Made by a program: the position numbers and the translations under genes
Shown here: piece after piece, positions 1 to 64,000 of the stretch
Layout: every line of letters begins with the position of its first letter
Numbering within the stretch: the stretch's first letter is position 1
Assembly: GCF_000337835.1 (NCBI RefSeq)
Contig: NZ_AOLM01000002.1
Location: 1-64,000 of the forward strand
DNA length: 64,000 nt
Origin: Haloferax sulfurifontis ATCC BAA-897
GTDB taxonomy: Archaea > Halobacteriota > Halobacteria > Halobacteriales > Haloferacaceae
Reading direction: 5' to 3'
The notes under the pieces: generated by a model
Seen by the model: only the letters and a program-made list of their open reading frames with translations
The model's database searches: none
Told to the model about the DNA's origin: nothing

Positions 1-621
1 GGCGGGGAGCGGTCCCCCGAACGACCGGTCGAGGACGGCGAGCCCGAGTCCCGTCGAGGCGGCGATGGTCACGCAGGCCGCCAGCGTCGCCCGTCGGGTC
101 GGTTCGGTCCAGACGAGCGCGACGACGACGCCCGCGAGCACCAGCCACAGGTAGTCGCGGACGACGGGGTAGCCCTCGACCAGCACGTCGGTGAGCGGCA
201 CCGCGACCGGCACGGCCAGACAGAGCGCCGCGCCGCTCCCGAGCGCCGACAGCCGAAGCGCCTCCCGCCCCCGCCCGCCGAGGACGAGTTCGTGCGCCGG
301 CAACGCGCCCGGCGCGAGCGCGGCGTCGGGCACGCCGAGCGTCAGCGCCGGCACCACGTCGAGGAACGTGTGAACCGTCGACGCGGCGAGGACGGCGGCC
401 GCGACGGCGACCGGTGGACCGGGGAACTCGGACGCGACGCCGGCGAGAAGCAGGGCGAAGGCGTTGGCGTGGAGACCCGGGACCAGCCCCGAGCAGGTCC
501 CGAGGAGGACGCCGACGGCCACGCCGAGGAGGGCGGCGACCGTCGGGTCGGCCGCGGCGGGAGCCGCGAGCGTCGCCGCTCGGCCGAGGAGGGAGACGAC
601 CGCGCCGCCAATGACGACCAT
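1..621 (-). CDS. TctA/DUF112-type tricarboxylate transporter permease family protein (partial)
   Basis: The reverse strand is open from the ATG at 621 to the window edge (over 200 codons), so the 3' part is missing. The product is almost entirely hydrophobic helices. It carries a Gly-rich segment around residues 38-55 with the core GLVPGLHANAF, which resembles the GxxPGLH repeat of the TctA/DUF112 permease family. Members of that family are inner-membrane permeases; the substrate here cannot be told and no TctB/TctC partner is visible. A TATA-like CTTCATACC about 27 bases upstream fits a leaderless transcript starting at this ATG. Family call is by motif only. Confidence 0.6.
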   Translation of the reverse strand, partial: MVVIGGAVVSLLGRAATLAAPAAADPTVAALLGVAVGVLLGTCSGLVPGLHANAFALLLAGVASEFPGPPVAVAAAVLAASTVHTFLDVVPALTLGVPDAALAPGALPAHELVLGGRGREALRLSALGSGAALCLAVPVAVPLTDVLVEGYPVVRDYLWLVLAGVVVALVWTEPTRRATLAACVTIAASTGLGLAVLDRSFGGPLPA

Positions 622-749
622 CGCGCCGCAGTGGCCGCGGCTTCCGGTATGAAGCTACGCGCTCGGCGCCGACGCTGACGGCGACTGCGCCGTGGCCTGT
701 ATCCGAGTCGGCGGGCGTGCGGCCGACGCCGTCGCTGGCGGGTTACATC

Positions 750-790
750 GAAAGAAATCGGAGTTTCGAAGCGAGCGTCGCCGCGGACGC
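750..790 (-). terminator. probable terminator after the L1-L10-L12 operon
   Basis: Just past the L12 stop, the minus strand has a GCGTC...GACGC hairpin (775-790) followed by a pyrimidine-rich stretch containing ATTTCTTT (751-758). This is the usual look of a haloarchaeal terminator. It sits between L12 and the next gene on the same strand. Confidence 0.4.
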
Positions 791-808
791 GGCGGGGTCT
801 CGCGGGAG

Positions 809-1150
809 TTAGCCGAAGAGCGCGCCGAGGCCCTCGCCGTCGGCCTCTTCGTCTTCGTCGTCGTCGTCGTCGCCGCCTTCGTCGGCGGCCTCTTCTTCGG
901 CGTCTTCCTCGTCGTCGTCGTCAGCGGCCTCGACCTCGCCACCGGCGGAACCGCCCGCGGCGGGCGCGGGGGCGGCGGCGGCCGTCTCGATGGCCTCTTC
1001 GATGTCGACGTCCTCGAGCGCGGCGACGAGCGCCTTGACACGGGATTCTTCGACATCGACACCGGCGGCCTCGAGGACCGCGGTGATGTTCTCTTCGTTG
1101 ACCTCTTCGTCCGACTCGTTCAGGATGAGCGCAGCGTAGACGTATTCCAT
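809..1150 (-). CDS. rpl12: 50S ribosomal protein L12 (P1)
   Basis: Acidic stalk protein of 113 residues; two dimers bind the C-terminal part of L10 and recruit translation factors. The N-terminal helix ([10 protein letters not shown]) is the archaeal P1 dimerisation and L10-binding region. An Ala/Pro/Gly hinge lies near residues 58-70. The tail is Asp/Glu-rich and ends in GLGALFG, the conserved factor-binding end also seen in L10. It is the last gene of the operon, 21 bases after L10. Confidence 0.95.
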
Positions 1151-1171
1151 TGTTGTGTACCTTGTGTGTTG

Positions 1172-2221
1172 TTAGAACAGGGAGCCGAGGGCGTCGCCAG
1201 CGTCTTCGTCGTCGTCGCCGTCGTCTTCGGCGGCGGCGTCGTCGGCGTCGGCGTCTGCCTCGTCGGCGTCCGCTGTTTCTTCGTCAGTCGATTCTTCTTC
1301 CTCGGCGGCACCCGTGTCAGCCGCGGACACGCCGCGGAGTTCCTCGGGAAGCGCCTCTTCGTCGTCGATGTTCGCCGCGAGCGCCCGAAGCTGGGCGTCC
1401 GCCTTCGAGATGAGCTCGGGCATGAAGTCCGGGCTCTCGATGTTGGCGAACAGACCGACGGCCTTGGCCTCGCTCGTCGCCTTGGCGATGAGCGTCGGCG
1501 CGGTCTGGGCGGTCGGGTAGACCGCGTTGACAGAGAGGTTCGTCGCGGCGGAGACGGCCGACTGGATGTCGGCGCGGTACTCGTCCACGTCGATGGCGAG
1601 TTCGTCGGGCTCGAACAGGACGCCTTCGGAGAAGACGCCGCGGAGGTCGAGACCGACCTCCTTGGGCTCGATGCCGAGTTCCGCCAGGACGTTCGCGAGT
1701 TCCTCGGAGACTTCCTCGCCCGCCGAAAGGACGTTGGAGTCTTCCGTCACCTTGATCGAGCCGTCCATGATGCGGGCGGACGCCCCGACCTGCTGGAGTT
1801 CGCCGACGAACGGACCCGGGTCGACACCGGTGTCACCCTCGGGGATGACGATGTCGTTCGGGGCGACTTCACCGGCGTTGATGGGCGCGGGCGTCTTCGA
1901 CGCCTCGAGCTCCTTGTACAGGGCGAACGGGTTGTCGTTCGTGCCGATGAGGGCGACCTGCCCGGCGATGTACTCCTTGAGTTCCTCGAAGCCGTCGTTG
2001 ACTTCGTCGAGCGCGCGGTTCGCGAGCGTGTTACGGCTCATGCGCACCGCGGCCGAGCCGTGAAGCTCGCGGCGCATGGCCTGAAGCTGGCGGCTCGGGA
2101 TGCCCGCGACGCCGACGACGCCGACGGATTCGTAGGATTCGATGAAGTCGACGAGCTCGTCGACCTCTTCACGCTTCCACTGTGGGATGACCTCGGTCTG
2201 CCGGACCTCGGATTCGCTCAT
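1172..2221 (-). CDS. rplP0: 50S ribosomal protein L10 (P0)
   Basis: Stalk base protein of 349 residues that anchors L12 dimers to 23S rRNA. The N-terminal RNA-binding domain begins [18 protein letters not shown] long Ala-rich helical spine for L12 binding follows. An extremely acidic tail ends DALGSLF, matching the L12 tail. Its ATG overlaps the L1 stop by four bases (ATGA), so L1 and L10 are translationally coupled. Length is typical of haloarchaeal P0, which is much longer than bacterial L10. Confidence 0.95.
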
Positions 2222-2856
2222 GCGGGCACCTCCACGGACGGCCCCATCGTCGTCTTCACGTAGACGGAGTCGATGTTGAGCGGGCCCTTTTCGAGCGTCG
2301 CTTCGAGACGACGGACGATGACGTCGATGTTCTCCGCGATCTCGTCGGGCGTCATGTCGTCTGCGCCGACGCGCGTGTGGAACGTACGACGGTCACGCGA
2401 GCGGAGCTGCACCGTGTTCTTCATCCGGTTCACCGTCTCGACGACGTCGTCGTCGGGCTGAAGCGGGGTCGGCATCTTACCACGGGGACCGAGCACGGTA
2501 CCGAGGTAGCGACCGATGTCCTGCATCAGTCCAGCCTCGGCAACGAAGAAGTCGGTCTCGTCGGCAAGGTCTTTCGCCGCATCGGTGTCGTCGCCGAAGT
2601 CTTCGAGCTCATCGGGCCCGAGAACTTCGTCGGCGACATCCTCTGCGCGGAGCGCGGTTTCACCGGTCGCGAACACCACAATCTGGGTGTCCTGGCCGGT
2701 GCCAGACGGGAGCACGATGCTCTCGTCGACACGCTTCGACGGGTCGTTAAGATCTAAGTCTCGCAAGTTCACGGCGAGGTCAACCGTTTCGCGGAAGTTC
2801 CGCCCGGGTGCCTCGTCGAGTGCGCGAGAGACTGCGTCAACTATTGTGTCTGCCAT
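2218..2856 (-). CDS. rpl1: 50S ribosomal protein L1
   Basis: Binds the L1 stalk of 23S rRNA and, in archaea and bacteria, represses its own operon by binding mRNA. The 212-residue product has the L1 core with [14 protein letters not shown] near residues 120-133. A Shine-Dalgarno-like GGAGGTGA lies 3-4 bases before the ATG, unlike the many leaderless genes nearby, consistent with a leader mRNA that can be regulated. First gene of L1-L10-L12. Confidence 0.95.
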
Positions 2857-2951
2857 TATTCACCTCCGTAGTACGCAGGATTGCTCCTACGGGTCAGTGA
2901 AACAGGCTACTGCCTGCCTCATCCGGCAGGACGAGTAGGCTCAACTTAAGT
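2857..2951 (-). promoter_or_regulatory. rpl1: L1 operon promoter and structured leader, candidate L1 autoregulatory site
   Basis: A TATA-like CTTAAGTT lies at about 2942-2951. Downstream the leader can form CCTGCC/GGCAGG around GGATGA (2913-2930) or the overlapping CAGGC/GCCTG around AGTA (2903-2916). The two stems share bases, so only one can form. L1 autoregulation through a leader site mimicking the 23S rRNA site is established for related L1 operons; that this is the site here is inference. Confidence 0.5.
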
Positions 2952-2970
2952 CCGTCGAACTACGGGAGCC

Positions 2971-2994
2971 GAAACACCCGAATTCGGGGGTTTC
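2971..2994. repeat. 24-base inverted repeat between L11 and the L1 promoter
   Basis: GAAACACCCGAA and TTCGGGGGTTTC are reverse complements with one mismatch and no spacer. The repeat lies 20-43 bases upstream of the L1 TATA-like box. It could be an operator or part of a termination region after L11. Confidence 0.5.
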
Positions 2995-3069
2995 GCGTGC
3001 CACAGCCACACATGCGGGCTGGCGAGCACGCGAGCGATATGGGGGTCGCTCCGGCGCGGTCGGGTCGGT

Positions 3070-3127
3070 GGAGAGAAGAAAGCGGGCCGAGTCGCTCGGC
3101 CCGACGGAAAGGGCGGTTCGAACCGCC
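3070..3127 (-). terminator. terminator after the L11 gene
   Basis: Right after the L11 stop, the minus strand has the palindrome GGCGGTTCGAACCGCC (3112-3127). Next comes a nine-base-pair hairpin CGGGCCGAG-CGA-CTCGGCCCG (3083-3103) and the pyrimidine run CTTTCTTCTCTC. This supports L11 being a separate transcript from L1-L10-L12. Confidence 0.65.
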
Positions 3128-3145
3128 GAGGCGGGTCCGAGACGA

Positions 3146-3625
3146 TTACTCGTCGTCGAAGTAGTCGTCGAAGTCGCCGCCGTCGATGCGCTGTTTGAAC
3201 GTGCGGGCGTCTTCGCCTTCGATGGTGACGCCGAGGGACGCACACGTCCCGGCGACTTCCTTCGAGGCGTTCTTGAGGTCGTACGAGAGCAGGTCAGAGG
3301 ACTTCTGCTCTGCGACCTTCTTCAGCTGTTCGATGGACATGTCGGCGACGAAGTTCTCCTGGGGTTCGCCGCTTCCGGTGTCGAATCCGACTTCGTCCTT
3401 GATGAGCGCCGCCGTCGGCGGGACGCCGACCTCGATGCTGAACGAGCCGTCGTCGTCGTACTCGACGGTGACGGGGACTTCCATGCCGTCGAAGGCCGCC
3501 GTCTGGTCGTTGATGTCGTTGACGACGTCCTGCACGTCGACAGGGGTCGGGCCGAGTTCCGGGCCGAGCGGCGGACCGGGGTTCGCCTTCCCGCCGGGAA
3601 CGAGTACTTCGATAGTTCCAGCCAT
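3146..3625 (-). CDS. rpl11: 50S ribosomal protein L11
   Basis: Binds the GTPase-associated region of 23S rRNA next to the L10/L12 stalk. The 159-residue product begins MAGTIEVLVPGGKANPG and has the L11 signature PLGPELGPTPVDVQ. The ATG at 3625 is chosen over a GTG twelve bases upstream because a strong TATA-like box (CGTTAAAAG, about 3647-3656) lies about 27 bases before it, giving a leaderless mRNA. It is separated from L1 by a terminator and a new promoter. Confidence 0.95.
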   Translation of the reverse strand: MAGTIEVLVPGGKANPGPPLGPELGPTPVDVQDVVNDINDQTAAFDGMEVPVTVEYDDDGSFSIEVGVPPTAALIKDEVGFDTGSGEPQENFVADMSIEQLKKVAEQKSSDLLSYDLKNASKEVAGTCASLGVTIEGEDARTFKQRIDGGDFDDYFDDE

Positions 3626-3645
3626 ACGTGGAAACACCGTGTGGC

Positions 3646-3660
3646 GACTTTTAACGGTTT
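3646..3660 (-). promoter_or_regulatory. leaderless promoter of the L11 gene
   Basis: The minus strand reads AAACCGTTAAAAGTCG. The TATA-like centre is about 27 bases from the A of the L11 ATG, and a purine-rich GAAAG element (BRE-like) lies just upstream. Confidence 0.6.
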
Positions 3661-3721
3661 TCTTTCGCCCGGAGCCGTATGCGACAACTACGCACAGCTC
3701 GCGGGGCCGCCGTCCGCCCGC

Positions 3722-4786
3722 TTACAGTTCGACGCCGAACGAGTCCACGCCGCCCGCGAGCGCGGCCATCGACCCGAGGAGTTCGGCCACGTCGTCGAGG
3801 TCGCTCGTGGAGACGACCTCCACGGGCGTGTGCATGTAGCGGTTCGGGATGCCGATGTTGAGCGAGGGGATGCCGGAGCGACTCGTGTAGAAGGCGTCCG
3901 CGTCGGTGCCCGTGCGGACGCCGGCGGCCTGCAACTGCACGCCGATGTCGGCCTCCGCGGCCGCGTCGCGGGCGAGCGCGACGACGCTCGGGTGGTTCGC
4001 GCTCCCGCGGGAGACGACCGGACCCTCGCCGAGTTCGACGGGGCCTTTGCGCTTTCCGGGCACGTCGGGGTTGTCCGTCGCGTGAGTCACGTCGACGGCG
4101 ACCATCGCGTCGGGGTCGAGGTCGTAGCCGACCATCTTCGCGCCCTGCACGCCGACTTCCTCTTGGACGGTGCTGACGGCGTACACCGTCGCGGCCACGT
4201 CGGCCTCGACGGCGGCGCGGAGGCCCTCCGCGGCCGACCACGTGCCGACGCGGTTGTCCATCCCGTTGGCCGCGACGCGGTCGCCCGCGAGGTCGCGGAC
4301 CCGCGCTTCGACCGTCACGGGGTCGCCGACTTCGACGTGGTCCTTCGCGTCGCCCTTGCTCGTCGCGCCGATGTCGACGAACTGCTCTTCGAGGTCGTCG
4401 TACTCCTCGCTCCCCACGTCGCGGAGGTGGATGGCCGTCTGGCCGATGACGCCCGCCACGTCGCCGTCGTCGCCGTGGACCGTCACGTGCTGGCCCTTCG
4501 AGACGGTGCGGTCCGCGCCGCCGATGGGGCCGATGCGGACGAAGCCGTCGTCGTCGATGTCGCGGACGATGTAGCCGATTTGGTCTGCGTGGCCGGTGAA
4601 GGCGATTTCGGGGCCCCCGCCGGTTCCCTCGTGGACCGCGACGGCGTTGCCGTAGTCGTCGACCGTCACGTCGTCGGCGAACTGCGAGACGTAGTCCACC
4701 CACACGCGCTGGCCGGCGACCTCGTAGCCGGACGGACTGGGTGTGGTGAGCAGGTCTTCGAGGAAGGCGCGTCGGTCGTCGTCCAT
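3722..4786 (-). CDS. M42 family metallopeptidase (tetrahedral aminopeptidase-like)
   Basis: A 354-residue dinuclear-metal aminopeptidase of the M42/endoglucanase M family, expected to trim cytoplasmic peptides. Visible family features in order: GHADQIGY (first metal ligands), DNRVG (bridging Asp), QEEVG (catalytic Glu region), AVDVTHATD and a C-terminal HTPVEV. The usual motif is DEIG; here Gln follows the metal Asp (DQIG), a natural variant worth noting. Start MDDDRRAFL is preferred to upstream in-frame starts, which encode basic, low-complexity residues. Confidence 0.85.
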   Translation of the reverse strand: MDDDRRAFLEDLLTTPSPSGYEVAGQRVWVDYVSQFADDVTVDDYGNAVAVHEGTGGGPEIAFTGHADQIGYIVRDIDDDGFVRIGPIGGADRTVSKGQHVTVHGDDGDVAGVIGQTAIHLRDVGSEEYDDLEEQFVDIGATSKGDAKDHVEVGDPVTVEARVRDLAGDRVAANGMDNRVGTWSAAEGLRAAVEADVAATVYAVSTVQEEVGVQGAKMVGYDLDPDAMVAVDVTHATDNPDVPGKRKGPVELGEGPVVSRGSANHPSVVALARDAAAEADIGVQLQAAGVRTGTDADAFYTSRSGIPSLNIGIPNRYMHTPVEVVSTSDLDDVAELLGSMAALAGGVDSFGVEL

Positions 4787-4938
4787 ACGGGACGTTCGCG
4801 GGCGGCGGGACAAGAACACAGCGAATCCAGCACACCCCACCGGAAGCCGGTCGGTCGTCTCCGCGCACGGCGTCCCGCGGCGACCCGCATCGACCCGTCG
4901 CCACAAGGCATATCCATCTTGTGAGCGTACTGATGGAT

Positions 4939-5292
4939 ATGGCCGACTTCACCCTCTTCGAGGTCCACCTGCACGACGGATTCGAGTTCAGCCCGACCAA
5001 CAGTTCGCCGCTTTTCTCCAAGCGCGGCGACGCGGAACTCGAAGCCGACGACGAATCGTACGACGACTACGACGCCGAGTTCGACGCCGACGAACGCGAC
5101 GAGCTCGACGACGCCGAGTCGGACGAGTCGGGCGGCCGCTCCGGACTGGGGCTTCTCGTCGGGCTGGTCCTGCTCGTCGGCATCGCGGCGGCGGTCCGCT
5201 ACATCCGCGGCGGCGACGACGACCTCGACGAGCTGACCGACCTCGACGACGACGCCGACGAGGAGCGCGGCGAAGTCGAAATCGACGCCTGA
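4939..5292 (+). CDS. small acidic single-pass membrane protein, function unknown
   Basis: I do not recognise a family. The 117-residue product starts MADFTLFEVHLHDGFEFSP, continues with a very acidic linker, and has one transmembrane segment (GLGLLVGLVLLVGIAAAV). It ends in an Asp/Glu-rich tail. A TATA-like GGCATATCC at 4908-4916 points to a leaderless start at 4939 or at the ATG two codons earlier (4933). It lies between the M42 peptidase (divergent) and mevalonate kinase. Confidence 0.7.
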   Translation: MADFTLFEVHLHDGFEFSPTNSSPLFSKRGDAELEADDESYDDYDAEFDADERDELDDAESDESGGRSGLGLLVGLVLLVGIAAAVRYIRGGDDDLDELTDLDDDADEERGEVEIDA

Positions 5293-5391
5293 GCCGACGG
5301 CTCCGAACACCGTTTTTCCGCGGCCGTGTCACCGACTGTTTCCACCGGCCCCTATCCTCGATGCCCGCCGCCGGGTTCGACCGCAGTCGGA

Positions 5392-5402
5392 TACCCTTAA
5401 GC
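5392..5402 (+). promoter_or_regulatory. leaderless promoter of the mvk-ipk operon
   Basis: TATA-like ACCCTTAAGCG is centred about 27 bases upstream of the mevalonate kinase ATG at 5426. Confidence 0.5.
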
Positions 5403-5425
5403 GAATCCCGTAGCAACTCCGGAGT

Positions 5426-6514
5426 ATGACCGTTTCGAGCGCTCCCGGCAAGGTGTATCTGTTCGGGGAGCACGCAGTCGTCTACGGCGAGCCGGCGGTC
5501 CCCTGCGCGGTCGAGCGCCGGGCGACCGTCACCGTCTCCGCCCGCGACGACGACCACGTCCGCGTCCGCGCCGAGGACCTGAGTCTCAACGGCTTCACCG
5601 TCGAGTACCGCGGCTCGACCGGCGACCGGCCCGACGTGGACGTTCCGGCACCGCTCGTGGAGGCCGCGATGGGCTACATCGACGCCGCGGTCGACCAGGC
5701 CCGCGACGCCGCCGACGCGCCCGACGCCGGCTTCGACATCACCGTCGAAAGCGACATCCCGCTGGGGGCCGGCCTCGGTTCCTCCGCGGCGGTTGTCGTC
5801 GCCGGCATCGACGCCGCGACCCGCGAACTCGGCGTCGAACTCGCGCCCCGCGAAATCGCGGAACATGCCTACCAAGCCGAACACGAGGTCCAAGACGGAC
5901 AGGCGTCCCGCGCCGACACCTTCTGTTCGGCGATGGGCGGGGCCGTCCGCGTCGAGGGCGACGACTGCCGGACCATCGACGCGCCGCCGCTCCCGTTCGT
6001 CATCGGCTTCGACGGCGGCGCGGGCGACACCGGCGCGCTCGTCTCCGGCGTCCGCGCGCTCCGCGAGGAGTACGACTTCGCCGCCGACACCGTCTCGACC
6101 GTCGGCGACATCGTGCGCCGGGGCGAGGAACTGCTGGCCGAGGCGGACCCCGACGCCGACGACGCGCCCGAGGAACTCCTCTCCGAACTCGGCCGCTTCA
6201 TGAACTTCAACCACGGCCTGCTGGAGGCCCTCGGCGTCTCCTCGCGCTCGCTGGACTCGATGGTGTGGGCCGCCCGCGAGGCCGGCGCGTACGGCGCGAA
6301 GCTGACGGGCGCTGGCGGCGGCGGCTGTATCGTCTCTCTGGACCCGACGCCCGAGACCCAGACCGCGCTCCGATTCACCCCCGGTTGCGAGGACGCCTTC
6401 CGCGCCGAACTCGCCACCGAGGGCGTCAGGGTCGAGGTGCCGCCCGAAGCGGACGCCGAGGGCGAGGCCGAGCGCGCTGGAGACGGAGAACACACGGGGG
6501 CTGACTCGGCGTGA
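5426..6514 (+). CDS. mvk: mevalonate kinase
   Basis: Phosphorylates mevalonate with ATP in the archaeal mevalonate pathway to isoprenoid lipids. GHMP-kinase features: substrate loop APGKVYLFGEHAVVYGEPAV at residues 6-25, ATP-binding IPLGAGLGSSAAVVVAG near 111-127 and the C-terminal TGAGGGGCIVSL motif near 292. Length 362 is slightly above average because of an acidic tail. Its TGA overlaps the GTG of the next gene by four bases, coupling it to isopentenyl phosphate kinase. Confidence 0.95.
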   Translation: MTVSSAPGKVYLFGEHAVVYGEPAVPCAVERRATVTVSARDDDHVRVRAEDLSLNGFTVEYRGSTGDRPDVDVPAPLVEAAMGYIDAAVDQARDAADAPDAGFDITVESDIPLGAGLGSSAAVVVAGIDAATRELGVELAPREIAEHAYQAEHEVQDGQASRADTFCSAMGGAVRVEGDDCRTIDAPPLPFVIGFDGGAGDTGALVSGVRALREEYDFAADTVSTVGDIVRRGEELLAEADPDADDAPEELLSELGRFMNFNHGLLEALGVSSRSLDSMVWAAREAGAYGAKLTGAGGGGCIVSLDPTPETQTALRFTPGCEDAFRAELATEGVRVEVPPEADAEGEAERAGDGEHTGADSA

Positions 6515-7257
6515 GCCTCGTCGTCCTCAAACTCGGCGGGAGCGTCGTCACCGACAAGGACGAACCGGAGACCGTCGACGAGGCGGGGCTGGCGGCCGCC
6601 GCGGACGCGGTCGCGACCCTCGCCGAGTCGGGCCGCGTCGTCGTCGTTCACGGCGGCGGGAGCTTCGGCCACCACCACGCCGCCGAACACGGCGTCTCAT
6701 CGGAGACCGGCAGTCACGACGCCCGCGGCGTGCGCGCCATCCACGACGCGATGAAACGCCTCAACGACGCCGTCCTCGACGCCCTCGCGGACCGCGGCGT
6801 CGCGGCCCTGCCGGTCCACCCGCTTTCGGCCGGCGCGCGCGAGACCGACGGCTCGCTGTTGCTTCCCCTCGCGGCGACCGAAACGATGCTCGACGAGGGC
6901 TTCGTCCCGGTCCTCCACGGAGATGTCATCGCGCACGCGGGCAAGGGCGCGACCATCGTCAGCGGCGACGACCTCGTGGTATCGCTCGCGTCCGGCCTCG
7001 GCGCGGACCGCGTCGGCCTCTGTTCGACCGTTCCCGGCGTGCTCGACGCCGACGGCGACGTGATTCCCGAGATTACGGCGTTCGCGGACGCGGCCGACGC
7101 GCTCGGCGGGTCGGACTCCACCGACGTGACCGGCGGCATGGCCGCGAAGGTCAGAAAACTGCTCGCGCTCGGCGCGCCGGCGCACGTCTTCGGCCCCGAG
7201 GGACTGTCGGCGTTCGTCGCCGGCGAGTCGCCGGGGACCGTCATCCGCGGGGAGTAG
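6511..7257 (+). CDS. ipk: isopentenyl phosphate kinase
   Basis: Makes isopentenyl diphosphate from isopentenyl phosphate in the alternative archaeal mevalonate pathway. It is an amino-acid-kinase fold protein of 248 residues: KLGGSVVTDK at the N-terminus, VHGGGSFGHHHAAEHG near residue 49 (containing the catalytic His of this family), SGDDLVVSLA and DVTGGMAAKV. It starts with GTG in a GTGA overlap with mvk. Position directly after mevalonate kinase supports the assignment. Confidence 0.93.
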   Translation: MSLVVLKLGGSVVTDKDEPETVDEAGLAAAADAVATLAESGRVVVVHGGGSFGHHHAAEHGVSSETGSHDARGVRAIHDAMKRLNDAVLDALADRGVAALPVHPLSAGARETDGSLLLPLAATETMLDEGFVPVLHGDVIAHAGKGATIVSGDDLVVSLASGLGADRVGLCSTVPGVLDADGDVIPEITAFADAADALGGSDSTDVTGGMAAKVRKLLALGAPAHVFGPEGLSAFVAGESPGTVIRGE

Positions 7258-7305
7258 TCGGCGTCGGACTCGGGCTCGGATTCGGACTCGGGCTCAGTGT
7301 CAGGC

Positions 7306-8052
7306 TCAGAGTTCGACGACCAGCCCGTCTTCTGCGACTCGGACCTCGCCGTCGAAGCGGTCGCTCACGCTCGCCCGGAGGTCGTCGGTGACACGGTCGG
7401 CGTGCGGGTAGAGATGCGTCAGGTAGACCGAGTCGATGTCCCGCCCGGCGAGCGCCTCGCCCACCTGCGACGGCGTCGGGTGGTTCGACACGTCCACGTC
7501 GTCGGGGAACGAGCAGTCGTGCGCGAGGACGCTCGCGCCGTCGGCGAAGTCGCCGAGGGCCGAGAACGCCTCGGTGTCCCCGGAGAAGACGAAGTCGGCC
7601 TCGCCACGCTCGTTGCTGAAGCGGTAGGCGAGCGTCGGCATCGAGTGGCGGACCTCGAATCCCATCACGTCGAAGCCGGCGATGCCGAACTCGGTCGGGC
7701 CGACCTCCCGAATCTGCACGTCGAGGCGGCCCCGCAGGTAGTCGTGGACGTCGAACAGTCCCTCGACGAGCGTCTCGGTCCCCTCCGGGCCGACGATTTC
7801 GAGGCTGTCAGCGCCGGCGAGCCACCGGGCTTTCACGAGCGCCATGAGGTCCGACACGTGGTCGAGGTGGTGGTGCGTGAGGAGGACCGACGAGACCCCC
7901 TCGTAGCCGACCTCCGTCTCGGCGAGTCGGGCGAGGACGCCCGACCCGCAGTCCACGAGGAGGGCGTTACCGTCCGATTCGAGGAGGAGACCGGTCTGGG
8001 CGCGGCCGGTGACGGGCATCGCACTGCCGGTGCCGAGGAACGTGACGCGCAT
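7306..8052 (-). CDS. RNase Z-like metallo-beta-lactamase fold hydrolase
   Basis: A 248-residue protein with the metal motif LTHHHLDHVSD (HxHxDH), a second ligand in SGDTEAF and later His residues (NHPTPSQ, THLYPH). The start MRVTFLGTGSAMP is the classic beginning of RNase Z-like proteins. RNase Z cuts tRNA 3' trailers, but this short subfamily has no clear exosite arm, so tRNA processing should not be assumed. A related conserved archaeal protein has been studied in Haloferax; its substrate stays uncertain to my knowledge. It converges with ipk. Confidence 0.8.
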   Translation of the reverse strand: MRVTFLGTGSAMPVTGRAQTGLLLESDGNALLVDCGSGVLARLAETEVGYEGVSSVLLTHHHLDHVSDLMALVKARWLAGADSLEIVGPEGTETLVEGLFDVHDYLRGRLDVQIREVGPTEFGIAGFDVMGFEVRHSMPTLAYRFSNERGEADFVFSGDTEAFSALGDFADGASVLAHDCSFPDDVDVSNHPTPSQVGEALAGRDIDSVYLTHLYPHADRVTDDLRASVSDRFDGEVRVAEDGLVVEL

Positions 8053-8155
8053 GCGCAGATCTACCACGGCGGCGGCGTTAGTCCTTGTGCTCGCCGGGGC
8101 GGCCGCCGCGGACACAGGCACAACCCTCATACCCGCGCGGGCTAACCCCGAGGTA

Positions 8156-10912
8156 ATGACCCGGCGCGGCCGCTCGCTTCTCGCGTCGAGAGGCGGCGAC
8201 TACGAGTTCGACCCCGAGTCGGTGTCGGTCGCCGACGAGGACGTCCTCGACCTGCTGGAGCCCGCCGTCCAAGAGTGGTGGGTCGACCGATTCGGCGAGT
8301 TCGTCCCCGACAACGGCGGCTTTTTCACCCCGCCGCAACGCGGGGCCATCCCGCACATCCACGACGGCGACAACGCCCTCATCTGCGCGCCGACGGGGTC
8401 GGGCAAGACGCTCGCCTCCTTCACCGCCATCATCAACGAACTGTTCCGCCGCGACCGGGAGTCGCCCGACGGCCTCGACAACTCGGTGTACTGCCTCTAC
8501 GTCTCGCCGCTGAAGTCGCTCGCCAACGACATCCACCGGAACCTGACCGAGCCGCTTTCGGGCATCGCCGACATCGCCGAGGGCCGCGGCGAGACGGTGG
8601 ACATCAGACACGCCATCCGCCACGGTGACACCTCCTCTGCGGACCGCCAGAAGATGCTGTCTGAGACGCCGCACATCCTCAACACGACGCCCGAGACGCT
8701 GGCGATTCTGCTCAACTCGCCGAAGTTCAAAGAGAAGCTCCGAACCGTCGAGTACGTCGTCGTCGACGAGATTCACAGCCTCGCGGAGAACAAACGCGGC
8801 ACCCACCTGTCGGTGTCGCTGGAGCGACTGGAAGACCTCGCCGAGTCGTCGCCGACGCGCATCGGCTGTTCGGCCACTGTCGAACCGCTCGACACGGTCG
8901 CGGAGTTCCTCGTCGGTTGCGAGGACGGCGAGCCCCGTGACTACGAACTCGTGGACACGCGGTTCGTCCGCGACTTCGACGTCCGACTGGAGTGTCCGAC
9001 CGACGACCTGATTCGGACGCCCCGAAGCGAGGTCCAGAATCGGTTTTACGACCGCCTGCACGACCTCGTGGCCTCGCACACGAACACGCTCGTGTTCACC
9101 AACACGCGGTCGGGCGCGGAGCGCGTCCTCCACAACCTCCGCGAGGAGTTCGACGACATCGACGAATCCAACTCTGGCTGTCACCACGGGAGCCTCTCGA
9201 AAGAGCGCAGACAGGAGATAGAGTCGAAGCTAAAAGCCGGCGAGTTGCGCGTCGTCACCACCTCCACGAGCCTCGAACTCGGCATCGACATGCCCCACAT
9301 CGACCTCGTCGTGCAGGTCGGCTCCCCCAAGTCGGTCGCCGCGCTCCTCCAGCGGGTCGGCCGTGCCGGCCACCAGCTCGGCCAGACGGTCGAGGGACGC
9401 GTCATCGCCCTCGACAGGGACGAACTCGTCGAGTGCGCGGTGATGCTCTCGAAGGCCGAGTCGGGCTTCGTCGACCGGGTGTTCATCCCCGAGAACGCCT
9501 TCGACGTGGCCGCCCAGCAGGTGTACGGGATGGCCATCAACGCCATCCGCCCCGAGTCGGAACTCCGCGAGACGCTCCGGCGGGCCTACCCGTATCGGAA
9601 CTTCTCCGACGACGACTTCGAGCGCCTGTTCCGCTATCTCACGGCCGACTACGACGGCCTCGAAGACAAAAACGTCTACGCGAAAATCTGGCGCGACACC
9701 AACGACCCGCCGGACGGCGAACACCACTACGAGGAGTACCCCGTCGGCGAGCCGCTCATCGGCAAACGCGGTCGGATGGCCCGCGTCATCTACATGACAA
9801 ACATCGGCACGATTCCCGATTCCTTCACCTGCGACGTGCTGGTCCGCGGGGCCGACCAGTGGGTCGGCACGCTCGACGAGGGCTACCTCGACACGCTGGA
9901 GAAAGGCGACGTGTTCGTCCTCGGCGGCGACCACTTCGCGTACCGCTACCGCCGCGGGTCGAAGGTGTACGTCGACCGCACCGCCCAGCGCCCGACGGTC
10001 CCCTCGTGGTTCTCCGAGCGCCTGCCGCTTTCGTACGACCTCGGCCGCGAACTCGCGGCGTTTCAGGCCGACCTCGTGGCCCGACTCGACGCCGGCGGCG
10101 CGCCCGCCGTCAGGTCGTGGCTCCGGGAGTTCCCGCTCGACGAGAACAGCGTCCGCGCCGTCACGCGGATGTTCGACGAGCAGGTCAGGTACGCCGGCCC
10201 CGAGAGCGTGGCGACGCCCGACAGACTCGTCGTGGAGACCGAACTCGACCGCGACACCTACCGCCGGCACTTCTACGTCCACTGCACCTACGGCCGGCGG
10301 TTCAACGACGGTCTCTCGCGGCTCCTCGCGTACCACGCGGCCCGCCGGACGAACGCGAACGTGCAGGTCGCCGTCGCAGACAACGGCTTTTCGCTGTCGA
10401 TGCCGCTCAACCGAAAAGTCGACCTCGCGGGCGTCCTCCGCGACCTCTCCCCCGAGGAAGTCGAGGACGACCTGCGGGCCGCCCTCGACGGCACCGACCT
10501 CCTGAAGCGCTACTTCCGCATCAACGCGACGCGCTCGCTCATGATTCTCAAGCGCTACAAGGGCTACGAGAAGTCCGCCGCCCAACAGCAGGTCTCCTCG
10601 GAGATGTTGCTGTCGTTCGCCCAGGACCTCGACGAGTTCGCGGTGATGGTAGAGACCTACCGCGAGATTCTCGAAGACAAGCTGAACCTCGCCGCCATCG
10701 AGGACGCGGTCGCGGCGATTCGGGCGGGCGACGTGGACGTGGTCGGCCACCAGGTCTCGTCGCCGACGCCGCGGGCGTTCGGCCTCGCCACGCTGACCGC
10801 GAGCGACGTGGTCCTCGCCGAAGACGAGAGCGCGGCGCTCAGAGAGTTCCACGAGCGCGTCAAAGCCGAAATCGGCGACGACGAGGCGGACCTCGGCATC
10901 GACGTGAGCTGA
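8156..10912 (+). CDS. Lhr-type superfamily 2 DNA/RNA helicase
   Basis: A 918-residue ATP-dependent helicase. Motifs in order: APTGSGKT (Walker A), VVDEIHSL (DExH box), SATV (motif III), TTSTSLELGIDMP (motif V) and QRVGRAGH (motif VI). A long Lhr-core C-terminal region follows with winged-helix and beta-rich parts. Lhr proteins act in DNA repair or RNA metabolism. The ATG at 8156 (MTRRGRSLLASRGG) is preferred over upstream codons because a TATA-like CCTCATACCC lies 27 bases before it. It is divergent from the RNase Z-like gene. Confidence 0.88.
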   Translation: MTRRGRSLLASRGGDYEFDPESVSVADEDVLDLLEPAVQEWWVDRFGEFVPDNGGFFTPPQRGAIPHIHDGDNALICAPTGSGKTLASFTAIINELFRRDRESPDGLDNSVYCLYVSPLKSLANDIHRNLTEPLSGIADIAEGRGETVDIRHAIRHGDTSSADRQKMLSETPHILNTTPETLAILLNSPKFKEKLRTVEYVVVDEIHSLAENKRGTHLSVSLERLEDLAESSPTRIGCSATVEPLDTVAEFLVGCEDGEPRDYELVDTRFVRDFDVRLECPTDDLIRTPRSEVQNRFYDRLHDLVASHTNTLVFTNTRSGAERVLHNLREEFDDIDESNSGCHHGSLSKERRQEIESKLKAGELRVVTTSTSLELGIDMPHIDLVVQVGSPKSVAALLQRVGRAGHQLGQTVEGRVIALDRDELVECAVMLSKAESGFVDRVFIPENAFDVAAQQVYGMAINAIRPESELRETLRRAYPYRNFSDDDFERLFRYLTADYDGLEDKNVYAKIWRDTNDPPDGEHHYEEYPVGEPLIGKRGRMARVIYMTNIGTIPDSFTCDVLVRGADQWVGTLDEGYLDTLEKGDVFVLGGDHFAYRYRRGSKVYVDRTAQRPTVPSWFSERLPLSYDLGRELAAFQADLVARLDAGGAPAVRSWLREFPLDENSVRAVTRMFDEQVRYAGPESVATPDRLVVETELDRDTYRRHFYVHCTYGRRFNDGLSRLLAYHAARRTNANVQVAVADNGFSLSMPLNRKVDLAGVLRDLSPEEVEDDLRAALDGTDLLKRYFRINATRSLMILKRYKGYEKSAAQQQVSSEMLLSFAQDLDEFAVMVETYREILEDKLNLAAIEDAVAAIRAGDVDVVGHQVSSPTPRAFGLATLTASDVVLAEDESAALREFHERVKAEIGDDEADLGIDVS

Positions 10913-10960
10913 CGGGGCGACAGGGCGACGGGACGACGGTCGGTGCGCCGCCGAGACGTC

Positions 10961-13615
10961 CTACCGGCGCGCCCACGCGAGCATCCGGTCGTAGAACGGG
11001 TCGGATTCGAGCGCGTCGGCGTCGCCGACGAGACACAGCGCCTTCTTCGCCCGCGTGAGGGCGACGTTGATGCGGCGGTGGTCCTCGAACAGCGGGCCGT
11101 CCAACTCGCCGGTGGCGACGAAGGAGACGACGATGACCTCCTTCGAGGAGCCCTGGAATCGGTCGACCGTGTCGACGGTCGCGTCGGTTCGGCGGGAGAT
11201 CTCGGCGACTTGCGCCCGGAACGGCGCGATGACGCCGATGTCGTCGGTGTCGACGCCGGCGGCCTCGTAGGCGGCGACGACCTCGGCCACGCGGTCTGCC
11301 TCGACGGGATTCGTGTTGCCGACGCGCCGGCCGTCGGGGTCGACGAAGGAGACTTGGTCCGCGAGTTCGGCGGGGAGGTCCGCGGTGTCGACGCCGAGGT
11401 CGCGGAGGTGCTGAGCCGCGACGGCCCCCGTGGCCGGGCGGAGCGCGCCGTCGTAGAACTCCTTGGAGGCGAACGCCTGAATCCGCTGGGACATTCGGTA
11501 CTGGCGGTCGAGCATGACCGAGGCGTCGGGGTAGGTTTCGATGAGCCGCTGGAACAGCGATTGCTGGAGGTCGTTTTCGGCGCGGACGACCGGCGGAAGC
11601 TGTTTGTGGTCGCCGACGAGGACGAACCGGTCGGCGAGGTTGACGGCGGCGAGCGTCCCCGGTTCGGTTATCTGCGACGCCTCGTCGACGAGCGCCGCGT
11701 CGAACGACTGCTCGCGCATCACGCGCGACCCGCAGGAGGCGGTGGTCGCGGCGACGACCGGCGCGTCGTGAAGGGCGGCGGCGAGCGCGTTCGGGTCGCC
11801 GCTCCGCGAGAGCCGAACGTCCTGCATGTCCTCGCGGACGCCCGATTCGGTGCCGACGCGAACGATATCTTCGAAGCCTTGGTCGCGCAGGGCTTCGAGC
11901 GCGTTGTCGACCGCGCGGTTCGTAAACGCCGAAAGGAGGACGCGGTTGCCGTCCTCGACGAGCGCGCGGATGGTGCGGGCGATGGTGTAAGTCTTGCCCG
12001 TCCCCGGCGGCCCGTGGATGAGCGCGAGGTCGTCGGCGTCGACCGCGAGGCGCACCGCGTCGTCCTGCGCGTCGTTGTTGTCGATGAACGTGCGACCCGC
12101 AGAGCGGTCCGCAAACTCGGGGTCGCGGCGGCCGAACAGCACGTCTTTCCGGTCGGGCGAGCCCTTGAGCACCGCGTCGTGGAGGGAGGTGAGCAGGCGG
12201 TCGACGGTGAGTTCGGAGGGGTACACGTCGAGGCGGCGGAGCGGCACGGGTTCGTCGGTCGTGACGACGATTTCGTCGCCGAGTTCGGCGATGCGCGCGA
12301 GTTCGGCGTGGCCCTCGACGGGGTGGCCGTCGCTGGCGAGCGCCACGTCGCCCGCGCGGAGCTTCGACACCGCGTCGTCGGTCTGCTTCGCCCGGAGTTC
12401 CCACGTGCCGTCGGGGCGCTCCGTCTGGCCGAGGGGTTCGAGGCCGATGAGCGCCCGGTCGTCGGCGGCGCGCTCCTCGGCGCTCTGGTCCCAGAGCTTT
12501 CGGTACTCGTTGTGGACCGACCGGCGTTCTTCCTCGACGGCGCGGTAGAAGCGGTCGAAGTAGTCGCGTTCGTCCTCGGGGACCGGCTTCCCGATTGCGC
12601 CGGCCTTCGACTCCTGGTCGAGTCTGCCGGAGACGACCATGCAGGTGTCCTTCTCGAAGCAGTACTCGCACTTCGAGTTCACCTCGTAGCCGGTCGGCAC
12701 CGACGCGTCGTGTTCCATCGCCGCGATTTCGTTGCGAGTGCGGACGACGAATTCGAGGAGGCCGCGGCCGATGGAGAAGTCCTTCGCCGGCGAGAGGTCG
12801 CCGGACTCCTCGGTGCGGTCGAGCGTCGTGTTCTTCGTGTAGAGGAGCGTCCCCGTGTCGACCGGCACGCCCCGCTCTTCGAGGATGAGCGCGTAGGAGG
12901 CGGCCTGAATCTTGTCCTGGAACCGCGGGTCGCGGTTGAGGTTCTTGCCGGTCTTGAGTTCGACGGGCGACCCCCGGCGGAGGGCGTCGGCGCGGCCCTT
13001 GATGCCGAACGTCGGCGAGATGAGGGTGTACTCCGAGCGCCACTCGTCCTCGTCGGTGAGGACGCCCTGCGAGAGCCAGCCCTCGATGGCGGCGGCGTTG
13101 CGGCGCACCTCGTCTGCGACTTCGTCGACCTCGCGGCCGAGCAGGCCGAGTTCGAGGCCGCGCTCGTCGATGCGCTCGTCGATGGACGACTCGAGGTCGC
13201 GGCCGCGGAGGAGGTCGCCGAACACGTCGTGGACGATAGTCCCTTTCACCACCGGGTAGTTCAGCGGGATTCCCGAGAGCTTGTTCAGGTAGTACATCCG
13301 CGAGCACTGCACCCACGAGCGGATGTCGGTCACGTCCACGAGGAAGTCGGGTTCGACGACGACGAACGACTCCGAGCCGGTCGAGTACGTCGTTTCGCCG
13401 CGATACTCGGACTCCTCGGCGTCGGTGACGAGCAGGTCCATCCCCGGTTCGGCGTGCTCGGCGGCGTGGGTCCACTTCCCCCAGAGGGTAACAGTCACGG
13501 GGTCTGCGGTCCCGCGTTCGGGGCGGAGCGTCACCTCCGCCAGCGAGCGCTCGCCGTACTTCGTTTCGACGTCGCGCGGCTCGCCGACCTCGACGAGCGG
13601 ACCGCGAAGGTTCAC
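10961..13615 (-). CDS. dna2: Dna2-type nuclease-helicase
   Basis: An 884-residue DNA-processing enzyme. The N-terminal half is a Cas4/Dna2-like nuclease: an early Cys (WVQCSRMYYL), the catalytic VELKTGKN, and CEYCFEKDTC, the other iron-sulfur cysteines. The C-terminal half is a superfamily 1 helicase: GPPGTGKTYT (Walker A), DEASQ, GDHKQLPPVV, DRFQGSSKE and NVALTRAKKAL. It probably handles flaps and resected ends in replication and repair. The start is GTG, with a TATA-like GGCTATTTGC about 28 bases upstream, within a repeated sequence also found near 42080. Confidence 0.9.
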   Translation of the reverse strand: MNLRGPLVEVGEPRDVETKYGERSLAEVTLRPERGTADPVTVTLWGKWTHAAEHAEPGMDLLVTDAEESEYRGETTYSTGSESFVVVEPDFLVDVTDIRSWVQCSRMYYLNKLSGIPLNYPVVKGTIVHDVFGDLLRGRDLESSIDERIDERGLELGLLGREVDEVADEVRRNAAAIEGWLSQGVLTDEDEWRSEYTLISPTFGIKGRADALRRGSPVELKTGKNLNRDPRFQDKIQAASYALILEERGVPVDTGTLLYTKNTTLDRTEESGDLSPAKDFSIGRGLLEFVVRTRNEIAAMEHDASVPTGYEVNSKCEYCFEKDTCMVVSGRLDQESKAGAIGKPVPEDERDYFDRFYRAVEEERRSVHNEYRKLWDQSAEERAADDRALIGLEPLGQTERPDGTWELRAKQTDDAVSKLRAGDVALASDGHPVEGHAELARIAELGDEIVVTTDEPVPLRRLDVYPSELTVDRLLTSLHDAVLKGSPDRKDVLFGRRDPEFADRSAGRTFIDNNDAQDDAVRLAVDADDLALIHGPPGTGKTYTIARTIRALVEDGNRVLLSAFTNRAVDNALEALRDQGFEDIVRVGTESGVREDMQDVRLSRSGDPNALAAALHDAPVVAATTASCGSRVMREQSFDAALVDEASQITEPGTLAAVNLADRFVLVGDHKQLPPVVRAENDLQQSLFQRLIETYPDASVMLDRQYRMSQRIQAFASKEFYDGALRPATGAVAAQHLRDLGVDTADLPAELADQVSFVDPDGRRVGNTNPVEADRVAEVVAAYEAAGVDTDDIGVIAPFRAQVAEISRRTDATVDTVDRFQGSSKEVIVVSFVATGELDGPLFEDHRRINVALTRAKKALCLVGDADALESDPFYDRMLAWARR

Positions 13616-13635
13616 GTCGAAAGCGTGGGTGAGGC

Positions 13636-13680
13636 GCGGGCAAATAGCCGTCGGTGGGGCGCGGGCGGTTCGACGGGTCG
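13636..13680. repeat. repeat copy A, containing the dna2 promoter
   Basis: gcgggcaaatagccgt followed by ggtggg and, after a gap, cggttcg-cgggtcg. This is shared with 42077-42130. On the minus strand it carries the TATA-like box of dna2. Confidence 0.55.
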
Positions 13681-13737
13681 CGTGCGCGACTCCCCGCGAC
13701 CGTCACGCTCTTTCTCTCCCGCGCGGTACGCACACCC

Positions 13738-14310
13738 ATGCGCGTCAGAGATTGGCAGGACATCCTCTCGGAGGTCGTCGACGACGGCCGCGACCGCGAC
13801 CCCGACGCGTGGCGGGCCGTCGCGGGCACCCGGCGGCGGAGCCTCGGCGAGGACCTCTTTCTCGCCCACCCCGACGCCGGCGTCTACCAACTGAAGACGT
13901 ACGCCAAGAACCCCTACGAGGTCCGCGGCGTCGGCGCTCGCGTCGCCCGCCGCGTCGACGACGGCCTCGACCCCCTGTTCCCGCGTCGGCGCGACGACGG
14001 CGAGAATGACGCCGGCCGGTTCGCCGTCCAAAGACCGCCCGAAGACGAGTCGCAGGCCGAGTCGATGGCGCGGCGACTCGAAGAGACCGTGAAGGTCCAC
14101 GCCGACGCGCCGACCACCGCCGACGACTTCTTCACCGACGTGATGGAGGCGCTCGACAGCCCGGCGTTCGGCCCGATGGACTACGAGTTCGACGCCCGAC
14201 CCGACCGCCTCGACGACCTCGCAGACGAGTTCACGGACGCCGACGAGTTGCTCTCGTCGGACCTCGACGACCTCATCGAGTCCGACGGCGTCGACCGCGG
14301 CTTCCAGTAG
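13738..14310 (+). CDS. conserved haloarchaeal hypothetical protein
   Basis: I recognise no functional family. The 190-residue acidic soluble product begins MRVRDWQDILSEVVDDGRD and contains HPDAGVYQLKTYAKNPYEV, then a variable acidic stretch, and ends with an Asp-rich helical tail. There is no signal peptide or membrane segment. It is divergent from dna2 with a 122-base gap. The ATG at 13738 is preceded by CTCTTTCTC at TATA distance, a weak box. Confidence 0.7.
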   Translation: MRVRDWQDILSEVVDDGRDRDPDAWRAVAGTRRRSLGEDLFLAHPDAGVYQLKTYAKNPYEVRGVGARVARRVDDGLDPLFPRRRDDGENDAGRFAVQRPPEDESQAESMARRLEETVKVHADAPTTADDFFTDVMEALDSPAFGPMDYEFDARPDRLDDLADEFTDADELLSSDLDDLIESDGVDRGFQ

Positions 14311-14351
14311 GATTCACCGGTTTCAAACCCTCGCACATCCATTACTCATCT

Positions 14352-14432
14352 ATGAACGATAGGCTCGGCGGGCGGTCGCGGCACTCCCCGCACGGCGCGA
14401 GTTCGGAGGGACGATGGTCGGTTCGAGCATGA
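14352..14432 (+). other. possible short upstream ORF (26 codons) coupled to the next gene
   Basis: An ATG at 14352 lies about 27 bases after the TATA-like TTTCAAAC and opens a 26-codon frame. It ends in TGA overlapping the ATG at 14429 (ATGA). Basic residues and lack of recognisable features make a functional peptide doubtful, but the geometry suggests a leader peptide or a translational-coupling device. Confidence 0.3.
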
Positions 14433-14641
14433 GCGACGAGGAGACGCGACTCGCCAACAACCGGCTCAAAATCGGCTTTATCCTGCTGGTCGGCGTGTCG
14501 GCCGCGCTCGTCGCCGTGCAGGCGGGCGCGACGCTCCTTCAGAGCGCAATCGCGCTCGTCGCCGGACTCGTCATCGGCGGCCTCCTCACGTGGTACCTGA
14601 AACGGTGGAGCCGCGAGTTCACCGCCGTGAACCGCCGGTAG
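14429..14641 (+). CDS. small two-helix membrane protein
   Basis: About 70 residues with two transmembrane segments (IGFILLVGVSAALVAVQAG and LLQSAIALVAGLVIGGLLTW) and a basic end (KRWSREFTAVNRR). MSDEETRL is taken as the start. A GGAGG four bases before the in-frame ATG at 14414 makes a five-residue longer form possible. No function is assigned. It converges with the metalloprotease-like gene. Confidence 0.65.
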   Translation: MSDEETRLANNRLKIGFILLVGVSAALVAVQAGATLLQSAIALVAGLVIGGLLTWYLKRWSREFTAVNRR

Positions 14642-14651
14642 AGGCGGTCGC

Positions 14652-15614
14652 TCAGGGCGACACCCGCGTGAGCCATCGCTCGGGCGCGTCCAGTTCCGCG
14701 TCGGTCGGTAGGTTCTCCGGGTGGTCCCACACCCGCGACGCGGCGGCGACGCCGCGCTCGTCGGCGACGTGCTCGAAGAAGCGAGCGCCGCGTTCGTACT
14801 GCCGGCGCTTGAGGCCGAGGCCGAGGAGCCGCCGCGCGAGTTTCGCGATCGGGCCGCCGCCCTGCCGACGCTCGTCGAGTTTCCGGCGGAGGTCCTCGTA
14901 GTCGTCGTCGAACGCTCGGTCCATCAGCAGTTCCGCGTAGCCCTCGACGGCCGTCATCGCCGTGTCGAGCTCGCGGAAGGCGTCGCGGTCGATGTCGCCG
15001 TCGACGAGGGCGTCGACCCCGCGTTGCATCCGCGATTCGAGGTGCGTCGAGAGCCACGGGGCCGCGCCGAACTCCGCGGCGTGCGCCACCTCGTGGAAGG
15101 CTATCCAGCGGCGGAACCGCGGGTAGTCCACGTCGAGGCTGTCGGCGACCCGGCGGATGTTCGGGTGGACGAAGTACAGGCCGTGGTCGTCGTCGCCCTC
15201 GGCGAGGAGAAGCGGGTCGTACTGCCCGAGGACGTTGTTGCCGAGAAACGAGAGGACGAAGGCGAACGACCCGGTGTTGACCGCGCGCGTGACGCCGGGG
15301 AGGACCGCGGGACCGTGTTCTTCGAACGGGGCCATCACCCGGCGGAACGTCGCCACGTTCGCGTCTATCCAGTGGTGTCGGTTCTGGACTTCGACGACCT
15401 CGGGCACGTCGAACTCGACCTCGGCGACGGCCGACAGACGGTCGCGCGCGTCGCGAACGTCGGCCGCGTAGCCCGCGCGCTCGGCGTCCGTGAGGTCGAG
15501 CGAGCCGGGGTCGGTCGCTGACTTCGCGGCCTCGGTGACGGCGTCCCAGTCGATGGTACCGGAGCCGGTCGCCGAAGCGTCCGCGACCGCTCTGACGCTC
15601 CGAAAGAGGTTCAT
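14652..15614 (-). CDS. zinc-dependent metalloprotease-like protein (DUF2342 / F420-biosynthesis-associated family)
   Basis: A 320-residue protein with a HExxH zinc motif (AFHEVAHAAEF) and upstream GSFAFVLSFLGNNVLGQYDP. These are features I associate with the DUF2342 hydrolase family, often annotated as coenzyme F420 biosynthesis associated. The role is unproven and the F420 link is from annotation history only. MNLFRSVRAVADAS is chosen as the start because upstream in-frame residues are basic and non-haloarchaeal in composition. Confidence 0.7.
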   Translation of the reverse strand: MNLFRSVRAVADASATGSGTIDWDAVTEAAKSATDPGSLDLTDAERAGYAADVRDARDRLSAVAEVEFDVPEVVEVQNRHHWIDANVATFRRVMAPFEEHGPAVLPGVTRAVNTGSFAFVLSFLGNNVLGQYDPLLLAEGDDDHGLYFVHPNIRRVADSLDVDYPRFRRWIAFHEVAHAAEFGAAPWLSTHLESRMQRGVDALVDGDIDRDAFRELDTAMTAVEGYAELLMDRAFDDDYEDLRRKLDERRQGGGPIAKLARRLLGLGLKRRQYERGARFFEHVADERGVAAASRVWDHPENLPTDAELDAPERWLTRVSP

Positions 15615-15724
15615 ACCGTACCGTGGCGGGCCGGACGCAAAACGCTTCGGTCGGGGTGTTCGAACCCGCCGATTCGCAGACACGACGACCCTAGACACTA
15701 TACCGAGTCCGACGTGGGAGGCGT

Positions 15725-16543
15725 ATGGACCGAACCATCGACCACGTCGCGTTCGGTGGTACCGAGCTGTACGAACTCCGCGCGGCCGCGAACGAGGTCG
15801 GTCTCACGCCGACTTACGGCGGCGAACACGGGACCGGAACGACCCACATGGCCGTCGTTCCGTTCCCCGACGGGTCGTACCTCGAACTCATCGCGCCGAC
15901 GCTCGGGACCGACGCCGAGGACGCCGGCTTCTGGCCCGACTACCTCGCGGCCGACGCCGGCCCCGCGGCGTGGTGTCTGGAGACCGACGACGCCGCCGCC
16001 AGCGCGAAGACTGCCATCGACGCCGGGCTCCCCGTCGACGGTCCCCACGAGGCCTCCCGCGCTCGACCGGACGGTCGCCTCGTCGAGTGGGATATGTGCT
16101 TTGAGGGCACAGACCAGCGACTTCCCTTTTTCATCCGCGACCGAACCCCGCGGAGCTACCGCGTTCCGAGCGCCGTGCGAAACGCCGCCGTCCGCGGACT
16201 CCGAACCGTCGTCGTCGCCACCGCCGACCGCGAGGCGACCGCGGCGCTGTTCGCCCGGCGGCACCGCTACCCATCGCCGGTCGATATCAACGGCCCGTTC
16301 TCCGGGTTCGCCGTCCTCCCCGGCACGCCGCTCGCCCTGTGCGAACCCGGCGACGGCGCGCTTAAGGAGCGCATCGAGGAGGTCGGCGAGGGTCCGTGCG
16401 CGTTCCTCGTCGGCGTCACCGACCTCGACCGGGCGCGGAACTCGCTGTCGCTCGGCCCCGAAATTCGCTACAGCGACCGCCGCATGGCGTGGTTCGACCA
16501 CGACCTGTTCGACGGTCGGTTGGGCGTGGTCGAACTCCCCTGA
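15725..16543 (+). CDS. VOC (glyoxalase-like) family protein
   Basis: A 272-residue protein of the vicinal oxygen chelate superfamily. It begins MDRTIDHVAFGGTEL (metal-ligand His in DHVAFG) and has THMAVVPFPDGSYLELIAP, the beta-alpha-beta-beta-beta pattern with a metal-ligand Glu in YLELIA. A second half-domain begins near residue 165. Probably a dioxygenase, lyase or sequestering protein; the substrate is unknown. It converges with the rhodanese/metallo-beta-lactamase gene. Confidence 0.75.
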   Translation: MDRTIDHVAFGGTELYELRAAANEVGLTPTYGGEHGTGTTHMAVVPFPDGSYLELIAPTLGTDAEDAGFWPDYLAADAGPAAWCLETDDAAASAKTAIDAGLPVDGPHEASRARPDGRLVEWDMCFEGTDQRLPFFIRDRTPRSYRVPSAVRNAAVRGLRTVVVATADREATAALFARRHRYPSPVDINGPFSGFAVLPGTPLALCEPGDGALKERIEEVGEGPCAFLVGVTDLDRARNSLSLGPEIRYSDRRMAWFDHDLFDGRLGVVELP

Positions 16544-16570
16544 GCCGCCGATTGGAGCCGGATAACGGGC

Positions 16571-17731
16571 TCAAGCGGCGCAGTTGTTCGGCCCGAGTTC
16601 GAGTTCGGTCGCCTCCTCCTCGTCGCCGACGGAGGCCCGCCCGGTGTTGATGTCGATGACGCGCTCGTAGTTCACCGGCTTCTCGGGCGTGTCGTCGGCG
16701 ACGCGAGAGACGAACGCTGACTCGTCCATCGACAGGAGGTCGAGGTCCGAACGCAGGTCGCCGAGCGTCGCGCTCACGAGTTCGCCCGGCGCGGCGACGC
16801 CGTAGCGTCCGTCCGCCCCGACGGAGACGTGGCCGGGGAGGACGCGCGTCTCGTCGGGAAGCGACAACAGCGTGTCGTGGAGCGTCCCGTAGAGGAGTTT
16901 CGCGCCCGTCGCCGCGTCGGCGTCACCGAACTGGAGCTCCGTGCGGCCGACCGACTCGACGAACAGCGTGTCGCCGGTGAGGAGGAATCGTCCGTCGACG
17001 AGGTAGTTCGTCATGTCCGAGGTGTGTCCCGGCGCGTGAATCGCCTCGATATCGTGGTCGCCGACGGTCAACGCCTCGCCGTCGTCGAGCGGGGTGAACT
17101 CGTACGCGACGTCGCGGTCGGCCGCCTCCGACCCGAGGTAGTACGGCACGCCGAGTCGGTCGGCGAGCGCGCGCCCCCCGGAGACGTGGTCGGCGTGGAC
17201 GTGCGTGTCGAGTACACCAGTGACCGTCATCCTCGCGTCGGCGGCGACGAGTTCGAACTCGTGGGTCTGCCGGGTCGCGTCCACGACGACCGCCTCGCCG
17301 GCCGACCGCGAGCCGACGACGTAGCCGAGACAGCCCTTCGCGCGGCGCTGGACCTGCGCGACGAACAGGTCGTCGTCGCCGGTGTCGAGTTCGACCACCT
17401 CGTACAGCTTGCTCCAGTCTTCCATGCCGCCCTTGACGACCTCCACGTCGTCGTAGCCCCGCGTCGCGAGTTCGAAGCCGAACGACGTGGAAGACAGCCC
17501 TTTCCCGCAGATGGCGACGACCGGCCCCTCAGCGGCGAGGTCGCCGACGCGGTCCCAGTCCCAGTCGCCGCCGAGTCCGTCGACGGGGTGGAAAGGGACG
17601 TTGACCGCACCCTCGATGTGCCACGACTCGAAGCTCTCCGGCGGCCGCGTGTCGACCACGGTGAACGAGTCGCCGGCGTCTACTCTGTCTGCGAGTTCGC
17701 CCACGGTGAGCTGGTGGAGGAGTTTGCTCAT
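16571..17731 (-). CDS. rhodanese-metallo-beta-lactamase fusion, persulfide dioxygenase-like
   Basis: A 386-residue protein. The N-terminal rhodanese domain has the active-site loop AICGKGLSS with catalytic Cys near residue 76. A metallo-beta-lactamase domain follows with THVHADHVSGG, HAPGHTSDM and LTGDTLFV. The pairing points to sulfane-sulfur metabolism, as in ETHE1-type persulfide dioxygenases or sulfur transferases. In many relatives the rhodanese domain is C-terminal; here it leads. The start MSKLLHQLTVGEL is chosen over an upstream ATG. It ends with NNCAA. Confidence 0.8.
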   Translation of the reverse strand: MSKLLHQLTVGELADRVDAGDSFTVVDTRPPESFESWHIEGAVNVPFHPVDGLGGDWDWDRVGDLAAEGPVVAICGKGLSSTSFGFELATRGYDDVEVVKGGMEDWSKLYEVVELDTGDDDLFVAQVQRRAKGCLGYVVGSRSAGEAVVVDATRQTHEFELVAADARMTVTGVLDTHVHADHVSGGRALADRLGVPYYLGSEAADRDVAYEFTPLDDGEALTVGDHDIEAIHAPGHTSDMTNYLVDGRFLLTGDTLFVESVGRTELQFGDADAATGAKLLYGTLHDTLLSLPDETRVLPGHVSVGADGRYGVAAPGELVSATLGDLRSDLDLLSMDESAFVSRVADDTPEKPVNYERVIDINTGRASVGDEEEATELELGPNNCAA

Positions 17732-17908
17732 GTGGTTAGCTATGGGAACGACGCACAAAACCATTTGCGGCGGACGCGGCCGACACGGCTCTCGCGCGGC
17801 GGGGAATCAAGGCACGGTCGGCGTTTCGTAACTGCGGCTGAACCGAGCGAAAGCGCCGCCGCTCGCCGGGCGGGCGTCAGAAAAGTCGAATCGAAACGTC
17901 GTCCCGAA

Positions 17909-18694
17909 CTACAGTTCGTCCTCGAAGTCTTCGAGGGCGTAGACGGTGTCGGAGCCGCGGCGGTCGAGCGTCTCGTTGGCGAGGAGCCAGTAGACGACCG
18001 ACAGCGCGCGTCGACCCTTGTTGTTCGTCGGGACGACGAGGTCGACGTTCGACGTCTGGTTGTTGGAGTCGCACATCGCGATGACCGGGATGCCGACCGT
18101 GATGGCCTCCTTGACGGCCTGCGCGTCACCGATCGGGTCAGTGACGACGACCACGTCGGGTTCGATGTAGCCGGCGTAGTCCGGGTTCGTCAGGGTTCCC
18201 GGGATGAAGCGGCCCGTGCGGGCGCGAGCGCCGACGGCGTCGGCGAACTTCTCGGCCGGGAAGCGACCGTACTGGCGGGAGGACGTGACCAGAATCTGCT
18301 CCGGACTGTAGTTCGCGAGGAAGTCCGCGGCGGTGCGGATTCGCGAGTCCGTCTGGCTGACGTCGAGCACGTAGAGCCCGTCGTCGCGGACACGGTGGAT
18401 GAACCGGACCATGTCCTTGGTCTTCTGCTGGGTACCGATGTGGACACCGGCGGCCAGGTAGTCCTCGACCGGGATGAGCAGGTCGGCATCTTCGTCGGGC
18501 ATGACGTCCTCGTCGAAGGCCGGTTCCGGCTCTGCTTCTTCTTCGGCCTCGGCGGCGTCGTCGGCCGCCTCGGCGGTCTCTGCTGTCTCGTCTTCGGTGG
18601 CGGCCTCGGCGGGTTCCGTCTCGGCGACCGCTTCGGTCTCCGTCTCGGGTTCCTCGTCGGCGACCTCCACCGCGTCGTTTTCGTTGTCGCTCAT
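17909..18694 (-). CDS. rps2: 30S ribosomal protein S2
   Basis: Small-subunit protein near the mRNA exit. The 261-residue product has a long acidic haloarchaeal N-terminal extension (about 60 residues of Glu/Ala/Asp). The archaeal S2 core then begins around [20 protein letters not shown] and includes [12 protein letters not shown] and [11 protein letters not shown]. Its ATG overlaps the enolase TGA by four bases. Last gene of the S13-to-S2 operon. Confidence 0.95.
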
Positions 18695-19890
18695 ACTGCG
18701 TCGTCCGCGATGCGGATGAGTTCGTTCAGTTTGGCGGTTCGCTCGCCCTGCACCGTGCCAGTCTTGATGAACGGCGCGTCGGTTGCGACGGCGAGGTGTG
18801 CGATGGTCGCGTCTTCCGTCTCACCGGAGCGGTGAGAGATGACGGCGTCCATCCCGTTTCGGGAGGCCAGTTCGACGGCGTCGAACGCGTCGGTCAGCGT
18901 CCCGATCTGGTTCGGCTTGATGAGAATGGAGTTCGCGGCGCCCACGTCGATGCCGTCCTGCAGACGGTCGACGTTGGTGACGAACAGGTCGTCACCGCAG
19001 ATGAGCGTGCGGTCGCCCACGCGCTCTGTGAGTTCCGCGAAGCCCTCGTAGTCGTTCTCGTCGAGGGGGTCTTCGACGTAGACGAGGTCGTACTCGTCGA
19101 CCATCTCGGCGACGTAGTCGATCTGCTCGTCGGTCGTCTTCGTCTCGTCACCGTAGTGGTAGACGCCGTCTTCGAACATCTCCGAGGCCGCGATGTCGAG
19201 ACCGAAGCCGATCTCGAAGCCGAGTTCGTCCTCGACGTCGGAGACCGCTTCGCCCATGATTTCGAACGCCTCGGCGTCCGATACCGGCGGCGCCCACGCG
19301 CCCTCGTCGCCCTTCGCGGCGGGCACGCCGCGCTCGTCGAGAATCTCGGACGCGCGGGCGTGGACCTTCGCGTTGGCGAAGACGGCTTCGGAGACGCTCG
19401 GCGCGCCGACCGGCGCGGCGAGGAACTCCTGGATGTTCGTCGCTTCCTTGGCGTGTTCACCGCCACCGATGACGTTCCCGAGCGGCGTCGGGAAGTTGTC
19501 GCCGCGGAACGCGCCGCCGAGATGCTGGTACAGGGGCGCACCGAGCACGTCGGAACCGGCCTTGGCGGCCGCCATCGAGATGGCGACCGCGCTGTTCGCG
19601 CCGATTTCCGAGAAGTTCTCGGAGCCGTCGGCGGCGCGGAGCGTCGCGTCGACCTCGCGCTGGTTGCCCGCGTGGACCTCGTCCACGAGTCGGGGAACCG
19701 CGTGTCGCCGCGCGGCGGCGATGGCTTCGGTCGGCGGCAGTTCGATTGCCTCGTACTCGCCGGTGGACGCACCGCTGGGGGCCGCAGCGCGACCGAACCC
19801 ACCGGATTCGGTGAGCACGTCGGCTTCGACCGTCGGGTTCCCACGGGAGTCGAGCACGCGGCGCAGAGCTACGGATGTGATTCGTGTCAT
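18691..19890 (-). CDS. eno: enolase (phosphopyruvate hydratase)
   Basis: Interconverts 2-phosphoglycerate and phosphoenolpyruvate. The 399-residue product begins [20 protein letters not shown]. It has the acid-base and metal sites expected: [21 protein letters not shown], the Lys in [10 protein letters not shown], and the C-terminal SHRSGETED signature. Linkage of enolase to RpoN, RpoK and S2 is a conserved archaeal arrangement. There is a four-base gap after RpoK and an ATGA overlap with S2. Confidence 0.95.
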
Positions 19891-19894
19891 GTTG

Positions 19895-20068
19895 TCACTT
19901 ACCCTCTCGTTTGACGGTGAACGGAAGTACACCTGCGTCGTACTCCTCAGCGGCGATTAATATCGGTTCTGTCTGTTCCGAATCGACGAGAACCGGTGCG
20001 CCGTAGGATACCTGCAGCGCTCGCGCGCCGAGGATGCGTGCCTTCTCGTATCGGTTGTACCGTTGCAT
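19895..20068 (-). CDS. rpoK: DNA-directed RNA polymerase subunit K
   Basis: Small RNA polymerase subunit, homologue of eukaryotic Rpb6 and bacterial omega, which stabilises the largest subunit. The 57-residue core begins [19 protein letters not shown] and continues with the Rpb6 signature SYGAPVLVD. There are two tandem ATGs (ATGATG) at the junction; the first overlaps the RpoN stop, so the start could be one codon earlier at 20071. Confidence 0.93.
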
Positions 20069-20262
20069 CATTGGTAGGGAGACACGACGTCCACGAGGTC
20101 CTTGTGCGACACCATCATCCGCCGGCAGCAAGCACGGGTGACCCCGAGGTCGTCGAGGACGTCAGCGGGGTCCTCGTCTCCCTCGCGAGCACGGGCCTTG
20201 AATTCGTCCCAGTGTTCGCCGATCACTGTGCCGCAGGTGAAACACCGGACGGGAATCATCAT
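20068..20262 (-). CDS. rpoN: DNA-directed RNA polymerase subunit N
   Basis: Rpb10 homologue of 64 residues that binds zinc at the D/L assembly platform. It has the characteristic [12 protein letters not shown]-terminus (CxxC) and TRACCRRMM (the CC pair). A GAGGTGATC Shine-Dalgarno-like sequence precedes the ATG. It lies between S9 and RpoK in the operon. Confidence 0.95.
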
Positions 20263-20274
20263 GGTTAGATCACC

Positions 20275-20673
20275 TCAGCGGTAGGACTTCTGGTAACGAG
20301 CGCGCGCGCCCGGTCCGCCCCACTTCTTGGGTTCGGACTGGCGGACGTCGTTGACCAGAAGCGAGCGGTCGAACTCCATGTACGCGTCGCGAAGCTCCGC
20401 GTCGTTCAGGTGCTGCACCAGCCCACGAGCGAGCGCGGTGCGGACTGCGTCGGCCTGACCGGCCACGCCGCCGCCGTTGACGCGCACGTCGATGTCGACC
20501 TGCGAGCGGAGGTCCTCGCCTGCGATGCGGAACGGCTCCAGCATCTTGAGGCGGGCCATCTCCGGCTCGACCAGCTCGACCGGCTGGGAGTTGATTCGGA
20601 CTCGACCCTCGCCCTCGCGCACGGTGGCGCGGGCGATTGCGGTCTTCTTCTTACCGGACGTGTTCGTTACCAT
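20275..20673 (-). CDS. rps9: 30S ribosomal protein S9
   Basis: A 132-residue head protein whose C-terminal tail reaches the decoding region. It has the S9 features [19 protein letters not shown], a Gly-rich [20 protein letters not shown], and the basic end [10 protein letters not shown]. It overlaps the end of L13 by seven bases. Confidence 0.95.
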
Positions 20674-21104
20674 GTGACGTTAGCACCCAGCTTCTCGGAG
20701 ACCTCTCCGAGCGAGATGAACTTGATGTTCGAAAGGCGGTCCAGCGAGGTGTCTTCGAGCATCTCGCCGTCTTCGTCGTACGGATTGCCGACGTAGACGC
20801 GGACGTTCGAGAGCGCCTCGCGGCCGCGGGGCTTCTTGTACGGAAGCATGCCGCGGATGGCACGCTTGAAGATGCGGTCGGGACGCTTCGGGTAGTACGG
20901 ACCCTGGTCCGAACCGACTTCGACGCGCTTTCTGTACTTGGCCATCACGTCCTCTTCCGAGCCCGTGATGACGGCGTCTTCCGCGTTGACGACGGCGACC
21001 GTCTCGCCCGCGAGGGCGCGCTGTGCGACCTCCGAGGCGACGCGGCCGACGATGCAGTTTCGAGCGTCGACGACGACGTCTGCGTCGAATTCTGCGAGGC
21101 TCAT
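20667..21104 (-). CDS. rpl13: 50S ribosomal protein L13
   Basis: A 145-residue early-assembly large-subunit protein. Signatures: [18 protein letters not shown] at the N-terminus and [18 protein letters not shown] in the middle. Its ATG overlaps the L18e stop (ATGA), indicating coupled translation. Confidence 0.95.
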
Positions 21105-21451
21105 CGGATCACCCGTACGTTGGACCCGTCGGGGTTCTGTTCAGCGAGTTGTTCTAGCGTCACGGTGTCGCCGACCTGCTCGATCTTCTTTCGAGCGGTG
21201 GACGAGAAGTCCACGGCCGCGACTGTGACGTTCTTCTGCAGCACACCGCTACCCAGCACCTTGCCGGGCACGACGACGGTCTCGTCTTCCTGAGCGTATC
21301 GTTCGATACGACCAAGGTTGACTTCCGCGTGGGTGCGCCGTGGCTTTTCGAGACGGTCCGCGACATCCTGCCAGACGTTGGCACCGGACTCACGCGAGAC
21401 CGCCTTCAGCTCGGCGATGAGACTGTTGAGTCTCGGGTTCGTCTTACTCAT
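21101..21451 (-). CDS. rpl18e: 50S ribosomal protein L18e
   Basis: Archaeal/eukaryotic-type large-subunit protein of 116 residues ([29 protein letters not shown]). A GGAGGT Shine-Dalgarno lies six bases before the ATG, as expected for a gene that follows a processed tRNA rather than beginning a leaderless transcript. Confidence 0.94.
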
Positions 21452-21477
21452 TGTCTACCTCCAGAGAGAAAGCGGAG

Positions 21478-21562
21478 TGCAGGGAGCAGGATTTGAACCT
21501 GCGGACTCCTATGAGACAGCGCCCTGAACGCTGCGCCGTTGGCCAGACTTGGCTATCCCTGC
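21478..21562 (-). tRNA. tRNA-Leu (anticodon CAG)
   Basis: An 85-base type II tRNA inside the ribosomal operon. The acceptor stem GCAGGGA pairs with TCCCTGC. The anticodon arm is CAGCG-TTCAGGG-CGCTG, there is a long variable arm, and the T arm is GCAGGTTCAAATCCTGC. No CCA is encoded. It lies between rpoD and rpl18e, so its excision would split the operon transcript. Confidence 0.95.
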
Positions 21563-21584
21563 AAGTATTCCGCTGTACTTCATG

Positions 21585-21600
21585 CCCCGTAAAAACACCT
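21585..21600 (-). promoter_or_regulatory. candidate internal promoter for tRNA-Leu and the L18e-S2 genes
   Basis: The minus strand reads GTTTTTACGGGG, centred about 27 bases upstream of the tRNA 5' end, in the 144-base gap after rpoD. Confidence 0.45.
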
Positions 21601-21706
21601 TCGGTCCGACCCGCCGCCGTGAGGGAGTCACACGCCACGCTATCGGTGGCTGTGACCCCTCGTGGGGCGGGCGAACGTCGGTGTTGAGACGGGGCAGTGT
21701 TCATTC

Positions 21707-22486
21707 TTACAGTGCGACCTTCTCTTCGAGTTCGGCCGCGCGGTCACCTAAGGAGGCGACGGCGCGCGTCACGAGCTCGTCGACGTCGAACGAACCGTCC
21801 GTCTCCACACTGAAGACGAACGCTCCGGGCACGTCGTGTACTTCGACCTCTTTACCGGGGTACCGCTCCGTCAGGTCGTTGCCGAACGTCTCCGTCGCGA
21901 CGAGGTCGCCGTCTTCGGCGTCCCCCTCGGCGTGCTCCGCCGCGGCCTCTTCGATGACGCCGCGGAGGATGTTCGGCTCCTGTTCATCGAACTCGCCGGC
22001 GTCGCCGACGACCTCCACGCGCTGGAGGTGTCGGTAGCCGACGGCGACCCCGCCTTGGTTCTTGGCGTGGTCTTTACCGTAGCCGAGGACGGCGTCTGCC
22101 TCGAACTCGAGGCGCTGGCCCTCCTTCAGCTCGATGATGGGGATGTTCTCGTCCGCCGGGACGACCATGTCGTCCGCGGATTCGATGTCCCCGGAGTACG
22201 CGGTTGCCGGCCCGTCGACTTCGAGCGCGACGGTGACGGTGTCACCGGGCTCGAAGTCGTCGAGAGGCGTGGTCAACGGAACCAGACCGAGACGAAGCCC
22301 GATCATCTCGTCGAACATGACCGAGGTGTTCTCCACGAACCGAACGGTGTCGATGGAGAACGTCGGCACGTCGGCGACCATCGCCCGGCGAATGCCGTTG
22401 GCTAGCGCCGGGGTCAGACCGCGCGCGACGAAACGGGCGCGTCGGTCTTCGCGTTCGATGAACTCGACCTGGAAGTCGTTTACCAT
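21707..22486 (-). CDS. rpoD: DNA-directed RNA polymerase subunit D
   Basis: Rpb3/alpha homologue that dimerises with subunit L to nucleate polymerase assembly. The 259-residue product begins [19 protein letters not shown], with [14 protein letters not shown] and GLRLGLVPL, the dimerisation-domain motifs. No cysteine is present anywhere, so it lacks the 4Fe-4S ferredoxin-like insert cluster found in some archaeal D subunits. It follows S11 by six bases. Confidence 0.95.
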
Positions 22487-22492
22487 GGTGTG

Positions 22493-22885
22493 TTAGAGTC
22501 GGCTGTTTTTCGGCGCGCGAGTTCCGTCGTGCGGAATCGGCGTCACGTCCTCGATGCGACCGATTTCGAGACCGGCGCGAGCGAGGGCGCGAATCGTTGC
22601 CTGTGCGCCGGGTCCGGGGCTCTTGTTACCGTTGCCACCGGGACCGCGAACGCGGACGTGCAGACCGGCGATACCGGCCGCCTTAATCTGGTCGGCGACG
22701 CTCTCTGCCATCTGCATGGCCGCGTACGGAGATGCCTCGTCACGGTTCTGCTTGACGACGGAACCGCCGGACGACTTGACGATCGTCTCGGCGCCCGTGA
22801 TGTCAGTCACCGTGATGAGCGTGTTGTTGAACGATGCGTGAACGTGGGCGATTCCCCACTTGTCACCGGTTTCGGATTCGCTCAT
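22493..22885 (-). CDS. rps11: 30S ribosomal protein S11
   Basis: A 130-residue platform protein. It has [20 protein letters not shown] at the start, [20 protein letters not shown], and the end [20 protein letters not shown]. Its ATG overlaps the S4 stop by four bases. Confidence 0.95.
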
Positions 22886-23409
22886 TCTTGGGCCTCCGCG
22901 CGCTCAGGGTGCAGTTCGTCCGCGAGCTTCGACGTCTCGTCGAACGCCACGGTGTCCTCTTCGTCGACCTCGACCTTGCGGGAGGGGACGGTCGTCCGCG
23001 CACCGTCGACGGTCACGTGACCGTGGACGATGAACTGACGGGCCTGCTGGGGCGTCTGTGCGAGCCCCTTGCGGTAGGCGACCGTCTGGAACCGACGTTC
23101 GAGGATGTCGGTCACGTCGAGACGGAGTGTCTGGGAGATGTCGTCCTCCGCAGAGAGGATGCCGTAGCGGCGCATGCGCGCCATGAACTCGTCACCGAGC
23201 GACTCGGCTTCCTCGACGTCACCCTGGGCCTCGCCGAGGAGGCGTCGCGCCTCGCGGCGGAGGTTGCGCAGTTCGGACTGCGCGCGCCAGAGTTCTTCCT
23301 TGTTCTTGAGACCGTACCGAGAGAGGAGGTCCGATTCCTGCGCGATACGCTCGCCCTGGAACGGGTGGTTCGGGGTCTCGTAGAACTTGGTGTTGTTACC
23401 CGTCGTCAT
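22882..23409 (-). CDS. rps4: 30S ribosomal protein S4
   Basis: A 175-residue primary rRNA-binding protein. The archaeal S4 start ([15 protein letters not shown]) leads to an S4 RNA-binding domain with [20 protein letters not shown] and [11 protein letters not shown]. The ATG overlaps the S13 stop by four bases. Confidence 0.95.
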
Positions 23410-23909
23410 TCTTCAGCCTGCGCCTCCTTGATCTCCTCGACGTTGACACCGATGGTGCCTTCGGTACGTCCAGTGGACTTCGTCCGCTGGCCGCGAACCT
23501 TCTGGCCGCGCTGGTGTCGAACGCCCTTGTAGGAGCTGATCATCTTCATGCGGTTGATATCATGCCGCCGCTTTTCTTCGAGGTCCGAACCCGTGATGTG
23601 GTCGGTCTCACCGGAGAAGAAGTCCTTCCGTCGGTTTGCCATCCACTCGGGGGCGTGGTCCTCGAAGTTCTCGACGACATCGACAACGGAGTCGATCTCG
23701 TCTTCGGGGAGCTTACCGAACAGCGCCGTTCGGTTCACTTCCGCGGCGTCGGCGATGATGCGCGCTGTGCGCTTGCCGATACCCTTCATGTCCGTCAGAC
23801 TGCGCTCTACCGTCTTCGTCCCGTCAAGGTCGGTCTGACCAATTCGGATGAAGTAACGGAGGTCCTCTTCCTCCTCCAGAGAGCCGTCCTGTGGTTCTTC
23901 TGCACTCAT
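23406..23909 (-). CDS. rps13: 30S ribosomal protein S13
   Basis: A 167-residue head protein contacting the P-site tRNA. It has an acidic N-terminal extension, then LRYFIRIGQTDLDGTKTVER, the helix-two-turn-helix MKGIGKRTARIIADAAEV, and a basic tail with SYKGVRHQRGQKVRGQR. The start MSAEEPQDG avoids running into the upstream tRNA-Ser. First protein gene of the operon. Confidence 0.95.
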   Translation of the reverse strand: MSAEEPQDGSLEEEEDLRYFIRIGQTDLDGTKTVERSLTDMKGIGKRTARIIADAAEVNRTALFGKLPEDEIDSVVDVVENFEDHAPEWMANRRKDFFSGETDHITGSDLEEKRRHDINRMKMISSYKGVRHQRGQKVRGQRTKSTGRTEGTIGVNVEEIKEAQAEE

Positions 23910-23932
23910 GACTTTGGAAGTCGTGTTGTGAG

Positions 23933-24017
23933 CGTTGCGGCGGGGATTCGAACCCCGGGGGCTTGACGCCACTGAGTTAGCAACCCAGCGCCTTGGGCCA
24001 GGCTTGGCTACCGCAAC
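23933..24017 (-). tRNA. tRNA-Ser (anticodon GCT)
   Basis: An 85-base type II tRNA that heads the S13-S2 operon. The acceptor GTTGCGG pairs with CCGCAAC. The anticodon loop is TTGCTAA and the T arm is CGGGGTTCGAATCCCCG. It sits 23 bases before the S13 ATG on the same strand, so tRNA and ribosomal mRNA are probably co-transcribed and separated by tRNA processing. Confidence 0.95.
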
Positions 24018-24096
24018 ACTTCGGTTGTGTTAGTTTCGCCCTTCCGGACTCGGGGACGACATTCCCCTACATCGATTGCATCCGTTACGAGACGGG

Positions 24097-24114
24097 GGCA
24101 TTACTTAAACATCA
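24097..24114 (-). promoter_or_regulatory. candidate promoter of the tRNA-Ser/S13-S2 operon
   Basis: The minus strand reads GATGTTTAAGTAATGC, an A/T-rich TATA-like box about 85 bases upstream of tRNA-Ser. It is the best box in the 204-base gap shared with the divergent thioredoxin-like gene. Confidence 0.5.
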
Positions 24115-24168
24115 CGAAAGGGACCTCGCGTGACAGCCCGAGACACCGCCGCTCGCGGGCGATGTGGT

Positions 24169-24180
24169 GTGGTATACCAC
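24169..24180. repeat. perfect palindrome GTGGTATACCAC in the divergent promoter region
   Basis: A 12-base perfect palindrome about 15 bases before the TATA-like box of the thioredoxin-like gene. Its place next to a promoter suggests an operator for a dimeric regulator. Confidence 0.45.
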
Positions 24181-24221
24181 CTCACCGAAATCATAATAAT
24201 GGTGGTTACGTATTCACGCCA

Positions 24222-24569
24222 ATGAGTTCGACAGAGTCCGCGACCGCGACGACGAAGCCCGTGCGAATCGACACCGCCGAGGAGCTCGACGCCCTCGTGG
24301 CCGAACACGACCGCGTCCTCCTCGACATCTACACCAAAGGCTGTACGCTGTGTCAGAGCATCGAACCCGTCCTCGGCAACGTCGCGAAAGCCACCGACGT
24401 GGTCGTCGCGATGCTAAATCCGCAGACGGATATGTCGGTCGCAGAGCGGTACACGATTCGGAGCGTCCCGACGCTCCTCCTGTTCGAGGACGGCGACCTC
24501 GTCGACCGTCTCGCCGACGGCTTCCAAGGGGCGCAGGCGGTCGTCGACTTCGTCGAGAAAGAGCGGTAA
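24222..24569 (+). CDS. thioredoxin family protein
   Basis: A 115-residue thioredoxin-fold protein. The active-site motif is KGCTLCQSIEP (CxxC, with TL in place of the usual GP). It also has the cis-Pro segment RSVPTLLLFEDGDLVDRL. Likely a cytoplasmic disulfide reductase or redox partner. The ATG at 24222 follows the TATA-like CATAATAAT by about 27 bases, giving a leaderless mRNA. Divergent from the ribosomal operon. Confidence 0.9.
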   Translation: MSSTESATATTKPVRIDTAEELDALVAEHDRVLLDIYTKGCTLCQSIEPVLGNVAKATDVVVAMLNPQTDMSVAERYTIRSVPTLLLFEDGDLVDRLADGFQGAQAVVDFVEKER

Positions 24570-24637
24570 GGTCGGGTCGCGTCGGTTCGGCGCGGCCGCC
24601 GGCGGGGGCACTCTCTTTCGACCCCGCGGTGGCGGTC

Positions 24638-25123
24638 TCAGCGGTCGGTCGGTTCGTCGAGTCGGGTCGTACACCAGTGACAGAAGTCGATGTCGGCGTC
24701 GACCTCGCGGCCGCACTCGGGGCACGTGACGGCGTCCGCGTCGGGGTCGGCGACGGTGGCCGCCGACTCCTCGGCGTCTTCGACGGCGGAGCGCTCTGCC
24801 CGCGCCGCGGCCTGCCGCAGGCCGAGGAAGAAGGCGTCGAGGACGCTCGCGAAGCTCACCACGAGAATGGGCACCAGTTCCCCGAGCACCGCGGCGAACT
24901 CCGACGGCGGGATGGCCGCACCGCCGGTCAGCGGGTCGAACGCCTCCGGCGGAACGAACAGCGCGGACACCGCGAACGTGAGAAGCACCCAGAGCGCGGC
25001 CCGCCGCCAGCGTCGCAGATACAGGTGCCCGAGCCCCGTGAGTACGAGGCCGAGTATCGCGGCGAGCCAAGGGCGGTGTTTCGTGAGTGCGGACATACGT
25101 GGATTGGGTTGATTCTCGCTCAT
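24638..25123 (-). CDS. zinc-ribbon membrane protein, function unknown
   Basis: A 161-residue protein. Two to three transmembrane helices begin with PWLAAILGLVLTGLGHLYLRRW. The GLGHLYL pattern is typical of small membrane proteins with a C-terminal zinc ribbon. An Ala/Glu linker follows, then CPECGREVDADIDFCHWC, a four-Cys zinc ribbon. No enzymatic motif is seen. MSENQPNP is chosen as the start because residues upstream are basic. It converges with the thioredoxin-like gene. Confidence 0.7.
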   Translation of the reverse strand: MSENQPNPRMSALTKHRPWLAAILGLVLTGLGHLYLRRWRRAALWVLLTFAVSALFVPPEAFDPLTGGAAIPPSEFAAVLGELVPILVVSFASVLDAFFLGLRQAAARAERSAVEDAEESAATVADPDADAVTCPECGREVDADIDFCHWCTTRLDEPTDR

Positions 25124-25287
25124 GAGAGTTCCGTTCGTGAGACGCGGCGAGCGAACGCGCTCGCGCGTCCGCCGCTGACGCCGAGCGACCGAACGCACAT
25201 CGACACGTGAACCGACGTGGAACGGACACATAAAGTGAGCCACGCAACCCGGCGCGGCGCTCCCGAAACAGTCTCCGCGAGCGCGAA

Positions 25288-26196
25288 TTATCGTCGCTCG
25301 GGCAAGTCGATGGCCTCGTCGTCGCCTGCACTCGGAACGACGAGTGCCGGTACCCCGACGTGGCGGACGACTCGCCCGACCACGGTTCCCGCGGTGCGGT
25401 GCTCCGCGAGCCGAACCCTGTCGTCCCCGCCGACGCCGAGGACGACCGCATCGGCTCCCGTCCGTTCGACGTGCGCCAGCAGTTCGGCCGCGGGGACGCC
25501 GGTTCGGACGCTCCCGCCGGACTCGACGGCGTCTCTCGCGGCCGCGGCGGCGACGGCGTTCACGCGGGCTCTCGCCTCGGTTTCGAGCGACCGGCGCGTG
25601 TCGGGCGACGCCGTCGAGACGGCGCGCTCGTCGACGACCGCGAGCGGTTCGAGAACCCCGCGAGTCGCCGCGACGATGCGGCGAGCGAGCGTCGCGGCCG
25701 ACCCCGACGACGGCGCGTCGTCGGCGAAGAGCGCGATTCGCCGGTACGTCGGCTGGGGTGACGCCGACGGAACCACGAGCGTCGGGACCGGCGACGCGTC
25801 AAGGACGCGCTCTGCGACCGACCCGACGAGGAACCGACCGGGACCGGACCGGCCGTGGCGACCGAGGACGAGCAGGTCGCCGTCGCCGACGACGCGTTCG
25901 ACCGCGGTCGCGGCCGGCCCGCCGACGACTTCCGAGGTCAGACGGACGCCCGCGAGGAGCGCCCGACGCGTGACCGCGCCGACGGCTTCCTCCGCTTCGA
26001 CGGCGGCGCTAGCGGACAGTCCGGCGGTCTCGGGTCCGGACGTCTCGGTCGCGTGAGTCGGTTGCACGCCGGTCGCGGAGACGACGTGGAACGGCGCGTC
26101 GAGGACGCGGGCGAGAAACAGCGCGTGGGCCGCGGCGGTCGCCGCGGGGGCGCTTCCGTCCGTCGCGAGAACCACTCGCTCGACGGTGACAGTCAT
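25288..26196 (-). CDS. tandem UspA universal stress protein
   Basis: A 302-residue protein with two universal-stress domains. The first (VLATDGSAPAATAAA; LGRHGRSGPGRFLVGSVAER; TLVV) keeps the GxxGx-GS ATP-binding loop. The second (IALFADDAPSSG; LGVGGDDRVRLAEHR; ALVV) has lost it. It probably acts as a stress-responsive nucleotide-binding protein. It lies alone between a zinc-ribbon protein and moaA. Confidence 0.85.
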   Translation of the reverse strand: MTVTVERVVLATDGSAPAATAAAHALFLARVLDAPFHVVSATGVQPTHATETSGPETAGLSASAAVEAEEAVGAVTRRALLAGVRLTSEVVGGPAATAVERVVGDGDLLVLGRHGRSGPGRFLVGSVAERVLDASPVPTLVVPSASPQPTYRRIALFADDAPSSGSAATLARRIVAATRGVLEPLAVVDERAVSTASPDTRRSLETEARARVNAVAAAAARDAVESGGSVRTGVPAAELLAHVERTGADAVVLGVGGDDRVRLAEHRTAGTVVGRVVRHVGVPALVVPSAGDDEAIDLPERR

Positions 26197-26250
26197 GCGA
26201 CCCGAGAGGTCGTCGGAGGAGAAAAGCTCGCGCGTCGGGGCGACCGGCGC

Positions 26251-27213
26251 TCAGGCGCCGATGTACTCCTCGTTTATCGTCCAGCCGTCGTCGCCGTCGC
26301 GGACGAGGTACTCGCCGTAGTACGGCACGCGGTTTTCGACGACAGCCTCGAACGTCTCGCGGATGTCCGCGCGCGTCATCTCGCCCATCGGGCGCAGGTC
26401 GTCGTTGCGGTTGAGACAGCCCTTCAGGTACCCTTCGTGCGTCACGCGCACGCGGTGGCAGTTGGCGCAGAACTCGGGGTTCTCGACGGGGTCGACGATT
26501 TCGACCATGCCCTTGCCGACGTAGTAGCGGCGGCGGTGGTGCATGTCGCGGACCTCCACCTCGTCGGCGAGGTCGGCCAGCCACCGGTGGACGCGCTCGA
26601 TGTCGATGTTCCACTCCGGGCGGCCCGTCAGTTCGGGCATGTACTGGATGAGTTGGAGCTGAAGCCCCTCGTTTTCGGCGACGTACTCGACCATCTCCTC
26701 GACGTGGCCGGCGGTCTTCGTGAACACGACCATGTTGAGCTTCACGGGCGTGAGGCCGGCGTCGACCGCGGCCTTGGCGCCCTCCATCACCTTGTCGTAC
26801 GCGCCGGACTTCGTGATTTGGGCGAACGCCTCGGGGTCGAGGGCGTCCTGCGAGACGTTCACGCGGTCGAGTCCGGCCGCGACGAGGTCCTCGGCGCGGT
26901 CACCGAGGAACGTCCCGTTGGTGGTGAGCGAGGTCTCCATCGAATCCGGCGTCCGGCGAATAATCTCTTCGAGGTCCGCGCGGAGCATCGGCTCGCCGCC
27001 GGTGAACTTCACCTTCTCGACGCCGTACTCCTCGACGACTTCGAGAAAGCGGACCACGTCGTCGGCGCTCATCTCCGCGTCGGAGGCGTCCATCGGCCCG
27101 CGCGTGTCGCCCAACCCTTCGTTGTGGCAGTAGACGCAGTCGAAGTTACACCGGTCGGTCAGAGAGATTCGAACGCCAGTTACCTCGCGGCCGAAGTCGT
27201 CCACCAGCACCAT
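26251..27213 (-). CDS. moaA: GTP 3',8-cyclase (molybdenum cofactor biosynthesis protein A)
   Basis: Radical SAM enzyme for the first step of molybdopterin synthesis. The 320-residue product has [15 protein letters not shown] near residues 18-32 (CxxxCxxC radical SAM cluster), [13 protein letters not shown], and the C-terminal second cluster [19 protein letters not shown]. It ends ...[10 protein letters not shown] rather than the usual Gly-Gly tail. No other moa gene is adjacent. Divergent from the Mrp gene. Confidence 0.92.
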
Positions 27214-27447
27214 ATACCGAATCCTGGGAGTGTACGTTGATAAATTCGCTGTCGATAGCCGGGGCGTAGTAACCGTATTTCGTTACGGACGCGGCGTCTC
27301 GAAGTCGGTGCGGGTTGGGTCGGCGACGCACCGACGGCGGTCGGAGCCCGACGCGGGCCGCACGCTGGCCGGGTCGTTAACGGCGACCGTCACCGCGCGA
27401 CGAGACCTTACAAAACCCTTATCGGCCGCACCGCCGGAGTGACGGAC

Positions 27448-28488
27448 ATGGACGAAGCCGACGTACGCGACCGCTTGCGTGCGGTCGAGGACCCCGAACT
27501 CGGAGACGACATCGTCTCGCTCGGACTGGTGAACGCCGTCGAGGTGGACGGCGACACCGCCCGTATCTCGCTCGCGCTCGGTGCCCCGTACTCCCCGGCG
27601 GAGACGGACATCGGCCATCGAATCCGCGAGGTCCTCGCCGAGGACGGACTGGAGGCCGACCTCACCGCCAAGGTCCCGACCGACCGCGACCCCGACGAGG
27701 AGGTGCTCCCGGGCGTGAAGAACATCATCGCCGTCGCCTCCGGCAAGGGCGGCGTCGGCAAATCGACGGTCGCCGTGAACCTCGCGGCGGGGCTCTCGAA
27801 ACTCGGCGCGCGCGTCGGCCTGTTCGACGCCGACATCTACGGGCCGAACGTCCCGCGGATGGTCGCCGCCGAGGAGGCCCCGCAGGCGACCCAAGACCAG
27901 ACCATCGTCCCGCCCGAGAAGTACGGGATGAAGCTCATGTCGATGGCCTTCCTCGTCGGCGACGACGACCCCGTCATCTGGCGCGGCCCGATGGTCCACC
28001 AGCTTCTCACCCAGCTCGTCGAGGACGTCGAGTGGGGCAGTCTCGACTACCTCATCCTCGACCTGCCGCCGGGCACGGGCGACACGCAACTTTCCATCCT
28101 CCAGACGCTCCCGCTCACGGGCGCGGTCATCGTCACGACCCCGCAGAACGTCGCCCTCGACGACGCCAACAAGGGGCTTCGGATGTTCGGCAAGCACGAC
28201 ACGAACGTCCTCGGCATCGTCGAGAACATGAGCACGTTCCGGTGTCCCGACTGCGGCAACCGCCACGACATCTTCGGCGCGGGCGGCGGCCGCGAGTTCG
28301 CCGCGTCGAACGACCTGCCGTTCCTCGGGGCGCTCCCGCTCGACCCGGCCGTCCGCGAGGGCGGCGACGGCGGCAAGCCCATCGTCCTCGAAGACGACGA
28401 CGAGACGGCCGACGCGTTCCGCGTGATGACCGAGAACATCGCCGACATGGTCGGTGTCGTCCAGCGGCGAACCGTCAGCGAGCGATGA
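27448..28488 (+). CDS. apbC: Mrp/ApbC/NBP35-type P-loop ATPase, iron-sulfur cluster carrier
   Basis: A 346-residue protein: N-terminal MIP18/DUF59 domain (RDRLRAVEDPELGDDIVSLG) followed by the deviant Walker A ASGKGGVGKSTVAVN. DADIYGPNVPRM, DLPPGTGDTQLS and a C-terminal FRCPDCGN (CxxC cluster-binding pair) follow. It assembles or transfers Fe-S clusters. The start could instead be the GTG nine bases upstream; TATA-like CTTACAAAA and CTTATC fit the two options. It overlaps the next gene (ATGA). Confidence 0.9.
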   Translation: MDEADVRDRLRAVEDPELGDDIVSLGLVNAVEVDGDTARISLALGAPYSPAETDIGHRIREVLAEDGLEADLTAKVPTDRDPDEEVLPGVKNIIAVASGKGGVGKSTVAVNLAAGLSKLGARVGLFDADIYGPNVPRMVAAEEAPQATQDQTIVPPEKYGMKLMSMAFLVGDDDPVIWRGPMVHQLLTQLVEDVEWGSLDYLILDLPPGTGDTQLSILQTLPLTGAVIVTTPQNVALDDANKGLRMFGKHDTNVLGIVENMSTFRCPDCGNRHDIFGAGGGREFAASNDLPFLGALPLDPAVREGGDGGKPIVLEDDDETADAFRVMTENIADMVGVVQRRTVSER

Positions 28489-28784
28489 GCGACGGCGGAC
28501 GACCCGACGCGGACTCGAACTCCGATACCGACGCCGACGAAGTCGACTGGGAGATGGCCCCGGACTCGGACGCCGACTTCCCCGCGGACCCCGAACGCGT
28601 CGCGTTCCTCCGTGAAATCGCCGACGACATCTACGGCGAGTCCTCCGAGAGCCGGCAGGTGTCGGCCATCCTCTACCGCGTCAGCGACCTCTACGACCCC
28701 GACGGCGACACCTCGCCCGAGGAGATTTACCTGAACGTCCGCCACATCATGGACATCAAGGCGCAGGGCGGCATCGACCGCTGA
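28485..28784 (+). CDS. conserved haloarchaeal hypothetical protein in the Mrp operon
   Basis: A 99-residue soluble acidic protein. A disordered Asp-rich N-terminus is followed by a helical core (FLREIADDIYGESSESRQVSAIL to the end HIMDIKAQGGIDR). No family is recognised. The ATG overlaps the Mrp TGA by four bases, so the two are coupled, and a role linked to Fe-S cluster delivery is possible. The 217 bases after it hold no gene I can support. Confidence 0.75.
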   Translation: MSDGGRPDADSNSDTDADEVDWEMAPDSDADFPADPERVAFLREIADDIYGESSESRQVSAILYRVSDLYDPDGDTSPEEIYLNVRHIMDIKAQGGIDR

Positions 28785-29001
28785 ACCGTCGGAACCCACG
28801 CCTCCCCAGTCCCCGGCTGGTGTCCGCCTCCAGCGGCTTCACTTCCGCTTTCTCTGAGTCCGCGGTTCGACCGCCAGCGCCGCCTCCGTCGACTCGCCCG
28901 CCTATCCGCCTCGTGTTCACTTTCACCACGGACTGGACGCCGGGGGACGCTGAACCTGCGCGGACCGGGCGGGTTTTGGTTCCGGAGCCGAATTCGAGGG
29001 T

Positions 29002-29637
29002 GTGGACGCACACCAACGCCAGTTCCGGAACCCCTTCTCGATGGACACCGACTGCACGAACTGCTCGGCGCTCTGCGAGACGCGCGAGCGGGTCGTCCAC
29101 GGCTACGGCGACGTGGGCGCGGAGTTCCTGTTCGTCGGCGAGGCCCCGACCGCGGCCGCGGAGCGGACGGGCGTCCCCTTCACCGGCGACGAGACCGGAA
29201 AGCGCGTCCAGCGCATCCTCGGCGACCTCGGGTTCGTCCGGTCCGACCCGGACGCCGACGAGCCGGACGTGCAGAACGTCTTTTTCACGTATCTCACGCG
29301 CTGTCGACATCCCGACCGAGGGCCGACCGATAACGAAGTTGCGACCTGCGAGCCGTATCTGAACGCGGAGATTCGGATGATAAACCCGCACATCATCGTC
29401 CCCGTCGGACAGGCCGCACTGGAGGCGCTCGCGTTCGATTACACCACGCGTGCGGCCGACAGCTTCGACGTCGACGCGGAGCACGCGACGACCATCCGCG
29501 GCCGCGGCTTCGAACTCGTCCCGATGAAGGAACCGGAGCGCCTGACCGACGACGACGCCGAGGCGTTCGTCGAACACGTCAGCGAGTCCGTCTTCGCCCG
29601 GGACTACCGGCAGACGAAGGGCCGGCAGAGTCGCTGA
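29002..29637 (+). CDS. uracil-DNA glycosylase family 4-like protein with altered active site
   Basis: A 211-residue protein. Four cysteines are spaced as in iron-sulfur UDGs (CTNC near residue 18, then CRHP and TCEPY). It has motif A-like GEAPTAAAERTGVPFTGDETG and NVFFTYLTRCRHP. The C-terminal HPA/HPS motif expected in active family 4 enzymes is replaced by PMKEPERL, and GEAPG by GEAPT. The fold is therefore clear but uracil excision is uncertain. The start is GTG at 29002; an internal ATG twelve codons on is the alternative. Confidence 0.75.
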   Translation: MDAHQRQFRNPFSMDTDCTNCSALCETRERVVHGYGDVGAEFLFVGEAPTAAAERTGVPFTGDETGKRVQRILGDLGFVRSDPDADEPDVQNVFFTYLTRCRHPDRGPTDNEVATCEPYLNAEIRMINPHIIVPVGQAALEALAFDYTTRAADSFDVDAEHATTIRGRGFELVPMKEPERLTDDDAEAFVEHVSESVFARDYRQTKGRQSR

Positions 29638-29717
29638 GGCGGCCCGCGGGGTTCGAGGCGTCCGCGACCACGCCTCGCAAGCGGCGGGTTCAAGGGTTCC
29701 CCGAAGCGAGGGAGGGT

Positions 29718-30473
29718 ATGACGGTCATCGCCGTACTCGCCGAACCGCCGCGGCCGGGACTGGTGCTTTCGGAACTCGCGGAGACGAGTCCGCTCTCCGA
29801 GTCCGAAGCCGCGGAGCTCTACGCCGCGATGCTCAAAGACGTCTGTATCGCCGTCGAGCGGTCGGGCGGCGACCTCCTCGTCAACTACCGCGCCGAGGAC
29901 GACATCCCCGACGGGTTCGCCGGGGACCACGAGTCGGAAGCCGAGGTTCGGAGCGTCGTCGCCGACGCCCTCGGCGGCACCGACGACGCGCGGTTCGAAC
30001 CGCAGGTCGGCTCGACGTTCTCCGCCCGCGCGGGCAACACCGTCTCGCACCTCCTCAACGAAGAGGAGGTCCACTCGGTCGCCGTCGTCCGCCCGGTCGC
30101 GCCGCTTCTCGGCCGCACCCACATCGACAGCGCGGCGATGAAGCTCCGGAGCACGCCGGTCGTCCTCGGTCCCTCGACGGAGGGTCGGGTCTACTTCTCG
30201 GGCTTTCTCGACCCCATCGACTTCACCGACGCCTACGCGGAGCCGGAGGTCGAGACGCTCGCCGAGCGCGCCGACGACGCGGGCCACGGCCTCGACTACG
30301 TCCCGATGTTGCCCGTCCTCGAAACGGGCGCGGACCTCGCGACGGTCGTGCCGATGCTCCGCTCGCGGGTCGAATCCGAGCGGCTCGTCCCCGAGCACAC
30401 GACGACGTTCGTCTTCGAGAAGGGGCTTCGGGTCGAATCGACCGACGGCGTGTTGGAGCTCGTCCGCGACTGA
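29718..30473 (+). CDS. conserved hypothetical protein, possible DUF2064/nucleotide-sugar-transferase fold
   Basis: A 251-residue soluble protein beginning MTVIAVLAEPPRPGLVLSELAE, with a later GPSTEGRVYFSGFLDPIDF segment. The opening strand and loop resemble proteins with a DUF2064/CofC-like nucleotidyl or glycosyl transferase fold, but no catalytic motif is sure. It lies directly upstream of tRNA-Ser(TGA). Treat the function as unknown. Confidence 0.55.
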   Translation: MTVIAVLAEPPRPGLVLSELAETSPLSESEAAELYAAMLKDVCIAVERSGGDLLVNYRAEDDIPDGFAGDHESEAEVRSVVADALGGTDDARFEPQVGSTFSARAGNTVSHLLNEEEVHSVAVVRPVAPLLGRTHIDSAAMKLRSTPVVLGPSTEGRVYFSGFLDPIDFTDAYAEPEVETLAERADDAGHGLDYVPMLPVLETGADLATVVPMLRSRVESERLVPEHTTTFVFEKGLRVESTDGVLELVRD

Positions 30474-30519
30474 GCGAAGCGACAACACTTAGGTATCCGA
30501 CTCAAAATTCCCGTGTGAA

Positions 30520-30603
30520 GGTGGGATGGCGGAGTGGCCTAACGCGCCTGCCTTGAAAGCAGGTTTCCTCACGGAATCCTGGGTTCAAATCCCAGTCCCA
30601 CCG
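30520..30603 (+). tRNA. tRNA-Ser (anticodon TGA)
   Basis: An 84-base type II tRNA: acceptor GGTGGGA/TCCCACC, anticodon arm CCTGC-CTTGAAA-GCAGG, long variable arm, T arm CTGGGTTCAAATCCCAG, discriminator G. TATA-like CTTAGGTATCC lies about 27 bases upstream. Its 3' half is partly repeated at 30722-30744. Confidence 0.95.
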
Positions 30604-30618
30604 CATTCTCAGAGAACC

Positions 30619-30646
30619 GAGACGCGCAGGTTTATCTGTGCGTCTC
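30619..30646 (+). terminator. strong hairpin downstream of tRNA-Ser(TGA)
   Basis: GAGACGCGCAG and CTGTGCGTCTC form an 11-base-pair stem (one G-U pair) with loop GTTTAT. It may end the tRNA transcript; it is not followed by a long T run. Confidence 0.4.
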
Positions 30647-30669
30647 CGGTGAACGCGTGACGCGGAAAC

Positions 30670-30744
30670 GGACTGGGATCTGAAGCAGGGAGCGGAGCGA
30701 ACGACGTGAGCGGAGCGAGTGGGGTTCAAATCCCAGTCCAGCCG
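30670..30744 (+). pseudogene. tRNA-Ser-like remnant
   Basis: The end contains gggttcaaatcccagtcc (30722-30739), identical to the T arm and 3' acceptor side of tRNA-Ser(TGA), then ccgc after a short change. The start GGACTGGGAT (30670-30679) is the reverse complement of ATCCCAGTCC at the end, so the block closes on itself like an acceptor stem. Between them lies GAGCGGAGCGA twice. There is no valid anticodon arm. Confidence 0.5.
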
Positions 30745-30795
30745 CACAACCCATACCGACAACCGATAAAACGCGACCGACGGACTGCGACCCGC

Positions 30796-31527
30796 TCAGA
30801 ACCGGTACGCCATCATCACCTCGTCGACGTGTTCGTCGCCGATGGTGTAGTGGTCTCTGCGAATCGCCTCGGTCTCCCAGCCGTGGTCGCCGAGGAACTC
30901 CAGCGCGCGGTCGTTCGTCATCGGGACGCTGTTGTACACCTTCCGGAAGCCGTTGGCCTCGGCCCAGTCGAGGCCGCGGCGAAGGAGCAGGCTCCCGATG
31001 CCCGACCCGCGGTAGTCCTCCTTGACGCCGACGGTCTGCTGGGCGGTCTCGCGGATGCGCGACACCTGCGGGAGGTCGAGGTGCGTCCAGCCGACGACCT
31101 CCTCGCCGAGAGTGGCGACGAAGAACACGCGGGACTCGACGCGGTTGTGGCGCGTGACGGCCTCGTCGTAGAGGAGTTGCTCGGCGATGGTCTCGGCGAC
31201 GACGTACGTCTCCTCGGAGGTCACGTCGCGAATCGCGTCGATGAGGCCCTCGAAGTCGCGCTGGCGGCCCGGCCGGATGGTGACGATGCCGGCGTCGGTC
31301 TCGTGTTCCTCGATAGCGCCCACGTCGAGCGCCAACTGGAGCGTCCCGCCGTCCTCTTCGAGGTAGCCGCGGGACTTCAGCCGGTCGAGTTCGCTCTGGA
31401 ACTCGTCGGAGGACACGGGCGCGACGTCGAGGAGGACGTTTCGCTTGGCGGTGCCGTGCCGCTCGACGTACTCGTAAATCAGCTTGCTGGCCTCGGATTC
31501 GAACGTCGGCCGCTCGGTCGCTCGCAT
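30796..31527 (-). CDS. GNAT acetyltransferase with N-terminal winged-helix domain
   Basis: A 243-residue protein. An N-terminal helix-turn-helix of about 70 residues (FESEASKLIYEYVERHGTAK, LDRLKSRGYLEEDGG) is followed by a GNAT domain with VGVKEDYRGSGIGSLLLRRG, the acetyl-CoA-binding Q/RxxGxG/A loop. The substrate is unknown; the pairing suggests an acetyltransferase with a regulatory or docking module. The ATG at 31527 lies about 30 bases after the TATA-like AATATACG. Confidence 0.8.
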   Translation of the reverse strand: MRATERPTFESEASKLIYEYVERHGTAKRNVLLDVAPVSSDEFQSELDRLKSRGYLEEDGGTLQLALDVGAIEEHETDAGIVTIRPGRQRDFEGLIDAIRDVTSEETYVVAETIAEQLLYDEAVTRHNRVESRVFFVATLGEEVVGWTHLDLPQVSRIRETAQQTVGVKEDYRGSGIGSLLLRRGLDWAEANGFRKVYNSVPMTNDRALEFLGDHGWETEAIRRDHYTIGDEHVDEVMMAYRF

Positions 31528-31689
31528 GACTCCGAGAACGATGGCGTGCCACGCGTATATTTCTTGTTTATCGGTAGCAAGCCACATGAGATTGTGACGG
31601 CGACCTGACGCCGACGCGGCGGCGACGCGCCGCGTGACAAATCCCCACAGATGCGTAACGGCTTTGAATCGGCCTGCCAACACTCGGGT

Positions 31690-32010
31690 ATGGATTGGCC
31701 ACACGACCCGGACGGCGAAGAGGGGAGCGAAGGCGGACGCAAGTACGGCCAGGCGGTCATCGCGAAGAAAGTCGACGAAGACGAGGACTTCCCGCTGAAC
31801 AAAGCGGAGTTCGTCGAGGAGTTCGGCGACCACCCCATCCGACTCGACTACGAGCGCGTCGTCTCGCTCGCGGACATCTTCGAGCACGTCGAAGGCGAGG
31901 AGTTCGGCGACTTCGTCGAGCTACACAAGGCCATCGGCAAGGCGATGCGCGAAAACGGCTTTTGGTTCTACGAGGGCGCAGACCAGTTCGTCACCGGCAA
32001 GAACGCGTAA
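31690..32010 (+). CDS. DUF5785-like haloarchaeal protein
   Basis: A 106-residue acidic soluble protein beginning MDWPHDPDGEEGSEGG. It has GQAVIAKKVDEDEDFPL and a helical second half ending FYEGADQFVTGKNA. I associate it with a haloarchaeal domain of unknown function. Divergent from the GNAT gene with a 162-base gap. Confidence 0.7.
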   Translation: MDWPHDPDGEEGSEGGRKYGQAVIAKKVDEDEDFPLNKAEFVEEFGDHPIRLDYERVVSLADIFEHVEGEEFGDFVELHKAIGKAMRENGFWFYEGADQFVTGKNA

Positions 32011-32046
32011 CCTTCGGGACATCTGTTTTCGGCCCGCGACGGCGAG

Positions 32047-32742
32047 CTAGTTGCCGGACCCGCGAAACGAGGTCCGCTCTTGGACTTTCTGCTCGATAGC
32101 GTCGCGCTCCCAGGTGCGCGTCTCGTCGCCCTCCACTTCGGCTTGCACCTTCTCTTCGAGGAGCGTGACGGCGACGCTGTTGGCTCCCTCGGGGATGATG
32201 AGGTCCGCGTGCTTCTTCGTCGGCTCGATGAACTGCTCGTGCATCGGCTTGACCGTCGAGAGATACTGGTCGATGACGCCCTGAAGGTCGCGTCCGCGGT
32301 CGATGGCGTCGCGCTGGATGCGCCGGAGGATGCGGACGTCGGCGTCGGTCTCCACGTAGAGCCGGAGGTCGAGCATCTCGTTTACGTCCTCGTCGTAGAG
32401 CGCGAGAATCCCTTCGAGGATGATGACGTCGGTCGGCTCGACGGTCTCCCGCTCGGGCTTTCGGTTGTGAATCTCGAAGTCGTACCGGGGCATCTCGACC
32501 GCTCTCCCCTCCAGCAACTCCGAGAGCTGTTCGTACAGGAGGTCCCACTCGAACGCCGAGGGGTGGTCGTAGTTCACCTGCTCGCGCTCGTCCATCTCCA
32601 AGTGGCTCTGGTCCTTGTAGTAGTTGTCAATCGGAATCCGCGTCACGGACTCGCCGACGTTCTCCGTGATGAGTCGGGACACGGTGGTTTTCCCGGCACC
32701 GCTCCCCCCCGCGATACCGATGACGAACGACGGGATGGTCAT
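32047..32742 (-). CDS. udk: uridine kinase
   Basis: Phosphorylates uridine or cytidine in pyrimidine salvage. The 231-residue product has Walker A GIAGGSGAGKTTVSR near residue 9, PIDNYYKDQSHL, NYDHPSAFEWDLL (nucleoside binding), and ILEGILALYD. It converges with the DUF5785-like gene. The 186 bases upstream hold the promoter of the binding-protein gene on the other strand. Confidence 0.92.
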   Translation of the reverse strand: MTIPSFVIGIAGGSGAGKTTVSRLITENVGESVTRIPIDNYYKDQSHLEMDEREQVNYDHPSAFEWDLLYEQLSELLEGRAVEMPRYDFEIHNRKPERETVEPTDVIILEGILALYDEDVNEMLDLRLYVETDADVRILRRIQRDAIDRGRDLQGVIDQYLSTVKPMHEQFIEPTKKHADLIIPEGANSVAVTLLEEKVQAEVEGDETRTWERDAIEQKVQERTSFRGSGN

Positions 32743-32895
32743 TGTCCCAAAGACGCCCGCGAACGGGTTTGAACGCAGCGGTTCGCCGGCTTCGGCGGAC
32801 GAGTATATAAAACACGTTGACAGGCAGTTTCACACAACCGATTCTCGCACCGCCGTCGGTCGCAATTATCATGGCTTTTCAAACGCGGGAAGTAA

Positions 32896-32907
32896 GTTTT
32901 ATAAGTA
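32896..32907 (+). promoter_or_regulatory. strong leaderless promoter of the ABC substrate-binding lipoprotein
   Basis: TTTTATAAG is centred about 28 bases before the ATG at 32929. It is among the strongest TATA-like boxes in the window, suggesting high expression. Confidence 0.65.
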
Positions 32908-32928
32908 GGAGTTGCCATTGGCTTTCAC

Positions 32929-34242
32929 ATGGTACGTGATATCGTACGCCGCGACTTCCTCAAGGGAGTGGGAGCCGCGGGCGCGGCAGGCTTGACTGGC
33001 TTATCCGGATGTATCGGTGGCGGCGGCGGTGGCGGCGGCCCCGAGGGGCTCGTCGTCATCGGCTACCCCGAAAGCGGTATTCAACTGTTCCGTGACTACT
33101 ACAGCGCGTCCGACGGGAGCGAGGAGATTCTCGTGCCCGACGGGATGCGCTCCGGCTCGATGCCCGGGCAGGTCGGCAACGACATGGCGAACGTGACCGG
33201 GACGGCACCCGCGGCGGGCGGTCCGAACCAAGAGACGTTCAATCAGCTGTTCGAAGACGAGTACGATGCGGCACCGGGCGTCTTCACGTCGCAGACGTAC
33301 GACTCGGTCGCGATTCAGCTTCTCGCGAACGCCGCCGCCGGGGAGAACTCCGGGCCGGCCATCAAAGATCAGATGCGCCGGATGGCGAACCCCGGCGGGA
33401 TGACCGTCGGACCGGACAACCTCGTAGAGGGTATCGAGGCCGCCGCGAACGGCGAAGACATCGACTACCAGGGCGCGTCGTCGTCCGTCAACTTCGACGA
33501 GAACGGCGACCCGGCGGAAGCCGCGTACGCCATCTGGGAGTTCGACGCCGAGAACAACGCCACGTCGAGCGTCGAGACGCAGTCGTTCGCCGGTGAGAAC
33601 CCCGACGGGAACGGCCCGTCGGCGGACAGCGGCCCGGGCGGCTCCGACCGCGAGATGTCGGTCGGTATCCTCCTGCCCGAGACCGGCGACCTCGCGGCCG
33701 TCGGTGCGCCGATGATTCAGGCCGGTCAGATTCCGGTCATGCAGGTCAACGACGCCAACCCGGCCGGCCTCTCGGTCAACGCGCAGATCGAAGACACCCA
33801 GACGTCCCCGGACGCCGGTGTCTCCGCCGCGCAGTCGCTCGTCTCCGCGGGCGTTCCCTCGGTCTGTGGGTCGGCGTCGTCCGGCGTGAACGTCCCCGTC
33901 TCACAGCAGGCGTTCATCCCGAACGAAATCGTCGGCTGTTCGCCGTCCTCGACGGCGCTGTCCGTCTCGAACCTCGAAGACAACGACTTCATCTTCCGGA
34001 CCGCACCCTCGGACTTCCTGCAGGGCCGCGTCATGGCGCAGGTCATGTCCGAGCGCCTCGAAGTCAGCTCGGTCTCGACGCTGTACGTCAACAACGACTA
34101 CGGCCAACAGCTCTCCGAGCGCTTCGCGAACGTGTTCAGCGACTCGTTCGACGGCGAGGTGTACAACCAGGTCGCGTTCAACATCGGCGAGTCCTCGTAC
34201 TCCTCCGTCATCGAGACGGCGCTGTCCGGTCCGGAGAACTAA
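32929..34242 (+). CDS. ABC branched-chain amino-acid-type substrate-binding lipoprotein, circularly permuted
   Basis: A 437-residue Tat lipoprotein: RRDFLKG near residues 7-13 and lipobox LSGC with the lipid Cys at 28. Residues 39-215 (GLVVIGYPESG to AIWEFDAENN) match what is normally the second half of LivJ/BraC-type type I binding proteins. Residues 241-437 (REMSVGILLPETGDLAAVG to VIETALSGPEN) match the normal first half. The junction is a Gly/Ser/Pro linker (216-240) with GPGGSD, like a post-lipobox spacer. The native order is thus swapped in one intact frame. It is the only such binding protein near livHMGF and probably serves it. Confidence 0.85.
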   Translation: MVRDIVRRDFLKGVGAAGAAGLTGLSGCIGGGGGGGGPEGLVVIGYPESGIQLFRDYYSASDGSEEILVPDGMRSGSMPGQVGNDMANVTGTAPAAGGPNQETFNQLFEDEYDAAPGVFTSQTYDSVAIQLLANAAAGENSGPAIKDQMRRMANPGGMTVGPDNLVEGIEAAANGEDIDYQGASSSVNFDENGDPAEAAYAIWEFDAENNATSSVETQSFAGENPDGNGPSADSGPGGSDREMSVGILLPETGDLAAVGAPMIQAGQIPVMQVNDANPAGLSVNAQIEDTQTSPDAGVSAAQSLVSAGVPSVCGSASSGVNVPVSQQAFIPNEIVGCSPSSTALSVSNLEDNDFIFRTAPSDFLQGRVMAQVMSERLEVSSVSTLYVNNDYGQQLSERFANVFSDSFDGEVYNQVAFNIGESSYSSVIETALSGPEN

Positions 34243-34456
34243 CCCGACGACAACCCCGAATTTTCTTTCGTCGCCGCCGACGCGAGCGACTGCGCTCTGT
34301 CGCCGCGCCCACGTACCAGTTCGCGCCTCCGTTCCTGTTCCGTTTCCGTCCGTTTCAGTTCCAGCTATTCCGTTTCCGTCTATTCCGTTCCGCCTTCCCG
34401 CCGCACGCCTCCGGGGGACACAAGATATACATACGACCACTGACAGATTCGAGTCG

Positions 34457-35638
34457 ATGAAGCGACGCGCCCTCCTCTCGACCGTCGCCGGGTCGGCTCT
34501 CGGACTCGCCGGCGGCTGTCTCTCCGACACCGACGCCCCGACCGACACACCCACGAACCCGCAGACCACCACGGCCGCGACTGACGGCCCGGCCGAGTCA
34601 GACACGCCGGGGCCGGGTTCCGAGTCCGGCGCCGGTCTCTCGGTCGTCAACGAGGACGACGAGCCGCACGCGCTGTCGGTCCGAGTGACCGACGGCGACG
34701 AGACGCGCGTCGACAGTTCGCTCGACGTCGGTGCCGGCCCCGGCTACGGTCGGAACGTCGCGAACGACCTCGTCGACGCCGGTCGTTACCGCGTCGTCGC
34801 GGAACTCGACACGGGCGCGACGCTCGACTACGAGTGGACGGTCACGAACGAGACGCGCCGCCTCGAACTCGTCGTCACGTCCGACGCCGGCCTCGAACCG
34901 CGACAGCGCGTGACGCCGGCACTCGACGACGCCGACCTGCCGTACTCGGTGCCGGGCTCGACGGACATCTTCTCGCCGCCGACCGCGGGGATTCGGAACC
35001 GGAGCGACGCCGACGCCCGGCTGACGGTCGCCATCGAACACGGCGGGACCCGCTTTTTCGAGCACGCGTTCGACGCGGCGACCGACAGAGAGATTTCGAC
35101 GCCGGCGCTCGTGAAGTCCCACGGCACCTACGAGGTGTTCGTGGAGGCCGACGACGGCCGCACCGCGACCCACGAGTGGCACATCCCGGAGAAGTGGGCG
35201 TGGCCGACGCTCGCGGTACTCGTCGCGGACGACGGCTCGCTCCGGGTCGGCTCTGGATGGCCCGAGATGGCCTCGGTTCGCGTGACGAACGAGGACGAGA
35301 CGGAACGCGACCTGACGCTGACGCTCGTCCGACCCGACGACGCCGATGCCGGCGGTGACGACGCCGGCGGGGCCGGCACCGACTCTGGTGGTACGGTCGT
35401 CTCGGAGACGGCGCAGACTGTCCCACCCGGTGAGTCGACCGTGGCGGTCGACATCCCCATCGGCGACGAGTACGAGCTAACCGTCGAGACGGCCGCGGGG
35501 TCGGAGACGGTCGACTACCCGGCGTGTTACTGCTGGAGCACGACTGCGGAAGTAACGGTCGGCGGTAACTCGGCGGGGGGTTCGAACGGCGGAGACGACG
35601 GTCCGTCGGTCGAGTCGTTCCAGTACGTCTGCGAGTGA
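34457..35638 (+). CDS. secreted lipoprotein, function unknown
   Basis: A 393-residue protein with an N-terminal signal MKRRALLSTVAGSALGLAGG and lipobox Cys (GGC) near 21. A Thr/Pro/Asp-rich spacer follows, then beta-rich extracellular repeats (LSVRVTDGDE, FVEADDGRTATHEW, LRVGSGWPEMASVRVTN). Near the end is YPACYCW, a close Cys pair. It looks like a surface protein with Ig-like domains. It lies between the permuted binding protein and the convergent livF. The 214 bases before it hold only a pyrimidine-rich TTCCGTTT repeat. Confidence 0.7.
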   Translation: MKRRALLSTVAGSALGLAGGCLSDTDAPTDTPTNPQTTTAATDGPAESDTPGPGSESGAGLSVVNEDDEPHALSVRVTDGDETRVDSSLDVGAGPGYGRNVANDLVDAGRYRVVAELDTGATLDYEWTVTNETRRLELVVTSDAGLEPRQRVTPALDDADLPYSVPGSTDIFSPPTAGIRNRSDADARLTVAIEHGGTRFFEHAFDAATDREISTPALVKSHGTYEVFVEADDGRTATHEWHIPEKWAWPTLAVLVADDGSLRVGSGWPEMASVRVTNEDETERDLTLTLVRPDDADAGGDDAGGAGTDSGGTVVSETAQTVPPGESTVAVDIPIGDEYELTVETAAGSETVDYPACYCWSTTAEVTVGGNSAGGSNGGDDGPSVESFQYVCE

Positions 35639-35671
35639 TCGCCGAAAAATAACGCCGGATTTCGAGGCGGG

Positions 35672-36433
35672 CTATCCGCCGAGGAAGTCCTGCCGGACCT
35701 GTTCGTCTTCGAGGAGCGCCGTCCCGGTGTCCATGTAGCGGTTCTGTCCGTTGGCGAGGACGTAGCCGCGGTCACAGCGCCGGAGCGCCTCCTTGGCGTT
35801 CTGTTCGACCATCAGGATGGCCGTGCCGGCCTCGTTGATTTCGTCGATTTTGTCGAACATCTCCTCGACGAGGTCGGGCGCGAGGCCCGCCGACGGCTCG
35901 TCTAAGAGCAGGAGGTCGGGGTCGAGCATGAGCGCGCGACCCATCGCGAGCATCTGCTGTTGCCCGCCGGACATGGTGCCCGCCTTCTGGTCTTTCCGCT
36001 CTCTGAGGATGGGGAACCGCTCGTAGACCGCCTCCATGGCGTCCTTCGGTACCTCGTCGAGGATGTACGCGCCCATTTCGAGGTTCTCTTCGACCGTCAG
36101 CGTCGGGAAGACGTTGTCGTTCTGCGGGACGTAGCCGATGCCGACGTGGATGATGTCCTCGGGCCGGCGGCCGGTGATGTCCTCGTCTTTGAACCGGACG
36201 TTGCCCCCCATGTGGACGGTCAGTCCGAAGACGGACTTCATCGTCGTCGATTTGCCGGCCCCGTTCGGCCCGACGATGGTGACGTACTCGCCGTCGAACA
36301 CGTCCATGTCGACGTCGGTGAGAATCTGGAGGTCGCCGTAGCCGGCGTCGAGGTTGCGGACGCGCAGGAGCACGTCGTCGCGGCCCTCGACGCCCGCGCC
36401 GCTCGTCGCGTCGGTGTTGGCGTCGACGCTCAT
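35672..36433 (-). CDS. livF: branched-chain amino-acid-type ABC transporter ATP-binding protein LivF
   Basis: A 253-residue ATPase: Walker A GPNGAGKSTTMK, signature MSGGQQQMLAMGRAL, Walker B LLLLDEPSAGLAPDLV. The end (YRFMDTG-like, here RYMDTGTALLEDEQVRQDFLGG) is typical of LivF. Last gene of livHMGF; its ATG overlaps the livG stop by four bases. After the stop the minus strand has a short T run (TTATTTTTC) before the convergent lipoprotein gene. Confidence 0.92.
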   Translation of the reverse strand: MSVDANTDATSGAGVEGRDDVLLRVRNLDAGYGDLQILTDVDMDVFDGEYVTIVGPNGAGKSTTMKSVFGLTVHMGGNVRFKDEDITGRRPEDIIHVGIGYVPQNDNVFPTLTVEENLEMGAYILDEVPKDAMEAVYERFPILRERKDQKAGTMSGGQQQMLAMGRALMLDPDLLLLDEPSAGLAPDLVEEMFDKIDEINEAGTAILMVEQNAKEALRRCDRGYVLANGQNRYMDTGTALLEDEQVRQDFLGG

Positions 36434-37293
36434 ACGTTGCCTCCGAGGTAGGCCTCGATGACCTCTTCGTTGCTCCGAATCTCGTCTGGCGTCCCCTCGG
36501 TGAGCACCGAGCCCTGGTGGAGGACGATGACGTGTTCACAGTTGTTCATGATGAGGTCCATGTCGTGTTCGACGAGCAGGAACGTGTAGCCCTGCTCGCG
36601 GAGTTCGTGTACGTGTTCGAGTAGCTTCTTCTCGAGCGTGGGGTTGACCCCGGCGAACGGTTCGTCCAAGAGTAGCATGTCGGGGTCGGTCAGAAGCGCC
36701 CGCGCCATTTCGAGGAGTTTGCGCTGGCCGCCCGAGAGGTTGCCCGCGTACTCCTCTGCGATGTGGGCGATGTCGAAGAAGTCGAGCACCTCCCAGACGC
36801 GTTCGAGCAGTTCCTCTTCCTGTTCGCGGACGTCGTCGCGGACGCCCGGCATGACCGAGCGCCACAGCGTCTCGCCCCGCTGGTGTTTCGGCGCGAGCAT
36901 CATGTTTTCGAGGACGGTCATCTCGCTCAGTTCGCGGGCGATTTGGAACGTCCGGACCATCCCGCGGTTGGCGATTTGGTGCGGCTCCTCGCCGGTGATG
37001 TCCTCGCCGTTGAACGTGACCGTGCCGGCGTCGGGCTTGAGCATGCCCGTGATGAGGTTGAACGTCGTCGACTTGCCGGCCCCGTTCGGGCCGATGAGGC
37101 CCGTGAGCGTCCCGGATTCGACCTCGAAGGTCGCGCCGTCGACGGCGGTGATGCCGCCGAAGGACTTCTCCAGTCCCTCGACCTGAAGCGGGTAGTCGAC
37201 CGACGTGTCGACCCCGGAGGCGAACGCGCCGAGCGCCCCCTCGTCGACCTTGTTCGCCACGTCTTCGACGGGCTGGTCGGCGGCGTCACTCAT
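36430..37293 (-). CDS. livG: branched-chain amino-acid-type ABC transporter ATP-binding protein LivG
   Basis: A 287-residue ATPase with an extra acidic N-terminal stretch of about 45 residues before LQVEGLEKSFGG. Walker A GPNGAGKSTTFN, signature LSGGQRKLLEMARAL, Walker B LLLDEPFAGVNPTL, and the LivG-type C-terminal EVIEAYLGG are all present. It overlaps livM by eight bases and livF by four. Confidence 0.92.
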   Translation of the reverse strand: MSDAADQPVEDVANKVDEGALGAFASGVDTSVDYPLQVEGLEKSFGGITAVDGATFEVESGTLTGLIGPNGAGKSTTFNLITGMLKPDAGTVTFNGEDITGEEPHQIANRGMVRTFQIARELSEMTVLENMMLAPKHQRGETLWRSVMPGVRDDVREQEEELLERVWEVLDFFDIAHIAEEYAGNLSGGQRKLLEMARALLTDPDMLLLDEPFAGVNPTLEKKLLEHVHELREQGYTFLLVEHDMDLIMNNCEHVIVLHQGSVLTEGTPDEIRSNEEVIEAYLGGNV

Positions 37294-38653
37294 CGGTCTC
37301 ACCCCCTTCGGCCGCGGCGTCGACACCGCCGTCGGTGCGGACCGAATCGTCGTCCCCGCCGTCGGCGGTCATCGACTTCGGCCGCGACAGCGGGATGACC
37401 GACGCCGTCTCCTTGCGGTAGCCGAGCATCCCCTCCGGCCGGTTGTGCATCAGCCAGATGAGCACGAGGCCCATCACGACCAGTTGGAGCTGTCGGATGC
37501 TGTCGACCGTGTACAGGAGGAACGGCACGGGGTCGAACTGCGAGATGAGCGGCGAGATGGCCTGCCCGAAGCCGGACGGCGAGTCGAGGTTGGGGAACAC
37601 CGCCGTCACGAGGTTCTGGAAGTACCGCGGCCCCTGATAGAGCACCGCCGCGAAGACGGCCCCGCCGAGGACGCTCCCCGTGTTCGAGCCGGCCCCGCCG
37701 ATGATGAGGGCAATCCAGACGAAGAACGTCACGCGCGGCCGGAAGAAGTTCGGCGTCACCGCGCCCTGCGGGACGAGCCAGAGGATGCCGGCGAGCCCCA
37801 TCAGCGCACAGCCGAGCATGAACGACTTGATTTTGAACCGGTCCGTGTTTTTGCCGAGGGCGTTCGCCACGTCCTCGTCCTCGCGGATGGCCTTCAGCAC
37901 GCGGCCGAACGGCGACTCGCCGGTGCGCTTGAGTAACCAGTAGAACGCCGCGACGAAGCCGAGGAGCAACAGCCCGTAGATGAGGCCGTCGACGACCGGC
38001 TTGGGGTTCCTCGGCACCACCACTTGGAAGGCGTCGACGAAGCCGAGGTACGCGTCCCAGAGGCCGACGCCGCGGAGCAACGCCTCAAGCGGCGGGGCGA
38101 AGTCGAGGATGAGTCCCGACCCGCCGCCGAAGCCGACGCGGTTGCCGAACAGCTGGAACTGCTGGAGTTCGCCCGAGAGGAAGCTGAACCGGACGATTTC
38201 CGACATGGCGATGGTGACGATAGCCAAGTAGTCGGCCCGCAACCGGAGCGCCGGGAGCGCGACCACGAGCCCCAACAGCGCGGCCGCGAGCATCCCGGCG
38301 AGGATGCCGACCCAAAGCGGGAGACCGAGACCGCCGACCTGCGCCGCGCCGCCGGCGACGTACGTCGGTTTCGTCACGATTGCCGTGACGTAGACGCCGA
38401 CGGCCATGAAGCCGACGATGCCGATGTTGAACAGCCCGGTGTACCCCCAATGGAGGTTGAGCGCGAGCGACAGCATGGCGAAGACGCCGATGTAGAACGT
38501 CAGCGTCGCGATGGAGTTGAGCTGTCCGCGGAGCGTGTAGCCGAGGACGAACCCGGCGAGGACGTACGCGAGGTACGTCGCGAGGAGGACCAGCACGATG
38601 AGGCCCGCGTCGCCGCCCGGAATGCGGTCGGTGAAGTCGTCGCGGACGCTCAT
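37286..38653 (-). CDS. livM: branched-chain amino-acid-type ABC transporter permease LivM
   Basis: A 455-residue permease with about ten membrane helices. It has NLHWGYTGLFNIGIVGFMAVG, the LivM hallmark (cf. GLLNFGHVAFFAIG), LRADYLAIVTIAMSEI, and the ATPase-contact loop GRVLKAIREDEDVANALGKN. The longer C-terminus ends in a charged cytoplasmic tail. Overlaps with livH (four bases) and livG (eight bases) show coupled translation. Confidence 0.92.
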   Translation of the reverse strand: MSVRDDFTDRIPGGDAGLIVLVLLATYLAYVLAGFVLGYTLRGQLNSIATLTFYIGVFAMLSLALNLHWGYTGLFNIGIVGFMAVGVYVTAIVTKPTYVAGGAAQVGGLGLPLWVGILAGMLAAALLGLVVALPALRLRADYLAIVTIAMSEIVRFSFLSGELQQFQLFGNRVGFGGGSGLILDFAPPLEALLRGVGLWDAYLGFVDAFQVVVPRNPKPVVDGLIYGLLLLGFVAAFYWLLKRTGESPFGRVLKAIREDEDVANALGKNTDRFKIKSFMLGCALMGLAGILWLVPQGAVTPNFFRPRVTFFVWIALIIGGAGSNTGSVLGGAVFAAVLYQGPRYFQNLVTAVFPNLDSPSGFGQAISPLISQFDPVPFLLYTVDSIRQLQLVVMGLVLIWLMHNRPEGMLGYRKETASVIPLSRPKSMTADGGDDDSVRTDGGVDAAAEGGETDE

Positions 38654-39756
38654 GCGGTCGCCCTCCCGCTGAACAGCCCGGACGGTTTCACGAGCAGGAT
38701 GACGATCATGACGACGAAGGCGGCGGCCCGCGAGAACGCCGAGGGAATCCACAGGACCGACATGGACGCCGTCAGCCCGATGACGAGGCCACCGGCGATG
38801 GCCCCGTAGATGGAGCCGATGCCGCCGAGGATGACCGCGGCGAAGATGAGAAGCAACAGGAGCCACCCGTCGTTGAACCCGAGTGTCCCCTTCCAGAGGA
38901 TGAACATGTACCCGGCGACGCCGGTCAGTCCGCCGCCGATAATCCACGTCGCGCGGACGACGCGCTCGGTGGAGATACCGGTGATGAGCGCGAGGTCCTT
39001 GTTGTCGGCCATCGCGCGCATCGCCTTCCCGAGTTTCGTCCGCTGTAAGAGGACGTGAACCCCGAGCATCAGCGCCGAGGCGACGACGAGGAGCGTGATG
39101 TCGTGGGCGTTGATGAAGACCGTGCCGTCGATGAAGTACAGCGATACCGAGGGCGGCTGGGCGGTCGTGCCGCGAACGTCGGAACCGAAGACGAACTGCA
39201 TCAGGTAGCGGAGCGCGAACGCGACGCCGACGCTCGTGATGAGAAGCGTGATGCCGTCCTCGTTTCGAATCGGCCTGAAGATGGTTCGGTCGACCGCGAG
39301 CGACAGCGCGATGGAGAAGGCGCCGGAGACGACGATGCCGGCGACGACCGCCAGCGGCGTCGAGAGTACCCCGATACCGAGCGTCCCACCGTAGACCGAC
39401 CCCCCGGCCCCGACGAGCAGGAGCGCGCCGATATCGGCGCGGCCCAACCCGGCGATGAGGTACGTCGTCGCCCACCCCGAGAACGCACCGGCCGTGATGT
39501 AGTCGCCGTGCGAGAAATTAGCGAAGTTTAGAATACTGTACGTCATCGACAACCCGATGCCCGCGAGGCCGATTACGAGCCCCCGCATCAGACCATCCCA
39601 GACGAGCGTGCCAATGTCGGCAAACTGCGTCTGCCCCGTTGCTAACCCGCGAAGTAAGTCACCGAGTAGTACGACTACGATGACCGCCAAGACGAGCGCG
39701 AACGGACGCTCGATGGCGAACTGCCTTCCACGGGAGTAGGTTTCGGCAATACCCAT
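38650..39756 (-). CDS. livH: branched-chain amino-acid-type ABC transporter permease LivH
   Basis: A 368-residue permease with about eight helices. Signatures: LGMTYSILNFANFSHGD-like region (here SMTYSILNFANFSHGDYITAG) and the contact loop TKLGKAMRAMADNKDLALITG. First gene of livHMGF. Upstream, TATA-like GATTTATC and TTTATGG boxes lie 30-50 bases before the ATG, so the mRNA may have a short leader. No canonical binding-protein gene precedes it, which is unusual for this operon type. Confidence 0.92.
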   Translation of the reverse strand: MGIAETYSRGRQFAIERPFALVLAVIVVVLLGDLLRGLATGQTQFADIGTLVWDGLMRGLVIGLAGIGLSMTYSILNFANFSHGDYITAGAFSGWATTYLIAGLGRADIGALLLVGAGGSVYGGTLGIGVLSTPLAVVAGIVVSGAFSIALSLAVDRTIFRPIRNEDGITLLITSVGVAFALRYLMQFVFGSDVRGTTAQPPSVSLYFIDGTVFINAHDITLLVVASALMLGVHVLLQRTKLGKAMRAMADNKDLALITGISTERVVRATWIIGGGLTGVAGYMFILWKGTLGFNDGWLLLLLIFAAVILGGIGSIYGAIAGGLVIGLTASMSVLWIPSAFSRAAAFVVMIVILLVKPSGLFSGRATA

Positions 39757-39916
39757 TGATAACTATCCTCATGATATGTGCGGACCATAAACATAGATAA
39801 ATCTTTCCCCATCGGTCGTCTTTACTGACCCTACTCGGCATCCCGCAGGAATGCGATTCCCCGATTTGGAGTCGAATCGGCGACACTTAAATGCGGATAG
39901 AGCCACGACAGACCCC

Positions 39917-40474
39917 ATGCGCGTCAGTTCGGCGGCGTTTTCGGACCTCGACGACCTCGCCGACCTGTGGGTCGAACTCGCCGCGGACCAGCGGGCGTTC
40001 GGGTCGCACCTCCGCGCCGACGCCAACCGGACGCCGATTCGGGAGGCGCTGGCTCGGCACGTCGCCGCCGACGGGGTGCTCGTCGCCCGCGAAGGCGATT
40101 CGGCGGGCGGTACGGAGGGTGGCACGGAGGGTGAGACAGGGGCCGGAAGCGACACGGAGGCCGCGGGCGCGGGCGGTCTCGTCGGCTTCGTCATGTTCGA
40201 CATCGAGGCGGGGGCGTACGAACAGGACGTGACCCGCGGGATGATTCGGAACCTGTTCGTTCGCCCGTCGTCCCGAGACGCCGGCGTGGGCACGCGACTG
40301 CTGGAGGCCGCGGAGAACGCCCTCGGAGCGGCTGGAGCCGACACCGTCGCGCTGGACGTGCTGGCGGCCAACGACGCCGCCCGTCGGTTCTACCGACGAC
40401 ACGGCTATCGACCCCACCGCGTCGAACTGGAGAAATCGATGCGAAGCGATACACACTCAAAGGAGGACGGGTAA
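39917..40474 (+). CDS. GNAT family N-acetyltransferase
   Basis: A 185-residue GNAT protein: N-terminal SAAFSDLDDLADLWVELA, an acidic low-complexity insertion of about 25 residues (GGTEGGTEGETGAGSDTEAA) in the middle, then IRNLFVRPSSRDAGVGTRLL (acetyl-CoA loop) and NDAARRFYRRHGYRP. The substrate is unknown. The ATG at 39917 lies 27 bases after the TATA-like CTTAAATG. The tRNA-Thr gene starts 11 bases after its stop. Confidence 0.82.
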   Translation: MRVSSAAFSDLDDLADLWVELAADQRAFGSHLRADANRTPIREALARHVAADGVLVAREGDSAGGTEGGTEGETGAGSDTEAAGAGGLVGFVMFDIEAGAYEQDVTRGMIRNLFVRPSSRDAGVGTRLLEAAENALGAAGADTVALDVLAANDAARRFYRRHGYRPHRVELEKSMRSDTHSKEDG

Positions 40475-40485
40475 TCGACAGACGC

Positions 40486-40559
40486 GCCAGGAGAGCATGG
40501 GCGGTTCATGCACTCGACTTGTAATCGAGACTTCGTGGGTTCGAATCCCACTCCTGGCT
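40486..40559 (+). tRNA. tRNA-Thr (anticodon TGT)
   Basis: A 74-base tRNA: acceptor GCCAGGA/TCCTGGC, anticodon arm CTCGA-CTTGTAA-TCGAG, T arm GTGGGTTCGAATCCCAC, discriminator T. No clear promoter of its own is seen; it may be read through from the GNAT gene. Confidence 0.95.
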
Positions 40560-40638
40560 TCTTTCGGCGTTTCGTTCGTTCTTCCCGAGTCTCGTCGTCA
40601 CCCAGCCACCGTCGCAGTCGGTGCCTCGACGCGCGCCG

Positions 40639-41058
40639 TCAGTTCCGGCGGGCGGGCGACCGCACGCGAATGAGGAGAAGGGACCCCGGAACGCCGAGGA
40701 CGAGCGCGCGGAACGGGTTATGCTTGATGATAACGTCGGGGTCGAGCGGCTCCGACTGGAGGTCCGTGATGCGGATACACGAGTAGTAGACCGTGACGTG
40801 AGTCAACACGTACGCGAACGCCGCGGGGACGACGACCGGATACCGAACCCCGAGCATCGCCAGCGCCTCGAACGCGAGGGCGGTGAGCGCCGAGATGAAA
40901 AGGAGGTTTCCCAGTTGGAGCGTGACGCCGGTCAGCGCGGTTATCGCGGTGTCGAACAGCGACGCGCCGTAGGGCGTGTACGTGAGGGCGGTGACGACAG
41001 CCACCGCTCCGAGAAAGAGCCCGGCGAACAACCCAGACAGCGCGTACACGAACTCCAT
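40639..41058 (-). CDS. small integral membrane protein, function unknown
   Basis: A 139-residue protein with about four hydrophobic segments (FVYALSGLFAGLFLGAVAVV; LQLGNLLFISALTALAFEAL; YPVVVPAAFAYVLTHVTVYY; FRALVLGVPGSLLLI). It ends with a short basic tail. No family is recognised. It converges with tRNA-Thr. Confidence 0.65.
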   Translation of the reverse strand: MEFVYALSGLFAGLFLGAVAVVTALTYTPYGASLFDTAITALTGVTLQLGNLLFISALTALAFEALAMLGVRYPVVVPAAFAYVLTHVTVYYSCIRITDLQSEPLDPDVIIKHNPFRALVLGVPGSLLLIRVRSPARRN

Positions 41059-41206
41059 TGGAGGACCGTTACGGGCCCGACGAGTGCGGGGAATTTAGTT
41101 CTACCCCCCTCGTTATCGCGGGAGAAAATTAGAGAACGCCGCCCTGCGCGGCGCTGGACCGCCGTCGAGACGGAATTTTATCTTCACCCGGAGCATCTCG
41201 TTCGGT

Positions 41207-41293
41207 ATGCACGCGACCGACCAGTTCATGCTCGCCGTGACGCTCCTCCTCTTCGCGCTCCTCCTCGTCGGCTTGCTTCTCGCACTCGTGTAG
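41207..41293 (+). CDS. 28-residue single-pass membrane microprotein
   Basis: A short frame translating to a short polar head (MHATDQFM) and one continuous hydrophobic helix rich in Leu, Val and Ala. The TATA-like ATTTTATC at 41175-41182 lies 28 bases before the ATG, a good leaderless promoter, which is the main reason to accept it. It ends 41 bases before the zinc-finger microprotein gene. It could be a membrane-anchored regulator or a toxin-like helix; nothing in the sequence decides. Confidence 0.5.
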   Translation: MHATDQFMLAVTLLLFALLLVGLLLALV

Positions 41294-41334
41294 GGAGAAA
41301 ACTTATGTGATATTCATGGAGGATACTAGTTACC

Positions 41335-41493
41335 ATGCCGGAATGTCAGAACTGTGGTTCGTTCGTGACGCCCGCATACGCTCGAGTCTTCACCCCCGAT
41401 GGCATGGAGGACCCGCGCGTCTGTCCGAACTGCGAGGATATGGTCCGCGACGGCGCACAGGTGCGGGCGGCCCGCTCACCGAGAAATCACTAA
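41335..41493 (+). CDS. 52-residue zinc-finger microprotein (CPxCG-like, DUF7563-type)
   Basis: It begins MPECQNCGSFVTPAYARVF and continues with VCPNCEDMVRDG, giving two CxxC knuckles that can hold one zinc ion. Such small CPxCG-type proteins are common in haloarchaea and mostly of unknown role. TATA-like AACTTATG lies about 30 bases upstream and GGAGG 12 bases upstream of the ATG. It converges with the HTH gene. Confidence 0.75.
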   Translation: MPECQNCGSFVTPAYARVFTPDGMEDPRVCPNCEDMVRDGAQVRAARSPRNH

Positions 41494-41505
41494 CGGTCCG
41501 AGCCG

Positions 41506-41736
41506 TTACTGCGCGACGTGGTAGTGCTCGGCGTCCTGTCGGACGAAGCCGCGCTTCGAGAGCGTGCTGAGAATGCTGTAGAGAGCGATTTTCTTCATCT
41601 CCAGCCCGTTTTGCAGGTCGGTGATGGACGCGCCGTCGTGCGTGGTGAGATAGAGGTACACGAGTTTGGCCGAGGGCGATTCGAGTTCGCCGGGGACTTC
41701 GATGGTCGGAACCGTCTGTTGCATGGTCGTTGTCAT
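41506..41736 (-). CDS. small winged helix-turn-helix DNA-binding protein
   Basis: A 76-residue protein: SAKLVYLYLTTHDGASITDLQNGLEM followed by LYSILSTLSKRGFVRQDAEHY, a MarR/TrmB-type winged helix. Probably a transcription regulator with no ligand domain. The TATA-like TTTTATTATC lies about 25 bases upstream of the first ATG; a second ATG four codons in is possible. Confidence 0.8.
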   Translation of the reverse strand: MTTTMQQTVPTIEVPGELESPSAKLVYLYLTTHDGASITDLQNGLEMKKIALYSILSTLSKRGFVRQDAEHYHVAQ

Positions 41737-41959
41737 CCTCTTTGCTTCGACGATAATAAAACTCTCTTACAACAATCGTCGAAGAACGGGGGCCGGGAAT
41801 GAGGCGTCGAACGTCTCGAATTCGGGAGAATCGTCGAATTCGTCACGAACGTACATCGCACGAAACCCGGCGTTCGACGCCTCCGACTTCGACGACAGTC
41901 GAAGAGCGCGAGTCGCGGGTCGTCGAGTCCCGAACGCTCCGGGCGTCGCGGTTTCGAGA

Positions 41960-42057
41960 CGGAAGGGGCGGGAGTCGAACCACGCGAAGCCATTGAAAAC
42001 CACCGGTCCGACCGCGAGGGCCTGTGCCGGTGTGCTCTACCACTGAGCCACCCTTCC
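41960..42057 (-). pseudogene. tRNA-like sequence, probable tRNA pseudogene
   Basis: The 5' part is a perfect tRNA acceptor and D arm (GGAAGGG, TGGCTCAGTGGTAGAGCA). The 3' end closes the acceptor stem (CCCTTCC), with a T-loop GGTTCGACTCC. The T stem is mismatched, no seven-base anticodon loop with U33 can be drawn, and the element is 98 bases, about 25 too long. CACCGG/CCGGTG can pair around a 20-base loop. A TATA-like GGCTATTTGC sits about 27 bases upstream, so it may be transcribed. Confidence 0.5.
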
Positions 42058-42076
42058 GGCCGGGCGTAGGTGTCGA

Positions 42077-42130
42077 GCGGGCAAATAGCCGTTGGTGGGT
42101 TCGGTCACGGGCACGCGGTTCGGCGGGTCG
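42077..42130. repeat. repeat copy B, containing the promoter of the tRNA-like element
   Basis: gcgggcaaatagccgt, then ggtggg and gcggttcggcgggtcg, matching 13636-13680 apart from short insertions. The TATA-like box faces the tRNA-like element on the minus strand. Confidence 0.55.
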
Positions 42131-42216
42131 AGCGCCCGTCGATGCGCCGCTGGGCGGCTGGCGGCGTCGAAAGAAATGTCGCCTGCGACGACGCGACCGG
42201 CGCGGTCGGAGTCGGC

Positions 42217-44064
42217 TCAGTAGCTCCGGACCTTCGGCTCGTAGGTCTTGTTCTCGCCTTCGAGGATGACCGGCTTGTACCAGAGTTCCGGGCGGCCGTC
42301 GTTCCACGAGAGCATCGTGTGCTTGAGCCACTCCTCGTCGCGGCGCTCTTGGTACTCCTTGCGCCAGTGGGCACCGCGGAACTCGTTGCGCGCGAGCGCG
42401 CCGAGCGTGATTGCCTCCGCGATGTCAAGGATGTTGCGCATCTCCAGCGTCTGCAGGAGGTCCGTGTTGAACGTCCGCGACTTGTCGGCCACGAACACCT
42501 GCTGGTAGAGTTCGCGCGCCTCGCGGAGGTCGCGGAGCGCGTCCTTGAGCGCCGACTCCTCGCGGAAGACGTTCACGTTGCGCGTCATCGACTTCTGGAC
42601 GCGCTCGCGAATCTCGGCCTGCTGGATGCCGTCGTCTCGCTCCAGGAGCGTCTCGATGGTCTCGCGCTCGTCTTCGACGGCGCGCTGGACGAGGTCGGTC
42701 CCGGAGACGGACGCGCCGGCGTCGGCGGCCGTCCCGCCGTCCGCGACGGCGTCCTCGCCGATGCCCGCTTCGCCGAGTTCGACCGGCGAGTCGACCTCGC
42801 CGAGTTCGTACTCGCCTTCCTTGCCGGTCGTGATTCTGGCGTCCTCCATGTCCTTGCCCGCGGCGTGGTGGCCGGCGCGCTTGCCGAAGACGATGAGTTC
42901 GGGGAGCGCGTTGCCGCCGAGGCGGTTGCCGCCGTGGACGGAGGCGCAGGCGCACTCGCCGGCCGCGTACAGGCCGGAGATGCACGTCTCGCCGTTCTCG
43001 TCGGTCTCGATGCCGCCCATCGCGTAGTGCTGGCCGGGCTTGACCGGCATCGGCGCGTCGAGCGGGTTGACGCCCTCGAAGTCCTCCGAGAGGTGGACGA
43101 TGTTCTCGAGGCGGTCGATGATGCGCTCCTCGCCGAGGTGGCGCATGTCGAGGTGGACGTACTCGTCTTCGATGCCGCGGCCCTCGTTGACCTCCGTGAG
43201 TTCGGCGCGGGAGACCACGTCGCGGGAGGCGAGTTCGCCGAGGTTGTTCGCGTAGCCGTACTCGAACATGAAGCGCTCGCCGTTTTCGTTGTAGAGGATG
43301 CCGCCCTCGCCGCGAACGCCCTCGGTGATGAGGACGCCCGTCGAGGGGAGCGTCGTCGGGTGGAACTGGATGAACTCCATGTCCTCCATCGGCGCGCCCG
43401 CGCGGTAGGCCATCGCGACGCCGTCGCCGGTGTTGGCGACCGCGTTCGTCGTGTGGTCGTAGACCTGTCCGAGACCGCCGGTGGCGAGGATGACGCCGTT
43501 GCGGGCGCGGAAGCCCTCGACCTGTCCGGTCTGGACGTCGTAGGCGACGATGCCGTGGCAGGTTCGGTCCTCCGGCGTCTCCTCGTCGGAGACGGCCAGC
43601 CGGGTGACGTGCCACTCGTCGTACACCTTGATGCCGCGTTTGACGAGTTGCTCGTACATCGTGTGGAGCAACTGGTGGCCCGTCTCCGCGCCCGCGTAGG
43701 TGGTCCGCGGGAACGAGAGCCCGCCGAACGGCCGCTGGCTGACGCGGCCGTCGTCGTCCCGGGAGAACGCCATTCCCCAGTGTTCGAGCTTGATGGTCTC
43801 TTTCGGACTGTCCTTACAGAGGGTCTCGGCCGCCGGCGCGTCGGCGAGATAGTCCGAGCCCTTCATCGTGTCGTAGGCGTGGTCCTCCCACGAGTCGCCT
43901 TCGCGGAGCGCGGCGTTGATGCCGCCCTCCGCCGCGCCCGTGTGACTTCGGACCGGGTGGAGCTTCGACACGATGGCCACGTCGGCTCCTTCCTCGTGTG
44001 CCGCAATCGCCGCGCGCAGGCCCGCCCCGCCCGCGCCGACTACGATAACGTCGTGTTCGTACAT
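42217..44064 (-). CDS. sdhA: succinate dehydrogenase flavoprotein subunit
   Basis: Oxidises succinate to fumarate at covalently bound FAD on the cytoplasmic face. The 615-residue product has a Rossmann motif VVGAGGAGLRAAIAA, the FAD-linking His in VRSHTGAAEGGINAA, GMAFSRDDDGRVSQRPFGG, and HGGNRLGGNALPELIVFG. It is last in sdhCDBA, 55 bases after sdhB. The 159 bases after its stop hold repeat B and no gene. Confidence 0.95.
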   Translation of the reverse strand: MYEHDVIVVGAGGAGLRAAIAAHEEGADVAIVSKLHPVRSHTGAAEGGINAALREGDSWEDHAYDTMKGSDYLADAPAAETLCKDSPKETIKLEHWGMAFSRDDDGRVSQRPFGGLSFPRTTYAGAETGHQLLHTMYEQLVKRGIKVYDEWHVTRLAVSDEETPEDRTCHGIVAYDVQTGQVEGFRARNGVILATGGLGQVYDHTTNAVANTGDGVAMAYRAGAPMEDMEFIQFHPTTLPSTGVLITEGVRGEGGILYNENGERFMFEYGYANNLGELASRDVVSRAELTEVNEGRGIEDEYVHLDMRHLGEERIIDRLENIVHLSEDFEGVNPLDAPMPVKPGQHYAMGGIETDENGETCISGLYAAGECACASVHGGNRLGGNALPELIVFGKRAGHHAAGKDMEDARITTGKEGEYELGEVDSPVELGEAGIGEDAVADGGTAADAGASVSGTDLVQRAVEDERETIETLLERDDGIQQAEIRERVQKSMTRNVNVFREESALKDALRDLREARELYQQVFVADKSRTFNTDLLQTLEMRNILDIAEAITLGALARNEFRGAHWRKEYQERRDEEWLKHTMLSWNDGRPELWYKPVILEGENKTYEPKVRSY

Positions 44065-44119
44065 GGTGTGTTTGGGTGTGTCGTAGGGTTGGTCGAACTT
44101 CAGGGTTTCACCGGGAAGT

Positions 44120-45001
44120 TCACCAGAACTTCAGGTTGTTCTTAATCGCCTCGCGCTTGAGCTCCTGGATGTGCTCCGTGAGGGGGATGTCCTTCGGGCA
44201 CACCTCGGTACAGGAGAACTGCGTCTGACAGCGCCAGACGCCGTGTTCCTGTTCGAGGATTTCGAGGCGGCGCTGTTTCATGTCCTCGCCCTCGCGTTCG
44301 TCCATGGCGAAGCGGTAGGCCTTGTTGATGGCCGCGGGACCGAGGTACTCGTTGTCGCCGGCGGCGATGTTACACGAGGACATACACGCGCTACACCAGA
44401 TGCAACGGGTGGACATCTTGACCTTCTCGCGGTTCTCGCGCGTCTGGCGTTGCTCGTCGAGTTCGCCGTCCGGAAGCGAGTTCGTCTGGAAGTACGGCTC
44501 GACGGACTCCATCTGGTCGTAGAAGTGCTCCATGTCGACGACGAGGTCCTTGACCACGTCGGAGTGCGGGAGCGGTTCGACTCGAATCGGCTCCGAGAGG
44601 TCCGACAGCTGGGTCTTACAGCCGAGTCGTTGCGAACCGTTGACGAACAGCGCGTCGGACCCGCAGATGGCCTGCCGGCAGGAGTGCCGGAAGGTCAGCG
44701 AGGAGTCGTAGTGGTCCCGCGCCCACATCAGCGCGTCGAGGACCGTCATCCCCTGTTTGTACGGGACGTGGAAGTCGTCGAAGCGGGGCTCCTGTTTCTC
44801 CGGCACCTCGGGGTCGTAGCGGAAGACCTTGAGGTGGTAGGTGTCGTCCGCGGAACGCGCTTTCTCGGCCGCCTCGGCCTCGCGCTGTTCTTGGACGCGC
44901 TCGGCGCGCTCGCGCTTTTTCGCGTCGCGCTTCTGCTTGCCGGCGGACGCGGTTTCGGTGGCCGATTCCTCTTCGACTGATTCGGGAACTTGCGTGCTCA
45001 T
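44120..45001 (-). CDS. sdhB: succinate dehydrogenase iron-sulfur subunit
   Basis: A 293-residue electron-transfer subunit. A long charged N-terminal extension (about 50 residues, Lys/Arg/Glu-rich) precedes HLKVFRYDPE. The plant-ferredoxin cluster is in CRQAICGSDALFVNG with a later Cys. The second domain has CIWCSACMSSC and CQTQFSCTEVCP for the other clusters. The start ATG shares a base with the sdhD stop (TAATG). Confidence 0.95.
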   Translation of the reverse strand: MSTQVPESVEEESATETASAGKQKRDAKKRERAERVQEQREAEAAEKARSADDTYHLKVFRYDPEVPEKQEPRFDDFHVPYKQGMTVLDALMWARDHYDSSLTFRHSCRQAICGSDALFVNGSQRLGCKTQLSDLSEPIRVEPLPHSDVVKDLVVDMEHFYDQMESVEPYFQTNSLPDGELDEQRQTRENREKVKMSTRCIWCSACMSSCNIAAGDNEYLGPAAINKAYRFAMDEREGEDMKQRRLEILEQEHGVWRCQTQFSCTEVCPKDIPLTEHIQELKREAIKNNLKFW

Positions 45002-45372
45002 TAGATGGGAACACCTCCGGCCCACGCGAGGGCCGTGCGGACGCCCTGCACGATGAGGAGGACGCTCGCGAGACCGAGAATCGCCTTGACCGCCGTCTTC
45101 CGGGTGCCCGAGAGGCCCTGGTTGACGAGGGCGTTGTAGACGCCGTTGACCCCGTGGAACGTCGCGGTGACGAGGAACAGGATCATCAGCGAGAAGTACG
45201 TCAACTGCTCCATGCGCGCCTGCGAGAGCGCGAACGTCACTTCGTCGGCGTGGTTGAGGAAGTGGAGCAGGAAGAAGTGGAACGCCAGCACCACGACGAG
45301 GAACGCGGCGGTCAGCCGTTGCCAGAGCCACCGCCGGCCGCCGGGCTCGAAGGACGTGTATCGCTCCGCCAT
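45001..45372 (-). CDS. sdhD: succinate dehydrogenase membrane anchor subunit D
   Basis: A 123-residue hydrophobic anchor with three helices. It has AFLVVVLAFHFFLLHFLNHADEV (candidate heme/quinone His residues) and FLVTATFHGVNGVYNAL. TGATG and TAATG overlaps link it to sdhC and sdhB. Confidence 0.9.
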   Translation of the reverse strand: MAERYTSFEPGGRRWLWQRLTAAFLVVVLAFHFFLLHFLNHADEVTFALSQARMEQLTYFSLMILFLVTATFHGVNGVYNALVNQGLSGTRKTAVKAILGLASVLLIVQGVRTALAWAGGVPI

Positions 45373-45767
45373 CAGATGCTCACCCCCGAGAGGAACGTGG
45401 GGACGCTCGCGACGACGATGACACCCGTGAGGATGAGCGACGCGTAGAAGCTCCTGTCCTGCGCTTCCAGCCCGACGCCCAGGTCGACGAACAGCAGTCG
45501 CAGTCCGTTGAGGATGTGGAACACCGCCACCGCGAGCAGTCCGACTTCGAGAATACGCACGACCAGGAGGCTCTCCAGCGCCTGAATCGTGTTCGTGTAC
45601 GCCGCCGCGCCCGAGAGGGCCGTCGACAACACGGCGATGTGGGTGAAGAGATAGCCCACAAGCACCCAGCCGGTGAACTTGTGGAATATCCAGGCCCACA
45701 TGCCGGCCGAGAACTCCCGCCATCTGCTGAAGTCCTCGATGAGGCCCCGATTGTAAGACTGACTCAT
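45372..45767 (-). CDS. sdhC: succinate dehydrogenase cytochrome b subunit C
   Basis: A 131-residue three-helix anchor. It has [21 protein letters not shown] near the N-terminus, the HKxTG-type signature of SdhC with heme/quinone site residues, and [14 protein letters not shown], the second His motif. First gene of sdhCDBA. TATA-like TTCTATACCC lies about 30 bases upstream, and AGGAG is four bases before the ATG. Confidence 0.92.
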
Positions 45768-45878
45768 GCTCCTGTGAGTGTCGGGAAGGGGAGGGTATAG
45801 AACTTACGTGTATGGAGTTTCGTGAGGGTCGGCAAAAATCGCCGGCCCCACGGCTGTCTCGGGTCGGGGCGGCCGGTC

Positions 45879-46904
45879 TCAGCGCGTCGCTTCGGGAGCG
45901 CCGGACTGCTCGCGCTCGACGACGCGCCGCACCTTGTCCTTCAGTTCGACGAGGTGGCAAAGCGGGTTGCCGGGGTAGACGACCGGGTTTTCGAGGACGC
46001 CGACGAGCAGGCCCGTGAAGGGGGCGACGACGGTCACGTTGTCGTCCTTGAACGGGTTCGTAATCGTGCAGATGCGGTCGCCCTCGTGGACGAGCGCGCC
46101 GCGGTCGTGGTGCATGTCGACGATGCCGCCCGCGTCGGCGCGGAGCCACGTCTTTTCGTTTTCGTCCGAGATGACGGTCCGCCAGCCCGGCCAGTTGACC
46201 GTCGAGGTCTCCCGGAGGCCGTACTCGGCGAAGACGCTCTCGACGCCCGCGAGCGCCTCGTCGATGAGTTCGCGCTGGAAGCGGTGGGCCTCGCCCATCT
46301 CGACGGTGATGGCCGGCGTTCCGCTCGCCGACGACTCGGTGCGGAGCATCCCGCTGGACCCGGAACTGTCGATGATGACGTGCGAGCCGAAGGCGTTGGC
46401 GAGGCGCGCGACCGCGGGGTCGGACATGTCCGCGCGGACGTGGAGCATGTTGGTCCGCCCCCGCGTCGACGTGTGGAAGTCGATGCCGAGGTCGCAGGGC
46501 GCGATGAAGTTCTGGTAGATGCGGTGGGCCATCCGCTTTGCCCCCGTCGAGGTCTCGGACCCGGGGAACGACCGGTTCAGGTCGCGGTCGTAGATGGGGA
46601 GGTACCGCTGTTGAGCGAGAAAGGCGGGGACGTTCATCACCGGCATGCAGACGAGCGTGCCCGCGAGGTCCGCGAGGTCCCACTCGTAGGCCACCTCGCG
46701 GACGACCTCGATACCGTTCAGTTCGTCGCCGTGGGCGGCGGCGGAGAGGAACACGGTCGGCCCCGCCCGCTCCCCGTTGATGATGGTGACGGGGATGCGA
46801 ACCGGGTCGCCGAGATACGTCTCGGAGATGCCGTACCGGATGTCCTGTGTCTCGCCCGGCTCGACCTTCCCGCCGTTGTAGGTGAAGGCCTCGTTGTCGG
46901 CCAT
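45879..46904 (-). CDS. succinylglutamate desuccinylase/aspartoacylase family (M14-like) hydrolase
   Basis: A 341-residue zinc hydrolase. It has AAAHGDELNGIEVV (HxxE zinc ligands), DLNRSFPG (substrate Arg), DFHTSTRGRTNM (third His), and AITVEMGEAHRF (catalytic Glu). A beta-barrel C-terminal domain is of the AstE/AspA type. It cleaves an amide bond to an acidic amino acid or a similar group; the substrate is not known. Divergent from the RimK-RimB fusion gene, which suggests a shared pathway. Confidence 0.85.
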   Translation of the reverse strand: MADNEAFTYNGGKVEPGETQDIRYGISETYLGDPVRIPVTIINGERAGPTVFLSAAAHGDELNGIEVVREVAYEWDLADLAGTLVCMPVMNVPAFLAQQRYLPIYDRDLNRSFPGSETSTGAKRMAHRIYQNFIAPCDLGIDFHTSTRGRTNMLHVRADMSDPAVARLANAFGSHVIIDSSGSSGMLRTESSASGTPAITVEMGEAHRFQRELIDEALAGVESVFAEYGLRETSTVNWPGWRTVISDENEKTWLRADAGGIVDMHHDRGALVHEGDRICTITNPFKDDNVTVVAPFTGLLVGVLENPVVYPGNPLCHLVELKDKVRRVVEREQSGAPEATR

Positions 46905-47035
46905 GTGATGCGATGGGAGGGCCGGGGTTATAAACGGTCGCGACGGACCGCCCGACGCCGCCCTCGCAGTTGCGAACCGGGGGCCTCCGGCTCTCGACCG
47001 TCATGCCTTTGAAACCAGGAGGACATCAACTGAGT

Positions 47036-48397
47036 ATGTCCACCACAGACGACGCCGTGCGTGTCGGCGTGCTTTCTCTGCACAACAGCAAGGAGACGAA
47101 GGCAATCCTCAACGCGGTCGAAGACCTCGGTCACGAGCCGGTGTGGCTCCGTCGGGAGAACGCGGCGGTCAGCATCGAAGACGGCGAGGTGACAGTCGAG
47201 CCTGAGGTGGACATCATCGCGAACCGACTGCTCCTGTCGAACACCGAGGAACCCGCGGAACTGCTCGGGCTGGCGACGACGTTCAACCGCATCCGGCCGA
47301 TGCTCAACGAGCCGAACGCGGTCCTCGCGGCCATCCACAAGTTCGCCACCGCCGCGACGCTCGCCAACTGGAACATCCAGGTGCCCGACGCGCTCCTCGC
47401 GCTCTCGAACGACCGGCTCAACAAGGGCCGCGAGCGCTTCGGCGACGTCGGCGTCTACAAGTCCGCCATCGGTACCCACGGCGGCGGGACGTGGAAGGTC
47501 GACCTGACCGAACCCGTCAACCCGAAGGTCGGCAACCGGCAGGCGTTCCTCCAGAAGCTCATCGACCGCGACGGCGACCGCCACCGCGACCTGCGGGTCT
47601 ACATCGTCGACGGCGAAATCATCGGCGCGATGTACCGCTACGCCCCGGAGGGTGACTGGCGGACCAACGTCGCTCTCGGCGGCGACGTGCTCAACGCGAC
47701 CGACGAGATGCCCGAGGAAGCGCGGGAAACGGCGCTCTACACGGCCGAAGTGATGGAGATGGACTACGTCGGCGTCGACCTCGTGGAGGGCGAAGACGGC
47801 TGGTTCGTCCTCGAAGCCAACCCGACCGCCGGCTTCAAAGGTCTGTATCAGGCGACGGGCAAGAGCCCCGCCCCGCACATCGCCAAGCTCGCAATCGAGC
47901 GCGCGGGCGGCGAGGTCGACGAGACGCGCGTCGAGGAACTGTCGGCGACGCTCGACGACTCCGTCCCCTCGTGTGCCCCCAACGAGTCGCCCATTTTCGA
48001 CGGCGAAGCGCCCATCATCGGCTACATCGAGGAGGTCGTCGTCAACGGGACCAGTGGCTCCCAGCAGACCCTCGCCAAGTCGGACACCGGCGCGACCCGG
48101 ACGAGCATCGACACGAGCCTCGCCGCCGAAATCGGTGCGGGGCCCATCAAGAGCATGACGCGCGTGAAGTCCGGGAGCCTCAAGAGCGGGAAGGCCCGCC
48201 CCGTGGTCGACCTCGTCATCGGTATCGGCGGCACCCAGCACACCGTGACCGCCAGCGTCGAGGACCGCTCGCACATGGACTACCCGCTTCTCCTCGGGCG
48301 CGACATCCTCGAACACTACCGCGTGGACGTGCGCCGCCGCGCCAACGCCGACCGCAACGACAGCGACGACGAGGAAGAGGAACTCCTCGAAGAGTAA
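47036..48397 (+). CDS. rimK: RimK-type ATP-grasp amino-acid ligase fused to a RimB-like retropepsin domain
   Basis: A 453-residue fusion. Residues 1-295 form an ATP-grasp ligase (KSAIGTHGGGTWKV near 142, RVYIVDGEIIGAMYRY, GVDLVEGEDGWFVLEANPTAG with metal ligands). Residues 325-435 form a retropepsin-like domain: GYIEEVVVNG, catalytic-type KSDTGATRTSID (D350-T-G), and DRSHMDYPLLLGRDIL, the pattern of RimB (PF05618-type). RimK adds glutamates to protein C-termini; RimB-like proteases remove them. The acidic tail ends in Glu-Glu. The ATG at 47036 follows the TATA-like CTTTGAAACC. Confidence 0.85.
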   Translation: MSTTDDAVRVGVLSLHNSKETKAILNAVEDLGHEPVWLRRENAAVSIEDGEVTVEPEVDIIANRLLLSNTEEPAELLGLATTFNRIRPMLNEPNAVLAAIHKFATAATLANWNIQVPDALLALSNDRLNKGRERFGDVGVYKSAIGTHGGGTWKVDLTEPVNPKVGNRQAFLQKLIDRDGDRHRDLRVYIVDGEIIGAMYRYAPEGDWRTNVALGGDVLNATDEMPEEARETALYTAEVMEMDYVGVDLVEGEDGWFVLEANPTAGFKGLYQATGKSPAPHIAKLAIERAGGEVDETRVEELSATLDDSVPSCAPNESPIFDGEAPIIGYIEEVVVNGTSGSQQTLAKSDTGATRTSIDTSLAAEIGAGPIKSMTRVKSGSLKSGKARPVVDLVIGIGGTQHTVTASVEDRSHMDYPLLLGRDILEHYRVDVRRRANADRNDSDDEEEELLEE

Positions 48398-48505
48398 GTC
48401 GGCCGCCGGCGCGACCGCGCCCGACGCATTCGCCTCGGTCGCGCGTGCCCGCGACCGCCCCCGAGAAACGCGCACTTTTCTCCCCGACGGCCCAACCACG
48501 AGTCG

Positions 48506-49087
48506 ATGAGCGACGACGCCTACCGCGAACTCCGGGCCGACCCGCATCTCGGCGACGTGGTCGAAGAGCACGGCCCGCTCTCGCTCGACCCCGCCGACGA
48601 CCCCTTCGAGCGACTGGTCGTCTCGATTGTCAACCAACAGCTCTCGACGACCGCGGCGGCGACGATTCGGGACCGCTTGTTCGACCGCGTCGAAGTCACC
48701 CCCGAAGGCATACTCGCCGCCGACGAGGCCGTCCTCCGCGACTGCGGCCTCTCGAACCAGAAGGTCGGTTACGTCCGCAACGTCGCCGACGCGTTCCGAG
48801 ACGGCCTGTCGGCCGAATCGCTTCGGGCGATGAACGACGACGAGGTCGTCGCGGCGCTCACAGAGATTCGCGGCGTCGGCGACTGGACCGCGAAGATGTT
48901 TCTCATCTTCGTGCTCGCCCGCGAGGACGTGTTCCCGGTCGAAGACCTCGGGATTCGACGCGGCATGGAGCACGTCTTCGGCTTCGAGCGCGACGCCGTC
49001 TCCCGCGGCGAGATGCGCGAGCGCGCCGAGCGATGGGCACCGTATCGGAGCTACGCCAGCCGGTATCTCTGGCGGTGCGTGGACTAA
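48506..49087 (+). CDS. DNA-3-methyladenine glycosylase, AlkA/HhH-GPD type
   Basis: A 193-residue base-excision repair enzyme. The N-terminal DDPFERLVVSIVNQQLSTTAA is typical of AlkA. The helix-hairpin-helix EIRGVGDWTAKMFLIF and catalytic Asp in FPVEDLGIRRGM follow. It is short relative to bacterial AlkA, lacking the N-terminal beta domain, like other archaeal members. Confidence 0.88.
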   Translation: MSDDAYRELRADPHLGDVVEEHGPLSLDPADDPFERLVVSIVNQQLSTTAAATIRDRLFDRVEVTPEGILAADEAVLRDCGLSNQKVGYVRNVADAFRDGLSAESLRAMNDDEVVAALTEIRGVGDWTAKMFLIFVLAREDVFPVEDLGIRRGMEHVFGFERDAVSRGEMRERAERWAPYRSYASRYLWRCVD

Positions 49088-49228
49088 CGGCGAATGGGTG
49101 GAAAGCCGAACTGACCCAGTTAATCGACTGACTGCGGCGATGTTGTTCGGCGGGGGAATAAACAGTGCTTACGTTTACATCTCAGACGAGGGAAACGTTG
49201 AAACCGCGACGCAGTATAACGTTCTTCC

Positions 49229-51208
49229 ATGAACGTAGATGACGTCGACAGTATCACCGTTCTCGGAGCGGGCAACATGGGCCACGGCATCGCGGAGGTC
49301 GCGGCGCTCGCCGGCTACGACGTCGTCCTGCGCGACATCGAAGACGAGTTCGTCCAGCAGGGCTACGACAAAATCGAGTGGTCGCTGAACAAACTCGCCG
49401 AGAAGGACCGACTCTCGCAGGAGGACGCCGACGCGGCGCTCGCCCGCGTGTCGACCGCGGTCGACCTCGCCGAGGCCGTCGCCGACGCCGACGTAGTCAT
49501 CGAGGCCGTCCCGGAAAAAATGTCGATTAAAAAGGAGGTGTACACCGAGTTGGAGGAACACGCCCCCGACCACACAGTTTTCGCCACCAACACCTCCAGT
49601 CTCTCTATCACCGAACTCTCCGAGGTGACGGAGCGACCCGAGCGCTTCTGCGGGATGCACTTTTTCAACCCGCCGGTCCGCATGGACCTCGTCGAAGTCA
49701 TCTCCGGCGCGCACACCGACGACGAGACGCTCGACCTCGTCGAAGACCTCGCCGAGTCGATGGGCAAGACGCCCGTCCGCGTCCGCAAGGACAGCCCCGG
49801 CTTCATCGTGAACCGCATCCTCGTCCCGCTGATGAACGAGGCCGCGTGGATCGTCCACGCCGGCGACGCGACGATGGCCGAAGTCGACTCCACGACGAAG
49901 TACGACATGGGCCTCCCGATGGGGAGTTTCGAACTCGCCGACTACGTCGGCATCGACGTGGGCTTCCACGTCCTCGAATACATGCACGAGGTGCTCGGCG
50001 ACGCCTACGAACCCTGTCCGCTCCTCTCCGAGAAAGTCGACGCGGGCGACCTCGGCCAGAAGACCGGGCAGGGCTTCTACGACTACGAGGACGGCGAGGG
50101 CGCTGAGGTCCCCCACGACGAGGGGAGCGAGGGGGTCAAAAACCGCCTGCTGGGCGTCATGGCGAACGAGGTCGCGGGCCTCGTCGAAAACGACGTGGCC
50201 GACCCAGCCGCCATCGACCGCGCGGTCAAACTCGGCGGACGCTTCCCCGACGGCCCGGCGAAGATGGCCGACAGCGCCGGTATCGCCCCCCTCGTCGACG
50301 CGCTCGACGACCTGCACGACGAGACCGGCGAAGCGCGCTACGAGGCCGTCGCGTACCTCCGCGACCTCGCCCAGTCCGGCGAGGGCTTCTACGGCGACGG
50401 CGACGAGGGGTCCGACGACGCCCCCGCGTTCGACACCATCTCGGTTGACGTGCGCGAGGGCGTCGGCCACATCACGCTCGACCGCCCGCACCGACTCAAC
50501 ACCATCAGCACGGAGCTCATCGAGGAGCTGTCGACGGCCATCGACCTGTTTTCCGACGACGGCGACGTTCGCGCCGTCCTCCTCACGGGGGCCGGCGAAC
50601 GCGCCTTCTCCGCCGGTGCGGACGTGACCAGTATCGCCGCGAGCGGCCCCGACGCCCTGACCGGCACCGAACTCTCCCGGACGGGCCAACAGACGTTCGG
50701 CAAACTCGAAGCGAGCGATATGCCCGTCGTCGCCGCCATCGACGGCTTCTGTCTGGGCGGCGGCATGGAACTCACCATGTGCGCCGACCTCCGAATCGCC
50801 ACGAAACGCTCCGAGTTCGGCCAACCGGAACACAACCTCGGTCTCGTCCCCGGGTGGGGCGGCACCGTCCGACTCCAGCGCATCGTCGGCACGGGTCGAG
50901 CGAAGGAGATCATCTTCACCGCCGACCGGTACGACGCCGAGACGATGGCCGACTACGGCTTCGTCAACGAACTGTTCGAGAGCGAGAACTTCGAGACCGA
51001 CGCGTTCGAGTACGCCAAACAGTTCGCACAGGGACCGCCCGTCGCCCAGCGACTCACCAAACGCGCCATGCACAGCGCGTGGGAAGACAGCGACGCCGGT
51101 CTCGAAGTCGAATCACAGGCGTTCGGACTGGTGTTCACGACCACTGACCTGATGGAGGGAGTCGCCGCCTTCACGAGCGACCGCGACCCCGAGTTCACGG
51201 GCGAGTAA
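49229..51208 (+). CDS. bifunctional 3-hydroxyacyl-CoA dehydrogenase / enoyl-CoA hydratase
   Basis: A 659-residue beta-oxidation fusion. N-terminal dehydrogenase: GAGNMGHGIAEVA near residue 12 (NAD), TNTSSLSITELSE, RFCGMHFFNPPVRM, GFIVNRILVPLMNEA. Two helical domains follow to about 395. C-terminal crotonase from about 405: AGERAFSAGADVTS and GFCLGGGMELTM (oxyanion hole), PEHNLGLVPGWGGTV (catalytic Glu). This order (dehydrogenase first) is reversed relative to bacterial FadB but usual in archaea. It stands alone, 86 bases before tRNA-Glu. Confidence 0.92.
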   Translation: MNVDDVDSITVLGAGNMGHGIAEVAALAGYDVVLRDIEDEFVQQGYDKIEWSLNKLAEKDRLSQEDADAALARVSTAVDLAEAVADADVVIEAVPEKMSIKKEVYTELEEHAPDHTVFATNTSSLSITELSEVTERPERFCGMHFFNPPVRMDLVEVISGAHTDDETLDLVEDLAESMGKTPVRVRKDSPGFIVNRILVPLMNEAAWIVHAGDATMAEVDSTTKYDMGLPMGSFELADYVGIDVGFHVLEYMHEVLGDAYEPCPLLSEKVDAGDLGQKTGQGFYDYEDGEGAEVPHDEGSEGVKNRLLGVMANEVAGLVENDVADPAAIDRAVKLGGRFPDGPAKMADSAGIAPLVDALDDLHDETGEARYEAVAYLRDLAQSGEGFYGDGDEGSDDAPAFDTISVDVREGVGHITLDRPHRLNTISTELIEELSTAIDLFSDDGDVRAVLLTGAGERAFSAGADVTSIAASGPDALTGTELSRTGQQTFGKLEASDMPVVAAIDGFCLGGGMELTMCADLRIATKRSEFGQPEHNLGLVPGWGGTVRLQRIVGTGRAKEIIFTADRYDAETMADYGFVNELFESENFETDAFEYAKQFAQGPPVAQRLTKRAMHSAWEDSDAGLEVESQAFGLVFTTTDLMEGVAAFTSDRDPEFTGE

Positions 51209-51255
51209 TCGGCCGTCGTGGGTGGGTTCCTCTCACTCACCCGCGATGGAACGCA

Positions 51256-51267
51256 ACGCTTAAAATA
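51256..51267 (+). promoter_or_regulatory. promoter of tRNA-Glu
   Basis: TATA-like CTTAAAATAG lies about 30 bases upstream of the tRNA 5' end. Confidence 0.55.
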
Positions 51268-51294
51268 GTCCAACGACCACTCGTGAATGCAGAC

Positions 51295-51375
<81 letters not shown>

Positions 51376-51419
51376 ACGAACACAATCCTCCGAGAGGTCT
51401 CCGTGTCTCTCGGTTCTGG

Positions 51420-52811
51420 CTATGACCCAAGTGCTTCGACGACGTCTTCGACCGTGAACAGTCGCAAGTCGTCTCGTTCCGCAGCTGCTTCCTCGACGGA
51501 TGCTTTGAACCCGCTCCGCGAGAAGAGCGCGTAGACTTCTTCACGAGGACCACCGCTGTCCGGCGTCCAGCGGAGCTCTTCGGTGTGTCGTTCCAGAGAC
51601 GCGAGCGCACCGTACCCGAGTGGTGACTGCTGAAACTTGCACTCGCCGACGAGTAGTGTGTCACCGGTCGTGAGGCCGACCACGTCGATCTCGTGCTCAT
51701 TGTACCACCACTGACCGACGTCGGAAATCGTGTATTGCGGGTACAACGTCCGGAGCGCGCCACCGCAGAGCTCTTCGAACGACCCGGACGCGAAGTTCGG
51801 AAGCTCCGGTTCGATGAGCGCCTCGAACGCGTCTTCGCCGAGTGCGTCGTACTGCTCGCCCGACCCGTACACGAAATTGAACCAGAAGCGGAAGAATGGG
51901 TCTCGAATACGGTACCGACTCCGTTTACTGCGGGTTTTCTGCTCGGTAACTGGGACGTGTTGATCGACGAGTCGGAGCCGGGACAGACGATTCAGGTACT
52001 TCGACAACTGATTGTAGTCGATCCCGGTGGTACCTGCAATCTCGTTTCGGCTCGTGTTCCCACCCGCGATAGATTCGAGGATGGAGAAGTAGCGGGTCGG
52101 CTCGGTGAGTTCCATTCGGAGCACGTAATCCGGTTCGTCGTGGAGAGTGCCGTGTCGAGACAGAATCGTTCGGTGAACGTTCTCAGCGAGTGTTGCGTCG
52201 GGGAGGACTTCTTCGAGGTAGTACGGAACGCCGCCAAACACGCTCCACGTCAGCACTTGTTCCGCCGGTGTGTAGGCATCGTCGAAGAACTCCATTGCGG
52301 CGTCGAACGGAAGCTGTCTGATGTCGAGTTTGAGAGATGACCGACCGTACAGCGGACTGTTCCCGAGCAACGCCGCCTCTTCCATCATACTTATCGACGA
52401 CCCGACGAGCACGAACGTCGCCGCCGAGTCATCGAGTTCGTGGTCGAACAGAGCTTGCAGGACTGACGGCAGACTCTCGTCTTGCGCTACGAGATACGGG
52501 AATTCGTCGAGGACGACGATCGCGTCTTGGTCCGCCAAATAGCCGAGAACGTACTCCCAGTCGTCACGAATGCGCGTGACGCCCGGGTAGGTGTCCGCGG
52601 CGACCTCGACGAACTGTTCGAGTTGCAGTGCGCGCGTCTTCTGTCGCGCCTGGTAGACGACAGCGTCGTCGTACTCCTGGAGCGAGTGCTTGACCAGCGC
52701 CGTCTTTCCGAGTCGCCGCCGACCGAACACGACGGCGAGTTCCGCGGACTCGGACTCGTACAGTGAGCGAAGTCGGAGGAGTTCCTCGGTTCGGTCCACG
52801 AACCTGTCCAT
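51420..52811 (-). CDS. archaeal AAA ATPase with DUF234 / PD-(D/E)XK-like C-terminal domain
   Basis: A 463-residue protein. The N-terminal ATPase has Walker A FGRRRLGKTALV (29-40), Walker B AIVVLDEFPYL (97-107) and sensor VGSSIS. A winged helix (NEIAGTTGIDYNQLSKYL) follows. The C-terminal part carries HEIDVVGL (D376) and LLVGECKF (E390, K392), the spacing of a PD-(D/E)XK nuclease core. Base composition is less GC-rich than its neighbours. It lies alone between tRNA-Glu and a degraded tRNA-Glu copy. A defence, stabilisation or selfish role is possible; none is shown. Confidence 0.82.
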   Translation of the reverse strand: MDRFVDRTEELLRLRSLYESESAELAVVFGRRRLGKTALVKHSLQEYDDAVVYQARQKTRALQLEQFVEVAADTYPGVTRIRDDWEYVLGYLADQDAIVVLDEFPYLVAQDESLPSVLQALFDHELDDSAATFVLVGSSISMMEEAALLGNSPLYGRSSLKLDIRQLPFDAAMEFFDDAYTPAEQVLTWSVFGGVPYYLEEVLPDATLAENVHRTILSRHGTLHDEPDYVLRMELTEPTRYFSILESIAGGNTSRNEIAGTTGIDYNQLSKYLNRLSRLRLVDQHVPVTEQKTRSKRSRYRIRDPFFRFWFNFVYGSGEQYDALGEDAFEALIEPELPNFASGSFEELCGGALRTLYPQYTISDVGQWWYNEHEIDVVGLTTGDTLLVGECKFQQSPLGYGALASLERHTEELRWTPDSGGPREEVYALFSRSGFKASVEEAAAERDDLRLFTVEDVVEALGS

Positions 52812-52863
52812 ACCCGGCTCACGATGTCGCACATGATAATTCTTGTCGTTATCGTACTTTAGA

Positions 52864-52887
52864 GTATGATACTTTGAAGTATCATAC
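52864..52887. repeat. perfect 11-base inverted repeat upstream of the AAA ATPase gene
   Basis: GTATGATACTT-TG-AAGTATCATAC. It is about 55-75 bases upstream of the ATPase ATG and 20-45 bases upstream of its TATA-like GAATTATC. The A/T content is far above the surroundings. Candidate operator or recombination site. Confidence 0.6.
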
Positions 52888-53054
52888 GTAGGCTGTGTAC
52901 TTCGATGCGCGTCGGAGTAGCAGTCGTTCGTCTGGCAACACCGAAATACCGCCGAATCGAACTTGGCCGGTGGACAAGCGTCTGGTGAGTTGAGTAGGTG
53001 GCCCGCGCGCGTCTAGTCAGGCGGCCGGAAACCGCGGTTGCGCGGAAGTGGGTG

Positions 53055-53139
53055 CACTCGGTGTGGGAGAGTTCCCGGCGAACGAGGGAGCCCTTTCGAG
53101 CCGAGGACAGAGGTTCAAATCCCCTCCCGAGCACTTCTC
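53055..53139 (+). pseudogene. degraded tRNA-Glu copy, candidate right attachment site
   Basis: The 3' part matches tRNA-Glu(TTC) (cctttcgagccgaggac; ggttcaaatccc; ccgagcacttctc). The 5' part keeps only traces (ctcggtgtggg). The T stem no longer pairs. The anticodon loop CTTTCGA is intact. Together with 51328-51375 it brackets the AAA ATPase gene. Confidence 0.6.
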
Positions 53140-53186
53140 TGGGAAACAACGTGACGAAGAGAGATCGGAGCAGAGGGGATTTGAAC
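53113..53186. repeat. inverted repeat of a tRNA T-arm sequence
   Basis: gttcaaatcccctc (53113-53126) recurs as its exact reverse complement gaggggatttgaac (53173-53186) with a 46-base spacer. The rest of 53140-53395 holds no gene I can support, only A/T-rich promoter-like sequence near 53326-53350. Confidence 0.5.
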
Positions 53187-53395
53187 TAGCGAGCAACGTG
53201 TTGCGGGTGGCGTTCAACTCCCTGACTGATCAGCCCCCTGCTGAACTATCTTCGGAGAGTGAACGACTGCGTTGCACGTCCCCGACCGACCCGTCGCCCG
53301 CGGACCGACCCGATTAGCTTGCACGTTTTTAACGATGGCAATTAAAATATGGACGATAGCATGGAACCCGACCGTCCCGAGACGAGGAGTCGGTG

Positions 53396-54769
53396 ATGCT
53401 CGAAGAGTTCGTCTCGCAACTCGACCCCGTGGTCGCCCGCCTGTTCGTCGCGGCGGCGTTGGGGATGTTCCTCGGCTTGGAGCGCGAGCGGTCGAAAAAG
53501 AGCGCCGGCGTTCGGACGTTCACGCTGATGAGCCTCCTCGGCGGCATCGCCGTCGCGGTCGGGAGCGACATCCTCCTCGCGGTCGGCGGGCTGTTGGTCG
53601 TCGCGCAGGCGGTGTTGCTCGGGAGTCGCGGGCTGTTCGAACATCGGACGAACGTTCGGCATGGCGACGGCGACGCCGAACCCGACGCGGGTTTCACCAC
53701 CGGTACCGACACCGAAGCCAACGACGCCCGCCGCGACGACGCCGGAGTCCCCCGGGTAGACGACCGCGGCGTGAGCCTCTCTCTCACCACGTCCACGTCG
53801 CTTCTGGTCGCCTACGCGGTCGGCGCGGCGGTCGTAAGCGGCTTCGTCATCGAGGGGGTCGTCGTCGCGCTCACCTCGTCGCTCCTGTTGGTCCTGCGGC
53901 GCGAACTCCACGGGTTCGCGCGGCGACTGACGACGGACGAGGTCCGAAGCGCCGTCGAGTTCGCCATCATCGCGTTCGTCGTCTACCCGTTGCTCCCCGA
54001 GGGGCAGGTCGGCCCGTGGGACGCCGTCAGCCCCCGGACCGTCTGGCTACTCGTCGTCGCGGTGAGCGCCATCGGCTTCGTCAACTACGTCATCATCCGG
54101 CGGTACGGCGAGCGGGGCATCGCCATCACGGGCTTTTTCGGCGGGCTGGTGAACTCGACGGCCGTCATCGGCGAGATATCCGGTCGGACCACTCGAAACC
54201 CGTCGATTCGGCCGCTCGCGGCCGGCGCGATTCTGATGGCCGACGCGGCGATGGCGCTTCGGAACCTCTCGCTCGTCGCCGTGTTCGTCCCGGAACTCGC
54301 GGTCGAGGTGGGCGTCCCCCTCGGACTCATCGTGCTCGTCGGGGTGAGCTACGCGCTGTATTCCCTCGAATGGGACGTCGACCTCGACGTGGCGTTCGAG
54401 TCGCCGTTCAGCCTCGAAAGCGCCCTTCGGTTCGGCGTCTTCTTCCTCCTCGTCCTGCTCGCCTCCGCGGCGGCACAGGAGTACTTCGGCGCGACCGGGT
54501 TCGTCGTGACGAGCTTCCTCGGCGGGCTCGTGTCGAGCGGGTCGGTCGTCACGACCGCCGTCACGCTCTACAGCGGCGGTACCATCGGTGAGACGACCGC
54601 CGTCGTCGGGGTCCTCGCCGGCACCGCCGCGAGCATCGCGGTCAAGGTCGCGCTCGCGGCCAGCGTCGACCGGAAACTCCTCGGGCCGGTGGCCCGCCGG
54701 AGCGCGCTCCTCGTGGCCGCCGGCCTCGTCGGGGTCGTCATCGTCACCACCGTCGGCGTTCAGCCCTGA
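53396..54769 (+). CDS. MgtC/SapB and DUF4010 domain membrane protein
   Basis: A 457-residue membrane protein with about twelve helices. The N-terminal MgtC-like region (FVAAALGMFLGLERERSKK, VRTFTLMSLLGGIAVAVG) is interrupted by an acidic loop. The DUF4010 region follows with FVNYVIIRRYGERGIAITG, FFGGLVNSTAVIGEISGRT and TSFLGGLVSSGSVVTTAV. The repeated GGLV-S motifs suggest internal duplication. Likely a transporter or ion-linked protein. GAGGAG lies six bases before the ATG. The 238 bases after it show no clear gene. Confidence 0.8.
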   Translation: MLEEFVSQLDPVVARLFVAAALGMFLGLERERSKKSAGVRTFTLMSLLGGIAVAVGSDILLAVGGLLVVAQAVLLGSRGLFEHRTNVRHGDGDAEPDAGFTTGTDTEANDARRDDAGVPRVDDRGVSLSLTTSTSLLVAYAVGAAVVSGFVIEGVVVALTSSLLLVLRRELHGFARRLTTDEVRSAVEFAIIAFVVYPLLPEGQVGPWDAVSPRTVWLLVVAVSAIGFVNYVIIRRYGERGIAITGFFGGLVNSTAVIGEISGRTTRNPSIRPLAAGAILMADAAMALRNLSLVAVFVPELAVEVGVPLGLIVLVGVSYALYSLEWDVDLDVAFESPFSLESALRFGVFFLLVLLASAAAQEYFGATGFVVTSFLGGLVSSGSVVTTAVTLYSGGTIGETTAVVGVLAGTAASIAVKVALAASVDRKLLGPVARRSALLVAAGLVGVVIVTTVGVQP

Positions 54770-55007
54770 GCGGTCGGCATCGACACGGGCGTGCAACCGA
54801 CGCCTGACGCGGGCGTGTGAGCGGCGCGCCGACCGGTCGCCGGGCGAGCCGATGGCTTGAGGTACGCCGAGGGCTATCGTCGCTCCACGTCCAACAAGCG
54901 ATGATACTCGACTCGACTCGACGAGACCGTGGCGAACCGCGCGGGGAGCGACAGCGGTCGGCTCCCAAACCGAACGGAACGAGGAACGTCCTCGGGAGCG
55001 CCTGAGC

Positions 55008-55442
55008 GTGTCGGACGCGACGCGCGCCGCGCTCGCCGCGGGAACCCTCGTCGCGCTCGCCGCGACGAGCGGGAGTCTCTACTTCAGCCTCGGCCTCGGA
55101 CTGACGCCCTGTGACCTCTGTTGGTACCAGCGCATCCTGATGTACCCGCTCGTCGTGGTGCTCGGGGTCGCCGCGGTCGAAGACCGGCCCGGCGTCTGGA
55201 AGACGGTCCTGCCGCTCTCGCTCGGCGGCCTCGCGCTCTCGGGGTACCACTCCTATCTGCAGGTCGCGCCGGGCGCGACGTGCACCGTCGGCGGCCCGTG
55301 TACGTCCATCCAGTATTCGATGCTCGGCGGGCTTCTGACGATTCCGCGACTCGCGTTCATCGGGTTCGCGCTCGTGACGGTCCTCGCGGTCGCCGTGGCC
55401 CGAATCGGCGGCGAGGCCGACGACGCGTGGGGGATGACGTGA
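55008..55442 (+). CDS. dsbB: disulfide bond formation protein B (DsbB family)
   Basis: A 144-residue four-helix quinone-linked oxidoreductase that reoxidises secreted thiol oxidases. CDLC at residues 35-38 after the first helix (LTPCDLCWYQRILMYPL is diagnostic) and a second loop pair C92/C98 (ATCTVGGPCTSIQY) are present. The start is GTG. No DsbA-like gene is adjacent. Confidence 0.9.
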   Translation: MSDATRAALAAGTLVALAATSGSLYFSLGLGLTPCDLCWYQRILMYPLVVVLGVAAVEDRPGVWKTVLPLSLGGLALSGYHSYLQVAPGATCTVGGPCTSIQYSMLGGLLTIPRLAFIGFALVTVLAVAVARIGGEADDAWGMT

Positions 55443-55479
55443 CCGCGGTCGGGACCGCGCTCCGAGCGCCGCCGTCTCT

Positions 55480-57003
55480 CTACCTCTCGTCGAGGTCGAC
55501 CATCGGCTCGGGGTAATCGACACCCAGCTCGACGCCGTAGGACGCCTGTTCGTCCTCGCTCAGTTTCCACGGTTCGCGGGCGTACTCGGCGGGTAACGCG
55601 TCGAGTTCGGGGAGCCACGTCGTCACGTACTCGGCGTTCTCGTCGTAGCGCTTCGCCTGCCAGCGCACGTCGAACGAGCGGTCCCGCGAGTCGTTGCCGA
55701 CGCCCGCGATGTAGGCCCAGTTGCCGTAGTTCGACGCGGGGTCGTAATCGACCAGTCGCGTCTCGAAGTAGGCCGCGCCGCGTCGCCAGTCCAGTCGGAG
55801 GTCGTTGGCGAGGAACGACGCGGCGTTCTGTCGCCCGCGGTTCGACATGTAGCCCGTCGCGTTCAGCTCCCGCATGTTCGCGTCGACGAAGGGGATGCCC
55901 GTTTCCCCCGCCGCCCAGCGCTCGAACCGCGCGTCGTCGCGTCGCCAGTCGATGTCGGTCCGCTCGCGGATGCCCTCACGGCGGAAGAAGTCGCTCCCGT
56001 GTTTGGCGAACTGGAACTGGAAGAAGTCGCGCCAGCGGAGTTCGAAGACGAGCCAGTACGTCGAGTCGTTGGCGACTCGGCGGTCCTCGTAGCGGTCCAC
56101 CTCTGCCTTGACGTATCGCGGCGAGAGACAGCCCTCGTTCAGCCACGGCGAGAACTTCGAGGAGTAGTCGGCTCCGAGCAGTCCGTTCCGCGTCTCCTTG
56201 TACTCGCGGAGGTGGTCACCCGCCCAGACGTACGACTCCACGCGGTCGAGCGCGGCCGTCTCGCCGCCGTCGAACGGGAGGACGCCGCGGTCGTCGGGTG
56301 CGGGGTCGAACTCGGCGTCCGAGTTCCCGGCGAGGTCCGAGACCGCGGGAAGGTCGCCCGCGTCGGGCGCGTCTCGGGGGAGCGGCGGGACGGTCGGTTC
56401 GGAAAGCGGGTCGCCGCCGGCGGGGTCGCCGCCGCGCGCGCTTCCCGGCCCAGTCTCCGCGTCTGCGTCGGCGTCTTCGGCGGCCGACTCGACCGCCTTC
56501 CGAAACGTCGTGTACGTGTCCGGGAGCGCCGACAGCGCCATCGGGAGGTCGTCGACGTGGGTGAGCGTGTGCCCCCAGAAGCGCCGGAGTTCGACCCCGT
56601 CGTCCCGGAGCTCCGTTTCGACCGCCGATTCGACCGCCGATTCGACGCTCGACTCCTCGGGCGTCGGGCGCGTGTGGACCGTCACGACATCGGCGTCGAC
56701 GGTGGTGGCCACCTCGGGGAGGACGGACTCGGGCGTCCCCTCGCGGACGAGGAGGTCGCTTCCGCGGTCGCGGAGCGACGCCCGCAGGTCGGACAGCGCT
56801 TCGAGGCGGAAGCGGGCGCGGTGCGCGCCGGTCTTCTCGAACACGAAGGAGTCGGGACCGCCGAACGGTCGGTCGCCGTACTCGCGGGGGTCCACGCAGT
56901 AGACGGGGACCACGCGGTCGGCGTCACAGGCGGCCGCGAGCGCCGCGTTGTCGTGCAGGCGGAGGTCGCGGCGGAACCACGCGAGCGAAGTTGACTCGGA
57001 CAT
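55480..57003 (-). CDS. phr: cryptochrome-DASH / deoxyribodipyrimidine photolyase family protein
   Basis: A 507-residue FAD photoreceptor or light-driven repair enzyme. The N-terminal antenna domain has AWFRRDLRLHDNAAL. DDLPMALSALPDTYTTFRKAVE is the stretch typical of Cry-DASH. The C-terminal FAD domain has WRDFFQFQFAKHG, TGYMSNRGRQNAASFL and DPASNYGNWAYIAGVGND. A low-complexity acidic insertion of about 70 residues lies between the domains. Cry-DASH proteins mostly repair cyclobutane dimers in single-stranded DNA. It converges with dsbB. Confidence 0.9.
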   Translation of the reverse strand: MSESTSLAWFRRDLRLHDNAALAAACDADRVVPVYCVDPREYGDRPFGGPDSFVFEKTGAHRARFRLEALSDLRASLRDRGSDLLVREGTPESVLPEVATTVDADVVTVHTRPTPEESSVESAVESAVETELRDDGVELRRFWGHTLTHVDDLPMALSALPDTYTTFRKAVESAAEDADADAETGPGSARGGDPAGGDPLSEPTVPPLPRDAPDAGDLPAVSDLAGNSDAEFDPAPDDRGVLPFDGGETAALDRVESYVWAGDHLREYKETRNGLLGADYSSKFSPWLNEGCLSPRYVKAEVDRYEDRRVANDSTYWLVFELRWRDFFQFQFAKHGSDFFRREGIRERTDIDWRRDDARFERWAAGETGIPFVDANMRELNATGYMSNRGRQNAASFLANDLRLDWRRGAAYFETRLVDYDPASNYGNWAYIAGVGNDSRDRSFDVRWQAKRYDENAEYVTTWLPELDALPAEYAREPWKLSEDEQASYGVELGVDYPEPMVDLDER

Positions 57004-57093
57004 CGTCGGCGGCGCTTAGGATGGGGGTGACTTGAGTCGAACGGCGGATTCGGGGCTGAGAGAATGTGACGACCCTCGACCGCGCCGCCCGAC

Positions 57094-57633
57094 CTACGTC
57101 CGGCTTCGCGTCTGTAAGCCGAGTTCCGCGCCGGCGACGACCGCGACCGCGGTGAGCGCGAGGCCGGCGACCAGCCGCGGGTCCACGCCGCCGATGACGG
57201 GGACGCCCATCCACCCGGCGACGAGGAGCGCGAGGCCGGCGAGACACGTCGCGAGCGACAGGAGCGCCAGCGGCGGCTGTGTCGGCTCCGGGTCGGCCAA
57301 GAAGTGGTCGAGTTCCGCCGCGGCCGAGCCCAGCGAGACGGTCTTCCCCCGCGAGTCGTACGCGACGATGCGGAGCGAATCGAGTTTGGGGAGGTGCGTC
57401 TGGTGAAGCGAGATGTAGACGCTCTGCCGGACGTTCTTGGGCGGCGGCGACTCGCCGGACTCCGCGACCGCGATGTACTCCGCGAGGTCGCCGACCGACT
57501 CCGGCCCCGCCGCGTCTCGCAGTCGTTCGAGCGCGAGCCGTCGCCGCTCGTTTCTGAGCACGTCGTGGATGTCGGCCTCGTCGAGCGAGTCGTCCGGAGA
57601 GTCGTCCACCGCCGGCGGCTCAGCGTCGACCAT
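57094..57633 (-). CDS. winged-helix membrane protein (DUF7344-like), possible membrane-bound regulator
   Basis: A 179-residue protein. The N-terminal winged helix is IHDVLRNERRRLALERLRDAAG and VYISLHQTHLPKLDSLRIVAYD, the pattern of haloarchaeal HTH proteins of this type. Two C-terminal transmembrane helices (PLALLSLATCLAGLALLVAGW; LVAGLALTAVAVVAGAELGL) follow. It may be a one-component membrane-anchored regulator. It lies eight bases before the SpoVR gene on the minus strand, on the downstream side, so it may be the last gene of the SpoVR operon. Confidence 0.75.
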   Translation of the reverse strand: MVDAEPPAVDDSPDDSLDEADIHDVLRNERRRLALERLRDAAGPESVGDLAEYIAVAESGESPPPKNVRQSVYISLHQTHLPKLDSLRIVAYDSRGKTVSLGSAAAELDHFLADPEPTQPPLALLSLATCLAGLALLVAGWMGVPVIGGVDPRLVAGLALTAVAVVAGAELGLQTRSRT

Positions 57634-57641
57634 CGCCCCGC

Positions 57642-59651
57642 TCAGAGCCAGTCATCGGGCTTCGTGTCGTAGTCGACCTCGCCGGCGGCGATGCGCGCTT
57701 CCAGTTCGGGGGCGAGGTCGTGTTCCTCGAACGACTCGCCGTCGTACCGAATCCGGATGGCCCGCTCTTCGGGCGTCGGCTCGCGCCCCCGTCGCCGGGC
57801 GACTTCGACCTCGTGTTCGTCGAACTCCTTCGTGATGGTCATCAGGTTCACCGGGCGGCCCCAGAGGTGGTAGACGCGCTCCAAGACGCCCTTGGCCTGC
57901 TTCATGTCGAGGATGACGCCGTTGTACTGGTGGCCCAACAGGAGTTCCCCCCGGTTGTCGAAGTTGCCGTCGTACACCGCGATGGTCGGCTTCCCGAAGT
58001 TGGTGAACTGGAACAGGAGCTTCTTTTTCACGTCCTGATACTCCGACGAGGAGACGCGGAACTGCCGCGACGACTGGGAGAACTCGTAGGCGAAGTAGTG
58101 GTTCGCGCGGACGAACTCCTCGGAGAGGAACGCGTCGAGGAACGTCACGTCGTTGTGGCTCTCGCGAATCTCGCGCATGCGGTCCCAGCCGGCGGTCTTG
58201 TCCACGTCGGCGACGGCCTCCGCGACGCTGTCGTACACCTCGTCGTCGAACATGTACCGCGAGAGCTGTTCGAGCTCGGAGCGCCGAATCCGGCTGAGGA
58301 ACCCGCGGTTCTGCGACTTGACCAGCGAGTAGTGTCGCTCCGCGAGCCCCTCGTAAGTGAGCAGTTTCCACGGGTAGGCGTCGAGGTCGAGCGACTCGTC
58401 GCCCGAAAGCGCCCGGTCGAGCGTCTCGTGGTCGACTCTGGGGTCGTCCGGGCCGAGTTCGGACAGTTCGTCGAGGGAGTCGGCGCTGACGCCGTCGATG
58501 GCGGGGTCCGCCCGGAGGAGTTCCTGCACCTCGTCGAAGTCGACCGTCTCGCGGAAGTTGCGCCACGTGACGCCCTTCACGCGCAGGAGCTTGTCGGCGA
58601 CCTCCGCGCGGTTCGTCGAGTTCTCGATGTACTCCCACAGCTCCTTGCCGAGCTTGTAGGGGTTGAGTCCGGGCGACCCGAGGACGCGCGACTGGTGGTC
58701 GGCGTAGGTGATGAACTCGTCCGTGCCCGCGAAGCGCTCGTCGCCCATCATGAGCGACTCCCAGTAGGCCGCCCAGCCCTCGTTCATCACCTTCGTCATC
58801 TTCTGGGCGGCGAAGTAGTACGCTTCCTCGCGGAGCATGTCGAGGATGTCCTTCTGCCACGGCTCCATCTCCTCGGCTTTGCCCGTCTCCTCGTCGTACC
58901 GCATGCCGTGTTCGCGGACGTACGCGAGCACGTCCTTCCGGGGGTCGGTGAGCTTCGCGGCCTCGCGTTCGGCCTCCTCGGCCGCTTCGAGCCACGCGTC
59001 GTCGAACACCTCGCGGCGCACGTCCTCGGAGATGTCGAGGCTCTCCAGCTGGGCGCGGATGTCGCCGGGGATGCGGCCGTCCTCGTCGGCGGCGGCCTCG
59101 CGGATGGTCCGGTGCTGGTCGATGGTGTCTTCCAGACAGAGGACGGCGTCGATGAACTTCTCGATGTCGTCCCGGCTGATTTCGGGGTTCTGGACGTACC
59201 GCTCGATGGTCTGGGCGTGCCGTTCGAGCATCGCCGCGGCGGCGAACTGCCCCTCGTCGGAGAACAGCCCGAACCACTGGTTGTTCTTGAAGAAGTCCGA
59301 GTGCGCCTCGACGTGCGTGATGACGGCCTTCTGGTCGGCAAGCGAGTTCGACTCCTGGAGGAAGGCGTTCGCGGGGTCGTCGTTGTTGACGATTTCGAAC
59401 GCCTTGCCCATGCCGAACTGGTCGGTCTTCCGCTGGCGGTCGTAGGTCATCCCCCACCGCCAGTGCGGATACCGCTCTTGGAAGCCGCCGTAGGCGATGA
59501 GCTGGTTCATCTCGTCGTAGTTGACCACCCAGTAGTTCACCGGGTAGGGGTCGAGTCCGAGCTTCTTGGCGAGCGCGCCGGCCTCCCGGACGGGCTCGTC
59601 GAGTCTGGCGGCCTCGCGCTGTGCGTCTCTGCGGTGTCGTCTGAAACTCAT
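57642..59651 (-). CDS. SpoVR family protein
   Basis: A 669-residue protein of the SpoVR/YcgB family, linked in bacteria to sporulation cortex or stationary-phase response; the biochemical function is unknown. Features: [59 protein letters not shown] and HxxxH-like His residues. The downstream half ends [13 protein letters not shown]. The ATG overlaps the DUF444 gene stop by four bases. Conserved partner of YeaG/PrkA and YeaH. Confidence 0.92.
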
Positions 59652-60967
59652 TCTGCTGTCGCCTCCGTGCTGAGGATGGTGTAGATGGCGTCGATGACGT
59701 CGTCGGGCTCCGAGACGTACGCGACGACGACGTTACCCTGCTCGCCGAGGCTCCGCTCGACCTCTTCTGCGTGCGTGGCGTTGATTGCGGTCCCGCCGGG
59801 TTGGGTCTCCACGTAGGCGTGGAGGTTCGCGTCAATCTCCTGCATGAGCGGGACGACACGCTCTTTCGTGTCGTTCGAGGAGTTCTCGGAGTCGCCCGCG
59901 GCGAAGACGTAGCGGTTCCACTCGCGCCATGGGTAACGCTCGTCCAAGACCTCCTTGGCCAGCTCGTAGGCCGACGAGATGCGCGTCCCGCCGCCCGAAC
60001 GGATGCCGAAGAACTCGTCGCGTTCGACCTCCCACGCCTCGGCGTCGTGGGCGATGTAGACGAACTCGGCGTGGTCGTACTTGCCCGTGAGATACCAGTC
60101 GAGCGGGGTGAACGTGCGCTCGACGAGTTCGCGTTTCGTCTCCCGCATCGACCCCGACACGTCGCGGATGTTGACGACCACGACGTTCGACTGCTTCTTC
60201 TCTACGACCTCGGGGTGGCGGTAGCGCTCGTCCTCGCGGCGGAACGGAATCTCGCGGAGCCCCTCCCGGCGGATGCGCTGGATTGCCGTCGTCCGCTCGA
60301 CGTTCTCCTCCATCTCCGCGAAGGAGGCCCACGTCCCGCGCTCGTCGTCCGGAATGCGGCCCCACTCGTCTTCTATCCACGCCATCGAGACGAGGATGTT
60401 CTGCTCGCGGCACCACTCGAACACCTCGCGGGCGGTGGTACCCTCGACCTTCATCGCCTCGCGGACGAACTCCTCGTCGAAGTCCATCGCCAGCTTGCGC
60501 TTCAGGCCCTCCTTGAACAGGCGCTCGAAGTCGAGGGTGCTGTGGGGGCCGCTCCGGGTGATGTCGGTGAAGTCGCCTTCGACCTCCTCTACGACCTCCT
60601 TGCCCTTCGGTTCGAGTTCGAGGCCGAGTTCCTCGTCCAACGCCTCGGCGAACTGCTCGGGGTCCATCTCGTAGTACTCGTGTTCGGCCCCCTCCTCGCC
60701 CGGTTCGCCGTCTTCGCCGTCGCCGTCGCCGGGTTGCGGCTGGCCGAGCGGCTGGCCCACGTCGGGCGTGCCGCCTTTGCCCTGTCCGACGCCGCCCATG
60801 TCGAGGCGGTCGTACTTGAACTCCGGCAGGTCCACGACCTTGATGGGTATCTTGATGTCCTTCGACCCGGACGCGCCGAGGTCGCCGTAGGAGATGAACT
60901 CCTTGAGGTCTTCGCGGCGCTCTTCGCCCACTTCGCGGAATCGTTCGAGGTCGTCTCTCAGTCCCAT
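59648..60967 (-). CDS. YeaH-like DUF444 protein with von Willebrand A-type domain
   Basis: A 439-residue protein. An acidic Gly-rich linker near residues 63-92 precedes a vWA-like domain with the metal-ion site [14 protein letters not shown] (DxSxS), [14 protein letters not shown] (Thr ligand), and AAGDSENS. In bacteria YeaH and the kinase YeaG/PrkA act together in starvation response. It overlaps SpoVR by four bases and the upstream prkA end by ten. Confidence 0.9.
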
Positions 60968-63231
60968 GTGTGGCTCACCTCCTTCATCACGGCGCGGCTG
61001 GTCAGTTCGGCCGACGCGGCGGTGTAGCCGCGGTCGACCAGTTCGTCGATGGTGCGGGCTTTCACCCGCGCCGTCTCGGTGTTCGCCGGCGGGTCGTCCC
61101 ACTGGCGGGGGTCGAGGTCGGAGAACAGCCGGCGCACGTCCTCCCAGTCGTGGGTTTCGAGCACCGTCCGGATGACCGGAATCTCGGTGAGGTCAACGTC
61201 GGAGACGGTGAATCCCTCGTCGCGGTTCTCCCACGCGTAGCGGTTGAGTGCGGTGATGACCTTCTCGTTGCGGAACTCCTCGACCGACTCGGAGGGCTCG
61301 TTGCCCTCGTAGTCGCCCGGCGAGAAGCGCCCGAGGTGCTCGGTCTCGAACAGCTTCATCAGAAGCGGGTCGGGGTCGACCGGCCCGCGCTCGGTCTCTA
61401 TCTGTCCGTCGGACGCCCACGCGTAGACGTGTTCGACGTACTCCTCGACCGTCTCGCGCTCGACGCCCTTGTCGGCGAGGAGCGCGTCGAGCACGTCCGC
61501 CTCCTGCCGGTCGAAGATGTACGATTTGACCATCGCGATGCGGCCCTCGTACTCCGAGGACTCCGCCCGCGAGAACACCGGCGCATCGGAGAGTTCGGCG
61601 ACCATCTCGTCGAGCACGTCGGTCGGCATCACCACCGACGACACGTCGAGGTCGGGGTGTCTGCGGTCGATGCGGTCGTGAAGCAGGTCGGCGATGACGT
61701 CGCGGGTGAACGTCACGGGAATCCCGTGGGTCCCCTCCGAGTCGCCGATGAACTCGAACGCCGACACCTCGTGGCGCTGGTCGCCGACCTGCAGGTAGCC
61801 GCGGTCGAACAACAGCGCCTTGTCCACGAGGTCGAACTCGACGTCCGGGTCGCGCGGCACGTCGTCGCCGTCGAGGCGGGTCACGACGCTGTAGAGCGCC
61901 GCGGCCTCGACCGCGTGCGGGGCGAGTTCGCGGGTTCGGACCTCGCCCGGCCCCTCGCGCACGTCCAGCGAGACGGCCTCGGCGACGCGGTCGGCCATCG
62001 CCTCGGGGTCGTCGGTCCAGACGCTCGTCTCGTTCGTCAGCTCGCGGCGGATGAGTTCGGCCTCCAGCGAGAGGTTCGTCAGGTAGCGGAACTCGTGTTT
62101 GTTGAGCCGGCGCTTGAGCGCCTTCAGCGGGTCGCGGCCGTTCCGGTCGGCGTACTTGTCGAGTTCGGCGTCGAGGTCCGGGTTCGAGATGATGACGAGC
62201 TGGGTGTCGATGTCCATCCCGATTCCCTTGTCCAGTTTGACGTGGCCCTCGTCGGGGACGTTCAGGAGCTTCTGGAGCAGGTCGGCGTGCTGGGTGGCGT
62301 CCTCGACGATGGTGAGGAGGCCGTTGCCCTGCGAGAGCACGCCGTCGTAGCTGAACGCCTGCGGGTTCTTCCGCCCGCGGGAGTTCAGCTCGCGGAGCAT
62401 GCTCGGCATCCACGACCCGACCAGTCGCTCCTTGGGCGAGCCGTCGTCCTCCGAGTGGAGGACGCCGACGCCGCGGCCGACGTCGACGACGTAGTTCTTC
62501 ACCCGGAGGTGTTTCGGGTCCGTGACGGCGCTGAAGAGGTCGCTTTTCCCCGCCCGGCGGAACTCCTCTTCGAGGTAGGTGTACGCCTCCAGACAGAACG
62601 GGTCGAGGTCCTCGTCCACGTCGATGGCGATGTGGTCGCCGTTCCTGCTGTTGAGGTCGGCGAGCAGTCGCTTGCGGACCTCGGCGGGGAACACCGAAAG
62701 CGGGTGCGACTGGACCGGGCTCTCGTACCAGTCCTCGTCGTCGGCGTCGACCTCGCCGCCGTAGGACAGCCCGCGGGTGTCGTCGGCGTTGGCGACGTTC
62801 CACTCGACGGTGTAGCGCCGCCCCGCGTCGGTCTTCGAGTACTCCCGAAGCCCGTTGATGAGACAGCGTTTCAACTCGGATTTGCCCGTGGCCGTCGGGC
62901 CGTCGAACCAGACGATTTTCTCGGCTTTGCCGCGGTCGGCGGCGATGGTCCGCAGGTCGTCGACGAAGGCGTTGAGCACCTCCGTGTTGCCGAGGACCGC
63001 GTGCTCGCCGTCGTTGGCGGGGTCGTCGAAAAAGCGGTAGCGCTGTTTTTCCTCGCCCTGTTCGACCACCTGTCGGGTCCCCATCGACTCGATGGCCTCC
63101 AAGAGGTACTTCGACGCGTGGGAGGCGATAGACGGCGACTCGAACGCGGCGTCGACGTACTCGCCGAGGCTCATCGGCTCCTCGTAGGTGCCGCGGAGCG
63201 CCTCGTCCGCCTCGCGGATGTAGTCTCGCAT
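60958..63231 (-). CDS. prkA: PrkA-type AAA serine kinase (second copy)
   Basis: A 757-residue PrkA/YeaG family protein. Walker [16 protein letters not shown] (109-123), [36 protein letters not shown], and the C-terminal PrkA domain near 560-740 are present. Reported PrkA proteins are starvation-linked kinases or AAA proteases. The usual G(P)xGxGKS is GPTATGKS here, longer than the about 640-residue E. coli YeaG. A GTG two codons earlier (GTGA overlap with the upstream gene) is an alternative start. Confidence 0.88.
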
Positions 63232-63233
63232 GG

Positions 63234-64000
63234 TCACCCTTCGAGTTCGGCCTTCGCCACCTCCGCACCGGCGAACTCGAGCACCTCCCGTGCGCCGTCG
63301 CGCGAGTAGCCCTGGTCGACGAGCGCGTCGATCCACGCGTTGCGCTCGTCGTCGTCCAGTTCGTTCGCGCTCACGAGCGCCGAGAAGTTGATGTTGTGCT
63401 TCTTGTCCTCCCAGAGCTTGCGTTCGAGGGCGCGGCGGAGGCGGTCGTTGTCCTGCGGGTTGAACGACGTCCCCTCGCGGGCGCGCCGGGAGACCCAGTT
63501 GGAGACCTCCTGTCGGAAGTCGTCCTTGCGGTCCTCGGGGATGTTGAGCTTCTCTTCGACCGCGCGGAGGAACTTCTCGTCGGGCTCTTGGTCGCGGCCC
63601 GTCAGTTCGTCTTCGACCGTCGCGTCGTCGATGTAGGCCATGACGTGGTCCATGTACTTCTCGCCCTGCCGGCGAATCTCGTCGATGTCGTAGGCGAGGG
63701 CGTGGCGCACGTCCTCGATGGCGCGCTCTTTGTACTCCTCGCGGACCATCTCGAGGTAGCGGTGGTAGCGTTCGAGGTTCTCCTCGGGAATCGACCCGTG
63801 GTTTTCGAGGTTCTCTTCGAGGTGGGTGAACGAGGACAGCGGCGAGAGGTAGCCCCGACCGCGGTGGGTCGCGTCCATGATGGCCTCGGCGATTTCGTCG
63901 CCGATGAACCGGGCGGAAACGCCGTCCATCCCCTCGGCGATGTCGGCTTTCTTCTCGCCCTCCTCGCGGAGTTTGCGCACGTCCACGTCGTCGCCGTCGT
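63234..64000 (-). CDS. prkA: PrkA-type serine kinase (first copy), C-terminal part
   Basis: The minus-strand frame is open from the window edge to the stop at 63234; only the last 255 or so codons are seen. The visible part (GRGYLSPLSSFTHLEENLENH, YMDHVMAYIDDATVEDEL, KLWEDKKHNINFSALVSA) is the PrkA C-terminal domain, so the ATPase domain lies beyond the window. It is separated by two bases from the second prkA and would be the operon's more upstream gene. Confidence 0.85.
   Translation of the reverse strand, partial: DGDDVDVRKLREEGEKKADIAEGMDGVSARFIGDEIAEAIMDATHRGRGYLSPLSSFTHLEENLENHGSIPEENLERYHRYLEMVREEYKERAIEDVRHALAYDIDEIRRQGEKYMDHVMAYIDDATVEDELTGRDQEPDEKFLRAVEEKLNIPEDRKDDFRQEVSNWVSRRAREGTSFNPQDNDRLRRALERKLWEDKKHNINFSALVSANELDDDERNAWIDALVDQGYSRDGAREVLEFAGAEVAKAELEG

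Follow-up and report, generated by a model that had tools for sequence, protein, structure and literature searches.

Most natural circular permutations known so far are single, old events recognized between distant homologues. Among type I substrate-binding proteins, TpMglB-2 (Tp0684) of Treponema pallidum is known as a permuted glucose-binding protein for which the class 'Type Ic / Cluster Bc' was proposed (PMC4990184). Permutation by duplication has been described for saposin/swaposin and for DNA methyltransferases (reviewed in PMC3320104). No report of a permuted LivJ, or of any permuted haloarchaeal binding protein, was found among open-licence papers.

The gene analyzed here lies at 32929..34242 (+ strand) of the window, by which we mean the whole stretch of 64,000 nucleotides from Haloferax sulfurifontis ATCC BAA-897. 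Its product shares with LivJ/LivK, BraC, Atu2422 and TM1135 LivK (type I, cluster B, PF13458) the homology of both halves, the Ser/Thr/Asp of the ligand site, a predicted two-lobed fold and an adjoining Liv-type importer. Unlike them, it has swapped halves, termini that we assign to lobe 2 and an extra linker that connects the former termini. It resembles TpMglB-2 in being a natural, tethered, permuted type I binding protein with an inferred fourth inter-lobe crossover, and in this sense it satisfies the permuted type I element of 'Type Ic / Cluster Bc'. The N-lobe cut and the sugar-binding family are not matched: TpMglB-2 is cut in the N lobe, with its first three strands moved to the C-terminus, and belongs to the MglB family (PMC4990184), whereas the window protein is cut at about residue 194 of 3ipc and belongs to the LivJ family. 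The text consulted does not report a repeated origin for TpMglB-2 (PMC4990184); the LivJ permutation, in contrast, arose at least three times, always in one loop of the same gene.

Results

The frame at 32929..34242 is open and uninterrupted, as the original prediction had it, and encodes a circularly permuted LivJ/BraC-type substrate-binding lipoprotein of 437 aa (translation, Pfam and conservation). All of its parts are on the + strand. The Tat signal (RRDFLK) and a lipobox ending in Cys28, likewise predicted, occupy 32929..33012; they were recognized by sequence and pattern scan, with a TAT_signal match (E 7.7e-4) that falls short of the Pfam cut-off. A Gly-rich spacer follows (residues 29-40, 33013..33048), and its end, PEG, is the remnant of the canonical xDPDx loop when junctions are tabulated. 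After this spacer the mature protein starts with GLVVIGYPESG..., which opens the canonical C-terminal half (residues 41-222, 33049..33594), placed first according to half-specific HMMs and alignments. A 19-residue linker, ENPDGNGPSADSGPGGSDR (33595..33651, from the junction table), lies between the old C- and N-termini. The canonical N-terminal half (residues 242-432, 33652..34224) is placed last, as judged by Pfam, half-HMM order, junctions and a structure match, and this last part of the translation runs from REMSVGILLPETGDL to VIETALSGPEN. The new C-terminus comes after the helix ending ..VIETAL, and the junction table shows that the tail SGPEN (34225..34239) is variable among relatives.

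Peripla_BP_6 (PF13458) scored 84.4 bits against a cut-off of 31.7, and its positions 3-186 fell on residues 244-431 of the protein, so that the N-terminal part of the family is C-terminal here. In native order only residues ~242-433 aligned with solved LivJ-like structures, and they did so with the N-terminal halves. Rotation of the sequence (241-432 joined to 39-222), a check that had been proposed with the original prediction, made it collinear with 3ipc 5-298 and 3td9 4-316 and improved the best E-value against solved structures from 1e-13 to 2.5e-15. Half-specific HMMs gave the order C-N in the window protein and N-C in ordinary relatives, and the canonical order of halves along the chain is thus not kept. 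Pfam, the rotated alignment and the half HMMs confirm the claim of swapped lobes and of a true circular permutation. Given its conservation across genomes (below), the swapped order is far beyond chance, and the window protein is a permuted variant, not a canonical member, of the Peripla_BP_6 branched-chain amino-acid binding proteins.

Structure prediction, also proposed as a check, agreed with this assignment. AF2 modeled the permuted protein with a pLDDT of 87.4 and a pTM of 0.86 (90.8 and 0.90 for an ordinary relative), and the helices and strands of the two models correspond one-to-one after rotation. The ordinary model matched TM1135 LivK over its full length (Z 40.4, rmsd 2.3, 342 aligned). 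A sequential aligner placed residues 209-404 of the permuted model on 3ipc 1-194 (Z 13.8, rmsd 2.6, 193 aligned), and the cut therefore lies at about residue 194. Only sequential structure comparison was used, which cannot show the whole permutation, and the first 190 residues of the model have no independent match to a solved structure. The two-lobed fold is accordingly assigned, for the first half of the protein, by sequence and prediction only.

Ser79, Thr102 and Asp/Glu226 of Atu2422 (3ipc), which we take to be the amino-acid-binding positions of the family, all have equivalents in the window protein; a search of open-licence papers found none naming the Atu2422 ligand contacts. By alignment, the predicted ligand residues are Asp71 (33139..33141, +; Asp226 in Atu2422), Ser318 (33880..33882, +; Ser79) and Thr342 (33952..33954, +; Thr102), and all three are invariant. 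Asp71 lies in the first part of the chain and Ser318 and Thr342 in the second, thus the ligand site would be built from both parts. Models and sequence, without binding data, point to an otherwise ordinary type I Leu/Ile/Val-type binding protein that carries its lipid anchor on lobe 2. Most likely it binds an amino acid or a related small ligand in the cleft and delivers it to the importer, but transport is inferred, and neither ligand nor transport nor membrane orientation has biochemical support.

The survey of haloarchaeal orthologues suggested at the outset found the C-N order widely. A match at E <= 1e-55 was present in 238 of the 392 genomes of the order (Halobacteriales), and 77 of these 238, counted by hand, gave only the two-piece match of the ordinary order. 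About 160 of the 392 genomes carry a permuted copy, by manual count from the genome match table; this figure includes one doubly permuted copy (L093, see below) and one truncated copy. Holders include Haloferax, Halogeometricum, Halobellus, Haloquadratum walsbyi J07HQW1, Halorubrum, Halorussus, Haladaptatus, Halospeciosus, Haloglomus and Haloarcula. Every genome of the same genus that was searched has the C-N order as one full-length match with 89-98% identity. A few genomes (G026 and G053) have an extra, ordinary copy besides the permuted one. The genome of the window also encodes a distant LivJ-like paralogue in ordinary order (G000:C3:162329-163627, ~30% identity).

Several of the loci come from draft genomes or MAGs, and an assembly or annotation artefact had to be considered. 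We give this explanation practically no credence, since the same order occurs in isolates and in complete chromosomes across many genera (NZ_CP122312 and NZ_CP085301 among the latter) and both halves are under purifying selection. Within Haloferax, the mature protein has a dN/dS of 0.04-0.16; the linker is constrained as well, with a low dN/dS of its own. Assembly error is rejected for the window gene by the conservation of its order in isolates and complete genomes, but an artefact is still possible for the single MAG that contains L093.

Downstream, on the - strand, are genes for a LivF-type ABC ATPase (35672..36433), which is the convergent neighbour, a LivG-type ABC ATPase with BCA_ABC_TP_C (36430..37326), a LivM-type permease whose start codon is not fixed (37286..38674) and a LivH-type permease (38650..39756), all assigned by Pfam and synteny. 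The window gene is thereby co-encoded with the LivF, LivG, LivM and LivH components by which a HAAT/Liv-type ABC importer is recognized. Between the binding protein and LivF, a predicted 393-aa lipoprotein without a Pfam match is encoded at 34457-35638 (+); it is fast-evolving (38-87% identity in some Haloferax) and was not found in other Haloferax.

Nearly all loci, permuted or ordinary, have the LivF, LivG, LivM and LivH genes in this order on the strand opposite to the binding-protein gene, with LivF tail-to-tail to it. Upstream, a uridine-kinase-like gene (UrK) is common to permuted Haloferax and to Halobium, Natronocalculus and others with the ordinary order. Permuted and ordinary copies occupy the same position beside LivFGMH, and therefore the gene was permuted in place. 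From the shared synteny, the permuted gene is best read as an orthologue of the ordinary gene, not as an unrelated paralogue that replaced it.

The same neighbourhood bears on whether the permuted protein has lost transport and become a sensor or the partner of a chemotaxis receptor. Haloarchaea do have SBP-like signalling proteins, e.g., BasB (named in PMC12240190), and the genome of the window has a second LivJ-like protein. LivFGMH, however, adjoins the gene in permuted and ordinary lineages alike, and the trees of the binding protein and of the operon group similarly in both, which makes a sensor role highly improbable; service to the adjoining importer remains our reading.

For the trees, proteins were split with the half-specific HMMs, permuted ones were rotated, and signal, spacer and linker were excluded. 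Permuted proteins fell into four groups on the rotated binding-protein tree: P1 (Haloferax and most genera), P2 (many Halorubrum and relatives), P3 (Haloarcula and relatives) and the small P4. A single permuted clade was rejected (dlnL 73, AU p 2e-6). The N-half and C-half trees, built separately, recovered the same four groups, which rules out a mosaic of two paralogues. The operon tree (LivF+G+M+H), which has no columns in common with the binding protein, also rejected a single permuted clade (cost 258 log units, p 1e-61), and it rejected P2+P3+P4, i.e., the permuted proteins outside the Haloferax lineage, as one clade (cost 145, p 6e-6); P3+P4 could be a single clade (support 74). A single origin is thus rejected by AU tests on both trees. 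The outgroups from bacteria, and the homologues found in other parts of the phylum, were all in ordinary order; the root is therefore ordinary and the changes are best read as gains.

Given the clades rejected, at least three independent permutations occurred in Halobacteriales, in the same loop of the same gene. The exact number is 3 or 4, as deep branches of the binding-protein tree are weakly supported. The trees were quick searches without bootstraps; membership of the permuted groups rested on the very trait being tested, and the labels P2, P3 and P4 were given with the tree already in view. The original prediction was right that a permutation took place but had read it as one event.

The cut site in ordinary proteins has the pattern ..SYTSxLxxAL-xxDPDx-LVVIGYPxSG.... 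All permuted clades have their new C-terminus 1-5 residues past the ..AL helix, and in most permuted members the new N-terminus still has PD (or PE) from this loop. The cut is nearly identical in all permuted clades, but the linkers are unlike: the joined old termini read ..FEGxNPxGxGPSADSGPGGxxR in P1, ..FGxELxxEDxNAxAxDPVGVDxF in P2 and ..PQPEPxGSGSxxxR in P3. The linker end GGxxR, just before the old N-terminus, resembles the post-lipobox spacer of ordinary proteins, which is circumstantial support for the proposed origin of the linker from such a spacer. The GPE shared by the two ends of the window protein, taken earlier as a sign of duplication, is weak evidence: the new N-terminus simply retains the conserved xDPDx loop motif of the family, and most relatives end in ALSS, ALSE or NQ, not in SGPEN.

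Lobe 2 of LIVBP comprises about residues 121-249. The cut falls inside this lobe, in a helix-to-strand loop at about residue 194-195 of 3ipc, and yields near-equal halves of about 191 and 183 aa. These boundaries put the two new termini in lobe 2 and make the linker a fourth inter-lobe crossover. Helix-to-strand loops of such sheets are on the face away from the cleft; the cut is therefore probably distal to the cleft and not at the hinge, an inference from known topology without measured coordinates. The original prediction had placed termini and cut alike near the hinge, which holds for the old termini but not for the cut.

That three events hit nearly the same position, to within a few residues, suggests a preference for this lobe 2 loop, set by selection, by mutational bias or by both; the data do not discriminate between them. 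A shorter or absent membrane spacer was considered as a shared driver and discarded, as median spacers are alike (34 residues in permuted vs. 35 in ordinary proteins) and members without a lipobox occur in both kinds.

One gene has been permuted again. L093 (7851-9194, identical to L149; genome G323, MAG QS_4_69_225) carries a second, different permutation atop the first, with the chain order N(37-190)-C-N(1-39) and the P1 linker kept. The loop of lobe 2 is closed again, and the new cut is before the second strand of lobe 1. The gene is nested in P1, as sister to the permuted L071. It was found in 1 of 392 genomes, a single MAG, and therefore needs confirmation.

The nearly identical cut and the demonstration by L093 that a permuted gene can be re-permuted would also suit a single ancient permutation from which the ordinary order was later restored several times. 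This history is disfavoured, and we consider it unlikely: relatives found outside the order are all ordinary, so that the root is ordinary; at least eight reversions would be needed on the operon tree by our own count, against three gains; and no ordinary copy has a linker relic, whereas L093 has one. We therefore retain independent gains.

Other loci depart from the usual arrangement. Two full ordinary binding proteins are fused in an 827-aa frame in SAR202 cluster bacterium bin16 (L106, 7818-10298). Haladaptatus and relatives have two adjoining permuted genes (L067, L070, L180, L181, L183, L184 and L185), next to LivFGMH wherever enough flanking sequence is available to judge; in every pair the second copy keeps the Tat signal and has no recognisable lipobox. 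Permuted genes are truncated in Haloplanus MAG LUM.53 (L115, 3982-4395), where the frame stops after 138 aa, and in L169 (G188), where a 368-aa frame stops within the second half.

Discussion

We think it probable that the type I binding protein of the neighbouring Liv importer was permuted in place at least three times via tandem duplication. Of this reading, the permutation itself, its conservation, the orthology in place and the rejection of a single origin by two independent trees are shown by the data, and the rest is inference. The window gene would be the substrate-binding lipoprotein of the adjoining Liv-type amino-acid ABC importer. A tandem copy at the resident locus would have fused to the first copy, and the duplicated outer parts would then have been lost, leaving the old termini joined through a short linker. 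The route would have been repeated at least three times in Halobacteriales, each time with the chain opened at one and the same lobe 2 surface loop. The lipid-anchored N-terminus, once in lobe 1, would thereby have come to lie in lobe 2, and a fourth connection between the lobes would have been gained near the hinge; any effect on tethering and opening is inferred.

Tandem duplication followed by trimming, the route first proposed from the window gene, stands as the most economical one, but it is likewise inferred, its support is circumstantial and it is not proven. The adjacent permuted pairs of Haladaptatus show that duplication at the locus occurs, and the two ordinary copies fused in one frame in the SAR202 relative, 89% identical, represent an intermediate of the sort needed for permutation via duplication. 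Among the haloarchaeal genomes and loci examined, none had an intermediate that was fused or trimmed only halfway. Near-equal halves could also result from fission of the gene into two separate half genes that were later fused in opposite order. No examined locus has a half as an intact separate gene, however, and the lone half-like ORF (L115) is a truncated fragment; we find fission and later fusion quite unlikely and prefer duplication.

The proposed route of tandem duplication, fusion and trimming of ends is that of saposin/swaposin and the DNA methyltransferases (PMC3320104). Unlike in those cases, the events here are parallel ones at a locus that is orthologous and syntenic, and related genera carry its gene in either order, ordinary or permuted. 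Type I binding proteins with a permuted chain were known from TpMglB-2 and its relatives, which differ in cut and ligand family, and the duplication route is a textbook one; what is new is breadth and repetition at one syntenic locus. It is conceivable, although we lean slightly against it, that the permutation recurred because a lipid anchor on lobe 2, or the fourth inter-lobe link, is selectively favoured in tethered haloarchaeal binding proteins; this would be parallel evolution of chain topology at one orthologous locus, with serial re-permutation ongoing.

A common haloarchaeal family is misread when its sequences are aligned collinearly or annotated by the order of their parts. Ordinary and permuted orthologues at one gene position provide replicate natural experiments on a change of chain topology, and these replicates bear on (i) whether mutation or selection picks the cut; and (ii) whether it matters to ABC import which lobe carries the anchor.
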